Assembly (NCBI GenBank): GCA_027450005.1
Contig: DAIDKO010000036.1
Coordinates: forward strand, 1 to 38,631
From: Rhodanobacter sp.
GTDB taxonomy: Bacteria > Pseudomonadota > Gammaproteobacteria > Xanthomonadales > Rhodanobacteraceae
Length of the DNA: 38,631 nucleotides
Direction: 5' to 3'
In this document: positions 1 through 38,631 of the stretch, in pieces
Layout of the letters: each line of letters starts with the position of its first letter
How positions within the stretch are numbered: the first letter of the stretch is position 1
Position numbers and translations under genes: made by a program
Notes under the pieces: generated by a model
What the model was told of the DNA's origin: nothing
Seen by the model: only the letters and a program-made list of their open reading frames with translations
Database searches by the model: none

Positions 1-88
1 GTTTGCCCTCTCGTTCCCAGCGACGAATCGTGCTCGTCGCTCGACCGATACGTTGGGCGAATTCGCTTATCCGATATTGATTGCTCAT
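1..88 (-). CDS. IS607-family serine recombinase (TnpA/OrfA), N-terminal part, truncated by window edge
   Basis: Reading leftward from an ATG at 88-86, the frame stays open to the window edge and gives about 29 residues starting MSNQYRISEFAQRIGR and ending in a TIRRWEREGK stretch. This is the MerR-like helix-turn-helix that opens IS607-type transposases; the serine resolvase catalytic domain and any tnpB partner would lie outside the window. IS607 recombinases cut and join DNA through a serine nucleophile and need no terminal inverted repeats, so the exact element end cannot be placed here. The AT-rich leader (about 89-120) contrasts with the GC-rich genome and contains a dyad that overlaps the start codon. 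Confidence 0.85.
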   Translation of the reverse strand, partial: MSNQYRISEFAQRIGRATSTIRRWEREGK

Positions 89-116
89 AGTGAGTATTTA
101 TAGATAGGTATGAGCA
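82..116. promoter_or_regulatory. Inverted repeat over the start of the IS607 recombinase gene
   Basis: TGCTCATA at 82-89 is mirrored exactly by TATGAGCA at 109-116, with 19 nt between the arms. The left arm contains the recombinase start codon. The spacing and location suit an operator or recombinase-binding site at the element end. The function is inferred. Confidence 0.5.
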
Positions 117-180
117 CATATCAAGCATCAGTTAATTACTCCAGCTTGGCACCGCAGGGGACACAAGGATATGCCCCAAG

Positions 181-208
181 AAAAAGCCGCGGTTTCCCGC
201 GGCTTTTT
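181..208 (-). terminator. Rho-independent terminator after isocitrate dehydrogenase
   Basis: A 12-bp perfect stem (AAAAAGCCGCGG / CCGCGGCTTTTT) with a 4-nt loop starts 18 bp past the stop codon of the isocitrate dehydrogenase gene. It has T runs on both strands, so it can also stop transcription coming from the left. Confidence 0.9.
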
Positions 209-226
209 CGCATCATGCACAGCCGA

Positions 227-1240
227 TCAGGCAGCGACGCGCCTGGCGATCGCCGAGCCGAAGCTCTCAGTGGAACCCTTGCCGCCAAGGTCCGGCGTCA
301 CGCTATCGCGGTCGTTAGCCATGGTGTCGCGGATCGCGGCGCGCAGCTTGTCGCCTTTGGCCACCATGCCGAGGTGGTCAAGCATGTCCGCCGCGGCCAG
401 CAGCAGTGCGCAGGGATTGGCGATGCCCTTGCCGGCGATGTCCGGCGCCGAGCCGTGTACGGCCTCGAAGATCGCAGCGCCCTCGCCGATGTTGTCGCCC
501 GGCGCTAGGCCCAGGCCGCCGACCAGGCCCGCGCACAGGTCGGAGAGGACGTCGCCGAACAGGTTGGTGGTGACGATCACATCGAACTGCTCGGGGCGCA
601 TCACCAGCTGCATGCAGGTGTTGTCCACGATCATCTCGTTGAACTCGATCTGCGGGTATTGCTTGGCGACTTCGCGCGCCACGTTCAAGAACAGGCCTGA
701 AGCGGTCTTGATGATGTTGGCCTTGTGCACCGCCGTGACCTTTTTGCGGCCCTTCTTCACCGCCAGCTCGAAGGCGTAGCGCACGATGCGCTCGCTGCCC
801 TTGCGGGTGTTGCGGATCATCGAGGTCGCTACTTCGCCGTCCTCCGAAAGCGTCTGGCCCTCGGCCAGGTAGGCGCCCTCGGTGTTCTCGCGCACGGTGA
901 TGATGTCGATATTGTCGAAGCGTGCCTTGGTGCCTGGGAAGCTGATCGCCGGACGCACGTTGGCGTACAGGTCGAAGTGGCGGCGCAGGGTAACGTTGAT
1001 CGAGGTGAAGCCGCCGCCGATCGGGGTGGTCAGCGGGCCCTTCAGCGCCACCTTGTGCTCGGCGATCTTGTCCAGCGTGGCCTTGGGCAGCAGGTCGCCA
1101 TGCTTCTCCAGCGCGACCATGCCGGCGTCCGCGAAATCATAGGTCAGGCCGCAATCCAGCGCGTCGAGCACGCGCAGCGTGGCGGTCATGATCTCCGGGC
1201 CGATACCGTCGCCCGGGATCACCGCGATGGTCTTGCTCAT
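227..1240 (-). CDS. Isocitrate dehydrogenase, NAD+-type (isocitrate/isopropylmalate dehydrogenase family)
   Basis: A 337-residue cytosolic TCA-cycle enzyme that oxidatively decarboxylates isocitrate to 2-oxoglutarate. The N-terminus (MSKTIAVIPGDGIGPEI) is the dinucleotide-fold start of the beta-decarboxylating dehydrogenase family. The substrate-binding stretch RRHFDLYANVRP, the RENTEGAY motif and the C-terminal NLFGDVLSDLCAGLVGGLG and EAVHGSAPDIAGKGIANP blocks are all present. The length matches the short NAD-dependent enzymes of Xanthomonadales rather than the roughly 416-residue NADP enzyme of E. coli. The open frame extends further upstream, but the ATG at 1240 is chosen because a GGAG Shine-Dalgarno lies about 8 nt before it and family members begin there. 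The gene is probably monocistronic and ends at the terminator at 181-208. Homoisocitrate or isopropylmalate dehydrogenase is less likely. Confidence 0.93.
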   Translation of the reverse strand: MSKTIAVIPGDGIGPEIMTATLRVLDALDCGLTYDFADAGMVALEKHGDLLPKATLDKIAEHKVALKGPLTTPIGGGFTSINVTLRRHFDLYANVRPAISFPGTKARFDNIDIITVRENTEGAYLAEGQTLSEDGEVATSMIRNTRKGSERIVRYAFELAVKKGRKKVTAVHKANIIKTASGLFLNVAREVAKQYPQIEFNEMIVDNTCMQLVMRPEQFDVIVTTNLFGDVLSDLCAGLVGGLGLAPGDNIGEGAAIFEAVHGSAPDIAGKGIANPCALLLAAADMLDHLGMVAKGDKLRAAIRDTMANDRDSVTPDLGGKGSTESFGSAIARRVAA

Positions 1241-1315
1241 GGGGGAAACTCCGTGGGGGAAGAATGCCTTCGACAACCGCCGCGGCATGGGCGTACGGGA
1301 GCCTGTATCGCGGCA

Positions 1316-1321
1316 ATTATC
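1316..1321 (-). promoter_or_regulatory. Possible -10 element for the isocitrate dehydrogenase gene
   Basis: On the minus strand GATAAT lies about 75 bp upstream of the start codon in the 196-bp gap. A convincing -35 at 17 bp is not visible (TGTTCG), so this is tentative. Confidence 0.3.
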
Positions 1322-1436
1322 GCCGATCCATACGGCAGCGAACAGCCGAGAAGCGGTGCAGGCGATTGAAAATCCTCGCACGCAGCATCGCGGGAAATGG
1401 CATGCCCCCGTTCCCGGCGGAACGAGGCGCGCCGGG

Positions 1437-1838
1437 TCAGCCGTGATCAGCGCAGGCCGCGCCGGCCGTAGGCTCGCCCTCTTCCAGCTTGTCAAGGAAA
1501 TCGACGGCGCGGCGCAGGTGCGGGATCACGATGGATCCGCCCACGACCAGACCCACGCTGAACGTCTCGAAGAACTCTTCGCGCGTGACGCCGGCGTCCT
1601 TGCACTGCGCCACGTGATAGCTGATGCAGTCGTCGCAGCGCAGCACCATCGAGGCGACCAGGCCCAGCAGCTCCTTGGTCTTCACATCCAGCACACCGGA
1701 CTTGTAGGTCTGCGTGTCCAGCGCGAAGAAGCGCCGCACCACCTGGTTGTCCTCGGCCAGTATGCGTTCGTTCATGCGCTGGCGGAACGCGGTGAATTCC
1801 GCCACGCGGTCCTTTTCACCGCCCTGCCCACCACTCAT
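1437..1838 (-). CDS. AhpD-like carboxymuconolactone decarboxylase-family protein
   Basis: A 133-residue protein of the CMD/AhpD fold. The signature is the redox pair C68-x-x-C71 followed by H75 (RCDDCISYH), as in alkylhydroperoxidase AhpD and related thiol peroxidases, within an all-helical single CMD domain. It probably acts as a cytosolic thiol oxidoreductase or peroxidase; the true substrate is unknown, and decarboxylase activity is unlikely given the CxxC motif. Its ATG (1838-1836) overlaps the stop codon of the upstream glutaredoxin gene as ATGA, so the two are translated together and may exchange electrons. The name is firm at family level only. Confidence 0.85.
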   Translation of the reverse strand: MSGGQGGEKDRVAEFTAFRQRMNERILAEDNQVVRRFFALDTQTYKSGVLDVKTKELLGLVASMVLRCDDCISYHVAQCKDAGVTREEFFETFSVGLVVGGSIVIPHLRRAVDFLDKLEEGEPTAGAACADHG

Positions 1839-2098
1839 GCCGCACTTCCCAGCAGTTCCGCCAGCTTGCCGCTGCGGTCCGCCGCCACCAGGTCGTCGTA
1901 GCCGCCGACGTGCTGGTCGTTGATGAAGATCTGCGGCACTGTGCGTCTGCCACCGCTGCGCGCCAGCATGGCATCGCGCTGCGCTGGATCGGTATCGACC
2001 CGCACTTCACTCCATTCCAGCCCCTTGGACTTCAACAGGTTCTTGGCCGCCACGCAGTACGGGCATACCGCGGTGGAATAGACTTCGATCTTGGACAT
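1835..2098 (-). CDS. grxC: Glutaredoxin 3
   Basis: An 87-residue monothiol/dithiol exchange protein that reduces disulfides and glutathionylated proteins using glutathione. The active site is C12-P-Y-C15 near the N-terminus, followed by the TVPQIF cis-proline loop and the GG(Y)DD glutathione-binding turn, all typical of GrxC. The frame could begin at a GTG at 2101, but the ATG at 2098 is preferred because GGAG lies 7 nt upstream. It is the first gene of a two-gene unit with the AhpD-like protein (ATGA overlap at 1835-1838) and is divergent from bepA across a 149-bp gap. Confidence 0.95.
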   Translation of the reverse strand: MSKIEVYSTAVCPYCVAAKNLLKSKGLEWSEVRVDTDPAQRDAMLARSGGRRTVPQIFINDQHVGGYDDLVAADRSGKLAELLGSAA

Positions 2099-2247
2099 CA
2101 CGAAACTCCGATTGCCTGCGCATCATGTAGTGGCAAAAAAACCTGGAACAAGCCTCCGAATCCGCGGTCAATCCACCATCGGAATGTGGCCATGATGGCT
2201 CTCCGCCCTACTCCCACAATCCACGGACGGCCGCAAGATACCCACCC

Positions 2248-3945
2248 ATGATACCCGCCCGCATGGCACCACGACGCCCCGCCACACGCCTGCTCACGGC
2301 CCTGATCCTCGCCGGCCTCGCCTTCGCCGCCGGGGCCCAGGACAGCTCGCGCCTGCCCGACCTCGGCAGCTCGGCCAATGCGCTGATCTCGCCGCAGGAG
2401 GCGCAGGACTACGGTGCCTCGATGCTGCGCCAGATGCGTGCGCTGGGCATGGTGGTCGACGACCCGCTGCTTGAGGACTACATCAACGACCTCGGTTTCC
2501 GACTGGTTGCTGCCTGCGCCAAGCCGCGCGACCACTTCCAGTTCTTCGTGGTCAAGGACAACGAGGTCAACGCCTTCGCCATGCCTGGCGGCTACATCGC
2601 GGTGAATTCCGGCCTGATCACCATCACCCGCAGCGAAAGCGAACTGGCCGGCGTGATCGCGCACGAGATTGGCCATATCACGCAGAACCACCTGCAGCGC
2701 GCGTTCGAGGAATCGAAGAAGGATGCGCCGCTGATGGCACTCGTGCTGCTGGGCGCCATCGCCGCCAGCACGGCCGGTCGCAGCGGCGGCGACGCGCCGA
2801 TCGCTGTGCTGGCCGGCGGACAGGGCCTGCTGGCGCAGAAGGAAATCAACTTTACCCGCAAGGACGAGATCGAAGCCGACCGCGCCGGCATCAAGACCTT
2901 GGCCAACGCGGGCTTCGATCCCAACGCGATGGCGGCGTTCTTCCAGCACATGCAGGACGTCTTGAGCACGGGCGCGGGCGGCGAAGCCCCCTCCTTCCTG
3001 CAGGATCACCCGGTCACCAGCGACCGCATCGCCGACGCCAAGGCACGCGCCGGCGCACTGATCGCCGAACAGCAGCGGCGCCCTTCCGGCAACACGCTGC
3101 TCGCAGGCCAATGGGAACAGATCAGTGCACCGATGCCCTTCGTGCACGGCCCCATCGTGCTCGGTGCGAACGCCGCCGACCCGGCCGGCCTCGATACTTA
3201 CCAGTTGATGCGCGAGCGCGCGCGCGTGCTGACCGGCAACCCCATCAAGCTGGTCGACTACTACGCCAGCAACCTGAAGAGCAATCCGGGCTTCGATACT
3301 CCGGCCAACCGCTACGGCTATGCGCTGGCGCTTACCCGCAGCGACCGCGGCGCGCAAGCCGTGGCGCAGCTCCAGCCATTGCTGAAGGCACATGCCGGCA
3401 GCCTGATCCTCACCTTGGCGCTGGCCGACGCCGAGCGCCAAGCCGGGCAGCGCGATGCCGCACTGGCGTTGTATCGCCAGCTCAACCTGCAGTCGCCGCG
3501 AAACCGCGCAGTGGCGCTGGCCTACGCTACCGCGCTCACCGAACGCGGCGACAAGTCGCAGGCCGGCACCGCCGCCGACCTGCTGCGCCCGCTGTTGGAA
3601 AACAGCGACGATCCAGCGCTGTACACCGCGTATGCCCGCGCCAGCGACAAGGCCGGCGACAGCGAGCGCGCCGGCGAGGCCTGGGCCGATGCCAGCTACT
3701 ACGCCGGCCGTCCGTTCGATGCGATGGAACAGCTCAAGCGACTGCTCAGGCGCGCTGACCTCAGCTATTACGCGCGCTCACGCATCCAGGCACGCATCGC
3801 CGAACTCACCCCGCTGGTACTGGAACTGCGCAAGCGCAAGATCGACACGCCGGACAACCCTGCCACTCAGAATGGCTCACAGCAGTTGCAAGGCCAGCGC
3901 TGTGCCGGGCGCCTGTGTCTGGGCCTGAAAGCGGGCCCCGGTTGA
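2248..3945 (+). CDS. bepA: Periplasmic M48 metalloprotease/chaperone with TPR domain, BepA (YfgC)
   Basis: A 565-residue outer-membrane quality-control protease. It has an N-terminal signal peptide (hydrophobic LLTALILAGLAFAAGA, cleaved near AGA-QD), then an M48 zinc peptidase domain with HEIGH at residues 139-143 and the downstream EIEAD glutamate ligand at about 207-211. The C-terminal half is built from TPR repeats. E. coli BepA degrades stalled LptD/BAM clients and helps LptD assembly; the same role is expected here. Two starts are possible (ATG 2248 or 2263) and neither has a strong ribosome site; both keep the signal peptide. The extreme C-terminus runs somewhat past the last TPR. It is followed by the phoB leader. 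Confidence 0.93.
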   Translation: MIPARMAPRRPATRLLTALILAGLAFAAGAQDSSRLPDLGSSANALISPQEAQDYGASMLRQMRALGMVVDDPLLEDYINDLGFRLVAACAKPRDHFQFFVVKDNEVNAFAMPGGYIAVNSGLITITRSESELAGVIAHEIGHITQNHLQRAFEESKKDAPLMALVLLGAIAASTAGRSGGDAPIAVLAGGQGLLAQKEINFTRKDEIEADRAGIKTLANAGFDPNAMAAFFQHMQDVLSTGAGGEAPSFLQDHPVTSDRIADAKARAGALIAEQQRRPSGNTLLAGQWEQISAPMPFVHGPIVLGANAADPAGLDTYQLMRERARVLTGNPIKLVDYYASNLKSNPGFDTPANRYGYALALTRSDRGAQAVAQLQPLLKAHAGSLILTLALADAERQAGQRDAALALYRQLNLQSPRNRAVALAYATALTERGDKSQAGTAADLLRPLLENSDDPALYTAYARASDKAGDSERAGEAWADASYYAGRPFDAMEQLKRLLRRADLSYYARSRIQARIAELTPLVLELRKRKIDTPDNPATQNGSQQLQGQRCAGRLCLGLKAGPG

Positions 3946-4045
3946 CTGACCGAGGCCGCGGACCGCCGCCTTTCCGGACGGCGCGGGCGTCCCTGGCGGC
4001 CCGTCTGGTCCTTAATTTGTCATGAAAGCGGGGATGGACCATCCC

Positions 4046-4063
4046 GTGTCATTGCGCCGTAAC
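4046..4063 (+). promoter_or_regulatory. Candidate Pho box upstream of phoB
   Basis: GTGTCAT, a 4-nt spacer, then CCGTAAC: this matches about 10 of 14 informative positions of the two-heptamer PhoB-binding consensus. A possible -10 (CAATAT, 4076-4081) follows 12 nt downstream, where a Pho box would replace the -35. A further isolated TTTGTCAT half-site lies at 4016-4023. This suggests autoregulation of phoB but is not proof. Confidence 0.45.
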
Positions 4064-4111
4064 ATCCCTGCACTGCAATATCACGGTCAAAATCCAACGG
4101 ATTCCGCCCGC

Positions 4112-4801
4112 GTGCACAAGCGCATCCTGATCGTCGAAGACGAAACCTCGATCCGTGAAATGATCGCCTTCGCCCTGCGCAAGGCTGATATGGAGGCGAT
4201 GCAGGCCGCCGACGCCCGGGCCGCTCAGCTTGCCATTTCCGAACAGGTACCTGACCTGATCCTGCTGGACTGGATGCTGCCCGGCATGAGCGGGCTGGAG
4301 CTGGCGCGCCGGCTACGCAAGGAAGAGTTGAGCCGCGAGATCCCCATCATCATGCTCACCGCGCGTGGCGAGGAGATGGATCGCGTCAACGGCCTCGAGG
4401 CCGGCGTAGACGACTACGTGGTCAAGCCGTTCTCCACCCGCGAACTGCTGGCGCGGATCAAGGCGGTGCTGCGCCGCACCCACGGGGACGACGGCGACGG
4501 CGTGGTGGAACTGGGCCAGCTGCGCATCGACGGTCCCGCGCACCGGGTCTTCGCCGGCGACAACGCGGTGACCATCGGCCCCACCGAATACCGCTTGCTG
4601 CACTTCTTCATGACCCATCCCGAGCGCGTGTATTCGCGCGCTCAGCTGCTCGACCACGTGTGGGGCGGCAGCGTGTACGTGGAGGAGCGCACCGTGGACG
4701 TACACATCCGCCGCCTGCGCAAGACGCTGGAACCCTGGAAGCTGGAAGACATGGTGCAGACCGTGCGTGGAAGCGGCTACCGCTTCTCCGCAAGCATCTG
4801 A
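4112..4801 (+). CDS. phoB: Phosphate regulon response regulator PhoB
   Basis: A 229-residue OmpR/PhoB-family transcription factor. The receiver domain begins VHKRILIVEDE and has acidic residues E9/D10, phospho-acceptor D53 (LILLDWMLPGMSG) and the switch lysine in the VVKPFST loop. The C-terminal winged helix carries the VYVEERTVDVHIRRLRK recognition helix typical of PhoB. The open frame starts further upstream at 4022, but the family N-terminus matches the GTG at 4112 exactly. It is followed at 77 bp by phoR and then ppk and ppx, so it heads a phosphate-starvation locus. When phosphorylated by PhoR it should activate genes carrying Pho boxes. Confidence 0.95.
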   Translation: MHKRILIVEDETSIREMIAFALRKADMEAMQAADARAAQLAISEQVPDLILLDWMLPGMSGLELARRLRKEELSREIPIIMLTARGEEMDRVNGLEAGVDDYVVKPFSTRELLARIKAVLRRTHGDDGDGVVELGQLRIDGPAHRVFAGDNAVTIGPTEYRLLHFFMTHPERVYSRAQLLDHVWGGSVYVEERTVDVHIRRLRKTLEPWKLEDMVQTVRGSGYRFSASI

Positions 4802-4878
4802 CCGACCGATTTGCGGGAGGGCGGCGATGAACGGGTACGCTTGTAAGCTCGCCCCACCCATCCTAGCCAAGTTCCGCC

Positions 4879-6138
4879 ATGCCCATGTCCCGTCGCTGGA
4901 AACTTTCCGCCGTTTGTCTGGCCGCCCTGCTCGCAGGCGGGCTGCTCGGGCAGTTGGCCGGTGGGCATGTCGCGACGGGCGTGGCCACTGTCGCCGTGGC
5001 GGAAATCGTCTTGCTGTTGACGCGCGAGCGTCATCCGATGCGATCCATCATGACAACGACCACCGCCGATGCGAAACATAAACGCCTCATGACGCGCACC
5101 CACCGCCTCGCTACCAGTCTACGCGACCTGCGCCGCACCGCCAGCCAGTTGCCCGACGCCGTGGTGCTGCTCGATCCCGACCAACGCGTACGCTGGTTCA
5201 ACCATGCGGCGGAGAACCTGCTTGGACTGCGCTCCCCGGATGACCGCGGCGCTCCGCTGGAACAGCGCCTGCAAGCTTCCGAACTCGCCGACTGGCTACG
5301 CCAGGATGAGCACGAACCCCTGCACGACACCGTGGCGCCGGGCAGTCCCGACAGCCAGATCAGCGTCAGCCTGCTGCCGTTCGGCCGCCGCCAGCAGCTA
5401 CTGCTGGCGCGCGACACCAGCCATGTCACCCGGCTCGAACAGATGCGCCGCGACTTCGTGGCCAACGTCTCGCACGAGCTGCGCACGCCGCTCACCGTGA
5501 TCCACGGCTACCTGGAACTGCTCGACCCGGAGGATGCGCCCGCGCTGGCACCGGTGCTCGGCGAAATGCGCGCTCAATCGCGCCGCATGGGCCAGATCGT
5601 GGAAGACCTGCTCACCCTCTCGCGGTTGGAAACCCAGCACCGCGTCGAGGACGAGCGGGTGCCGATGGCGCCGCTACTGGCCACCCTGCGCAAGGAAGCC
5701 GAGGCGCTCAGCCAGGGCCGCCACACCATCGTGATGGAAGCCGAGGCCGGGCCCGACCTGCTCGGCTCGTCCAAGGACCTGCACAGCGCGCTTTCCAACC
5801 TGGTCAGCAACGCGGTGCGCTACACCCCCGCCGGCGGCACCATCACCATCCGCTGGCGGCGCACCCCGGAGGGCGCCAGCTACTCGGTAAGCGACACCGG
5901 CTACGGCATTCCCGCCAGCCATCTCTCGCGCCTCACCGAGCGCTTCTACCGCGTATCTTCAAGCCGCTCGCGCGGCACCGGCGGCACCGGGCTCGGGCTT
6001 TCCATCGTCAAACACGTGCTGAACCTGCACCAGGCCCGCCTGGGCATCGAGAGCGAGCCGAGCCGCGGCTCGACGTTTTCCTGCCACTTCGGCCCCGAGC
6101 GCCTGCTCACGCCGGCTCGCAGCCACGACGAAACCTGA
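4879..6138 (+). CDS. phoR: Phosphate regulon sensor histidine kinase PhoR
   Basis: A 419-residue inner-membrane kinase, partner of PhoB. The N-terminus has two closely spaced hydrophobic segments (about residues 10-28 and 31-48) with almost no periplasmic loop, as in E. coli PhoR, then a basic linker and a PAS domain (LPDAVVLLDPDQRVRWFNHA, about 91-110). The H box VSHELRTPLT has the phospho-acceptor at H199. The N box (NLVSNAVRYTP), G1 (DTGYGIP) and G2 (GGTGLGLSIV) boxes of the HATPase domain follow. ATGs at 4879 and 4885 are both possible. No phosphate transporter genes are in the window; PhoR normally senses phosphate through PstSCAB-PhoU. Confidence 0.95.
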   Translation: MPMSRRWKLSAVCLAALLAGGLLGQLAGGHVATGVATVAVAEIVLLLTRERHPMRSIMTTTTADAKHKRLMTRTHRLATSLRDLRRTASQLPDAVVLLDPDQRVRWFNHAAENLLGLRSPDDRGAPLEQRLQASELADWLRQDEHEPLHDTVAPGSPDSQISVSLLPFGRRQQLLLARDTSHVTRLEQMRRDFVANVSHELRTPLTVIHGYLELLDPEDAPALAPVLGEMRAQSRRMGQIVEDLLTLSRLETQHRVEDERVPMAPLLATLRKEAEALSQGRHTIVMEAEAGPDLLGSSKDLHSALSNLVSNAVRYTPAGGTITIRWRRTPEGASYSVSDTGYGIPASHLSRLTERFYRVSSSRSRGTGGTGLGLSIVKHVLNLHQARLGIESEPSRGSTFSCHFGPERLLTPARSHDET

Positions 6139-6192
6139 AGCGCCGCGCGGCATAGCGCGCACCGGCCGTCGCGCTTGCGCCAGAATGCACGG

Positions 6193-8286
6193 ATGCGTCG
6201 CCTCGACACCCCAGATCCCTCGCCCATCGACCTCACCGCGCCCGAGCTTTATCTCAGCCGCGAACTGGCCGCGCTGGAATTCAACTTCCGCGTGCTGGCG
6301 ATGGCGCGCGACCCCTCGGTGCCCCTGCTGGAGCGGTTGCGCTTCCTCAGCATCGTGGCCAACAACCTCGACGAGTTCTTCGAAGTGCGCGTCGCGATGC
6401 TCAAGCACCACCACGCCTACGGATCGGCTGCACCGGGCCCCGACGGCCTTTCGCCGCCGGAACTGCTGGCACGCATCCGCAACCGCGTGCTGGAACTGGT
6501 CGCCGAGCAGTATGCAATCTGGCAGCAGGAACTGCGCCCGCAACTGGATGCCGAACACATCTACATCCTGACGCGCGCGCAATGGAGCGCGCGTCAGAAG
6601 CGCTGGCTGCAGGGCTACTTCGAGCACGAGGTGCTGCCGGTACTGTCGCCGCTAGGGCTGGACCCGGCGCATCCGTTCCCGCGCATCCTGAACAAGACGC
6701 TGAACATCGCGGTTGTGCTGAAGGGCCGTGACGCGTTCGGCCACGAAGGCCACATGGCCCTGGTGCGCGCGCCGCGCTCGCTGCCTCGGATCATCCGCGT
6801 ACCGGCCGAAGTCTGCGGCGAAGGCGAGCATTTCGTGTTCCTCGCCGAGCTGCTTCATGCCTTCGTCGACATGATGTTCCCCGGCTTCAAGGTGGTCGGC
6901 TCCTGGCAGTTCCGGGTTACCCGCAACAGCGAGCTGATCGTGGAGGAGGCCGAGGTGGAAAACCTCGCCCATGCGCTCAGCGAGGAGCTGCTGGGCCGCG
7001 GCTACGCACGACCGGTGCGGCTGGAGATCGCCACCGACTGCCCGCAGACGATCACTTCGATGCTGACGCGCAACTTCCAACTGGAAGAAGCGGATGTGTA
7101 CCGCTGCGACGGTCCGGTCAACATCATCCGCGCCGGGCTTATCTACGACTGGCTGGACCGTGCCGACCTGAAATATCCGCGCTTCACCCCAAAGCTGCCC
7201 GTGGAACTGGAGGACAGCCGCAACAAATTCGAGCGGATCGCCCAGCGCGACGTGCTGCTGCACCATCCTTACCAGAGCTTCACCGCGGTGGTGGAACTGC
7301 TACGCCAGGCCAGCACCGACCCCAAGGTGCTGGCGATCAAGCAGACCCTGTACCGCGCCGGCGAGGACACGCCACTAGTGGACCTGCTGGTGGAGGCGGC
7401 GCGCCATGGCAAGGACGTCACCGTGGTGATCGAACTGCGCGCCCGCTTCGACGAGGAGGCCAACATCCGCCTCGCCACGCGCCTGCAGGAGGCCGGCGTG
7501 CAGGTGGTGTACGGCGTGGTCGGCTACAAGACCCACGCCAAGATGATGCTGATCGTACGCCGCGAGAATGGCGTGTTGCGACGTTACGCGCACCTCTCCA
7601 CCGGCAACTACCACCAGATCAACAGCCGCAGCTACACCGACATTGGCTTGATGACCGCCGATCCCGAGATCGGCGAAGACCTCCACAAAATCTTCCAACA
7701 GCTCTCGGGCCTGGGCCCGCGCATCGCGTTGAAGCGCCTGCTGCATTCGCCGTTCACGCTCTACACCGGCGTGATGGAGCGTATAGAGCGCGAGACCGAG
7801 CTGGCTCGCGCCGGTCGCCCCGCGCGGATCGTGGCCAAGCTCAACGCGCTGAACGAAGCGCACGTGATCCAGGCGCTGTACCGCGCCTCGCAGGCTGGCG
7901 TGGAGATCGACCTGATCGTGCGCGGCGCCTGCACGCTGCGCCCTGGCCTGCCCGGCATTTCCGAGCGCATCCGCGTGCGCTCTATCGTCGGGCGCTTCCT
8001 CGAACACAGCCGCGTGTACTGGTTCGGCAACGACGGTCAGCCAGTGCTATTCTGCGCCAGTGCCGATTGGATGGAGCGCAACCTGATGCGCCGCATCGAG
8101 ATCGCCTTCCCGATCCGCGATCCCGAACTGGCCGCACGCGTGTTCGACGAAACCCTCGCCAACAGCCTCGCCGATAACACCCAAGCCTGGCTACTGGGCG
8201 GCAATGGCCGCTATACGCGTGCCACCCCGGACACGCAGACTCCCTACTGCGCGCAGCAGACGCTGCTGGACAAGCTGTGCCCGTGA
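6193..8286 (+). CDS. ppk1: Polyphosphate kinase 1
   Basis: A 697-residue enzyme that reversibly polymerises the gamma-phosphate of ATP into inorganic polyphosphate. The N-terminus (LYLSRELAALEFNFRVL, NNLDEFFEVR) is the Ppk N domain, and the phospholipase-D-like catalytic domains contain the phospho-histidine region HLSTGNYHQ and the arginine/lysine-rich IKQTLYR motif. The ATG at 6193 is preferred; an in-frame TTG at 6175 is also open. It lies 54 bp after phoR and shortly before ppx. The phoB-phoR-ppk-ppx order implies polyphosphate turnover is coupled to phosphate sensing. Confidence 0.96.
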   Translation: MRRLDTPDPSPIDLTAPELYLSRELAALEFNFRVLAMARDPSVPLLERLRFLSIVANNLDEFFEVRVAMLKHHHAYGSAAPGPDGLSPPELLARIRNRVLELVAEQYAIWQQELRPQLDAEHIYILTRAQWSARQKRWLQGYFEHEVLPVLSPLGLDPAHPFPRILNKTLNIAVVLKGRDAFGHEGHMALVRAPRSLPRIIRVPAEVCGEGEHFVFLAELLHAFVDMMFPGFKVVGSWQFRVTRNSELIVEEAEVENLAHALSEELLGRGYARPVRLEIATDCPQTITSMLTRNFQLEEADVYRCDGPVNIIRAGLIYDWLDRADLKYPRFTPKLPVELEDSRNKFERIAQRDVLLHHPYQSFTAVVELLRQASTDPKVLAIKQTLYRAGEDTPLVDLLVEAARHGKDVTVVIELRARFDEEANIRLATRLQEAGVQVVYGVVGYKTHAKMMLIVRRENGVLRRYAHLSTGNYHQINSRSYTDIGLMTADPEIGEDLHKIFQQLSGLGPRIALKRLLHSPFTLYTGVMERIERETELARAGRPARIVAKLNALNEAHVIQALYRASQAGVEIDLIVRGACTLRPGLPGISERIRVRSIVGRFLEHSRVYWFGNDGQPVLFCASADWMERNLMRRIEIAFPIRDPELAARVFDETLANSLADNTQAWLLGGNGRYTRATPDTQTPYCAQQTLLDKLCP

Positions 8287-8341
8287 GCGTGGCGATGCGG
8301 CATCATGTGCCGACCGGCGACGACCCACGAGGAACCCACGC

Positions 8342-9859
8342 TTGAGCCAAGCCGACCAGACCCCGATCCGCGACGGCGAGCTGCTGGCCGCGGTCGACAT
8401 GGGCTCGAACAGCTTCCACCTGATCGTGGCGCGCATGGAGCACGGCGAGCCGCGGGTGATCGACCGCCTGCGCGACAGCGTGCGCATGGCCGCCGGCCTG
8501 CGCAGCGACGGCTCGCTGGACGCAGACCGCCGCGCCCGCGCCATGGACTGCCTCGCCCGCTTCGGCCAACGCATCGCCGGCCTGCCCTCGCAGCGCGTGC
8601 GCGCGGTAGCGACGAATGCGGTGCGCCGGCTGGCTGCGCCGCAGACCTTCCTCGCCGCCGCCGAGGCCGCGCTGGGCCATCCCATCGAGGTAGTGTCCGG
8701 CCGCGAGGAGGGGCGACTGATCTTCCTCGGCGCCGCGCACGGCCTGCCCGCCTCGCGCGAGCCGCGGCTGGTGATGGACGTGGGTGGCGGCAGCACCGAA
8801 TTCATCATCGGCCGCGGCCTGGCACCGCTGTACACCGAGAGCGTGCAGGCCGGCTGCATCGCTTCCACGCTGCGCTTCTTCCCCGGCGGCAAGCTCAACC
8901 GCAAGCGCTGGCAGCGCGCGTGCGGCGAGATCGGCGTGCTGCTGCAGCAGTTCGCCGAGGACTACCGCGAATCGGGCTGGGAGGAGGCCTACGGCTCGTC
9001 CGGCAGCGCCAAGGCGATCGGCGCGGTGGCGCAGGCGATGAAGCTCAGCGACGACGGCATCACACCCGCGGCACTGTCCGGGCTGCGCGACGCGATCCTT
9101 GCGCAAGGCAGCATCGCCGCACTGAAGCTGCCCGGCCTGGCGGAGGAACGCGCGCCAGTGCTCCCTGGCGCCGTGGTGATCTTCGAAGCTGCGTTCGAGG
9201 CGCTGGGCATCGAACGCATGCGCGTATGCGAAAGCTCGATGCGCGAGGGCCTGATGTGGGACCTGCTCGGCCGCGTCGCCGGCAGCGACCCGCGCACAGG
9301 CAGTATCGACGCGCTGGCCAGCCGCTACGGCGTCGACCGCGCCCAGGCACGGCGCGTGGAATCCACCGCGCTGCAACTGTTCGACCAGACCGCGAAGGCG
9401 TGGAAGCTTGACGGCGAGGCGCGCGAATGGCTGTCGTGGGCCGCGCGCGTGCACGAGATCGGCCTCGCCATCGCCCACAGCCAGCACCACCACCACGGCG
9501 CCTACATCCTGCGGCACGCCGACCTCGCCGGATTCTCGCGGCAGGAGCAGCAACTGCTCGCGGCGGTGGTCGAGATGCACCGGCGCAAGCCGGACAAGGC
9601 GGTGATCGCCTCGCTGCCGCAGCGCTATCGCCAGCTCGCCCGCCACACCACGGCGCTTCTGCGCCTCGCGGTGCTGTTCCGTCGTGGCCGCCGGGCCGAG
9701 TCGCTGCCGCCGATGAAACTGGCGGCCACCCGCCAGCGCCTGCGCCTGAGCATGCCCGCCGCATGGCTGGAGCAGCACCCGCTCAGCGAGGCCGACCTGC
9801 ACCAGGAGCAGGCGCCCATGGCAGAACTGGGGCTGGAACTCGAGCTGTCGACCACCTGA
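8342..9859 (+). CDS. ppx: Exopolyphosphatase (Ppx/GppA family)
   Basis: A 505-residue enzyme that releases orthophosphate from polyphosphate ends. The ASKHA-fold phosphate loops are visible: AAVDMGSNSFHLIVAR near the N-terminus and MDVGGGSTEFIIG about 120 residues on. The C-terminal half has an HD-like helical domain (HEIGLAIAHSQHHHHGAYIL). The start is a TTG at 8342 with GAGGAA 7 nt upstream. A longer open frame reaching back into ppk was rejected because the family N-terminus (ELLAAVDMGSNS) starts about 15 residues after this TTG. It acts opposite Ppk1 and may also hydrolyse pppGpp. Confidence 0.94.
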   Translation: MSQADQTPIRDGELLAAVDMGSNSFHLIVARMEHGEPRVIDRLRDSVRMAAGLRSDGSLDADRRARAMDCLARFGQRIAGLPSQRVRAVATNAVRRLAAPQTFLAAAEAALGHPIEVVSGREEGRLIFLGAAHGLPASREPRLVMDVGGGSTEFIIGRGLAPLYTESVQAGCIASTLRFFPGGKLNRKRWQRACGEIGVLLQQFAEDYRESGWEEAYGSSGSAKAIGAVAQAMKLSDDGITPAALSGLRDAILAQGSIAALKLPGLAEERAPVLPGAVVIFEAAFEALGIERMRVCESSMREGLMWDLLGRVAGSDPRTGSIDALASRYGVDRAQARRVESTALQLFDQTAKAWKLDGEAREWLSWAARVHEIGLAIAHSQHHHHGAYILRHADLAGFSRQEQQLLAAVVEMHRRKPDKAVIASLPQRYRQLARHTTALLRLAVLFRRGRRAESLPPMKLAATRQRLRLSMPAAWLEQHPLSEADLHQEQAPMAELGLELELSTT

Positions 9860-10060
9860 TGCCCGCGACCATGGGGCCGGTCCAATTCGTCCGCAATCGC
9901 CGTGATCAGAAAGATGGCCGCGAGATTCCACCCGCCCTATCTTCGTGCCATCGGCGGCCAGACATGGCAGCACTCTCTGGGAACGCATGCTGAACTTCCA
10001 TGGGCACACCAGCCGGCGTGGCCGCGTATCATGGGCGGATACCTCGACAGGCCTGCCTCC

Positions 10061-10711
10061 ATGTCCCAGCCCAAGCTCGCCCTGCTGCTGTTCACCGCTG
10101 CCCTGATCGCACCCGCACTGCGGGCCCAGGGCGTCCAGCCGGCGAAAGCCACCGATCCCGAAGTGGTACTGCACACCACGAAGGGCGACATCACGCTGGA
10201 GCTGTATCCGGACAAGGCGCCGAAGAGCGTGGCCAACTTCCTGCAGTACGTGCGCAGCGGCTTCTACGCCGGCACAGTGTTCCACCGCGCCATCCCTGGC
10301 TACCTGGTGCAGGGCGGCCTGTATAGGCGCGACCTGCAAGCCAAGCGCACGCGCCCCGCGATCGCCAACGAAGCAGACAACGGGCTTTCGAACCTGCGCG
10401 GCACCATCGCGGTGGCACGCGGCGCCGACCCCAACTCCGGTACCTCGCAGTTCTTCATCAACCTCGTCGACAACCGCCAGCTGGATTTCGTGGGCAACCA
10501 GAGCGGCCTCACCTGGGGCTACGCAGTGTTCGGCAAGGTCGTCAAGGGCATGGACGTGGTGGACAAGATCGCCGCACTGCCGACCCGTGGCATCGGTCCG
10601 TTTGCCGCCGACGTGCCCAACCCGCTGGTGGTGATCGAAAGCGCGCAGGTGGTCGGCGAGACCGCCCCCGCCGCGTCATCCAGCACGGCTCCGCACACCA
10701 AGGCGAAGTGA
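10061..10711 (+). CDS. Exported cyclophilin-type peptidyl-prolyl cis-trans isomerase
   Basis: A 216-residue protein. An N-terminal signal peptide (LALLLFTAALIAPALRAQG) precedes one cyclophilin domain with the catalytic arginine stretch FHRAIPGYLVQGG and the SGTSQFFINLVDN core. It catalyses proline isomerisation, probably in the periplasm, like PpiA. The ATG at 10061 is chosen because it places the hydrophobic signal at the very N-terminus; the open frame continues upstream without homology. A short Ala/Ser/Thr-rich tail follows the domain. Its stop lies 4 bp before lpxH, so the two are probably cotranscribed. Confidence 0.92.
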   Translation: MSQPKLALLLFTAALIAPALRAQGVQPAKATDPEVVLHTTKGDITLELYPDKAPKSVANFLQYVRSGFYAGTVFHRAIPGYLVQGGLYRRDLQAKRTRPAIANEADNGLSNLRGTIAVARGADPNSGTSQFFINLVDNRQLDFVGNQSGLTWGYAVFGKVVKGMDVVDKIAALPTRGIGPFAADVPNPLVVIESAQVVGETAPAASSSTAPHTKAK

Positions 10712-10715
10712 CGCG

Positions 10716-11444
10716 ATGCCCAGCCTGTTCATCGCCGACCTGCACCTCGATGACAGCCGGCCGCGGATCACCCAGTTGTTCGAACGCTACCTCGCCAGCA
10801 CAGAGGTGCGTGGTGCCGACGCGCTGTACATCCTCGGCGACCTGGTCGAGGCGTGGGTCGGCGACGACGACGACGCGGAGCTGCCGAAACGCATCGCTTG
10901 CGCCACGCACGCCGTACGCGAAGCCGGCGTACCGGTGTACTTCATGGCCGGCAACCGCGACTTCCTTCTGGGCGAAGACTTCGCGCAGCAGGCCGGTTTC
11001 GAGCTGCTCGAGGACGGCACAGTGCACACGCTGCATGGCCGCCCCACCCTGCTGATGCACGGTGACGTCCTATGCACCGGCGACGTGGGCTACCAGACCG
11101 TGCGCAAACAAGTGCGCACGCCGGAATGGAAGGCGCAGATCCTCGGCATGTCGCTGGAAGCCCGCCGCGCCTTCGCCGCTCGTTCCCGCGCAGAAAGCCG
11201 CGCGCATACCGGCAGCGCCATGGAAACGATCATGGACGTGGACGCGGGTGCCGTCGCCGACGCCATGCGCAAGGCCGACGTGACCCGGCTGATCCACGGC
11301 CACACCCATCGCCCCGCGATCCACCGCTTCGAGCTCGACGGCGCAACCGTTGAACGGATCGTGGTGGGCGACTGGTACGAGCAGGGCTCGGTGCTGCGCG
11401 TGGACGCCGATGGCGTGGCGCTACACGGCCTGCCGCTCGGTTAA
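10716..11444 (+). CDS. lpxH: UDP-2,3-diacylglucosamine diphosphatase LpxH
   Basis: A 242-residue calcineurin-like metallophosphoesterase of lipid A synthesis. It cleaves UDP-2,3-diacylglucosamine to lipid X and UMP at the inner membrane surface. The dinuclear metal motifs are in order: D-x-H (IADLHLDD), GD (LGDLVEAWVGDDD), GNRD (AGNRDFLLG), H (LMHGDVLCT) and GHTH (IHGHTHRPA). The length matches the family. It lies 4 bp after the cyclophilin gene, an arrangement common in gammaproteobacteria. It is convergent with the next gene. Confidence 0.96.
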   Translation: MPSLFIADLHLDDSRPRITQLFERYLASTEVRGADALYILGDLVEAWVGDDDDAELPKRIACATHAVREAGVPVYFMAGNRDFLLGEDFAQQAGFELLEDGTVHTLHGRPTLLMHGDVLCTGDVGYQTVRKQVRTPEWKAQILGMSLEARRAFAARSRAESRAHTGSAMETIMDVDAGAVADAMRKADVTRLIHGHTHRPAIHRFELDGATVERIVVGDWYEQGSVLRVDADGVALHGLPLG

Positions 11445-11514
11445 GCCATCGGCTGCAAAGAGCGCCAGCCGTGCCTATTTGCGACCAGGGGCTGTCACAG
11501 AGATCAGCCCAGGA

Positions 11515-12135
11515 TCAGCTGGCCCGCACCTTACTCTTGGACACATACCACGTGCCCAGCAGGAAATCCCACAGCGGCGAGGTGACACCAAAGTTCTTGT
11601 CGGGATGGTGGTGGTGCACGTGGTGTACCGCGGCCCACTTGCGCGCGAGCGGATGGTTGAAGCGACCACGGCGATGGATGACGAGATGGCTGAAGCCGTA
11701 CAGCGCGTAACCCAGCGCGATCGCACCGGAGAGCAGCAGCGCCAGCGCAGCGGGCAACACCAGCGCCAAGGCTGCGGCAAGCAGCGTGACCACCGCGGGC
11801 GGGAAGAAGAACGGTAACGAGTCGTAGCCCAGCGGCTGCTCGTGATGGATGGTGTGGCCACGCTCGAACAGCGGCACCGCGCCGTGAAACAGCCAGCGAT
11901 GGAAGGCGTATTCGATGAAGCTGAAGATGAACAGGCCCATCAGGAAAACCAGCGCCGACAGCAGCGGCTGGCTGTGATCCAGCCAAAACGACGCGCCCAG
12001 CAACACGAAGCTGACGAGAAAATCGGTGACGTGGCTGACCCAGTAGTTCGCCCGCGTGGACGACATGCGTGCGATCGCCTGCAGCACACCGGTGCCGAGC
12101 CCCCGATCCACGCCCTGGCCACGCTGCTGCGTCAT
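11515..12135 (-). CDS. Fatty acid hydroxylase / sterol desaturase-superfamily membrane protein
   Basis: A 206-residue integral membrane protein with about four hydrophobic segments. It carries the di-iron histidine clusters of the superfamily: HRWLFHG, HTIHHEQP, HLVIHRRG and HHVHHHHPDKNFG. Such enzymes hydroxylate or desaturate lipid acyl chains or isoprenoids; the substrate is unknown, with a 2-hydroxy fatty acid product as one plausible option. The ATG at 12135 with GAGG 5 nt upstream is preferred over an in-frame start at 12165. It lies 104 bp beyond the acyltransferase gene on the other side, on the same strand. Confidence 0.85.
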   Translation of the reverse strand: MTQQRGQGVDRGLGTGVLQAIARMSSTRANYWVSHVTDFLVSFVLLGASFWLDHSQPLLSALVFLMGLFIFSFIEYAFHRWLFHGAVPLFERGHTIHHEQPLGYDSLPFFFPPAVVTLLAAALALVLPAALALLLSGAIALGYALYGFSHLVIHRRGRFNHPLARKWAAVHHVHHHHPDKNFGVTSPLWDFLLGTWYVSKSKVRAS

Positions 12136-12239
12136 CGCTACCTCGTCATCATCCAAATGCCCCACCCGGCTCCGCTGCGTAGCTTACTGCGCTGCCATGC
12201 GACAGCGGACGGTGGCGCATTTTCCGCCTCATGCGGTAT

Positions 12240-13142
12240 TCAGACGCCGGCCGGCGCCTGCAGCAGCCGCGCCATCTGCACGTCCTGTTCCCGCCAAAGT
12301 TCGTTGACCCATGTCTGGAACCGCTGGCGGAATGCATCGTCGCGCTCGTAATCCCCGCGCAGCCCCGCTTCGATGGCGCGCTGGCGCAGGCTCACCCGCA
12401 CCTCGCGCAGCCGCCCGGCGACCAAGTCGAGCATGCTGCACGGGCCGCCGGGATAGGCGATGGTCACTTCGAGGATGGCGTCCAGCCCCTCGCCCATCGC
12501 GTCCAGTACGAAGGCCACGCCGCCGGCCCGCGGCTTCAGTAGGTGCCGGTATGGCGATCCCTGCGCATCGTGCTTGGCTGGCGTGAAGCGCGTGCCTTCA
12601 ACGAAGTTCATCACCGACACCGGCATCTGGCGGAACTTCGTGCAAGCGCGGCGCGTGGCTTCCCGGTCCTTGCCCTGCAGCTCGGGGTGCCTCGCCAGGG
12701 TTTCCCGCGAGTAGCGCTTCATGAAGGGGAAATCCAGCGCCCACCATGCCGGCCCCAGCAGCGGAACCCAGATCAGCTGGCTCTTCAGGAAGAAGCGCAG
12801 GAAGGGGATACGCCGGTTAAGCAGCTTCTGCAGCACCGGGATGTCCACCCAGCTCTGGTGGTTGGCCAGCACCAGGTAGTTGGCGTCGCGGCGCAGGCCG
12901 TCCAACCCCTCGACCTCCCAGCGGATGCGCGTGAACAGCTCGAACAACGCGTTGTTGAAGCCAATCCAGCTTTCCGCGATAGCCACCAGCAGGCGTGAGC
13001 AGCGGCGGCGCCATGCCGGCAACGGCACCAGCAGCTTCAGCAGGGTGAGTGCGAACAGCGGCAGTACGTGGACCAGCACATTCAGTACCAGCAGCAACAC
13101 CACCAGCGGCACGCGGATCAGGGCGGGAAGGAAGGCGAGCAT
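12240..13142 (-). CDS. 1-acyl-sn-glycerol-3-phosphate acyltransferase-like protein (YihG/PlsC family)
   Basis: A 300-residue inner-membrane acyltransferase. A long N-terminal hydrophobic region (about residues 1-40) precedes the PlsC domain with the catalytic NHQSWVDI (NHxxxxD) motif, the FLKSQL stretch and the VEGTRFT (EGTR) substrate-binding motif. Length and motif spacing fit YihG-type acyltransferases, which add an acyl chain to lysophosphatidic acid. A clear GAAAGGA ribosome site precedes the ATG at 13142. The gene starts 10 bp after the sufS stop, so it is probably cotranscribed with the suf operon, though no functional link to Fe-S assembly is known. Confidence 0.9.
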   Translation of the reverse strand: MLAFLPALIRVPLVVLLLVLNVLVHVLPLFALTLLKLLVPLPAWRRRCSRLLVAIAESWIGFNNALFELFTRIRWEVEGLDGLRRDANYLVLANHQSWVDIPVLQKLLNRRIPFLRFFLKSQLIWVPLLGPAWWALDFPFMKRYSRETLARHPELQGKDREATRRACTKFRQMPVSVMNFVEGTRFTPAKHDAQGSPYRHLLKPRAGGVAFVLDAMGEGLDAILEVTIAYPGGPCSMLDLVAGRLREVRVSLRQRAIEAGLRGDYERDDAFRQRFQTWVNELWREQDVQMARLLQAPAGV

Positions 13143-13152
13143 CGAGATCCTT

Positions 13153-14385
13153 TCAGCGCAGCAGTCGACGCACCTTGAGCAGGGCCGCCACGAAGGCGTC
13201 GACCTCCTCGTACGTGTTGTAGAAAGCCAGCGAGGCGCGCAGCGTGGCCGGGACCCCATAGAACTGCATCAATGGATGCGCACAGTGGTGTCCAGAGCGT
13301 ACCGCCACACCCTCCAGGTCCAGCAGGGTGGCCAGGTCAGTGGCCTGTGCCCCTTCGACCAGGAAGGAAATCACAGGCTCCTTGTCGCCTGCCTCGCCGA
13401 AGATGCGTAGGCCAGGGATCTCGCGCAGTTGCGCGGTGGCATGGTCGAGCAGGGCATGCTCGTGCGCACGCAGCGCGTCGAAGCCCAACGCTTCGACATA
13501 CGCGATCGCGGCGCCGACGCCGGCGAACCCGCCGATGTTCGGCGTACCCGCTTCGAAGCGATGCGGCGGCTCGGCAAACGTTGTGCCGGAGAACCTCACC
13601 TCGCGGATCATCTCGCCACCGCCGAAGAACGGCGGCATCGCGTCGAGGTGCTCCTTCTTAGCCCACAGCGCACCGGTGCCGGTGGGCGCCAGCATCTTGT
13701 GCCCGGTGAGCGCGTAGAAATCGCAGCCCAGCGCGCGCACGTCCACCGGGCGATGCGGCACTGCCTGCGAACCGTCCACGAACAGCGGGATGCCGCGCTC
13801 GCGGCAAGCCCTGGCCAGCTCGCGGACCGGATTGACCGTGCCCAGCACGTTGGAGACGTGGGCGACGCAGGCCAGCTTCACTTCGGGCGTGAGCAACTCG
13901 ACGAACTTCTCCACGATCAGCTCGCCGCGCTCGTCGATCGGCGCCGCCTTCACGGCGGCCCCGACACGGGCCGCGACCAGCTGCCAAGGCACGATGTTGG
14001 CGTGATGCTCCATCGTGGTGGTGAGGATGGCGTCACCGGCCCTGAGCCGCGGCAGCGCAAAACTGTAGGCCACCAGGTTAGCCGCCTGCGTGGTACCGGA
14101 GGTGAGCACGACCTCGTTCCGCGACGGCGCATGGATGAACCGAGCCAGCGCGTCGCGCGCGCCTTCGTAGCTTGCGGTGGCTTCCTCGCCGAGCAAATGC
14201 ACGGCACGCGACACGTTGGCATTGTGCTCGCGGTAATGGCGATCCACCGCCTCAATCACCGCCTGCGGCTTCTGGCTGGTGTTCGCGTTGTCGAAATACA
14301 CCAGCGGCTTGCCGTGCACCGTGCGCGCGAGCAGTGGGAAATCCGCGCGAATGCGCTGGATGTCGAAGGTGGCTTGCGTGCTCAT
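13153..14385 (-). CDS. sufS: Cysteine desulfurase SufS
   Basis: A 410-residue PLP-dependent enzyme that removes sulfur from cysteine for Fe-S cluster building. The PLP lysine is K230 (LTGHKMLAPTG) and the persulfide-bearing cysteine is C368 in RSGHHCAHPLM. These match the group II desulfurase spacing (E. coli K226/C364). Motifs SGTTQAANL and EHHANIVPW are present. The start at 14385 (MSTQATFDIQRIR) is preferred over an upstream in-frame ATG at 14409. Unlike its neighbours it is separated from sufD by 140 bp containing an inverted-repeat element. No SufE or SufU partner is seen in the window. Confidence 0.96.
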   Translation of the reverse strand: MSTQATFDIQRIRADFPLLARTVHGKPLVYFDNANTSQKPQAVIEAVDRHYREHNANVSRAVHLLGEEATASYEGARDALARFIHAPSRNEVVLTSGTTQAANLVAYSFALPRLRAGDAILTTTMEHHANIVPWQLVAARVGAAVKAAPIDERGELIVEKFVELLTPEVKLACVAHVSNVLGTVNPVRELARACRERGIPLFVDGSQAVPHRPVDVRALGCDFYALTGHKMLAPTGTGALWAKKEHLDAMPPFFGGGEMIREVRFSGTTFAEPPHRFEAGTPNIGGFAGVGAAIAYVEALGFDALRAHEHALLDHATAQLREIPGLRIFGEAGDKEPVISFLVEGAQATDLATLLDLEGVAVRSGHHCAHPLMQFYGVPATLRASLAFYNTYEEVDAFVAALLKVRRLLR

Positions 14386-14428
14386 CGTCAGAGTGATCCG
14401 TTTTTCCAAACCCGCGGGTGCAGACTTT

Positions 14429-14517
14429 CCCCGTCATTCCTTCGCATGCGGGAATCCAGTCTCTTCGCGCTCAACGGCCGCAGGTGCTGGATCCCGGCAT
14501 TCGCCCGGATGACGGGG
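14429..14517. repeat. REP-like imperfect inverted-repeat element between sufD and sufS
   Basis: The outer arms CCCCGTCAT and ATGACGGGG are perfect mirrors. The inner parts (GCGGGAATCCAG on one side, CTGGATCCCGGCATTCGC on the other) pair with a few mismatches, giving an arm of about 30 nt and a central loop of about 30 nt. The sequence has the familiar look of dispersed intergenic palindromes (CGTCATTCC...GGAATCCAG) found in many copies in proteobacterial genomes. It could attenuate or stabilise the suf transcript. Confidence 0.75.
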
Positions 14518-14525
14518 ACGCAACA

Positions 14526-15820
14526 TCATGTAGGCAAATCGAGCGCGAGCAAGCCGGCAAGATGCTCGCGGAGCGCCGTGACCGGCAGGTCGTCCAGCAC
14601 CGCGCGACAGAACGCGACGGTGAGCAGGGCGCGCGCCTCGGCCATCGGAATGCCGCGCGAGCGCAGGTAGAACAGCGAGCGCTCGTCCAGCTGGCCTACG
14701 GTGGCACCATGCGCGGCCTTCACCTCGTCGGCGTGGATCTCCAGCTCCGGCTTGGTGTCAATCTCGGCGTTCGGCGACAGCAGAAGGTTCTTGTTGCTGA
14801 GGCTGGCGTCGCTGCCGTCTGCGCCAGGCGCCACCAGGATCGCGCCACGGAACACCCCGCGCCCCCGCTGATCGGCCACCCCGCGCCAGACCGAATCCGA
14901 CGCCGTGCCCAGTGCCTGGTGGCGTATCGCCAGCTGCGTGTCGACTTGCTGACGGCCACGCGGCATGAACACGCCGCGCGTAACGAATCGCGCACCATCG
15001 CCCGCCAGCTCGGCGCGCACGTCGTGGCGCGCCAGCGCCCCGCCCAGTTCCAGCACGTGCGACGAGACCTGCGCGCGCCGGCCCAGTTGCAGCCGGCTGC
15101 GCCGGATCAGGCTGCTGCCGGCCGCCGCCTGCTGCAGCAGCACGTGCCGCAGCACCGCGCCATCGCGCAGGTAGGTGTCGCTCACCAGCGTGGCGAAGTG
15201 TTGCTGCTCGCCGCTGGCGGCATGGTGTTCCACCAGCGCGAGTTCGGCGCCTTCGCCCAGTTCGATGATGGTGCGAAGGTGCCACGCCAACTCCGCTTCG
15301 GCCGGCGCGCCGAGGAACACCAGGTGCACCGGCGCGTCCGGCTTCGCACCGGCCTCCAGCGTGAGCACCACGCCGTCGGTTGCCATCGCCGCGTTGAGTC
15401 GCACGAAGGCATCGCCCTGCTCCGCTTCATGCCGCGACAGCACGAAGCGCAGGGACTCGGCATCCTGCCGCAGTGCCTGCGACAGCGGCTGCAACGTGAT
15501 TCCGGCGGGTAGCGCGTCCAGCATGGAAAGGTCGGCGCGGAATACGCCGTTGACGAACACCAGCCGCGGCCCATACACGCCGGGCAAGCCAAACACGGCC
15601 GGATCAACCGCATGCTCTATCGCCCGCGCATCGCCCGCGGCGAAGCGGCGCTGGGCCAGAGCGCGCAATGCAGTGTACTTCCACGCCTCCATGCGCGTAT
15701 CGGGCAGACCGGCGGCGACGAAGGCATCGAGGTGCTCACGGCGCGATGCATCCAGCCACGCGATGCCGCTGACCGGCAGCGTCGCCGCGCCCATCGCTTC
15801 GACGAAAGGCAGTGCCTGGC

Positions 15821-15824
<4 letters not shown>
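14526..15824 (-). CDS. sufD: Fe-S cluster assembly protein SufD
   Basis: A 432-residue component of the SufBC2D scaffold that builds [4Fe-4S] clusters in the cytosol. The C-terminal beta-helix half carries the SufB/SufD family region, with the conserved HADEVKAAHGATVGQLDE and FYLRSRGI stretches containing the cluster-related histidine. Its ATG (15824-15822) overlaps the sufC stop as ATGA, giving translational coupling. It is the third structural suf gene in order and is followed by the inverted-repeat element and sufS. Confidence 0.95.
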
Positions 15825-16588
<764 letters not shown>

Positions 16589-16606
16589 GGGGTTCACTCG
16601 ATCGGT

Positions 16607-17239
16607 TCAGTGGCTGGCGTCGTCTTCGCGACGCCGCAGCACGACATAGGTAAAAGCCTGCTCCTTGCCGGCAGGCGTGCGGTGCAGCTCACGGCTGCGG
16701 GCAACGGGATCGAACGCCGCGGCGAACAGCCTGGCCAGCCCGTCGGCGTCGTGGCGAGCCACCGGCAGGCCACTGCAGCGTTCCGGACCGTCAAGCGCAA
16801 AGCAGCCGATCACGAGATGGCCGCCGCCGCGCAGGGCGCGCGTCGCCGCGGCGACATAGCGCGCCTGCTCCTCGCGCTCGACCAGAAAATGGAACACCGC
16901 GCGGTCGTGCCACAGCGCGTAATGCGCCTCGGGCAGATCGACCCGGGTGACGTCGCCGACGATCCAGCGCACCCGTTCGGCCTGCGAGCCCAGCCGCCAG
17001 CGCGACTCCGCCAATGCATTGGCGGAGAGATCAAGCACGCTGATGTCGCGAAAGCCACGCGCCAGCAGGTCGTCGACCAGGCTGGCGCGGCCGCCGCCCA
17101 CGTCGATCGCCGGCTGCGCGGACGGCACGTCGAGCGCGTCGATCAGGCGCAGCGATTCGTTCAGGTGTGGGCGGAACCAACTGGTGTCGCCTTCACTCTT
17201 GTCGCGATACACCGTCTCCCAGTGTTGCTGGCGCTCCAT
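16607..17239 (-). CDS. Class I SAM-dependent methyltransferase inside the suf operon
   Basis: A 210-residue Rossmann-fold methyltransferase. The N-terminus (HWETVYRDK, SWFRPHLNESL) is typical of a widespread uncharacterised bacterial family. SAM motif I is AIDVGGGRASLVDDLL, followed by an acidic SVLDLSANAL (motif II) and WIVGDVTR. Its substrate is unknown. A GTG at 17245 overlaps the sufB stop as GTGA; the ATG at 17239 with a GGGG run upstream is taken as the start, though either works. It sits between sufB and sufC, where the standard operon has no gene, so cotranslation with Fe-S assembly is built in. A role in sulfur or thiol chemistry is only inference. Confidence 0.88.
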   Translation of the reverse strand: MERQQHWETVYRDKSEGDTSWFRPHLNESLRLIDALDVPSAQPAIDVGGGRASLVDDLLARGFRDISVLDLSANALAESRWRLGSQAERVRWIVGDVTRVDLPEAHYALWHDRAVFHFLVEREEQARYVAAATRALRGGGHLVIGCFALDGPERCSGLPVARHDADGLARLFAAAFDPVARSRELHRTPAGKEQAFTYVVLRRREDDASH

Positions 17240-17241
17240 GC

Positions 17242-18710
<1,469 letters not shown>

Positions 18711-18714
<4 letters not shown>

Positions 18715-19187
18715 GCCGTGATTCTGCCTTTCGGGGTGCCGACCTTAAGGGTGCCGATGTCGATCGTCACTTCGCCGCGCGGTGCCGGGCCAAGCATGTC
18801 GGCCAGGCTCACCGCACGGAGTGCGCGGTCAAGCACGTTGTTGATGCGCTGCCAGCTGCCGCGCACGCCGCATTGCGCCTCGCGTCCACAGTGGCCCTCG
18901 GAACTGACGCCGCATTCGGTCATGCCAATGGGCCCCTCCATCGCCTCGACGATCTCGGCCAGCGTGATCGAAGCGGCCGGCCGCGCCAGCCGGTAGCCGC
19001 CGTTGACGCCGCGGAAGGACTCCACCAGAGCGGCATGGCCCAGCGACTTCAGCAGCTTGCTTACCGTGGGCAGTTCCAAGTGCGTCTCGTCGGCGATCTG
19101 CGCCGTGCTCAGCACGTCATCCGGGTGGGCGGCGATACAGGTCATCACCACCGCGGCGTAATCCGTGAGTCGACTGACACGAAGCAT
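18711..19187 (-). CDS. Rrf2-family SUF system regulator (IscR-like, Fe-S sensing)
   Basis: A 158-residue winged-helix transcription factor leading the suf operon. The N-terminal helix-turn-helix starts [15 protein letters not shown], and the wing has the [12 protein letters not shown] motif. Three cysteines, C92, C100 and C106, match the [2Fe-2S] ligands of IscR (C92/C98/C104), so cluster occupancy should control DNA binding. This architecture and position fit the gammaproteobacterial SUF regulator subfamily. The start at 19187 is the family N-terminus; the frame continues upstream without homology. A promoter overlapped by a palindrome lies just upstream, indicating autoregulation of the operon. 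Confidence 0.93.
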
Positions 19188-19212
19188 GGGAAAGGTGCGG
19201 GATGCGGGAATG

Positions 19213-19247
19213 GGCTTAATCCAGACCAAAATGGTACTAATTAAGCC
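19213..19247. promoter_or_regulatory. Palindromic operator over the suf promoter
   Basis: The core ACCAAAATGGT (19225-19235) is a perfect palindrome. It is framed symmetrically by GGCTTAAT (19213-19220) and its exact mirror ATTAAGCC (19240-19247); the whole 35-bp site is centred on base 19230. It starts 26 bp upstream of the regulator's ATG and covers the predicted -10 element, so a bound dimer should block RNA polymerase. Confidence 0.75.
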
Positions 19248-19259
19248 GAAGCCGGTCAA
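19231..19259 (-). promoter_or_regulatory. Predicted sigma-70 promoter of the suf operon
   Basis: On the minus strand TTGACC (19259-19254) and TACCAT (19236-19231) are separated by exactly 17 bp. The -35 matches 5 of 6 and the -10 matches 4 of 6 consensus positions. The -10 overlaps the edge of the palindrome core. Confidence 0.65.
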
Positions 19260-19301
19260 ACCGATCCTGCCAGAAGGCCGGAGCCCAAAGTGCCGCCGCT
19301 A

Positions 19302-19772
19302 CTAAGCGCGCGGCTGGGACAGCTCCATCACGATGGCATCCTCGCGTCCATCTTTGGCGGGGTAGTAGCGAGGCCGGCGGCCGATCTCGCGAAAACCCAC
19401 CGATTCATACAACACCTTCGCCAGCGGATTCGAAGGCCGCACCTCGAGGAACACGCGCTGCGCGCCGCTCCAGCGGGACACGTCCAGCAGGCGCCCCAGG
19501 AGGTGCCGGCCCAGGCCACGGCCGCGGTACGCGGGGGCGATGCAGATGTTCAGCACATGCGCCTCGCCTGCGCCCACCGAGAGAATGCCGTAACCGGCGA
19601 CCTCGTCGTCGATGCACAGTACCCAGCACGGATGCCCCGCCCTGACACAGTCGGCGAAAATGCCCCGCGTCCACGGAAAATCGTAGGAAGCCTGCTCCAC
19701 TGCCTCGACCGCATCGAGGTCGTCCATTCGCATCGGTCGCATGTGGCTGGCTGGCCGGGCCACCGCGGCCAT
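19302..19772 (-). CDS. rimI: Ribosomal-protein-alanine N-acetyltransferase RimI
   Basis: A 156-residue GNAT acetyltransferase that modifies the N-terminal alanine of ribosomal protein S18. The acetyl-CoA loop YRGRGLGRHLL, the LEVRPSNPLAKVLYESVGF helix and the C-terminal RRPRYYPAKDGREDAIVM stretch match E. coli RimI closely. The ATG at 19772, 5 bp past the holD stop with a weak AGGGCGA site, is preferred; the ATG at 19742 would give a 146-residue protein, also close to the family length. The gene ends the pssA-holD-rimI group, and its downstream gap leads to the suf promoter. Confidence 0.93.
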   Translation of the reverse strand: MAAVARPASHMRPMRMDDLDAVEAVEQASYDFPWTRGIFADCVRAGHPCWVLCIDDEVAGYGILSVGAGEAHVLNICIAPAYRGRGLGRHLLGRLLDVSRWSGAQRVFLEVRPSNPLAKVLYESVGFREIGRRPRYYPAKDGREDAIVMELSQPRA

Positions 19773-19777
19773 CGCGC

Positions 19778-20248
19778 CTATCGCCCTGCCGCGAGGCTGC
19801 GCTGCAAGGTGCGCAGGGCGATCCACAGACGGCGCTTGGCAGCGGCATCGTGCAGCAGCCGCGCAGGTTCGTCCACCAGCACAATCTGCGCCTGCGCGGT
19901 TACCTGCATCGGCAGGCTGCGTCCCAGCGCATGCGCCTGCGCCTCTCCGCAGGCAAGATAGGCCCGCGCATGCGGCACCGCGATTTCCGCCTCGCCGGGC
20001 TGCACCCTCACACGCACGGCACGCGCCAGCGTGGCGCCGCCACTGTTGAGCGCGCGCCCCAGCAGGTCGAGCTCGCGCGCTCCGCAAGCCGCCGGCAGAA
20101 GCACCACGCATTCGGCGTTGACCACGTCCGCCGCGCCTCCCCCACCGATCGCCGCCGATGGTACCGCCGCGGATGCCTGCCGGCGCTGCCATCGCGTCAG
20201 TCCCAGCGCATGCAGCACGCGCTCACGATGCGCAGTGGCCGGAGTCAT
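19778..20248 (-). CDS. holD: Probable DNA polymerase III psi subunit (divergent HolD)
   Basis: A 156-residue protein with two weak but telling matches to E. coli psi: an N-terminal LHALGLTRWQRR resembling LGITQW(S/V)LRR, which in E. coli leads into the SSB/chi-interacting part, and a C-terminal AAAKRRLWIALRTLQR resembling the last helix before the E. coli C-terminus. Position supports the call, because holD lies directly upstream of rimI in E. coli and most gammaproteobacteria. Psi links chi and SSB to the clamp loader. The start at 20248 overlaps the pssA stop as ATGA. The middle of the protein is Ala-rich and poorly conserved, so automatic annotation may call it hypothetical. Confidence 0.7.
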   Translation of the reverse strand: MTPATAHRERVLHALGLTRWQRRQASAAVPSAAIGGGGAADVVNAECVVLLPAACGARELDLLGRALNSGGATLARAVRVRVQPGEAEIAVPHARAYLACGEAQAHALGRSLPMQVTAQAQIVLVDEPARLLHDAAAKRRLWIALRTLQRSLAAGR

Positions 20249-21030
20249 ACCGCCCCCCCGCGCCGCGCACGACGGCGATGCACGGCCAGGCCCCACAAGG
20301 TCAGCACCGGGCCGGACAGCAGGTAGACGGTGAACCCGGCGAACAGCACGCGCGGCGGATCAAGGTAAAGCAACACCAGCATGAACAGGGCCGCCACGAT
20401 CCACACGAACGGCACGTGTTGACGGTCGCCGATCGGCAGCGACTTGAAGCTGAAGTAGCGAATGCGGCTGACCATCAGCAGACCGGTGACTGCGGCGATC
20501 CACGGCGTGACAAAGCACAGCGCGGCCCCCGAAACGTCAAACTTTTCCATCGTCCACACGAACGACATGCACACTGCCGCCGCCGCGGGGCTGGCCAGAC
20601 CCTGGAAATAGCGCTTGTCGGCCACGCCCGCCTGGGTGTTGAAGCGCGCCAGCCGCAGCGCGGCGCACGCGGCGTAGATGAAGGCCGTGGCCCAGCCCAG
20701 CTTGCCCCACAGCGGGCCGAACTCGCGCAGGGTGGACAGCGACCAGGTGTACATCACCAGCGAGGGGGCCAGGCCGAAGCTCACCAGATCCGACAGCGAG
20801 TCATATTGCACGCCGAATTCGCTTTGCGTGCCGGTGAGCCGCGCCACCCGGCCGTCCAGTCCATCCAGCAGCGCGGCGACGAACACCGCCACGGCGGCAT
20901 CGGAATAACGGCCGCCGACGCTGGCTAGGATGGCGTAGAAGCCGGCGAACATCGCCCCGGTGGTGAACAGGTTCGGCAACAGATAGATGCCGCGGTGCCG
21001 GGGTGGTCGGGCGGGCAGCGAGTCGCTCAT
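20245..21030 (-). CDS. pssA: CDP-diacylglycerol-serine O-phosphatidyltransferase PssA
   Basis: A 261-residue multi-pass inner-membrane enzyme that makes phosphatidylserine, the precursor of phosphatidylethanolamine. The CDP-alcohol phosphotransferase motif DG-x2-AR-x8-G-x3-D-x3-D is intact (DGLDGRVAR ... GVQYDSLSD). The N-terminal YLLPNLFTTGAMFAGF and about seven hydrophobic segments fit the type II (Bacillus-like) PssA. The ATG at 21030 with a GGATAG site is preferred; an ATG at 21054 is also in frame. It is the first gene of a tight minus-strand unit with holD and rimI. Confidence 0.94.
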   Translation of the reverse strand: MSDSLPARPPRHRGIYLLPNLFTTGAMFAGFYAILASVGGRYSDAAVAVFVAALLDGLDGRVARLTGTQSEFGVQYDSLSDLVSFGLAPSLVMYTWSLSTLREFGPLWGKLGWATAFIYAACAALRLARFNTQAGVADKRYFQGLASPAAAAVCMSFVWTMEKFDVSGAALCFVTPWIAAVTGLLMVSRIRYFSFKSLPIGDRQHVPFVWIVAALFMLVLLYLDPPRVLFAGFTVYLLSGPVLTLWGLAVHRRRARRGGAV

Positions 21031-21161
21031 GGAGCTATCCGTGACGGGGTGCATGAAGTGTAAACCATCCCCCGCTTGAGTCCCGGCCGCGCGGGAGTTC
21101 TACTAGGGCACTGGCCGCGGGGCGGGGAGCCCCGGCCATTCAAGCCCTCCGGAGAAACCCA

Positions 21162-21599
21162 ATGTCCCGTCTGCCGATCGTCCTGGCGCTGCTGCTGATC
21201 GCCCCGCTGGCCGCCGCCCAGCAAATCTACAAGTGGACCGACGCCAAGGGCACGGTGCATTACTCGCAGTCGGCACCGCCGCAGGGGACCAAGTATCGGC
21301 AGGTAAAGCTGGCCAGCGGGGTGGAGTCCGCTGCCGGGCAGGCCGCGCAGCCGGCCGCCGACAGCACTGCCGCCCCGACCAACGACTCGCCGCAGGCTTC
21401 GACCGCGCCCATGGCCGACACGCCGGTCAATCGCGCCAAGATGTGCGCCGAACTGAAGTCCAACCTCGCCGCCTTGCAAGGCAGTGGCCCGGTGGTGATG
21501 CAACAGGGCGGCAAGTCGACCGTGCTCGACGATGCCCAGCGCAAGCAGCAAATCGCCAACGCGAATACCCACTACCGGCAGTACTGCAAGGCGCAGTAA
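21162..21599 (+). CDS. DUF4124 domain-containing exported protein
   Basis: A 145-residue protein with a signal peptide (LPIVLALLLIAPLAAAQ) followed directly by a DUF4124 domain (IYKWTDAKGTVHYSQSAPPQG), a small beta module common in gammaproteobacterial exported proteins. An Ala/Thr-rich linker leads to a C-terminal helical part with two cysteines (MCAELKSNLAAL and the terminal QYCKAQ). A GGAG ribosome site lies about 9 nt before the ATG. The function is unknown, and the location is presumably periplasmic. It is divergent from pssA and 168 bp upstream of proS. Confidence 0.85.
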   Translation: MSRLPIVLALLLIAPLAAAQQIYKWTDAKGTVHYSQSAPPQGTKYRQVKLASGVESAAGQAAQPAADSTAAPTNDSPQASTAPMADTPVNRAKMCAELKSNLAALQGSGPVVMQQGGKSTVLDDAQRKQQIANANTHYRQYCKAQ

Positions 21600-21686
21600 A
21601 ATTTCCGCACGGGGAGTTCCGCATCCTGCGGGCGCCGCTTCCGTCGTCAATCGGACTGACCAGCGCGTCCGTCAACCGCCCCGGCC

Positions 21687-21711
21687 GCGGAACTGCCCAA
21701 TGCAGTTCCGC
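21687..21711. repeat. Perfect 10-bp inverted repeat upstream of proS
   Basis: GCGGAACTGC and GCAGTTCCGC are perfect mirrors separated by 5 nt. No T tract follows, so a classic terminator is unlikely. It ends about 20 bp before a TATACT box, where an operator or a structured leader would fit. Confidence 0.6.
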
Positions 21712-21731
21712 AGCGCAGTACGGCGCACCGC

Positions 21732-21737
21732 TATACT
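21732..21737 (+). promoter_or_regulatory. Probable -10 box of proS
   Basis: TATACT matches the sigma-70 -10 at 5 of 6 positions and lies 30 bp upstream of the proS ATG. No good -35 is seen at 17 bp. Confidence 0.4.
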
Positions 21738-21767
21738 CCGGCTCTTTCAACGCCGGAACCCGCCTGC

Positions 21768-23465
21768 ATGCGCCTTAGCCAATTCCATCTGGCCACCGTC
21801 AAGGAAGTACCCGCCGACGCCGAGATCGCTAGCCACCAGCTGATGCTGCGCGCTGGCATGATCCGCAAGCTCGCCTCCGGCCTCTACACCTGGTCGCCGC
21901 TGGGCCTGCGCGTGCTGCGCAAGGTGGAAAACGTGGTGCGCGAGGAAATGAACCGCGCCGGCGCCATCGAGATGCTGATGCCCACGATCCAGCCGCGCGA
22001 GCTGTGGGAGGAAACCGGCCGCTGGCAGAAGTTCGGCCCGCAGTTGTTGAAGATCAAGGACCGCAAGGAGCAGGAATTCTGTTACGCGCCCACCGCCGAG
22101 GAAGTCGTCACGGATTACGCGCGCAACGAGCTCAACAGCTACAAGCAGCTGCCGGTTAATTTCTACCAGATCCAGACCAAGTTCCGCGACGAGATCCGCC
22201 CACGTTTCGGCGTAATGCGCGCACGCGAATTCCTGATGAAGGACGCCTATTCCTTCCATCTCGGACAGGAATCGCTGGCGGAGACCTACCAGGCGATGTA
22301 CGACGCCTATTCGCGCATTTTTACCCGGCTCGGCCTGAAGTTCCGCGCGGTGCAGGCCGATACCGGCGCCATCGGCGGCAATGCCAGCCACGAGTTCCAG
22401 GTACTGGCCGATTCGGGTGAGGATGCCATCGTGTTTTCCGACGGCTCCGACTACGCGGCGAACGTGGAAAAAGCAGAGGCGTTGGCACCGGCCACCTCGC
22501 GCCCTGCACCGGGCGCGACGATGGAGCGCGTCGATACGCCCGTCCAGAAAACCATTGCCGAAGTCAGCGCATTCCTCGGGGTGGCACCTGCACAATGCGT
22601 GAAAACCCTGCTGGTGAAAGGCCGTGACGGCCTAGTTGCGCTGTGCCTGCGCGGCGACCACGAATTGAACGAAGTGAAGGCCGGCAAGCTGGCAGAATTG
22701 CCGGATGAAGTGGTGCTCGCCAGTGCGGCGGAAATCCTCGCCGCCACCGGCGCGCGACCCGGTTTCATCGGCCCCGCCGGGCTACCTGCCGCGATCCCGG
22801 TGATTGTGGATCGCAGCGCCGCCGTGCTCGCGGACTTCGTCTGCGGCGGCAACGCGGACGGCACCCACCAGACCGGGGCGAACTGGGAGCGCGATGCACG
22901 CATGACGCGCATCGACGACATCCGCCAGGTGGTCGAGGGCGACCCTTCGCCCGATGGCCACGGCACGCTGCATCTCGCCCGCGGCATCGAGGTCGGCCAC
23001 GTGTTCCAGCTCGGCGGCAAGTACGCCGAAGCGCTGGGCGCGACCGTGCTGGACGACCAGGGCAAGGCACAGGTGATGCTGATGGGCTGCTACGGCATCG
23101 GCATCAGCCGCATCGTGGCGGCCGCCATCGAGCAGCGCCACGACGATGCCGGCATTATCTGGCCGGAAGCGATGGCGCCATGGCGCGTGGCGGTTTGCGT
23201 CATCAATCCCAAGGGTAATCCCGATATCGCCACGGCGGGCGAATCGCTCTACCAGGAACTCGCCGCACGCGGTATCGAAACCGTGCTGGACGACCGTGGC
23301 CTACGCCCCGGCGCCATGTTTGCCGACATGGAATTGATCGGCATTCCGCACCGCGTGGTGGTCAGCGAACGGGGCCTTGCCGCCGGCACATTGGAATATC
23401 GCGCCCGTCATGAGGCCGAAAGCCGCGCCGTGACCCGCGACGAATTGCTGGCACTGCTCGGGTAA
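21768..23465 (+). CDS. proS: Prolyl-tRNA synthetase (bacterial type)
   Basis: A 565-residue class II aminoacyl-tRNA synthetase that charges tRNA-Pro. Motif 1 and 2 regions ([12 protein letters not shown]-type and [25 protein letters not shown]), an inserted YbaK-like editing domain of about 180 residues between motifs 2 and 3, motif 3 ([13 protein letters not shown]) and a C-terminal anticodon-binding domain are in the usual order. The length is normal for the bacterial form (about 570). The start ATG matches the family N-terminus ([19 protein letters not shown]). A hairpin terminator follows within 20 bp of the stop. Confidence 0.97.
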
Positions 23466-23483
23466 ATCCGGCTTCAAATGCAA

Positions 23484-23518
23484 AGGCAAACGGCCGCCAT
23501 AAATGGCCGTTTGCTTTC
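23484..23518 (+). terminator. Terminator after proS
   Basis: The stem GCAAACGGCC (23486-23495) pairs perfectly with GGCCGTTTGC (23505-23514) and is followed by TTTC. The poly-T is short, so efficiency may be moderate. Confidence 0.7.
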
Positions 23519-23579
23519 ATGGCCATGGTGGCGATTATCCCATTTATCGCACATTGAAGCCAAAGCCGGGCCATCGGCT

Positions 23580-23608
23580 TTGCAAAATGGTATTTATTCG
23601 GGTAACAA
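23580..23608 (+). promoter_or_regulatory. Predicted promoter of the H-NS-family gene
   Basis: TTGCAA (23580-23585) and TAACAA (23603-23608) are 17 bp apart in a locally AT-rich 130-bp stretch. This is a site type that H-NS proteins bind, so autoregulation is plausible. Confidence 0.55.
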
Positions 23609-23664
23609 TAGTAAAGGTAATGCCGCTCCGGGCCGCCATAGCCCCTACGTCACTGGAGTCTCCG

Positions 23665-23988
23665 ATGGCCGCCATCGATATCACGAACCTCAATCACAAC
23701 CAGCTTAATGACCTGATCAGCAAGGCGCGGTTGCGCCAGCAGGAAATGAAGAAGGAAAAGGTCGCCAAGCTGCGCGAAAAGATCCACGCGCTGATCAAGG
23801 CCGAGGGTTACAGCTTCGACGAGATTTTCGGCGGTACCCGCGGCAAGCGCCGCAGCGGCGGCGGCGTGCCTCCGAAGTACCGCAATCCCACCAATCCCGA
23901 GCAGACCTGGTCCGGCCGCGGCAAGCGCCCGCGCTGGTTCAACGACGCGCTGAAGGCCGGCAGGAAGGAAAAGGATCTGCTGGTCTGA
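23665..23988 (+). CDS. H-NS family nucleoid-associated protein
   Basis: A 107-residue DNA-binding protein. The N-terminal half is helical and coiled-coil-like (LNDLISKARLRQQEMKKEK), for dimerisation. The C-terminal domain has the KYRNPTNPEQTWSGRGKRPRW motif, the hallmark AT-hook-like TWSGRGxxP loop of H-NS. It is expected to bind AT-rich DNA and silence horizontally acquired genes. The ATG at 23665 is chosen from the family N-terminus; the frame is open further upstream through the promoter region. It closely resembles the small H-NS proteins of Xanthomonadales and ends before a strong terminator. Confidence 0.93.
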   Translation: MAAIDITNLNHNQLNDLISKARLRQQEMKKEKVAKLREKIHALIKAEGYSFDEIFGGTRGKRRSGGGVPPKYRNPTNPEQTWSGRGKRPRWFNDALKAGRKEKDLLV

Positions 23989-24009
23989 TTGCAGTGTTTC
24001 CGCGTCGCC

Positions 24010-24037
24010 AAAACGCCGGTCAATTGGCCGGCGTTTT
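24010..24037. terminator. Bidirectional terminator between the H-NS gene and the ThrE-type gene
   Basis: AAAACGCCGG and CCGGCGTTTT form a perfect 10-bp stem with an 8-nt loop, with T runs on both strands. It serves the H-NS gene and, across 134 bp, the convergent exporter gene. Confidence 0.85.
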
Positions 24038-24171
24038 TATTGGCATTCGCAAATGGCGCTTTCGAGAAGTTGCCGGCACCTGCTCCCTACGCCAGCAGGC
24101 GGTGGCACACCCATGCGTCGACAGGTCCGCCGCCTTCTCCACTGATTCGGGGCTGCCGCAAAAGATACGCT

Positions 24172-25449
24172 CTACAGGGAGCGCCGCGGCGAAACGAGCA
24201 AGTCGCCAAACAGCAGTCCTGCCACCAGCGAGACCAGCAGGGTCACCAGCAGCAGCGCCGTGTCCATACCCAGCGTGGTATCGCGTTCGAGCAGGAAGGA
24301 GACACTGCGGAAACCCACGCTGCCAGGCACCAGCAGCAGGATGCCCGGTTCGCGGATCACTGCGCCCGGCCGCCCCCACTGCCTCGCGTAGAGGTTGGAC
24401 AGGGCACTGACCAGCAGGCCACCGACAAATACCCCGAACGGCGCTCCCGGCAGCCGCCCGGAGAATTCGCCGCCCCAGCGCGTAGCAAGGTAGCCGACAA
24501 TCACCGCCACGATCACCGCCGGCCAGTCGCTCCGCGCGGCGCGGAACAGCATGGCGAACGCCACCGCGGCCACCAGCAGCGCTGGCCAATCCGTCCAGGC
24601 CGGCAGCGGCGGCAGCGCGAAATCGCGTGCATGGATGCCGAACGCGGCGCAGACCTCGGTGGCCGCCACCGTGCCAAAGACCAGTTTGAGCAGCGTCGCC
24701 ATGGCGCCACCCATGCGCGCCATGCCGGACACCAGATGACCGCTGGCCACCTCGCGCACGGCCGTGGTGAGGGACATCCCGGGGACCAGGATGATCAGCG
24801 CGGCCAGCACCACCGACTTGATCGCCAGCGGCACCACGAAGGCGCTGACAAGGATCGCCACGGCGGTCGCCACGACGGCGCTGATCGCATCACTGGCCAC
24901 CGCCAGCCGTGGCCGGTTGGCCGAGAGCAGCGTAAAGACCCCGATCAGCATGCCGATCACCGCAGCCACCACCAGATCGGCCCAGGAGCTGTGCAGGAAC
25001 AGCGCCGCGATGCCGGCCGCGGACAAGCCGTAGCTGGCAACCGTGTTGAGCATCGCCTTGCGCGGCTCTGGCGCCCCCAGCGCGCGCAGCAGGCGCCAGC
25101 CCTGGCGCAGGTCCAGCTCGCCCGCGATCACACGGTCGGCGATCGCATCCGCCTCGCACAGGCGCGCCAAGTTCACGTCACCAGGGGCAAGTCGCATCAC
25201 CTGCGTGGTCTGCGCCACGCCCTCGCCGCCCCCCGCCAGATCCGCGAAGGAAACGATGATGGCGGTGGGGCTGGACCACACGTCAGCCTGCAATCCCAGC
25301 CGGTGCGCGCAGAGGTCGATTGCCATTTCCAGCCGCGGCGCGGAAGTGCCGTACTGGTGAAGCCGCCGCGCCAGCTCCAGCAGGAAGGCGATGCGCGTGT
25401 TCGGCGACGCGACGCCAGGGGGAGGGGCACCTGCGAGCGCAGCGCTCAT
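24172..25449 (-). CDS. Threonine/serine exporter family protein (ThrE-type)
   Basis: A 425-residue inner-membrane protein joining both ThrE modules. The N-terminal cytosolic and membrane part (RIAFLLELARRLHQYGTSAPRLE, the DUF1212 signature) and first five or so helices are followed by a second set of helices (the DUF3815-type part). ThrE of Corynebacterium exports threonine and serine; here the substrate is inferred from the family only. The start ATG overlaps the nfeD stop as ATGA. It is the last gene of an SPFH-NfeD-ThrE unit. It is convergent with the H-NS gene. Confidence 0.88.
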   Translation of the reverse strand: MSAALAGAPPPGVASPNTRIAFLLELARRLHQYGTSAPRLEMAIDLCAHRLGLQADVWSSPTAIIVSFADLAGGGEGVAQTTQVMRLAPGDVNLARLCEADAIADRVIAGELDLRQGWRLLRALGAPEPRKAMLNTVASYGLSAAGIAALFLHSSWADLVVAAVIGMLIGVFTLLSANRPRLAVASDAISAVVATAVAILVSAFVVPLAIKSVVLAALIILVPGMSLTTAVREVASGHLVSGMARMGGAMATLLKLVFGTVAATEVCAAFGIHARDFALPPLPAWTDWPALLVAAVAFAMLFRAARSDWPAVIVAVIVGYLATRWGGEFSGRLPGAPFGVFVGGLLVSALSNLYARQWGRPGAVIREPGILLLVPGSVGFRSVSFLLERDTTLGMDTALLLVTLLVSLVAGLLFGDLLVSPRRSL

Positions 25450-25895
25450 GCGGCGGCGCGCACCATCAGCGTGGTGCCGTCGACCGCCACCACTTCCACC
25501 GTACTGCCCAGCGGCAGATCCGGCCCACTCACCAGCCACTGGCCGTCGCCCACGCGCACCTTGCCGCGTCCATTGACGATGGGTTCGACCAGCTCGTAGC
25601 GCTGACCGACCATCTGTTCGCCGCGGCGGTTGAGCCGCTCGCCGCCGGGTGTCCCGCGCTCGATGCGCGCCCGCAGCCAGCGCGCGTAAGCGAGGCAGGA
25701 GGCCAGTGCAAGCACGGCGAACAGTACCGCCTGCAGCAACACCCCCATCGCCGGGAATATCCACAACAATACGCCCATCACCGCCGCGGCGATGCCGATC
25801 CACAGCAGGAAATAGCCAGGCATCATCAGCTCGCCCGCGATCAGCAGCAGAGCTAGCAGCCACCACAGGTAATGCATTGCGATCTGTCCGAGCAT
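25446..25895 (-). CDS. NfeD family protein (short form)
   Basis: A 149-residue membrane protein. Two to three hydrophobic segments fill the first 75 residues (LWWLLALLLIAGELMMPGYF...), followed by a basic linker (ARWLRARIERG) and a C-terminal beta-rich OB-fold (GRGKVRVGDGQWLVSGPDLP). Short NfeD proteins normally pair with an SPFH partner, here the QmcA gene 58 bp upstream; they are thought to work together in membrane organisation. The ATG at 25895 is chosen; a GTG at 25931 and an ATG at 25877 are alternatives. It overlaps the exporter start by 4 nt. Confidence 0.9.
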   Translation of the reverse strand: MLGQIAMHYLWWLLALLLIAGELMMPGYFLLWIGIAAAVMGVLLWIFPAMGVLLQAVLFAVLALASCLAYARWLRARIERGTPGGERLNRRGEQMVGQRYELVEPIVNGRGKVRVGDGQWLVSGPDLPLGSTVEVVAVDGTTLMVRAAA

Positions 25896-25953
25896 GGCGA
25901 TGGTCCAGGCAGGTCCCGATTCCGCCGCCACGGCAGGCGGGCTGGGAAGTATT

Positions 25954-26898
25954 TCAGCGCGGCGGCAACACGGGCTTGGCGGTAGCCTGCTGCTGGCCCA
26001 GCGATTCCTTGGCCAGCTCGGCGATGCCGGCCAGTGAACCGAGCACGCCCGTAGCCTCCACGGGCAGCAGCAGCATCTTCTGGTTGGGCGAAGCCGCCAT
26101 CGCCTTCAAGGCTTCGATGTAGTTGTTGGCGACGAAATAGTTGAGCGCATTGACGTTGCCGCCGACGATCGCCTCGGACACCATCGTGGTGGCCTTGGCT
26201 TCGGCCTCCGCCGTGCGCTCGCGCGCCTCCGCGGCGCGGAACGCGGCCTCCTTCTCGCCTTCGGCAGCAAGGATCACCGACTGCTTTTCGCCCTCGGCCT
26301 TGAGGATCGCCGCCTGGCGGAAGCCCTCGGCCTCGAGGATGTTGGCGCGCTTCTCGCGCTCGGCCTTCATCTGCCGCGCCATCGCGTCCACCAGGTCGCG
26401 CGGCGGTGCGATGTCCTTGATCTCGATGCGGTTGACCTTGACGCCCCACGGGTGGGTGGCTTCGTCCACCACGCGCAGGAGCTTGGCGTTGATCGCATCG
26501 CGCTGGCTCAGGCTTTCGTCCAGATCCAGCGAGCCGAGCACGGTACGGATGTTGGTCATGATCAGCGCCAGCGTGGCCTGCTCGAGCTGGGCAACCTCGT
26601 AGGCCGCCTTGGCGGCGTCCAGCACCTGGTAGAACACCACGCCATCCACGCGCACCACGGCGTTGTCCTTGGTGATGACGTCCTGCGAGGGTACGTCCAG
26701 CACCTGCTCCATCAGGTTCATCTTGCGCCCGACCGATTGGTATACCGGGATCAGCAGGTGCAGCCCCGGTGTGAGCGAGCGGGTATATTTGCCGAAGGTT
26801 TCCACCGTCCATTCGTAGCCCTGCGGCACGATGCGCACCATCTTGAGCAGGGTGACGACGACCAGCACCACGATGACCAACGCAAGAACCGACCCCAT
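25954..26898 (-). CDS. qmcA: SPFH/stomatin-like membrane protein QmcA
   Basis: A 314-residue protein with one N-terminal transmembrane segment (VLALVIVVLVVVTLL), then the SPFH/band-7 domain (VPQGYEWTVETFGKYTRSLTPGLHLLIPV) and a long charged coiled coil (KAEREKRANILEAEGFRQAAILKAE and following). It ends with a Gln/Ala/Pro-rich tail. Family members form large membrane microdomain cages; E. coli QmcA associates with FtsH-HflKC. A good ribosome site (AGAGGGG) precedes the ATG. It leads the nfeD-thrE unit. The kinase remnant lies 42 bp upstream, so the native promoter may have been affected by that deletion. Confidence 0.95.
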   Translation of the reverse strand: MGSVLALVIVVLVVVTLLKMVRIVPQGYEWTVETFGKYTRSLTPGLHLLIPVYQSVGRKMNLMEQVLDVPSQDVITKDNAVVRVDGVVFYQVLDAAKAAYEVAQLEQATLALIMTNIRTVLGSLDLDESLSQRDAINAKLLRVVDEATHPWGVKVNRIEIKDIAPPRDLVDAMARQMKAEREKRANILEAEGFRQAAILKAEGEKQSVILAAEGEKEAAFRAAEARERTAEAEAKATTMVSEAIVGGNVNALNYFVANNYIEALKAMAASPNQKMLLLPVEATGVLGSLAGIAELAKESLGQQQATAKPVLPPR

Positions 26899-26940
26899 GA
26901 CCCGCCCCTCTTTCCGGTGAGGAGAGCAGTATAGGCGAGC

Positions 26941-27320
26941 CTATCGCGCGCCGTGTTGCGGCAGGCGCAGGCTGACGCGCAGGCCGCCGCCCTCGCGGTT
27001 GGCAAACAGGACGCGTCCGCCATGGGACTCGGCAATCTCGCGAGCCAGCGCCAGGCCAAGGCCGGTGCCGGAGCGCTTGGTGGAGTAGAGCGGCAGCAGC
27101 GCCCGCGCCAGCACGGTCTCGCTCATGCCGGGGCCGCGGTCGGATACATCGATGCGCAGCTCGCTGCCGGTGCCAAGGATACCGAGGCTGACCTCGTCTT
27201 TTGCGCTGCCGGATTCGTGCGCGCTCTTGATGAGGTTGATCAGCAACTGCTCGATCTGCACCGGATCGAAACGTCCCGGCTGCGTCGGTGTCGGTGCCGC
27301 CAGCTGGTAGCGGCAATGCA
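26941..27320 (-). pseudogene. 3' remnant of an NtrY-like sensor histidine kinase
   Basis: Only the C-terminal ATPase part of a histidine kinase remains, about 125 residues. It has an N box (QIEQLLINLIKSAHESG), G1 (VSDRGPGMSE), an F/G2 region (STKRSGTGLGLALAREIAESHGG) and a normal stop codon (TAG at 26943-26941). The sensor, HAMP and H-box parts are missing; upstream, the sequence continues without a break into remnants of an unrelated membrane-fusion protein. The junction is near 27,320, give or take about 20 bp, because the last HlyD-like residues (EVDQAKDAL) run in the same frame into the kinase. The remnant lacks its own start and phospho-acceptor and is judged non-functional. Confidence 0.85.
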
Positions 27321-27886
27321 GCGCATCCTTGGCTTGATCCACTTCCACCCAGTGGCCGCGCCAGCGGCGAACGCCTTCTGCTCGCGATCGAGGCCGGTTT
27401 CCGCGCTCTCGGCGTCGATCTGCGCAACATCGAAGGCCTTCTGCGGCGCACCGCGCTTGGTGCGCGCGTCCACCTGCGCCTGCAGTCCACCTTGATCGCA
27501 TCGTCCTTGGATTCCTCTTGCGCCAGCTTGTTGCGCAGCTCGGGGCTGTCGATCACAGCCAGCTCCTAGCCTTGCTTCACCCCATCGCCGGCACGCACCT
27601 TCAGGACCGCCGCACCGCGGTAGGTCGCGCAGGGCGTGGGGATGTTCGCCGCCAACACCTTGCCATCGGCGGCGATGTCGCGCACAAACGGCCCACGCTC
27701 GACGGTGGCGAAGGCCAACCGCGGTGCGCTCACCGAGGCGTCGGCGAAAAACAGGCGCAGCATGCCCGGCATGGCGAATGCCAGCACCGCCAACAAGGCC
27801 ATTGCGCCGCCGATGAGCAGCAGGCGGCGCTCTCGGTTCGGCTTGACCTCGACCATGCGGTGTTGTGCGGAAGTGTCGCGGATCAT
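27321..27886 (-). pseudogene. 5' remnant of an HlyD/RND-type periplasmic adaptor (membrane-fusion) protein
   Basis: The gene starts at an ATG at 27886 (MIRDTSAQHRMVEVKPN), has a transmembrane segment (LLLIGGAMALLAVLAFAMPG) and the start of the biotinyl-lipoyl-like domain (PFVRDIAADGKVLAA, VKVRAGDGVKQG-like). It then meets an in-frame TAG at 27568-27566, after which the same frame continues the family sequence (ELAVIDSPELRNKLAQEE), so a Gln codon probably became a stop. A frameshift near 27,486 moves the homology (LQAQVDARTKRG) to the next frame, and another near 27,355 moves it again (VEVDQAKDAL). After that the sequence switches to histidine kinase. It is therefore decayed by point mutation, indels and a large 3' deletion. 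Confidence 0.88.
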
Positions 27887-28067
27887 CGTCGGCTCCCTTG
27901 CCGCGGACAGTGCGGCCCCGATCCGGACTGAGCAATCGGCGCGCCAATCCGGAACGAAGGAAAAACAGACTGAATTTCCGCAAGTTGGGATCGGCAAGTC
28001 ACGGACGATCGGTATCCGCGGACACTGCGCGGACACCGGACAGGGTATGGCGGGCGCGCATGCGAAG

Positions 28068-28089
28068 AGCCCCGGCGGGGGCCGGGGCT
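28068..28089 (-). terminator. Likely terminator of the TonB-receptor operon
   Basis: AGCCCCGGC and GCCGGGGCT pair perfectly over 9 bp around a GGGG loop. Read on the minus strand it is preceded by A residues and followed by CTTCGC; the T tract is weak. Confidence 0.55.
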
Positions 28090-28129
28090 TGTGGGTTCAC
28101 TGCTAGTCCGGCAACAGCCTGTATTGATT

Positions 28130-28159
28130 CCGGGAAAGTGCTTTCCTGCACTTTCCCGG
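28130..28159. repeat. Perfect 12-bp hairpin downstream of the TonB receptor
   Basis: CCGGGAAAGTGC and GCACTTTCCCGG are exact mirrors with the 6-nt loop TTTCCT. The stem is very stable and no clear T tract follows on either strand. It may protect the 3' end of the receptor mRNA or be a mobile REP-type palindrome. Confidence 0.7.
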
Positions 28160-28167
28160 CTCGCTGC

Positions 28168-28193
28168 GTCCATGGATTGTCCTGTCCATGGAT
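28168..28193. repeat. Tandem GTCCATGGAT repeat forming a hairpin
   Basis: Two exact copies of GTCCATGGAT (28168-28177 and 28184-28193) are separated by 6 nt. Because TCCATGGA is its own reverse complement, the copies can pair with each other as an 8-bp stem. Confidence 0.6.
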
Positions 28194-28214
28194 CAAGCCA
28201 TCCGCGGCTCGTGC

Positions 28215-28234
28215 TGACCGGCGAGCGCCGGTCA
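28215..28234. repeat. Hairpin covering the stop codon of the TonB receptor
   Basis: TGACCGGCG and CGCCGGTCA are perfect 9-bp mirrors with a 2-nt spacer. The receptor's TGA stop (28234-28232) is part of the stem. Confidence 0.6.
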
Positions 28235-30778
28235 GAAGTCCTGCTTGAAGCGGATGCCGATGGTGCGCGGCTGGCTGACGCCGGTATAGACCTGTCCATT
28301 CGGATACTGCGGCACCACGCCGTGCGCACCGCAGATCGTCACCCCGCATTCGGTGAACTTGTAAAGCACGGCGCGCTCGTCGAAAGCGTTGTCGACGTAG
28401 GCGTCCAGCGACCAGTTGTCCTTTTCGAACCCTGCGGAAAGGTCGACTGTGTTGTATGCGGGCATATCACCGAGCAGGCTGCGCTCCAGTAGCCGGAGGT
28501 CGCTGGTGCGCTTGCCCACGTGTACCAGCGCCGCTTGCACGTAGCCCTCGTTTTCGCCCATGTCAAAGCTGTAGCGCGCAATCAGGTTCCCCTTGAAGCG
28601 CGGCGTGATCGGCAGTTGGGTGCCTTTGGGCGCCTGAGGCCCGCTAACCACCGAGCCGTTGGAGGGATTGATCGTGCCGGCGGGGCAGTAGGTGACCGGG
28701 TTGCCGTCAGCGCCCGTGAAACCGCAGTAATTGGCGGTCAACTTGGCATCGTAGAAGGCAACCCCCGCGCTGAGGTTTAGGTTGTAGGTAGCCTGCCACA
28801 CCACCTGCGACTCCAGCCCATTGATACGCGCCGAGTTGGCGTTCTTGATAATGGTCAATCCATTCGGACCAAGGATGTTGAACTGGAAATTGTTCCAGTC
28901 CTCGCGGAACACCGCACCGTTGAACGAAAGCCGGTTACCGAACCACGAGGTCTTCCAACCGAACTCCAGGTTGGTCAGGTAGTCGGCTTGGTAGGGTGGC
29001 AGCGCACCAGCGCGGTTGACGCCTCCCGGGCGGTAGCCTTCGGAACGGGTCAGGTAGACCATCGCGTTGGGCGAGATGTTCCAGGTGAGATTGATTTTGC
29101 CCAGTGAACCGCTCTGCCGCACCTGCTTGTTGAAATCCAGGCAAGGCGCGCCAAGGAAGGGCTGGTTCGAGATGCAGCCTGCCTCGCCATAGCTCGAATT
29201 CGGCGAGAAGCCCTTGCTAAAGCCGTAGAATCCGTAGAGCTGGTTCTCGCTTCGGAAGTAGCGCCCGCCGACGGTAGCGGTGAGCGTATCCGGGATGATG
29301 TCGTAGGACAGCTCGCCGAACACAGCCTTGTCGTAGTCGTAGCGCACCTGCCGGGTCAGCCAGATCGTGTTCGGCCAGCCGGACACCGACAACGAAGTGG
29401 CCAGATTGGCGATCTGGTAGTCCTGCATGATGTCGTGCTTCTGCCTCTGCCAGAACGCACCGGCGACCAAGCGCAGACGGTCCTCGCTGGGTGAGACGAT
29501 GCGCAGTTCGTGGCTGTCGTTCCGGTAGTGGTCGCGGTCGTTGATGTACTCGGACGGGTTGATCAAGGCGCCGCTGTTATCGTGGATGTACGCTCCGTAG
29601 GAGAGCAGGGTGTCGTACCAGAACGAATAGTCGTTGTAGTCAGTCGCCTCCTCCTGGTCGCGTTTCAGGTGCGCGTAGGCATACGTCAGGTCAAAATTTC
29701 CAATCTTGCCCTGCACGGTCAACGCGCCCTGCCACCAGCGGTCGTCGACGCGTTCTGGATAGAAGTGGGTGACCGCCAGGTTGCCGACGACAGGATCGCT
29801 GGCGAATGTGCCGTTCGAGATCGTCTGCTGGCCCATCAGAGTTGGGCTGATCGACCAGTCGTCGTTGAGATCCACCTTCAGAGCGGCGCGGGCACCCTGG
29901 GTGTTGACGTCGTTGTAGTGCTTGCGGGCATGCCCGTGGCACTCCAGCATCGGGCCCGGCGTGCAGTTGTCGGCGTTGCTGATGGTGATGCCGGACACCG
30001 GGAAGGTGCGCGTGCCGGCCTTGTTGTCGATGTAGCCGGCGTCGTGTTCGCGCCAGCCCACGACGCGCACCGCCGCGGCCGGGCTCAGCGGAATGTTGAG
30101 CATGCCGTCGCCGGTATAGCCCACGCCGCCGTGCGCTACGTCATCGACGCCGAGCTGGTAGCTCGCCGCGAAACGACTGGGATCCGGCTTGTTTGTGATG
30201 ATGCGCAGAGCCCCCGCCTCGGCGCTGGCGCCGTATAGTGTGCCTTGAGGCCCAGCCAACACCTCGATGCGGGCGATGTCGTACATATGAATGTCGAGCG
30301 GCCCCTGGATCGTGGTGATGGGCTGGTCGTCCAAGTACACGCCGACGCTCGGTTGCGATCCGGAGTGATTCGTGTTTCCTCCGCTGGCCACGCCGCGCAT
30401 GTAGATGGTCGCAAAGCCCGGGCCAGTGGCGATGCCACCGCCGCCCTGCTGGAAGGTGACACTGGGCAGGTATTTCACATAATCGTTGAAATTCTGCACG
30501 TGGAGTGCTTCAAGCTGGTCGTTCTCCAGCACATTAATGCTGATCGGCACCTTCTGAAGGTTCTCGGTGCGCTTCTGCGCCGTTACCGTGACCACGCCCA
30601 GCGTGGTGGACTTCAGCTTCGTTTTTGCTGCTGAAGGCGCGGCCGCAGTTGTCGCCTGAACCGCCCCCTGCGCCAGCGCAGGTGCGGTGATGGCCAGACA
30701 GATTGCCGCGGCCAGCGGCAGCCTGGCCATTCCACTCCCGTAAGCCCCACCCACACGCTTTAAGTTCTTCGTTTGCAT
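28232..30778 (-). CDS. TonB-dependent outer-membrane receptor
   Basis: An 848-residue beta-barrel transporter. The signal peptide (LPLAAAICLAITAPALAQG) is followed by a linker, a TonB-box-like stretch (LGVVTVTAQKRTENLQKVP) and the plug domain (VGVYLDDQPI, LAGPQGTLYGASAEAGALRIIT). The barrel ends in GIRFKQDF with a terminal phenylalanine. It resembles the large TonB receptor families of Sphingomonads and Xanthomonads that take up unknown organic substrates rather than the ferric-siderophore type with a signalling domain. Predicted outer loops hold four closely spaced cysteine pairs (C-x8-C, C-x10-C, C-x13-C, C-x4-C), likely disulfides. A strong GGGGAGGGG ribosome site precedes the ATG. It lies 44 bp after the sulfotransferase gene, in one operon. 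Confidence 0.93.
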   Translation of the reverse strand: MQTKNLKRVGGAYGSGMARLPLAAAICLAITAPALAQGAVQATTAAAPSAAKTKLKSTTLGVVTVTAQKRTENLQKVPISINVLENDQLEALHVQNFNDYVKYLPSVTFQQGGGGIATGPGFATIYMRGVASGGNTNHSGSQPSVGVYLDDQPITTIQGPLDIHMYDIARIEVLAGPQGTLYGASAEAGALRIITNKPDPSRFAASYQLGVDDVAHGGVGYTGDGMLNIPLSPAAAVRVVGWREHDAGYIDNKAGTRTFPVSGITISNADNCTPGPMLECHGHARKHYNDVNTQGARAALKVDLNDDWSISPTLMGQQTISNGTFASDPVVGNLAVTHFYPERVDDRWWQGALTVQGKIGNFDLTYAYAHLKRDQEEATDYNDYSFWYDTLLSYGAYIHDNSGALINPSEYINDRDHYRNDSHELRIVSPSEDRLRLVAGAFWQRQKHDIMQDYQIANLATSLSVSGWPNTIWLTRQVRYDYDKAVFGELSYDIIPDTLTATVGGRYFRSENQLYGFYGFSKGFSPNSSYGEAGCISNQPFLGAPCLDFNKQVRQSGSLGKINLTWNISPNAMVYLTRSEGYRPGGVNRAGALPPYQADYLTNLEFGWKTSWFGNRLSFNGAVFREDWNNFQFNILGPNGLTIIKNANSARINGLESQVVWQATYNLNLSAGVAFYDAKLTANYCGFTGADGNPVTYCPAGTINPSNGSVVSGPQAPKGTQLPITPRFKGNLIARYSFDMGENEGYVQAALVHVGKRTSDLRLLERSLLGDMPAYNTVDLSAGFEKDNWSLDAYVDNAFDERAVLYKFTECGVTICGAHGVVPQYPNGQVYTGVSQPRTIGIRFKQDF

Positions 30779-30822
30779 GACCCCTCCCCTGTAGTCCACG
30801 ACCATCGATCGATATCGAACCG

Positions 30823-32841
30823 CTACCACCCCTCCGGCGCATCCGGATAGCTCTCCAGCACCGGCCCCAGCGCCGATTCCAGTGGCCCCAGCCACGCCAT
30901 GTAATGCCGCCAGTGATCCACCCCTTCGCGGTAGATCGGCCTTCGTACCTGCTCGGAACTAGCCGTGCGCACCGGCCGCGTGTTCTCGAAGAAACGCAGG
31001 CATGCCGTTTCAAACGGGAGGCCGCAATAGTCGAGCAGCCGGCGCACCTCGCCCTCAGTATCGTCGACCATGCGCTCATACACCACGCGGTGCACGCGCC
31101 CGGGAAGCACGGCGTCGAAGTGCGCCATCAGCGCCACGTAGTCGCGGTAATAGCGCCCTACGTCGCCCAGGTCGTAGCTGAAGTTCTGGCCACGCGCGAA
31201 ATGCTGCTTGAAGACAGAGAAGCCACACGCCAGCGGATGCCGGCGCGCGTCGATGATCTTCGCATTCGGCAGCATCAGGTGGATCAGGCCGACGTGCATG
31301 AAGTTGTTCGGCATCTTATCGATGAACAGCGGCGCCGTGGTCTTACGCTGGATCCGGGTGTGCATCAGGTAGCGCTCGCCGAGCGCGCGCAGTCCATCGG
31401 CGTCCAGCGCTGCCAGCGCTACGTGGTAGGGCATCGCCTCGTCCGCGTCGCCCTGCCGGCGCAGCAGACGGGTGATCGAGGTGATCTCCGGCAGCTCCAT
31501 GGTGCCTTCGACCTGGCTGTGGCTGGACAAGATCTGCTCGATCAGGGTGGAGCCGGCGCGCGGCAGGCCGACCACGAAGATTGGATCAGGCGCCGCACTA
31601 CCACTACCCTCGCGCGCGGCGAAGAACTCAGCGGTGTAGTGCTGTCGGATGTAGCGCACCCGCGCGCTGGTGTCGTCCGCACTGTAGTGCAGCTGTGCGC
31701 GGCGGATCGCATTGCCCTGCACGTAGTGACGGAACGACGGCTCGTACTCGCCGCCATCCTCCAGCGCCTTGCCAACGGCGAATTCCAGGTGCAGGCGGTC
31801 ATCCTCGCTCAGGTCCGAGCGCGCCAGCTGCGCGCGCATCGCCGCCAGGTCGTCGGCATCGAAACGGAAGGTCTTGAGGTTAGCCAAGCTCCACCAGACC
31901 TCGCCGAACGAAGGCTGCAGAGCCAAGCTGCGCCGATAGGCGGCGATGGCCCGGTCCAGATGCCCGGCAGTCTTCAGCGCATGGCCGTAGCTCACCCACA
32001 GCTTAGGCGTATCCGGACTGCTCTCCACCAGCTCGTCATAGATGCGGATGGCCGGCTCGTAGTCACCGACACGGCATAGCACCACCGCCTTCAGGTTGCG
32101 GCAGCCGATGTCGCCGGGATCGGACGCCAGCAGACGGTCGATCTCGGCCAGTGCCTGCTCGGGGCGGTTACTGCGATGCAGGACCAGTGCATAGTTGCGG
32201 CGCGCCTCGTGAAAGCCGGGGGCGAGCTCCAGGCAACGTTCGAGCAGGTGCAGCGCATCCTCGATACGGCCGAGCCGGGCTGCCACCTCGGCGAACATGC
32301 GGATCGCCGCCACGTCGGTGGGTGCCTGCCTCAGCTGCGTGCGCAGCAGCGCCTCCGCCGCTGGGATGCGGTTCTCCGCCAGGGCAACCGCCGCAGCCAG
32401 CAATTGCGGATCACGGGTGGAATGCCGCACGTGACTGACATAGGCCGCCTCGGCCGCCTCCTGCTCGCCTGCTGCCGCAAGGCAATCGCCGAGCATGCGC
32501 CAGGACTGCGGCAGGTCGGGTTTCAGCGCCACCGTCCGGCGCAGTGCGGCGATGGCTTCCTGGCCACGGCCGCTGCGGGACAGCGCCAGCCCCAGATCAA
32601 GTTGAATCTCCGCCCAGTCCGGCCTGCTGCGTGCCAGCGGCACGAGGATAGCCAAGGCCGCGGACAAGTCACCAAGGAGCGAGTGTAGTGCTGCTCGCAA
32701 TTGCAGGGCGGATGGATGCCCGGGTGCAGCCCGCAGGATGTCGTCGAGCAGTTCGGCTGCCTGTGCAGGGTCCTGCTCCAGCAGCCGTGCGGCGTGGATC
32801 AGCGCCTCTTCGAGCGTGCCGGTGTCGGGAGCCGCCGTCAT
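30823..32841 (-). CDS. TPR-repeat sulfotransferase family protein
   Basis: A 672-residue two-part protein. The first roughly 400 residues are tandem TPR repeats (LQLRAALHSLLGDLSAALAI, LDLGLALSRSGRGQEAIAAL and others). The C-terminal part is a PAPS-dependent sulfotransferase domain, with the 5'-phosphosulfate loop FVVGLPRAGSTLIEQIL and the 3'-phosphate region IIDARRHPLACGFSVFKQHF. It should transfer sulfate to an unknown protein or small molecule; TPRs suggest a protein or peptide partner. The ATG at 32841 is taken because the frame upstream crosses the intergenic region without homology. It heads an operon with the TonB receptor. No signal peptide is seen, so it acts in the cytosol. Confidence 0.9.
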   Translation of the reverse strand: MTAAPDTGTLEEALIHAARLLEQDPAQAAELLDDILRAAPGHPSALQLRAALHSLLGDLSAALAILVPLARSRPDWAEIQLDLGLALSRSGRGQEAIAALRRTVALKPDLPQSWRMLGDCLAAAGEQEAAEAAYVSHVRHSTRDPQLLAAAVALAENRIPAAEALLRTQLRQAPTDVAAIRMFAEVAARLGRIEDALHLLERCLELAPGFHEARRNYALVLHRSNRPEQALAEIDRLLASDPGDIGCRNLKAVVLCRVGDYEPAIRIYDELVESSPDTPKLWVSYGHALKTAGHLDRAIAAYRRSLALQPSFGEVWWSLANLKTFRFDADDLAAMRAQLARSDLSEDDRLHLEFAVGKALEDGGEYEPSFRHYVQGNAIRRAQLHYSADDTSARVRYIRQHYTAEFFAAREGSGSAAPDPIFVVGLPRAGSTLIEQILSSHSQVEGTMELPEITSITRLLRRQGDADEAMPYHVALAALDADGLRALGERYLMHTRIQRKTTAPLFIDKMPNNFMHVGLIHLMLPNAKIIDARRHPLACGFSVFKQHFARGQNFSYDLGDVGRYYRDYVALMAHFDAVLPGRVHRVVYERMVDDTEGEVRRLLDYCGLPFETACLRFFENTRPVRTASSEQVRRPIYREGVDHWRHYMAWLGPLESALGPVLESYPDAPEGW

Positions 32842-32967
32842 ATGCCCGCTTGCCGCGGCACCGCGGCCGGTCCGTGCGGGTCGATGCCCGGACGGCAGAA
32901 CAGGAACACAACGCGTTGCATGGACGATGGCAGCTCCCCCGGGACTTGACGGCAATCTAGCACCGCA

Positions 32968-32990
32968 ATCCCATCGACAGATAGTGGGAT
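32968..32990. promoter_or_regulatory. Inverted repeat in the divergent sulfotransferase/oxygenase promoter region
   Basis: ATCCCA (32968-32973) and TGGGAT (32985-32990) are exact mirrors 11 nt apart in the 263-bp gap between two divergent operons. The symmetry suits a dimeric regulator, but no regulator gene is adjacent. Confidence 0.4.
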
Positions 32991-32998
32991 AACGACGG

Positions 32999-33027
32999 TG
33001 GACAAGGGCGCTGGAATCGGACATACA
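32999..33027 (+). promoter_or_regulatory. Possible promoter of the oxygenase operon
   Basis: TGGACA (32999-33004) and CATACA (33022-33027) are 17 bp apart, 77 bp before the GTG start. The -35 is good and the -10 is weak. The repeat at 32968-32990 lies immediately upstream of it. Confidence 0.35.
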
Positions 33028-33104
33028 CTGCCGAGAAGCGCGGAGCATGGACGCCCTAGAGATCGAGGACCCGTCGCGCCCATGCCATACAGGGGACCAA
33101 ATCC

Positions 33105-34178
33105 GTGAACAATGCCGACACCGGGATCGAGGCACTCGATCGTTCGTACGCCCTGCCGGCGCGCTATTACGCGGGCCACACAGCGCTGGCGCTGGAACAG
33201 CGCGCAGTGTTCGCACGCAGCTGGCAGTTAGTAGCCCATCAGGGGCAACTGGCTGAGCCGGGCGACCACGTGGTTGGGCAGGTGGCCGAGGTCCCGGTAT
33301 TGCTCGTGCGCGGACACGATGGAGTGCTTCGCGCGTTCCCCAATGTATGCCGCCACCGCGCTGGACCGCTCGCGCTGTGCGACGGCAAGGGCATCCGCGC
33401 CCTGCACTGTAAATACCACGGCTGGACGTACACGCTGGAAGGCCAACTCCGCAGCGCGCCTGAGATGCAGGACGCATGCGATTTCCGGGTCGAGGACATC
33501 CGCCTGCCGCCGCTGCGCGTGCACGAATGGCAGGGCCTGGTTTTCGTGGCGCTGGACGCGGAGACGCCGCCGTTCGACGAGGTCTACGGCGGCATCGTCG
33601 AGCGCATCGCGCCGATCGACCTGTCGGCGATGCGCTACCTGCGCCGCGACACCTATGACATCGCCTGCAACTGGAAGGTCTACGTCGACAACTTCCTTGA
33701 GGGCTACCACCTGCCGCACGTGCATCCGGGCCTGTCGAAGGTGCTCGACTATCGCGCCTACGACACCGAGCTGTTCGCCTGGCATTCGCTGCAGTCCTCG
33801 CCGCTGCGCAACAGCAGCACGCTGTATGGCGACGGCCAGGCGTTCTACTACTTCGTCTACCCCAACGTGATGCTCAACATCCTGCCGGGCCGACTGCAGA
33901 CCAACCGCATCCTGCCGCTGGGTCCCGACCGCTGTCGCATCGTGTTCGACTACCACTACACGCAGGACGAGACAGCCCAGACGCGCATCGAAGCCGACCA
34001 GGCCTTCAGCGACGAGGTGCAGCGCGAGGACATCGCGATCTGCGAGGCGGTGCAACGGGGCCTGTCCTCCGGCCGCTACGTCCCCGGCCGGTTGTGCCCG
34101 AAGCGCGAAAGCGGCGTCTGGCATTTCCAGAACCTGCTGCGCGCGGCCTACGCCGGGGCCGCCGGAGATCCCGCGTGA
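33105..34178 (+). CDS. Rieske non-heme iron oxygenase alpha subunit, probable quaternary-amine/betaine demethylase or monooxygenase
   Basis: A 357-residue oxygenase. The Rieske [2Fe-2S] ligands are C82-x-H84 (VCRHRAG) and C102-x2-H105 (HCKYHGW). The mononuclear iron site is formed by H202 and H207 in NFLEGYHLPHVHPG plus a downstream Asp in the SDEVQREDIAICEAV helix. Motif style is that of choline/carnitine monooxygenase, glycine betaine demethylase GbcA and stachydrine demethylase Stc2 rather than aromatic dioxygenases. It starts at a GTG with AGGGGA 8 nt upstream. No reductase partner is in the window. The stop overlaps the permease start. The substrate is inferred from the downstream flavoprotein. 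Confidence 0.88.
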   Translation: MNNADTGIEALDRSYALPARYYAGHTALALEQRAVFARSWQLVAHQGQLAEPGDHVVGQVAEVPVLLVRGHDGVLRAFPNVCRHRAGPLALCDGKGIRALHCKYHGWTYTLEGQLRSAPEMQDACDFRVEDIRLPPLRVHEWQGLVFVALDAETPPFDEVYGGIVERIAPIDLSAMRYLRRDTYDIACNWKVYVDNFLEGYHLPHVHPGLSKVLDYRAYDTELFAWHSLQSSPLRNSSTLYGDGQAFYYFVYPNVMLNILPGRLQTNRILPLGPDRCRIVFDYHYTQDETAQTRIEADQAFSDEVQREDIAICEAVQRGLSSGRYVPGRLCPKRESGVWHFQNLLRAAYAGAAGDPA

Positions 34179-35521
34179 GCGGTGTCGACGCCACCGCGGC
34201 GCGCGGCGAACGCAAGATCGGCTTCTGGACCTGCACGGCCCTGGTGATAGGTAACGTGATCGGCATGGGCATCTTCGTGCTGCCCGCCTCGCTGGCACCC
34301 TACGGCTTCAATGCACTGATCGGCTGGGTTATCGTGCTGGCTGGCTGCCTGGTGCTGGCCCGCGTGTTCTCGCAGCTGGCCCGCGCCCTGCCCGGGGTCG
34401 GCGGCCCCTACGGCTATATCAGCCATACGCTGGGCGGAACAACGGCCTACCTGGCGCTGTGGGCTTACTGGGTGTCGGTGTGGCTCACCAATTCCGCGCT
34501 GGCGACCGGCGTAGTCGGCTACCTGGTGGTGGTATTCCCGCCACTGGGCGCGCTGCCGCCGATGTGGTTTGCCCAGGCCCTGCTGTGGGCGATGGTGGCG
34601 GTGAACCTGTGCGGCGTGCGCAGCAGCGGCGGCGTGCAAATCGCCACCACGGCGCTCAAACTGTTGCCGATGCTGGCGATCGCGTTGCTGGGCGGCTGGC
34701 TACTGCTGACTTCGCCGGCCAGCTACACCGCCCACCTTCCGCCCACGCCGATCACCCTGGGCAGCGTGACCGCCGCCTCCACCATCGCCCTGTTCGCGAT
34801 GATCGGCGTCGAATCGGCCAGCGTGCCGGCGGCGCGCGTGGATGAGCCTGCGCGCACCATCCCGCGCGCCACCATGGCCGGTACCGTGCTCACCGCGGCG
34901 ATCTACATCGTCGTCTCGGCCGTGCCACTGCTGCTGATCCGGCAGCAGGAGCTGGCCGACACGGGCGCGCCGTTCGCGCTGCTGATGGACCGCTACGCCG
35001 CTGCGGGGTCCGGGCGCTGGCTGGCGCTTTTTGTGGCGATCAGCGGACTGGGCGCGCTCAACGGCTGGACCCTGTTGGTAGGGGAGCTGACCCGCACGAT
35101 GGCCGGCAACGGCGTACTGCCGGCCGTACTCGCGCGCAGCAACCGCCAGGGCACGCCGGTGGTGGCGCTACTGGTTAGCGGCGTACTGGCCGCGGGAATG
35201 ATCGCGCTGAGCTACAGCAAGTCGCTGGTGTCGGCCTTCACCTTCCTCACCCGGGTGGGGACGGCCGCCAGCCTGCCGCTCTACCTTTGCTGTGGGCTGG
35301 CGCTGGCCGTGCTGTGGCGCCGGCGCCACGCCGCCTGCAACACGCGGCGGAGCATGATTGTGGCGGCCGCGTGCGTGCTGTTCGTGGCGTTCGCCTTCGT
35401 TGGCACCGGCCGTGAGCCCTTCCTGTATGCCCTGGGGTTGGTCGCGGCGGGGCTGCCGCTGTATGCGCTGATGCGCCTGTGGCGCCGCGGGGATCCATCG
35501 GCCGGAGTACTGCCGGAATGA
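34175..35521 (+). CDS. APC-family amino acid/amine permease
   Basis: A 448-residue inner-membrane transporter with about 12 hydrophobic segments. The first helix region (KIGFWTCTALVIGNVIGMGIFVLP) has the APC-superfamily GxGIF motif, and the overall pattern (VGGPYGYISHTLG, IGVESASVPAARVDEPARTIPRA) resembles AdiC/CadB-type exchangers. In this operon it should import the methylated amino acid or betaine, or exchange it for a product. The GTG start overlaps the oxygenase stop (GTGA) with GGAG 8 nt upstream. Its stop overlaps the next ATG as ATGA. Specificity cannot be read from the sequence. Confidence 0.9.
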   Translation: MSGVDATAARGERKIGFWTCTALVIGNVIGMGIFVLPASLAPYGFNALIGWVIVLAGCLVLARVFSQLARALPGVGGPYGYISHTLGGTTAYLALWAYWVSVWLTNSALATGVVGYLVVVFPPLGALPPMWFAQALLWAMVAVNLCGVRSSGGVQIATTALKLLPMLAIALLGGWLLLTSPASYTAHLPPTPITLGSVTAASTIALFAMIGVESASVPAARVDEPARTIPRATMAGTVLTAAIYIVVSAVPLLLIRQQELADTGAPFALLMDRYAAAGSGRWLALFVAISGLGALNGWTLLVGELTRTMAGNGVLPAVLARSNRQGTPVVALLVSGVLAAGMIALSYSKSLVSAFTFLTRVGTAASLPLYLCCGLALAVLWRRRHAACNTRRSMIVAAACVLFVAFAFVGTGREPFLYALGLVAAGLPLYALMRLWRRGDPSAGVLPE

Positions 35522-37602
35522 GGGATCCACGCTACGACATCCTGTTCGAGCCGCTGAAGATCGGCCCGGTCACCGCGAAGAACCGCTTCTTCCAGGTGCC
35601 GCACTGCAACGGCATGGGCCATGCCATGCCACTGGCCCACGCGGCGATGCGCGAGACCAAGGCCGAGGGCGGTTGGGCGGTGGTCTCCACCGAGGAGTGC
35701 GAGATCCACCCCAGCGGCGATCTCACGCCCTACGTGGAGGCGCGCCTGTGGGACGACCGTGACATACCCGCACTGGCTCTGATGTGCGACAAGGTGCACG
35801 CGCACGGCGCGCTGGCAGCGCTGGAGCTGACCCACAACGGCCCCACCGCGTCGAACCTGTATTCGCGCGAGGTGCTGATTGCACCTTCGCACCAGCCCAC
35901 CAAATACGGCTACCCACACCAGGCGCGCGCGATGACGCTGCGCGACATCCGCGAATACCGCCGCTGGCACCGCGATGCGGCGATCCGCGGCAAGCGCGCC
36001 GGCATGGACATCATCTACGTCTATGCCGCGCACGACCTGTCGCTGGCGATGCACTTCCTGCAGCGCCGGCGCAACCAGCGAAGCGACGCCTACGGCGGCT
36101 CGCTCGAAAACCGCGTGCGCCTGCTGCGGGAAGTGCTGGAAGACACCCGGGAAGCGGTGGGCGACCGCTGCGCGGTGGCGCTGCGCTTCGCCGTCGAGGA
36201 GGGGCTCGGCCCCGATGGCGTGGAGCTGGCCGAGGCACAGGACATCGTGGGTATGCTGGCCGAAGTGCCGGACCTCTGGGACGTGAACCTGGCCGCCTGG
36301 TACAACGACTCGGTACCCTCGCGCTTCGCCGCCGAAGGCGCGCAGGAGCCGTTCATCACCTTCGTCAAGAAGACCACCACCAAGCCGGTGGTGGGCGTGG
36401 GCCGCTTCACCTCGCCCGACACCATGGTGTCGCAGCTCAGGCGTGGTGTGCTGGACCTGATCGGCTGCGCGCGCCCGTCGATCGCCGACCCGTTCCTGCC
36501 GCAGAAGATCGAGCAGGGCCGCGTCGACGATATCCGCGAATGTATCGGCTGCAACGTCTGCGTCTCCGGCGACATGACCATCTCGCCGATCCGCTGCACG
36601 CAGAACCCGACCATGGGCGAGGAATGGCGCAAGGGCTGGCACCCCGAACGCATCGCGCCGGCGCGTACGCCGACGCGCGTGCTGGTGGTCGGCGCGGGCC
36701 CAGCGGGGCTGGAAGCGGCGCGTGCGCTGGGCCAGCGCGGCTGCGCGGTGAGCCTGGCCGAGGCCCGCAGGGAACTCGGCGGCCGTGTCACCCGCGAGTC
36801 GCGCCTGCCCGGCCTGGCCGAATGGGCACGCGTGCGCGACTGGCGCGTGGGCCAGATCCACAAGCTGGCGAACGTGGACGTCTATCTCGACTCGGTGCTG
36901 AGCGCACAGGACGTGCTCGACTTTGGTGCGGAACACGTGGTGCTGGCGACCGGCTGCCACTGGCGCAGCGACGGCTACGGCCGCAGCCACGGCTTCGCCA
37001 TCCCTGGCTTCGCCGATAGCGCGCGGGTCTACACGCCCGACGACCTGATGGACGGCCGCCTGCCGCAAGGCCGCGTGGTGGTGTTCGACGACGACGGCTA
37101 CTACCACGCGGGCGTGGCGGCCGAACTGCTGCGCCTGCGCGGTTGCGAGGTGATCCACCTGACCCCCGAGGACAGCCTCGCACCGTGGACGCTCAATACG
37201 CTCGACTATCGCCACGTGCGCAAGCGGATGGCCGAGCTCGGCATCGAGGCGATGGTTTCGCACGACGTGGTGGGATACGACGGCGCCGCGCTCACCATCG
37301 AGGACGTGTGGACCCATCGGCGGCGCGAACTGGCCTGCGACGCCGTGGTTACCGTCACCGCTCGCCTGCCCGACGACGCGTTGTGGCAGGAGCTGAATCG
37401 GCGCGAGGTGGAATGGACCGAGGCCGGCATCCGTAGCGTGCGCTGCATCGGCGACGCCGAAGCGCCGGGGCTGATCGCGCACGCGGTCTACGCCGGCCAC
37501 CGCTACGCCCGCGAGCTGCAGGAACCGGCCTGCGGCGAGGTCGCGTTCAAGCGGCATTTCCACAGCGCCGACGCCGACGACCTGCGCCGTCCGCGCGATT
37601 AG
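35518..37602 (+). CDS. Trimethylamine dehydrogenase-family flavoprotein, DgcA/StcD-like N-demethylase
   Basis: A 694-residue multidomain protein. An N-terminal old-yellow-enzyme-like FMN barrel begins MRDPRYDILFEPLKIGPVTAKN, followed by VPHCNGMGH. A [4Fe-4S] cysteine cluster (CIGCNVC, then one more cysteine 12 residues on) comes next. The C-terminal half is a two-dinucleotide-fold domain (VLVVGAGPAGLEAARALG and the later RVVVFDDDGYY). Start and family blocks match dimethylglycine dehydrogenase DgcA and N-methylproline demethylase StcD, which remove methyl groups as formaldehyde. It is translated in tandem with the permease (ATGA). The electron acceptor (ETF or DgcB) is not in the window. Plain dienoyl-CoA reductase is less likely given the N-terminus. 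Confidence 0.88.
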   Translation: MRDPRYDILFEPLKIGPVTAKNRFFQVPHCNGMGHAMPLAHAAMRETKAEGGWAVVSTEECEIHPSGDLTPYVEARLWDDRDIPALALMCDKVHAHGALAALELTHNGPTASNLYSREVLIAPSHQPTKYGYPHQARAMTLRDIREYRRWHRDAAIRGKRAGMDIIYVYAAHDLSLAMHFLQRRRNQRSDAYGGSLENRVRLLREVLEDTREAVGDRCAVALRFAVEEGLGPDGVELAEAQDIVGMLAEVPDLWDVNLAAWYNDSVPSRFAAEGAQEPFITFVKKTTTKPVVGVGRFTSPDTMVSQLRRGVLDLIGCARPSIADPFLPQKIEQGRVDDIRECIGCNVCVSGDMTISPIRCTQNPTMGEEWRKGWHPERIAPARTPTRVLVVGAGPAGLEAARALGQRGCAVSLAEARRELGGRVTRESRLPGLAEWARVRDWRVGQIHKLANVDVYLDSVLSAQDVLDFGAEHVVLATGCHWRSDGYGRSHGFAIPGFADSARVYTPDDLMDGRLPQGRVVVFDDDGYYHAGVAAELLRLRGCEVIHLTPEDSLAPWTLNTLDYRHVRKRMAELGIEAMVSHDVVGYDGAALTIEDVWTHRRRELACDAVVTVTARLPDDALWQELNRREVEWTEAGIRSVRCIGDAEAPGLIAHAVYAGHRYARELQEPACGEVAFKRHFHSADADDLRRPRD

Positions 37603-38159
37603 CAGCCAAGCGCCAACCCCGCGGCCCGCGCGATGCCGCGCGCGATCCCGCCGCCCAGCGCGGAAACCCGCGCCGCGGGCTGCGCTTCCAGCAGGTCGAG
37701 CCCGGCCAGCCGCCGGCAGCGGAACTCCAGTACCCGCGCGGCCTCGATGCGCTCGTCGCACGGCCACGACCGGCCGAGGGCACCCATCGGCACGCCCGCC
37801 GCCAGCAACGCGTCCCAGCCGAGGTAGTCGCTGTCCGGCAACAGGTGCAGGCGGGCACACAGGCCGCCATAGCCGGCGCGGCATTCCAGCCATTCGCGGG
37901 GACCGTCGCAACCGATCGCACAGGCGGCGACCAGCCAGCGCACGCGCAGCAGCGGTGCCAGCTCGCGGCATCCCGCCAGCAGACCGGAAGCCACAGCCGT
38001 CGCCGGCGTCACCGCACACGGCAGGTACAGCACGGGCCCTGCGGCCGGCAGGTGGCGCGCCAGCGTGCGCGGCGCGATGTGCAGCCAGCGGCGCTCCACT
38101 TCGGCGCACGCGGCATGCAGGCAGAACGGTATGACACGGGTAGCCAGCCAACCGGACAT
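37599..38159 (-). CDS. Cys-rich hypothetical protein downstream of hemP
   Basis: A 186-residue protein with no family I can name. It is Ala/Leu/Arg-rich and has 11 cysteines, including a C-terminal GC and an AACAIGCDG pair. It has no signal peptide or clear membrane helix. The stop codon overlaps the dgcA-like stop by 4 nt on the opposite strand (TTAG), a convergent end. It lies 103 bp downstream of hemP on the same strand, so it could belong to a hemP unit. Codon use fits the neighbours, but the high GC also favours chance open frames. It is reported as a real gene with moderate confidence. Confidence 0.55.
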   Translation of the reverse strand: MSGWLATRVIPFCLHAACAEVERRWLHIAPRTLARHLPAAGPVLYLPCAVTPATAVASGLLAGCRELAPLLRVRWLVAACAIGCDGPREWLECRAGYGGLCARLHLLPDSDYLGWDALLAAGVPMGALGRSWPCDERIEAARVLEFRCRRLAGLDLLEAQPAARVSALGGGIARGIARAAGLALGC

Positions 38160-38262
38160 TGCGGTCTCCGTCGGGGATCGGCTGGCAGTGCCACGCTTCG
38201 ATCGCGCGGCAGGTGCTGGCAGGGGCGGGGCGCCGGACCGCTCTCGCGGACGGCGCAGCGGC

Positions 38263-38487
38263 CTACTTGGTGAGGATCAATTTGTCGTTGCGGGTGAGCC
38301 GCAGGTGGTACTCGCTGCCCTGATGCTGGATCACCAGTTCGCGTCCACCGTCCAGCAATGATTGGCTGCTGATGTGGCGTACGGCCGCGGCATCCTCCGC
38401 CGAACCCGGGCGCAACGAAGGACGCGGCGATGGACGGGCGAGACGGCGACTGACCAGCGGCAGGCCGAGGGGGATTGCAGTCGGCAT
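38263..38487 (-). CDS. hemP: Hemin uptake protein HemP
   Basis: A 74-residue small protein. The C-terminal half is the HemP domain (ISSQSLLDGGRELVIQHQG, HLRLTRNDKLILTK), with the family's terminal K(L)ILTK. HemP in Bradyrhizobium and Burkholderia activates haem-uptake genes, and it is usually iron-regulated by Fur. The ATG at 38487 (MPTAIPLGLPL) is chosen. The only upstream alternative (38520) would translate IS66 terminal DNA. An IS66 end (GTAAGCG...) begins 4 bp upstream of the ATG, so ribosome site and promoter now come from the element. The protein itself appears intact. Confidence 0.82.
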   Translation of the reverse strand: MPTAIPLGLPLVSRRLARPSPRPSLRPGSAEDAAAVRHISSQSLLDGGRELVIQHQGSEYHLRLTRNDKLILTK

Positions 38488-38491
38488 GGAC

Positions 38492-38631
38492 GTAAGCGTG
38501 CGGCGAAGACATCTCGCCAAATTTATGCGCGCAGTGGCAGCAAGGTGTCGATGTCGCGATCCTTGGTGGTCGGTAACCGCGAGAGGACGTCGGTAAGCCA
38601 GGCCTGTGGCTCCAGCCCATTGGCCTTGGCG
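38492..38631. mobile_element. Right-hand terminus of an IS66-family insertion sequence (continues beyond window)
   Basis: The GTAAGCGTGCGG end at 38492 has the GTAA(GCG) signature of IS66-family terminal repeats, and the end of a transposase gene lies 31 bp inside it, pointing the expected way. IS66 elements duplicate 8 bp of target; the copy here would be 38484-38491. The other end is outside the window. Confidence 0.78.
38523..38631 (-). CDS. IS66-family transposase TnpC, C-terminal end (truncated by window edge)
   Basis: Reading from the right edge, 36 codons run AKANGLEPQAWLTDVLSRLP then TTKDRDIDTLLPLRA to a TAA stop (38525-38523). This is the conserved C-terminal element of IS66 transposases, with the AKANGLEP start and the DxLLP tail. 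The DDE catalytic core lies outside the window. It ends 31 bp from the element terminus. Confidence 0.85.
   Translation of the reverse strand, partial: AKANGLEPQAWLTDVLSRLPTTKDRDIDTLLPLRA

Follow-up and report, generated by a model that had tools for sequence, protein, structure and literature searches.

The main finding of this analysis is that a TPR-fused sulfotransferase (ST) and a TonB-dependent receptor (TBDR) of Rhodanobacter sp. form a conserved, portable module. This conclusion is strongly supported, and the adjacency of the two genes is far from chance. Within the 38,631-nucleotide stretch analysed here (the window), both ORFs are intact (Table 1). An earlier note on this DNA had described an ST gene followed 44 bp later by a TBDR gene with a ribosome site, and the coordinates, the gap and the GGGGAGGGG site all check out. 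The 263 bp that it gave for the upstream region is also correct, being the distance from the ST start to the start of the divergent Rieske gene (33105). An APS kinase gene is present in the same genome. As for what the pair does, it is quite possible, if somewhat short of an even chance, that the receptor, as the surface protein encoded next to the ST, is sulfated by it in the cytosol before export.

Table 1. Features of the ST–TBDR locus, in window positions.
Feature	Position	Strand	Evidence
TPR-sulfotransferase (ST) gene, 672 aa, ATG 32841, stop 30823	30823..32841	-	ORF; PF13469, TPR families; AF2 pLDDT 91.9
ST: TPR and other helices, residues 10-401	31639..32814	-	DSSP on AF2 model; Foldseek
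PAPS sulfotransferase domain of ST, residues 415-669	30835..31599	-	VIA Z 22.6; phmmer 3.2e-7
ST 5'-PSB loop to catalytic-base region, residues 421-449 (R428, E449)	31495..31581	-	both invariant, 72 ST sequences
ST–TBDR gap, 44 bp, with GGGGAGGGG Shine-Dalgarno-like site at 30781-30789	30779..30822	-	sequence
TonB-dependent receptor (TBDR) gene, 848 aa, ATG 30778, stop 28232	28232..30778	-	ORF; Plug PF07715; AF2 pLDDT 87.2; Foldseek
TBDR motif D380-Y381-N-D-Y384-SFW-Y388-D389, candidate sulfation site	29612..29641	-	conservation in 88 rows; AF2 model
TBDR Cys pair C272/C280	29939..29965	-	15/88 rows
TBDR Cys pair C535/C546	29141..29176	-	70/88 and 78/88 rows
TBDR Cys pair C685/C698	28685..28726	-	65/88 and 62/88 rows
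TBDR Cys pair C811/C816	28331..28348	-	68/88 rows, both Cys
Divergent Rieske oxygenase (context, outside core)	33105..34178	+	closest relative of known structure: carnitine monooxygenase 6y9c, 2.9e-46
APC-type amino acid/amine permease (context)	34175..35521	+	PF13520 1.1e-46
Histamine/trimethylamine dehydrogenase-like flavoprotein (context)	35518..37602	+	3k30 histamine dehydrogenase 5.3e-242

Both conserved adjacency and co-occurrence, as expected of a TBDR paired with a cytosolic enzyme, were found. Among 61 relatives, all 15 genomes that carry the TBDR have the ST adjacent to it. Receptor homologues lie less than 2 kb from an ST at 8 of 9 places in a class sample of 274 genomes and at 24 of 25 places in a phylum sample of 398 genomes, the window being counted in each. 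An ST match is present in 22/22 TBDR-bearing phylum genomes, compared with 94/398 phylum genomes overall. The class and phylum searches scored 2-4 candidates per genome, so that the number of matches in each genome is a minimum, and similarity to the proteins of the window set the order of their match lists. A TBDR is located less than 900 nt away in 75 of the best 80 named ST loci, which come from Gamma- and Alphaproteobacteria. In a census of 114 STs, a TBDR lay no more than 2 kb from 105 of them, a figure that is not a rate, as some loci were picked by their TBDR match. The module proposed in the earlier note is strongly supported by the pairing in relatives, class and phylum samples; the adjacency is not unique to this strain, and the nearest receptor homologues almost always have an ST in the vicinity.

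The gene caller and the TBDR and ST profiles were home-made and the trees were quick. From 157 TBDR profile matches, the full-length receptors kept were 99 linked ones, with an ST at most 1.5 kb away, and 28 unlinked ones, of which one (a second, weak TBDR in L140) was later removed by hand; the 30 dropped were fragments, matches at contig edges and those with the ST at 1.5-2 kb (e.g. L253). In the quick tree one TBDR branch has 89 rows, 88 of them ST-linked. This 88-row set omits 11 linked rows placed elsewhere in the tree and contains near-duplicates, such as the identical receptor rows L073/L162. A single order, ST then TBDR, is the commonest (75/88 rows), and one gene stands apart from the other at L178, L179, L250, L257, L260 and G549, as might be seen if the two were only co-inherited neighbours that are biochemically uncoupled. 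That explanation is very improbable, however, as linkage is kept throughout four gene arrangements that changed 6 times along the tree, every receptor-bearing genome in both the set of 61 relatives and the phylum sample of 398 has an ST match, and the pairing is also found on plasmids.

The ST matches PF13469 (Sulfotransfer_3, 4.4e-47) and TPR families in Pfam, and no signal peptide is apparent from a by-eye reading of its sequence. Its N-terminal part consists of about ten TPRs, seen as helix pairs in the AF2 model, for which the best Foldseek match is the TPR domain of OGT (1w3b). The resemblance to OGT, a modifier of proteins, counts in favour of receptor sulfation. The OGT-like Asn ladder was set aside as supporting evidence because it is conserved in part only (N216 65%, N249 61%). 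The sulfotransferase domain has a TPST-type fold in the predicted model. When the Foldseek matches were re-checked, it aligned with human TPST1 (5wri) over 245 residues with a VIA Z of 22.6 and an rmsd of 3.1. TPST1/2 gave 22.1-22.6, whereas two small-molecule-pathway sulfotransferases gave 18.5 and 17.7; in predicted fold the domain is therefore closest to protein-tyrosine sulfotransferases. A protein-tyrosine sulfotransferase, tick TPST (8w5z, 3.2e-7), is also the top phmmer match, with the small-molecule-pathway CurM (1.3e-6) just below it and above the human TPSTs. R428, E449 and K509 are invariant across an alignment of 72 ST rows with 38-84% identity, so catalysis is probably retained. 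R428 and E449 align with the Arg and Glu of TPST, and both TPST active-site features are thus present in the sequence. E449 is a putative catalytic Glu by analogy with the residue of human TPST2. The base in TPSTs is given as H or E in excerpts of PMC9372746. No ST relatives were found in the phage records searched at 1e-20.

The partner protein has a Plug followed by an outer-membrane beta-barrel, the build of a TonB-dependent receptor. The Plug (PF07715, 1.1e-16) is its sole Pfam match, the barrel family being without a match at 0.001, and the AF2 model contains a confident barrel for which Foldseek returns FyuA (4epa, E 1e-36, TMt 0.87). Comparison with NCBIfams for siderophore, heme and B12 receptors assigned it to none, TIGR01783 scoring 120.1 bits against a cut-off of 223.5 and the other 21 families falling below their cut-offs. 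The earlier note had placed four Cys pairs in receptor loops, and all four do lie in long, presumed extracellular loops of the model, the extracellular side having been judged from loop lengths and not computed. Conservation is good for three of the pairs, whose cysteines occur in 62-78 of 88 rows, whereas C272/C280 is present in 15/88 only.

The receptors of the 88-row set share a D-Y-[S/T]-D-Y motif that opens a probably extracellular loop, where a strand (362-380) of the model gives way to a helix (382-392). Its residues are conserved in most rows (D380 87/88, Y381 85/88, D383 68/88, Y384 87/88, Y388 73/88, D389 71/88). DYxxY occurs at this site in 83/88 branch rows versus 1/27 TBDRs without an ST, these controls coming from same-order genomes and one further genome of the class. 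The only control that shows it, L250, is the one unlinked receptor within the branch, whose genome carries other STs, one of them (L260) without a TBDR in view. TPST substrates mostly carry an Asp immediately before the Tyr, according to excerpts of PMC9372746, and the receptor motif resembles this context. The enrichment was rejected as proof of sulfation, phylogeny being a confounder and some partners having no such motif. Nearly all linked TBDRs belong to a single branch, and the motif may therefore be a trait of that branch with a structural or ligand-binding role. DYxxY is absent from the site in the 11 ST-linked rows outside the branch and in the partner receptors of Asticcacaulis and N. 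capsulatum, and DY is entirely absent from three enterobacterial autotransporters downstream of an ST. Since several ST partners have no motif or no DY at all, the general target cannot be a Tyr in DY context.

Flanking genes differ widely between lineages, with the ST–TBDR pair constant and no third gene constantly beside it. A Pfam scan of 94 flanking proteins (104 minus 10 from near-duplicate loci, proteins under 140 aa or cut by contig ends having been excluded earlier) found no family in more than 4. Clusters of Rieske, APC and histamine-dehydrogenase genes occur at 17, 16 and 11 of 99 loci, which we take to be analogous to betaine or amine demethylation. A fixed substrate pathway was rejected; these genes recur but are not general. 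Frequent catabolic neighbours (Rieske N-demethylase-like, histamine/TMA dehydrogenase-like, amidohydrolase, M20, acyl-CoA and carboxylesterase) could mean that the ST sulfates an imported compound in the cytosol as a first catabolic or detoxifying step. We consider this quite improbable, as the chemistry of the neighbouring pathways differs by lineage while the ST active site stays invariant at 38-84% identity and, to our knowledge, degradation pathways of these kinds do not usually include sulfation.

Downstream of the TBDR, near relatives carry HlyD, an ABC ATPase, an outer-membrane efflux protein and two FtsX-type permeases, and the window keeps a broken HlyD piece of this exporter set. The exporter set after the pair in close relatives fits an exported product and counts against receptor sulfation. 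The earlier note had suggested a sulfated product with uptake of a cognate molecule; the module that it proposed stands, and the product becomes one rival explanation. The ST would then sulfate a secreted small molecule or peptide, such as a metallophore or a signal, that the TBDR re-imports. The exporter set with its remnant in the window, and the ABC-type ATPases upstream of the paralogous loci L075 and L076, are consistent with this, and a common product would also account for obligate pairing. A full-length HlyD of the exporter-set family is, however, found at 8/99 loci only (seven close relatives and L144), no NRPS/PKS is among the flanking families listed (including 25 of 120 in one Pfam scan), and the fold of the ST domain is nearer to protein-tyrosine than to small-molecule sulfotransferases. 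Re-import of a sulfated product therefore seems unlikely, though less so than sulfation of an imported compound.

Short ORFs (18-100 aa) within 700 nt upstream and 450 nt downstream of the ST were compared by all-against-all BLAST (1e-3), which could miss fast-evolving peptides, in the window, L061-L072 and L101-L180. No short ORF is common to more than five of these loci unless it overlaps a coding gene, each cluster in six or more loci overlapping a called gene or the TBDR. In three five-locus clusters most members lie outside genes, but these are limited to the window and its near relatives (L061-L067); the remaining non-genic clusters of at least 3 loci belong to four near-relative loci or three Nitrospirillum loci. 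A widely conserved precursor peptide was thus rejected, which weighs against re-import, and the ORFs limited to close relatives are possible precursors that weigh for it. The earlier note had found no convincing precursor ORF, and this holds for a widely conserved one; a few upstream-gap ORFs of the window recur in near relatives, four at most, so a lineage-specific precursor peptide may still lie near the ST.

Distant TPR-STs (~30% identity) have an autotransporter at most two genes away in 5/5 plasmid records from three lineages and occur in TPR-ST/GT8/autotransporter sets. The target beside a GT8 could be a glycan. In an Asticcacaulis set an Asp/Asn beta-hydroxylase occurs with three annotated sulfotransferases, the TPR-ST included. 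Among 24 second-tier ST loci (L013, L014, L079-L100) a TBDR is directly beside the ST in seven (L013, L087, L090, L094, L097-L099) and one gene away in two (L084, L093), no ST gene was called in L091 and L092, and in the other 13 a TBDR is seen at neither distance. Housekeeping genes adjoin many of the second-tier loci, whose neighbours include helicases, APS kinase, phosphoglucose isomerase and, at L080 and L084, a pro-kumamolisin-type protease. A surface-protein rule for all TPR-STs finds no support in these loci. These loci, and the place of CurM near the top of the phmmer matches, count against receptor sulfation. TPR domains are often chaperones, and the ST could be a non-sulfating TPR chaperone of the receptor, or could modify another surface or periplasmic component (glycan, lipoprotein, adhesin) on which the receptor depends, as the GT8 sets might mean. 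We regard this as decidedly unlikely, if less so than sulfation of an imported compound and more so than re-import; R428, E449 and K509 are invariant, with catalysis probably retained, and the pair has no constant third neighbour.

Modification of the surface protein next door accounts for the evidence better than that of a single ligand would, because the flanks vary, no precursor is conserved, the domain is TPST-like and the distant relatives neighbour autotransporters. In the proposed receptor sulfation, a cytosolic, TPR-fused protein sulfotransferase with a TPST fold would bind the newly made, unfolded receptor through its TPR superhelix. Sulfate would pass from PAPS to one or more receptor residues, most likely the tyrosines of D-Y-[S/T]-D-Y at the start of the extracellular loop. 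The modified receptor would then undergo Sec export and outer-membrane assembly, and sulfotyrosine would be displayed where the ligand arrives, tuning which ligands the receptor binds. We infer the outward loop, the receptor as substrate, the residue modified and the effect on uptake. A broader proposal, somewhat doubtful though more probable than any of the rivals, is that a widespread TPR-TPST family sulfates the neighbouring receptor, or an autotransporter elsewhere, as a locus-encoded pre-export modification in Proteobacteria that places sulfotyrosine in ligand-facing TBDR loops; other unexplained TBDR–enzyme pairs, such as CciT–CciO or the Asticcacaulis set, may likewise depend on receptor modification and not on chemistry of the ligand.

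CciT–CciO (PiuA–PiuC/Fiu–YbiX) is likewise a TBDR beside a cytosolic enzyme, co-conserved in Proteobacteria, and, as excerpted, in Caulobacter CciT function strictly needs CciO, although CciT continues to be produced and to reach the outer membrane when CciO is absent (PMC12004947, preprint PMC11870441). CciO is a 2OG/Fe(II) dioxygenase-family protein, whereas the enzyme here is a TPR-fused PAPS sulfotransferase (PF13469). The models in those excerpts are a substrate or an inhibitor, receptor modification not being among them (PMC12004947, PMC11870441). In Xanthomonas, as excerpted, the TPST-type RaxST sulfates the peptide RaxX in the cytoplasm before secretion (PMC9372746). The ST is likewise of TPST type and predicted to be cytosolic; unlike RaxST–RaxX, no widely conserved precursor peptide lies near it. 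A TPR superhelix is fused to the ST in the AF2 model, and we know of none in RaxST. The ST resembles metazoan TPST1/2 in fold, PAPS loop and aligned Glu, but it is apparently cytosolic, TPR-fused, ~20% identical and without a Golgi anchor, and its activity is putative. O-GlcNAc transferase and SPINDLY also join a TPR superhelix to a C-terminal transferase, but theirs is a glycosyltransferase unrelated to the sulfotransferase of the ST. No description of a TPR-ST/TBDR pair was found in excerpts of the literature on sulfotransferases with TonB or TPR; in an excerpted Sutterella paper a TonB gene is near one arylsulfate sulfotransferase, of a different family from the ST.

Sulfation of protein tyrosines is considered a rarity among bacteria. 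Excerpts of PMC9372746 state that most bacteria lack a TPST and that, where bacteria do have TPST genes, these few often adjoin genes for the synthesis and export of extracytoplasmic proteins (unpublished observations cited there). Here, in both Gamma- and Alphaproteobacteria, a TPST-like enzyme accompanies a single branch of receptors, and the two-gene unit of enzyme and uptake receptor is carried by many soil and water bacteria. Why a TBDR needs a partner enzyme is left open in the excerpted CciT–CciO paper (PMC12004947), and receptor modification is a testable answer to why some TBDRs need a cytosolic one. The sequence evidence suggests that receptors of the pair may acquire sulfate groups before their arrival at the cell surface. 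If the ST is active, protein sulfation would be common in environmental bacteria, and would occur on nutrient receptors.

The gene of the TPR-sulfotransferase (ST) is followed after 44 bp by that of the TonB-dependent receptor (TBDR), which is preceded by a strong Shine-Dalgarno-like site. The ORFs and domain matches bear out this arrangement as the earlier note had described it.

Features in and around the ST/TBDR pair of the window
Feature	Position	Strand	Description
ST gene	32841-30823	minus	672 codons; TPR protein, C-terminal Sulfotransfer_3 domain PF13469, 4.4e-47
TBDR gene	30778-28232	minus	848 codons; TonB plug domain PF07715, 1.1e-16
Divergent operon	33105-37602		Rieske oxygenase, APC permease, histamine/trimethylamine dehydrogenase-like flavoprotein
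HlyD remnant region	26941-28036		HlyD cut down to 106-156 aa, which continues into the C-terminal part of a histidine kinase

The window is contig 36 of an incomplete genome (2.9 Mb, 87.7% complete), and APS kinase, which is required for PAPS synthesis, is encoded elsewhere in that genome. Contig 131 of the same genome (L013, 3-10 kb) carries a second TPR-ST cluster made up of two or more ST stretches, of which some contain stops; the cluster is convergent with another TBDR of about 1057 aa, and similar convergent ST-TBDR sets were found again in the relatives L087 and L097-L099.

The ST/TBDR module is real and widespread. A TBDR orthologue was found in 15 of 61 relatives (E <= 1e-100), and an ST match at E <= 5e-187 occurs in those same 15 genomes and in none of the other relatives searched. 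These ST matches are near full length, with the exception of G022, which covers residues 96-668, and the two genes are adjacent by coordinates in 15/15. A sample of 274 genomes of the class has 9 receptor places (E <= 1e-60), of which 8 have an ST no more than 2 kb away, and a sample of 398 genomes of the phylum has 25 (E <= 1e-50), of which 24 do; the two samples overlap at the window and G198. Two receptor places fall outside this distance: G202:C1, and G549:C1:1413303, which is 8.8 kb away from an ST. An ST match is present in every one of the 22 phylum genomes that have the receptor, versus 94 of the 398 in total. Named genomes were scanned as well and gave 583 ST relatives. Of the best 80 of these 583, 69 have a same-strand TBDR no more than 900 nt downstream of the ST, one has it upstream, five have it on the other strand and five have none; two of the last five (L109, L170) end at or no more than 80 nt from a contig end. 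One locus (L154) has a 159-aa ORF between the two genes. Record titles include Dyella, Rhodanobacter, Rudaea, Lysobacter, Thermomonas, Steroidobacter, Caulobacter, Phenylobacterium, Asticcacaulis, Sphingomonas and Nitrospirillum. Two members of the order, L077 and L078, carry a gene of about 300 aa, of one family in both, on the other strand between ST and TBDR. The pair is also found on metagenome contigs titled Klebsiella pneumoniae (L111, L138) and Candidatus Planktophila (L140); these group with the environmental proteobacterial MAG loci L108, L135 and L134, and the titles are probably wrong.

In a quick tree of 99 receptors with an ST nearby (linked) and 27 without (unlinked), all full-length, one branch (support 99) holds 88 linked rows and one unlinked receptor, L250; forks within it are partly unresolved. 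The order among the 88 rows is ST>TBDR in 75 and TBDR>ST in 8; another 4 rows are divergent and 1 is convergent, and the tree needs 6 changes to account for these arrangements. That the genes stay together despite changed order argues for functional coupling. The proposal of the earlier note that they form a module is upheld by these changes and by the counts in relatives, class and phylum: the adjacency extends beyond this strain and receptor homologues are mostly ST-linked. As a point against the neighbouring receptor as substrate, in 13 of 24 second-tier ST loci a TBDR is neither beside the ST nor one gene away, and many of these 13 STs adjoin housekeeping genes. A pro-kumamolisin-type protease gene is divergent to the TPR-ST in two relatives (L080, L084).

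The structure model of the ST is confident (mean pLDDT 91.9). Foldseek places the TPR superhelix of O-GlcNAc transferase first and a tick protein-tyrosine sulfotransferase (TPST) at rank 41. When Foldseek's matches were re-examined for residues 415-669 by VIA-align, TPSTs ranked first (5wri, Z 22.6, rmsd 3.1, 245 aligned), and the sulfotransferase domains of the olefin synthase and curacin pathways gave Z 18.5 and 17.7. In phmmer, E-values are weak and CurM (1.3e-6) falls between the TPSTs (8w5z from tick, 3.2e-7; human TPST1, about 3-4e-4). All 72 aligned STs keep R428, E449 and K509, and E449 aligns with the TPST glutamate, which serves as the base in human TPST2. By the VIA-align rank, the phmmer matches and the invariant residues, the ST is TPST-like in fold and residues.

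No short ORF near the ST was common to more than five loci and free of coding-gene overlap. The receptor itself has a D-Y-[S/T]-D-Y motif at a loop start, where D380 is kept in 87/88 receptors of the branch, Y381 in 85/88, S/T382 in 72/88, D383 in 68/88 and Y384 in 87/88, with Y388 (73/88) and D389 (71/88) at the same loop start. D380, Y381 and Y384 rank among the best-conserved positions of the receptor loops and loop edges. DYxxY is found at this site in 83/88 linked branch receptors vs 1/27 ST-less receptors, the one being L250. When the 97-residue loop region was searched for in 274 genomes, 10 places matched, 8 of them no more than 2.6 kb from an ST; one other is near a contig start and one is at L250's place. 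Counting against sulfation at the motif, it is a trait of this branch and may serve in ligand binding. L250 retains it without an adjacent ST, and it is absent from the 11 linked receptors that fall elsewhere in the tree and from the partners in Asticcacaulis and N. capsulatum.

In the receptor model, strand 362-380 enters helix 382-392 within a long loop (380-411), and the adjacent turns 359-362 and 428-435 are short, so the motif would lie outside the cell. The review PMC9372746 states for metazoan TPST that Asp directly precedes Tyr in most substrates; it also says that the Xanthomonas TPST works in the cytoplasm prior to secretion. As a candidate step, the cytosolic ST would sulfate the receptor, with the loop tyrosines the probable target; sulfation would precede export, the order of events required being that of the Xanthomonas enzyme. 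That the receptor is sulfated in the cytosol, with loop tyrosines as the probable sites, is tentatively put forward as a credible possibility, and a broader version, locus-encoded modification of surface proteins, is on the doubtful side.

Ten plasmid records carry TPR-STs (E <= 1e-60). Five are nearer (43-56% identity), and in four of these the ST has a TBDR as its immediate neighbour; in the fifth, from Asticcacaulis, an annotated TBDR is upstream with two genes between. The Asticcacaulis sp. DW145 plasmid (L288, 4771-12639) encodes, in this order, a TBDR, a sulfotransferase, an Asp/Asn beta-hydroxylase, the TPR-ST and another sulfotransferase, possibly a receptor-modification set; phnX is near. 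Each of the five STs with about 30% identity (Lelliottia, Enterobacter, Kluyvera, Pacificitalea, Thalassospira) is no more than two genes away from an annotated autotransporter (5/5), in three lineages rather than five independent cases. On three enterobacterial plasmids (L292, L293, L296) a GT8 glycosyltransferase gene directly follows the TPR-ST, and then the autotransporter; in L293 a small hypothetical gene separates the latter two. The presence of outer-membrane surface proteins as partners, along with enzymes that modify proteins, favours a protein substrate. The three enterobacterial autotransporters downstream of the ST lack the motif and have no DY at all, so the target of these TPR-ST/GT8 sets may be a glycan or another residue.

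The TBDR is followed in close relatives by genes for HlyD, an ABC ATPase, an outer-membrane efflux protein and two FtsX-type permeases. This exporter set fits a secreted product, and the idea of the earlier note that a sulfated product is made or recognised together with uptake of a cognate molecule is possible; as a mechanism it is not the best supported, given the evidence for a protein substrate. The HlyD gene is complete in close relatives (423 aa, L061:10277-11548), and its junction with the histidine-kinase piece in the window either arose by rearrangement or is a false join of the draft assembly. The divergent operon of the window, whose Rieske oxygenase has carnitine monooxygenase as its closest solved relative, is probably for amine or betaine demethylation, and members of it were found again near the pair in other genera. 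In further genera the genes next to the pair code for IclR, thiolase and M20, or for a class III aminotransferase, aldehyde dehydrogenase, amidohydrolase, flavin amine oxidase, acyl-CoA dehydrogenase or carboxylesterase. Plasmid pLA3 of Novosphingobium US6-1 carries the ST with a TBDR on either side, next to genes for an alpha-glucosidase and a LacI regulator. Every Pfam family occurs in four or fewer of the 94 immediate flanking proteins. The flanking genes are varied, and therefore the pair is a portable unit outside any single pathway.

Literature searches on sulfotransferases together with TonB or TPR found no account of the ST/TBDR pair. The closest described arrangement is CciT-CciO. In excerpts of PMC12004947 and PMC11870441, the function of the outer-membrane receptor CciT strictly needs the cytosolic dioxygenase CciO encoded alongside, and without CciO the receptor is still produced and correctly placed; the authors there leave the link open, and their models have the enzyme working on the substrate or on an inhibitor. 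On these excerpts, both systems place a receptor gene beside that of a cytosolic enzyme, but the enzyme is a dioxygenase in one and a sulfotransferase in the other. A remark in PMC9372746, given as an unpublished observation, that bacterial TPST genes often adjoin genes for extracytoplasmic proteins points in the same direction as receptor modification. The ST/TBDR pair suggests a model beyond those listed in the CciT-CciO excerpts, namely that the receptor itself is modified.
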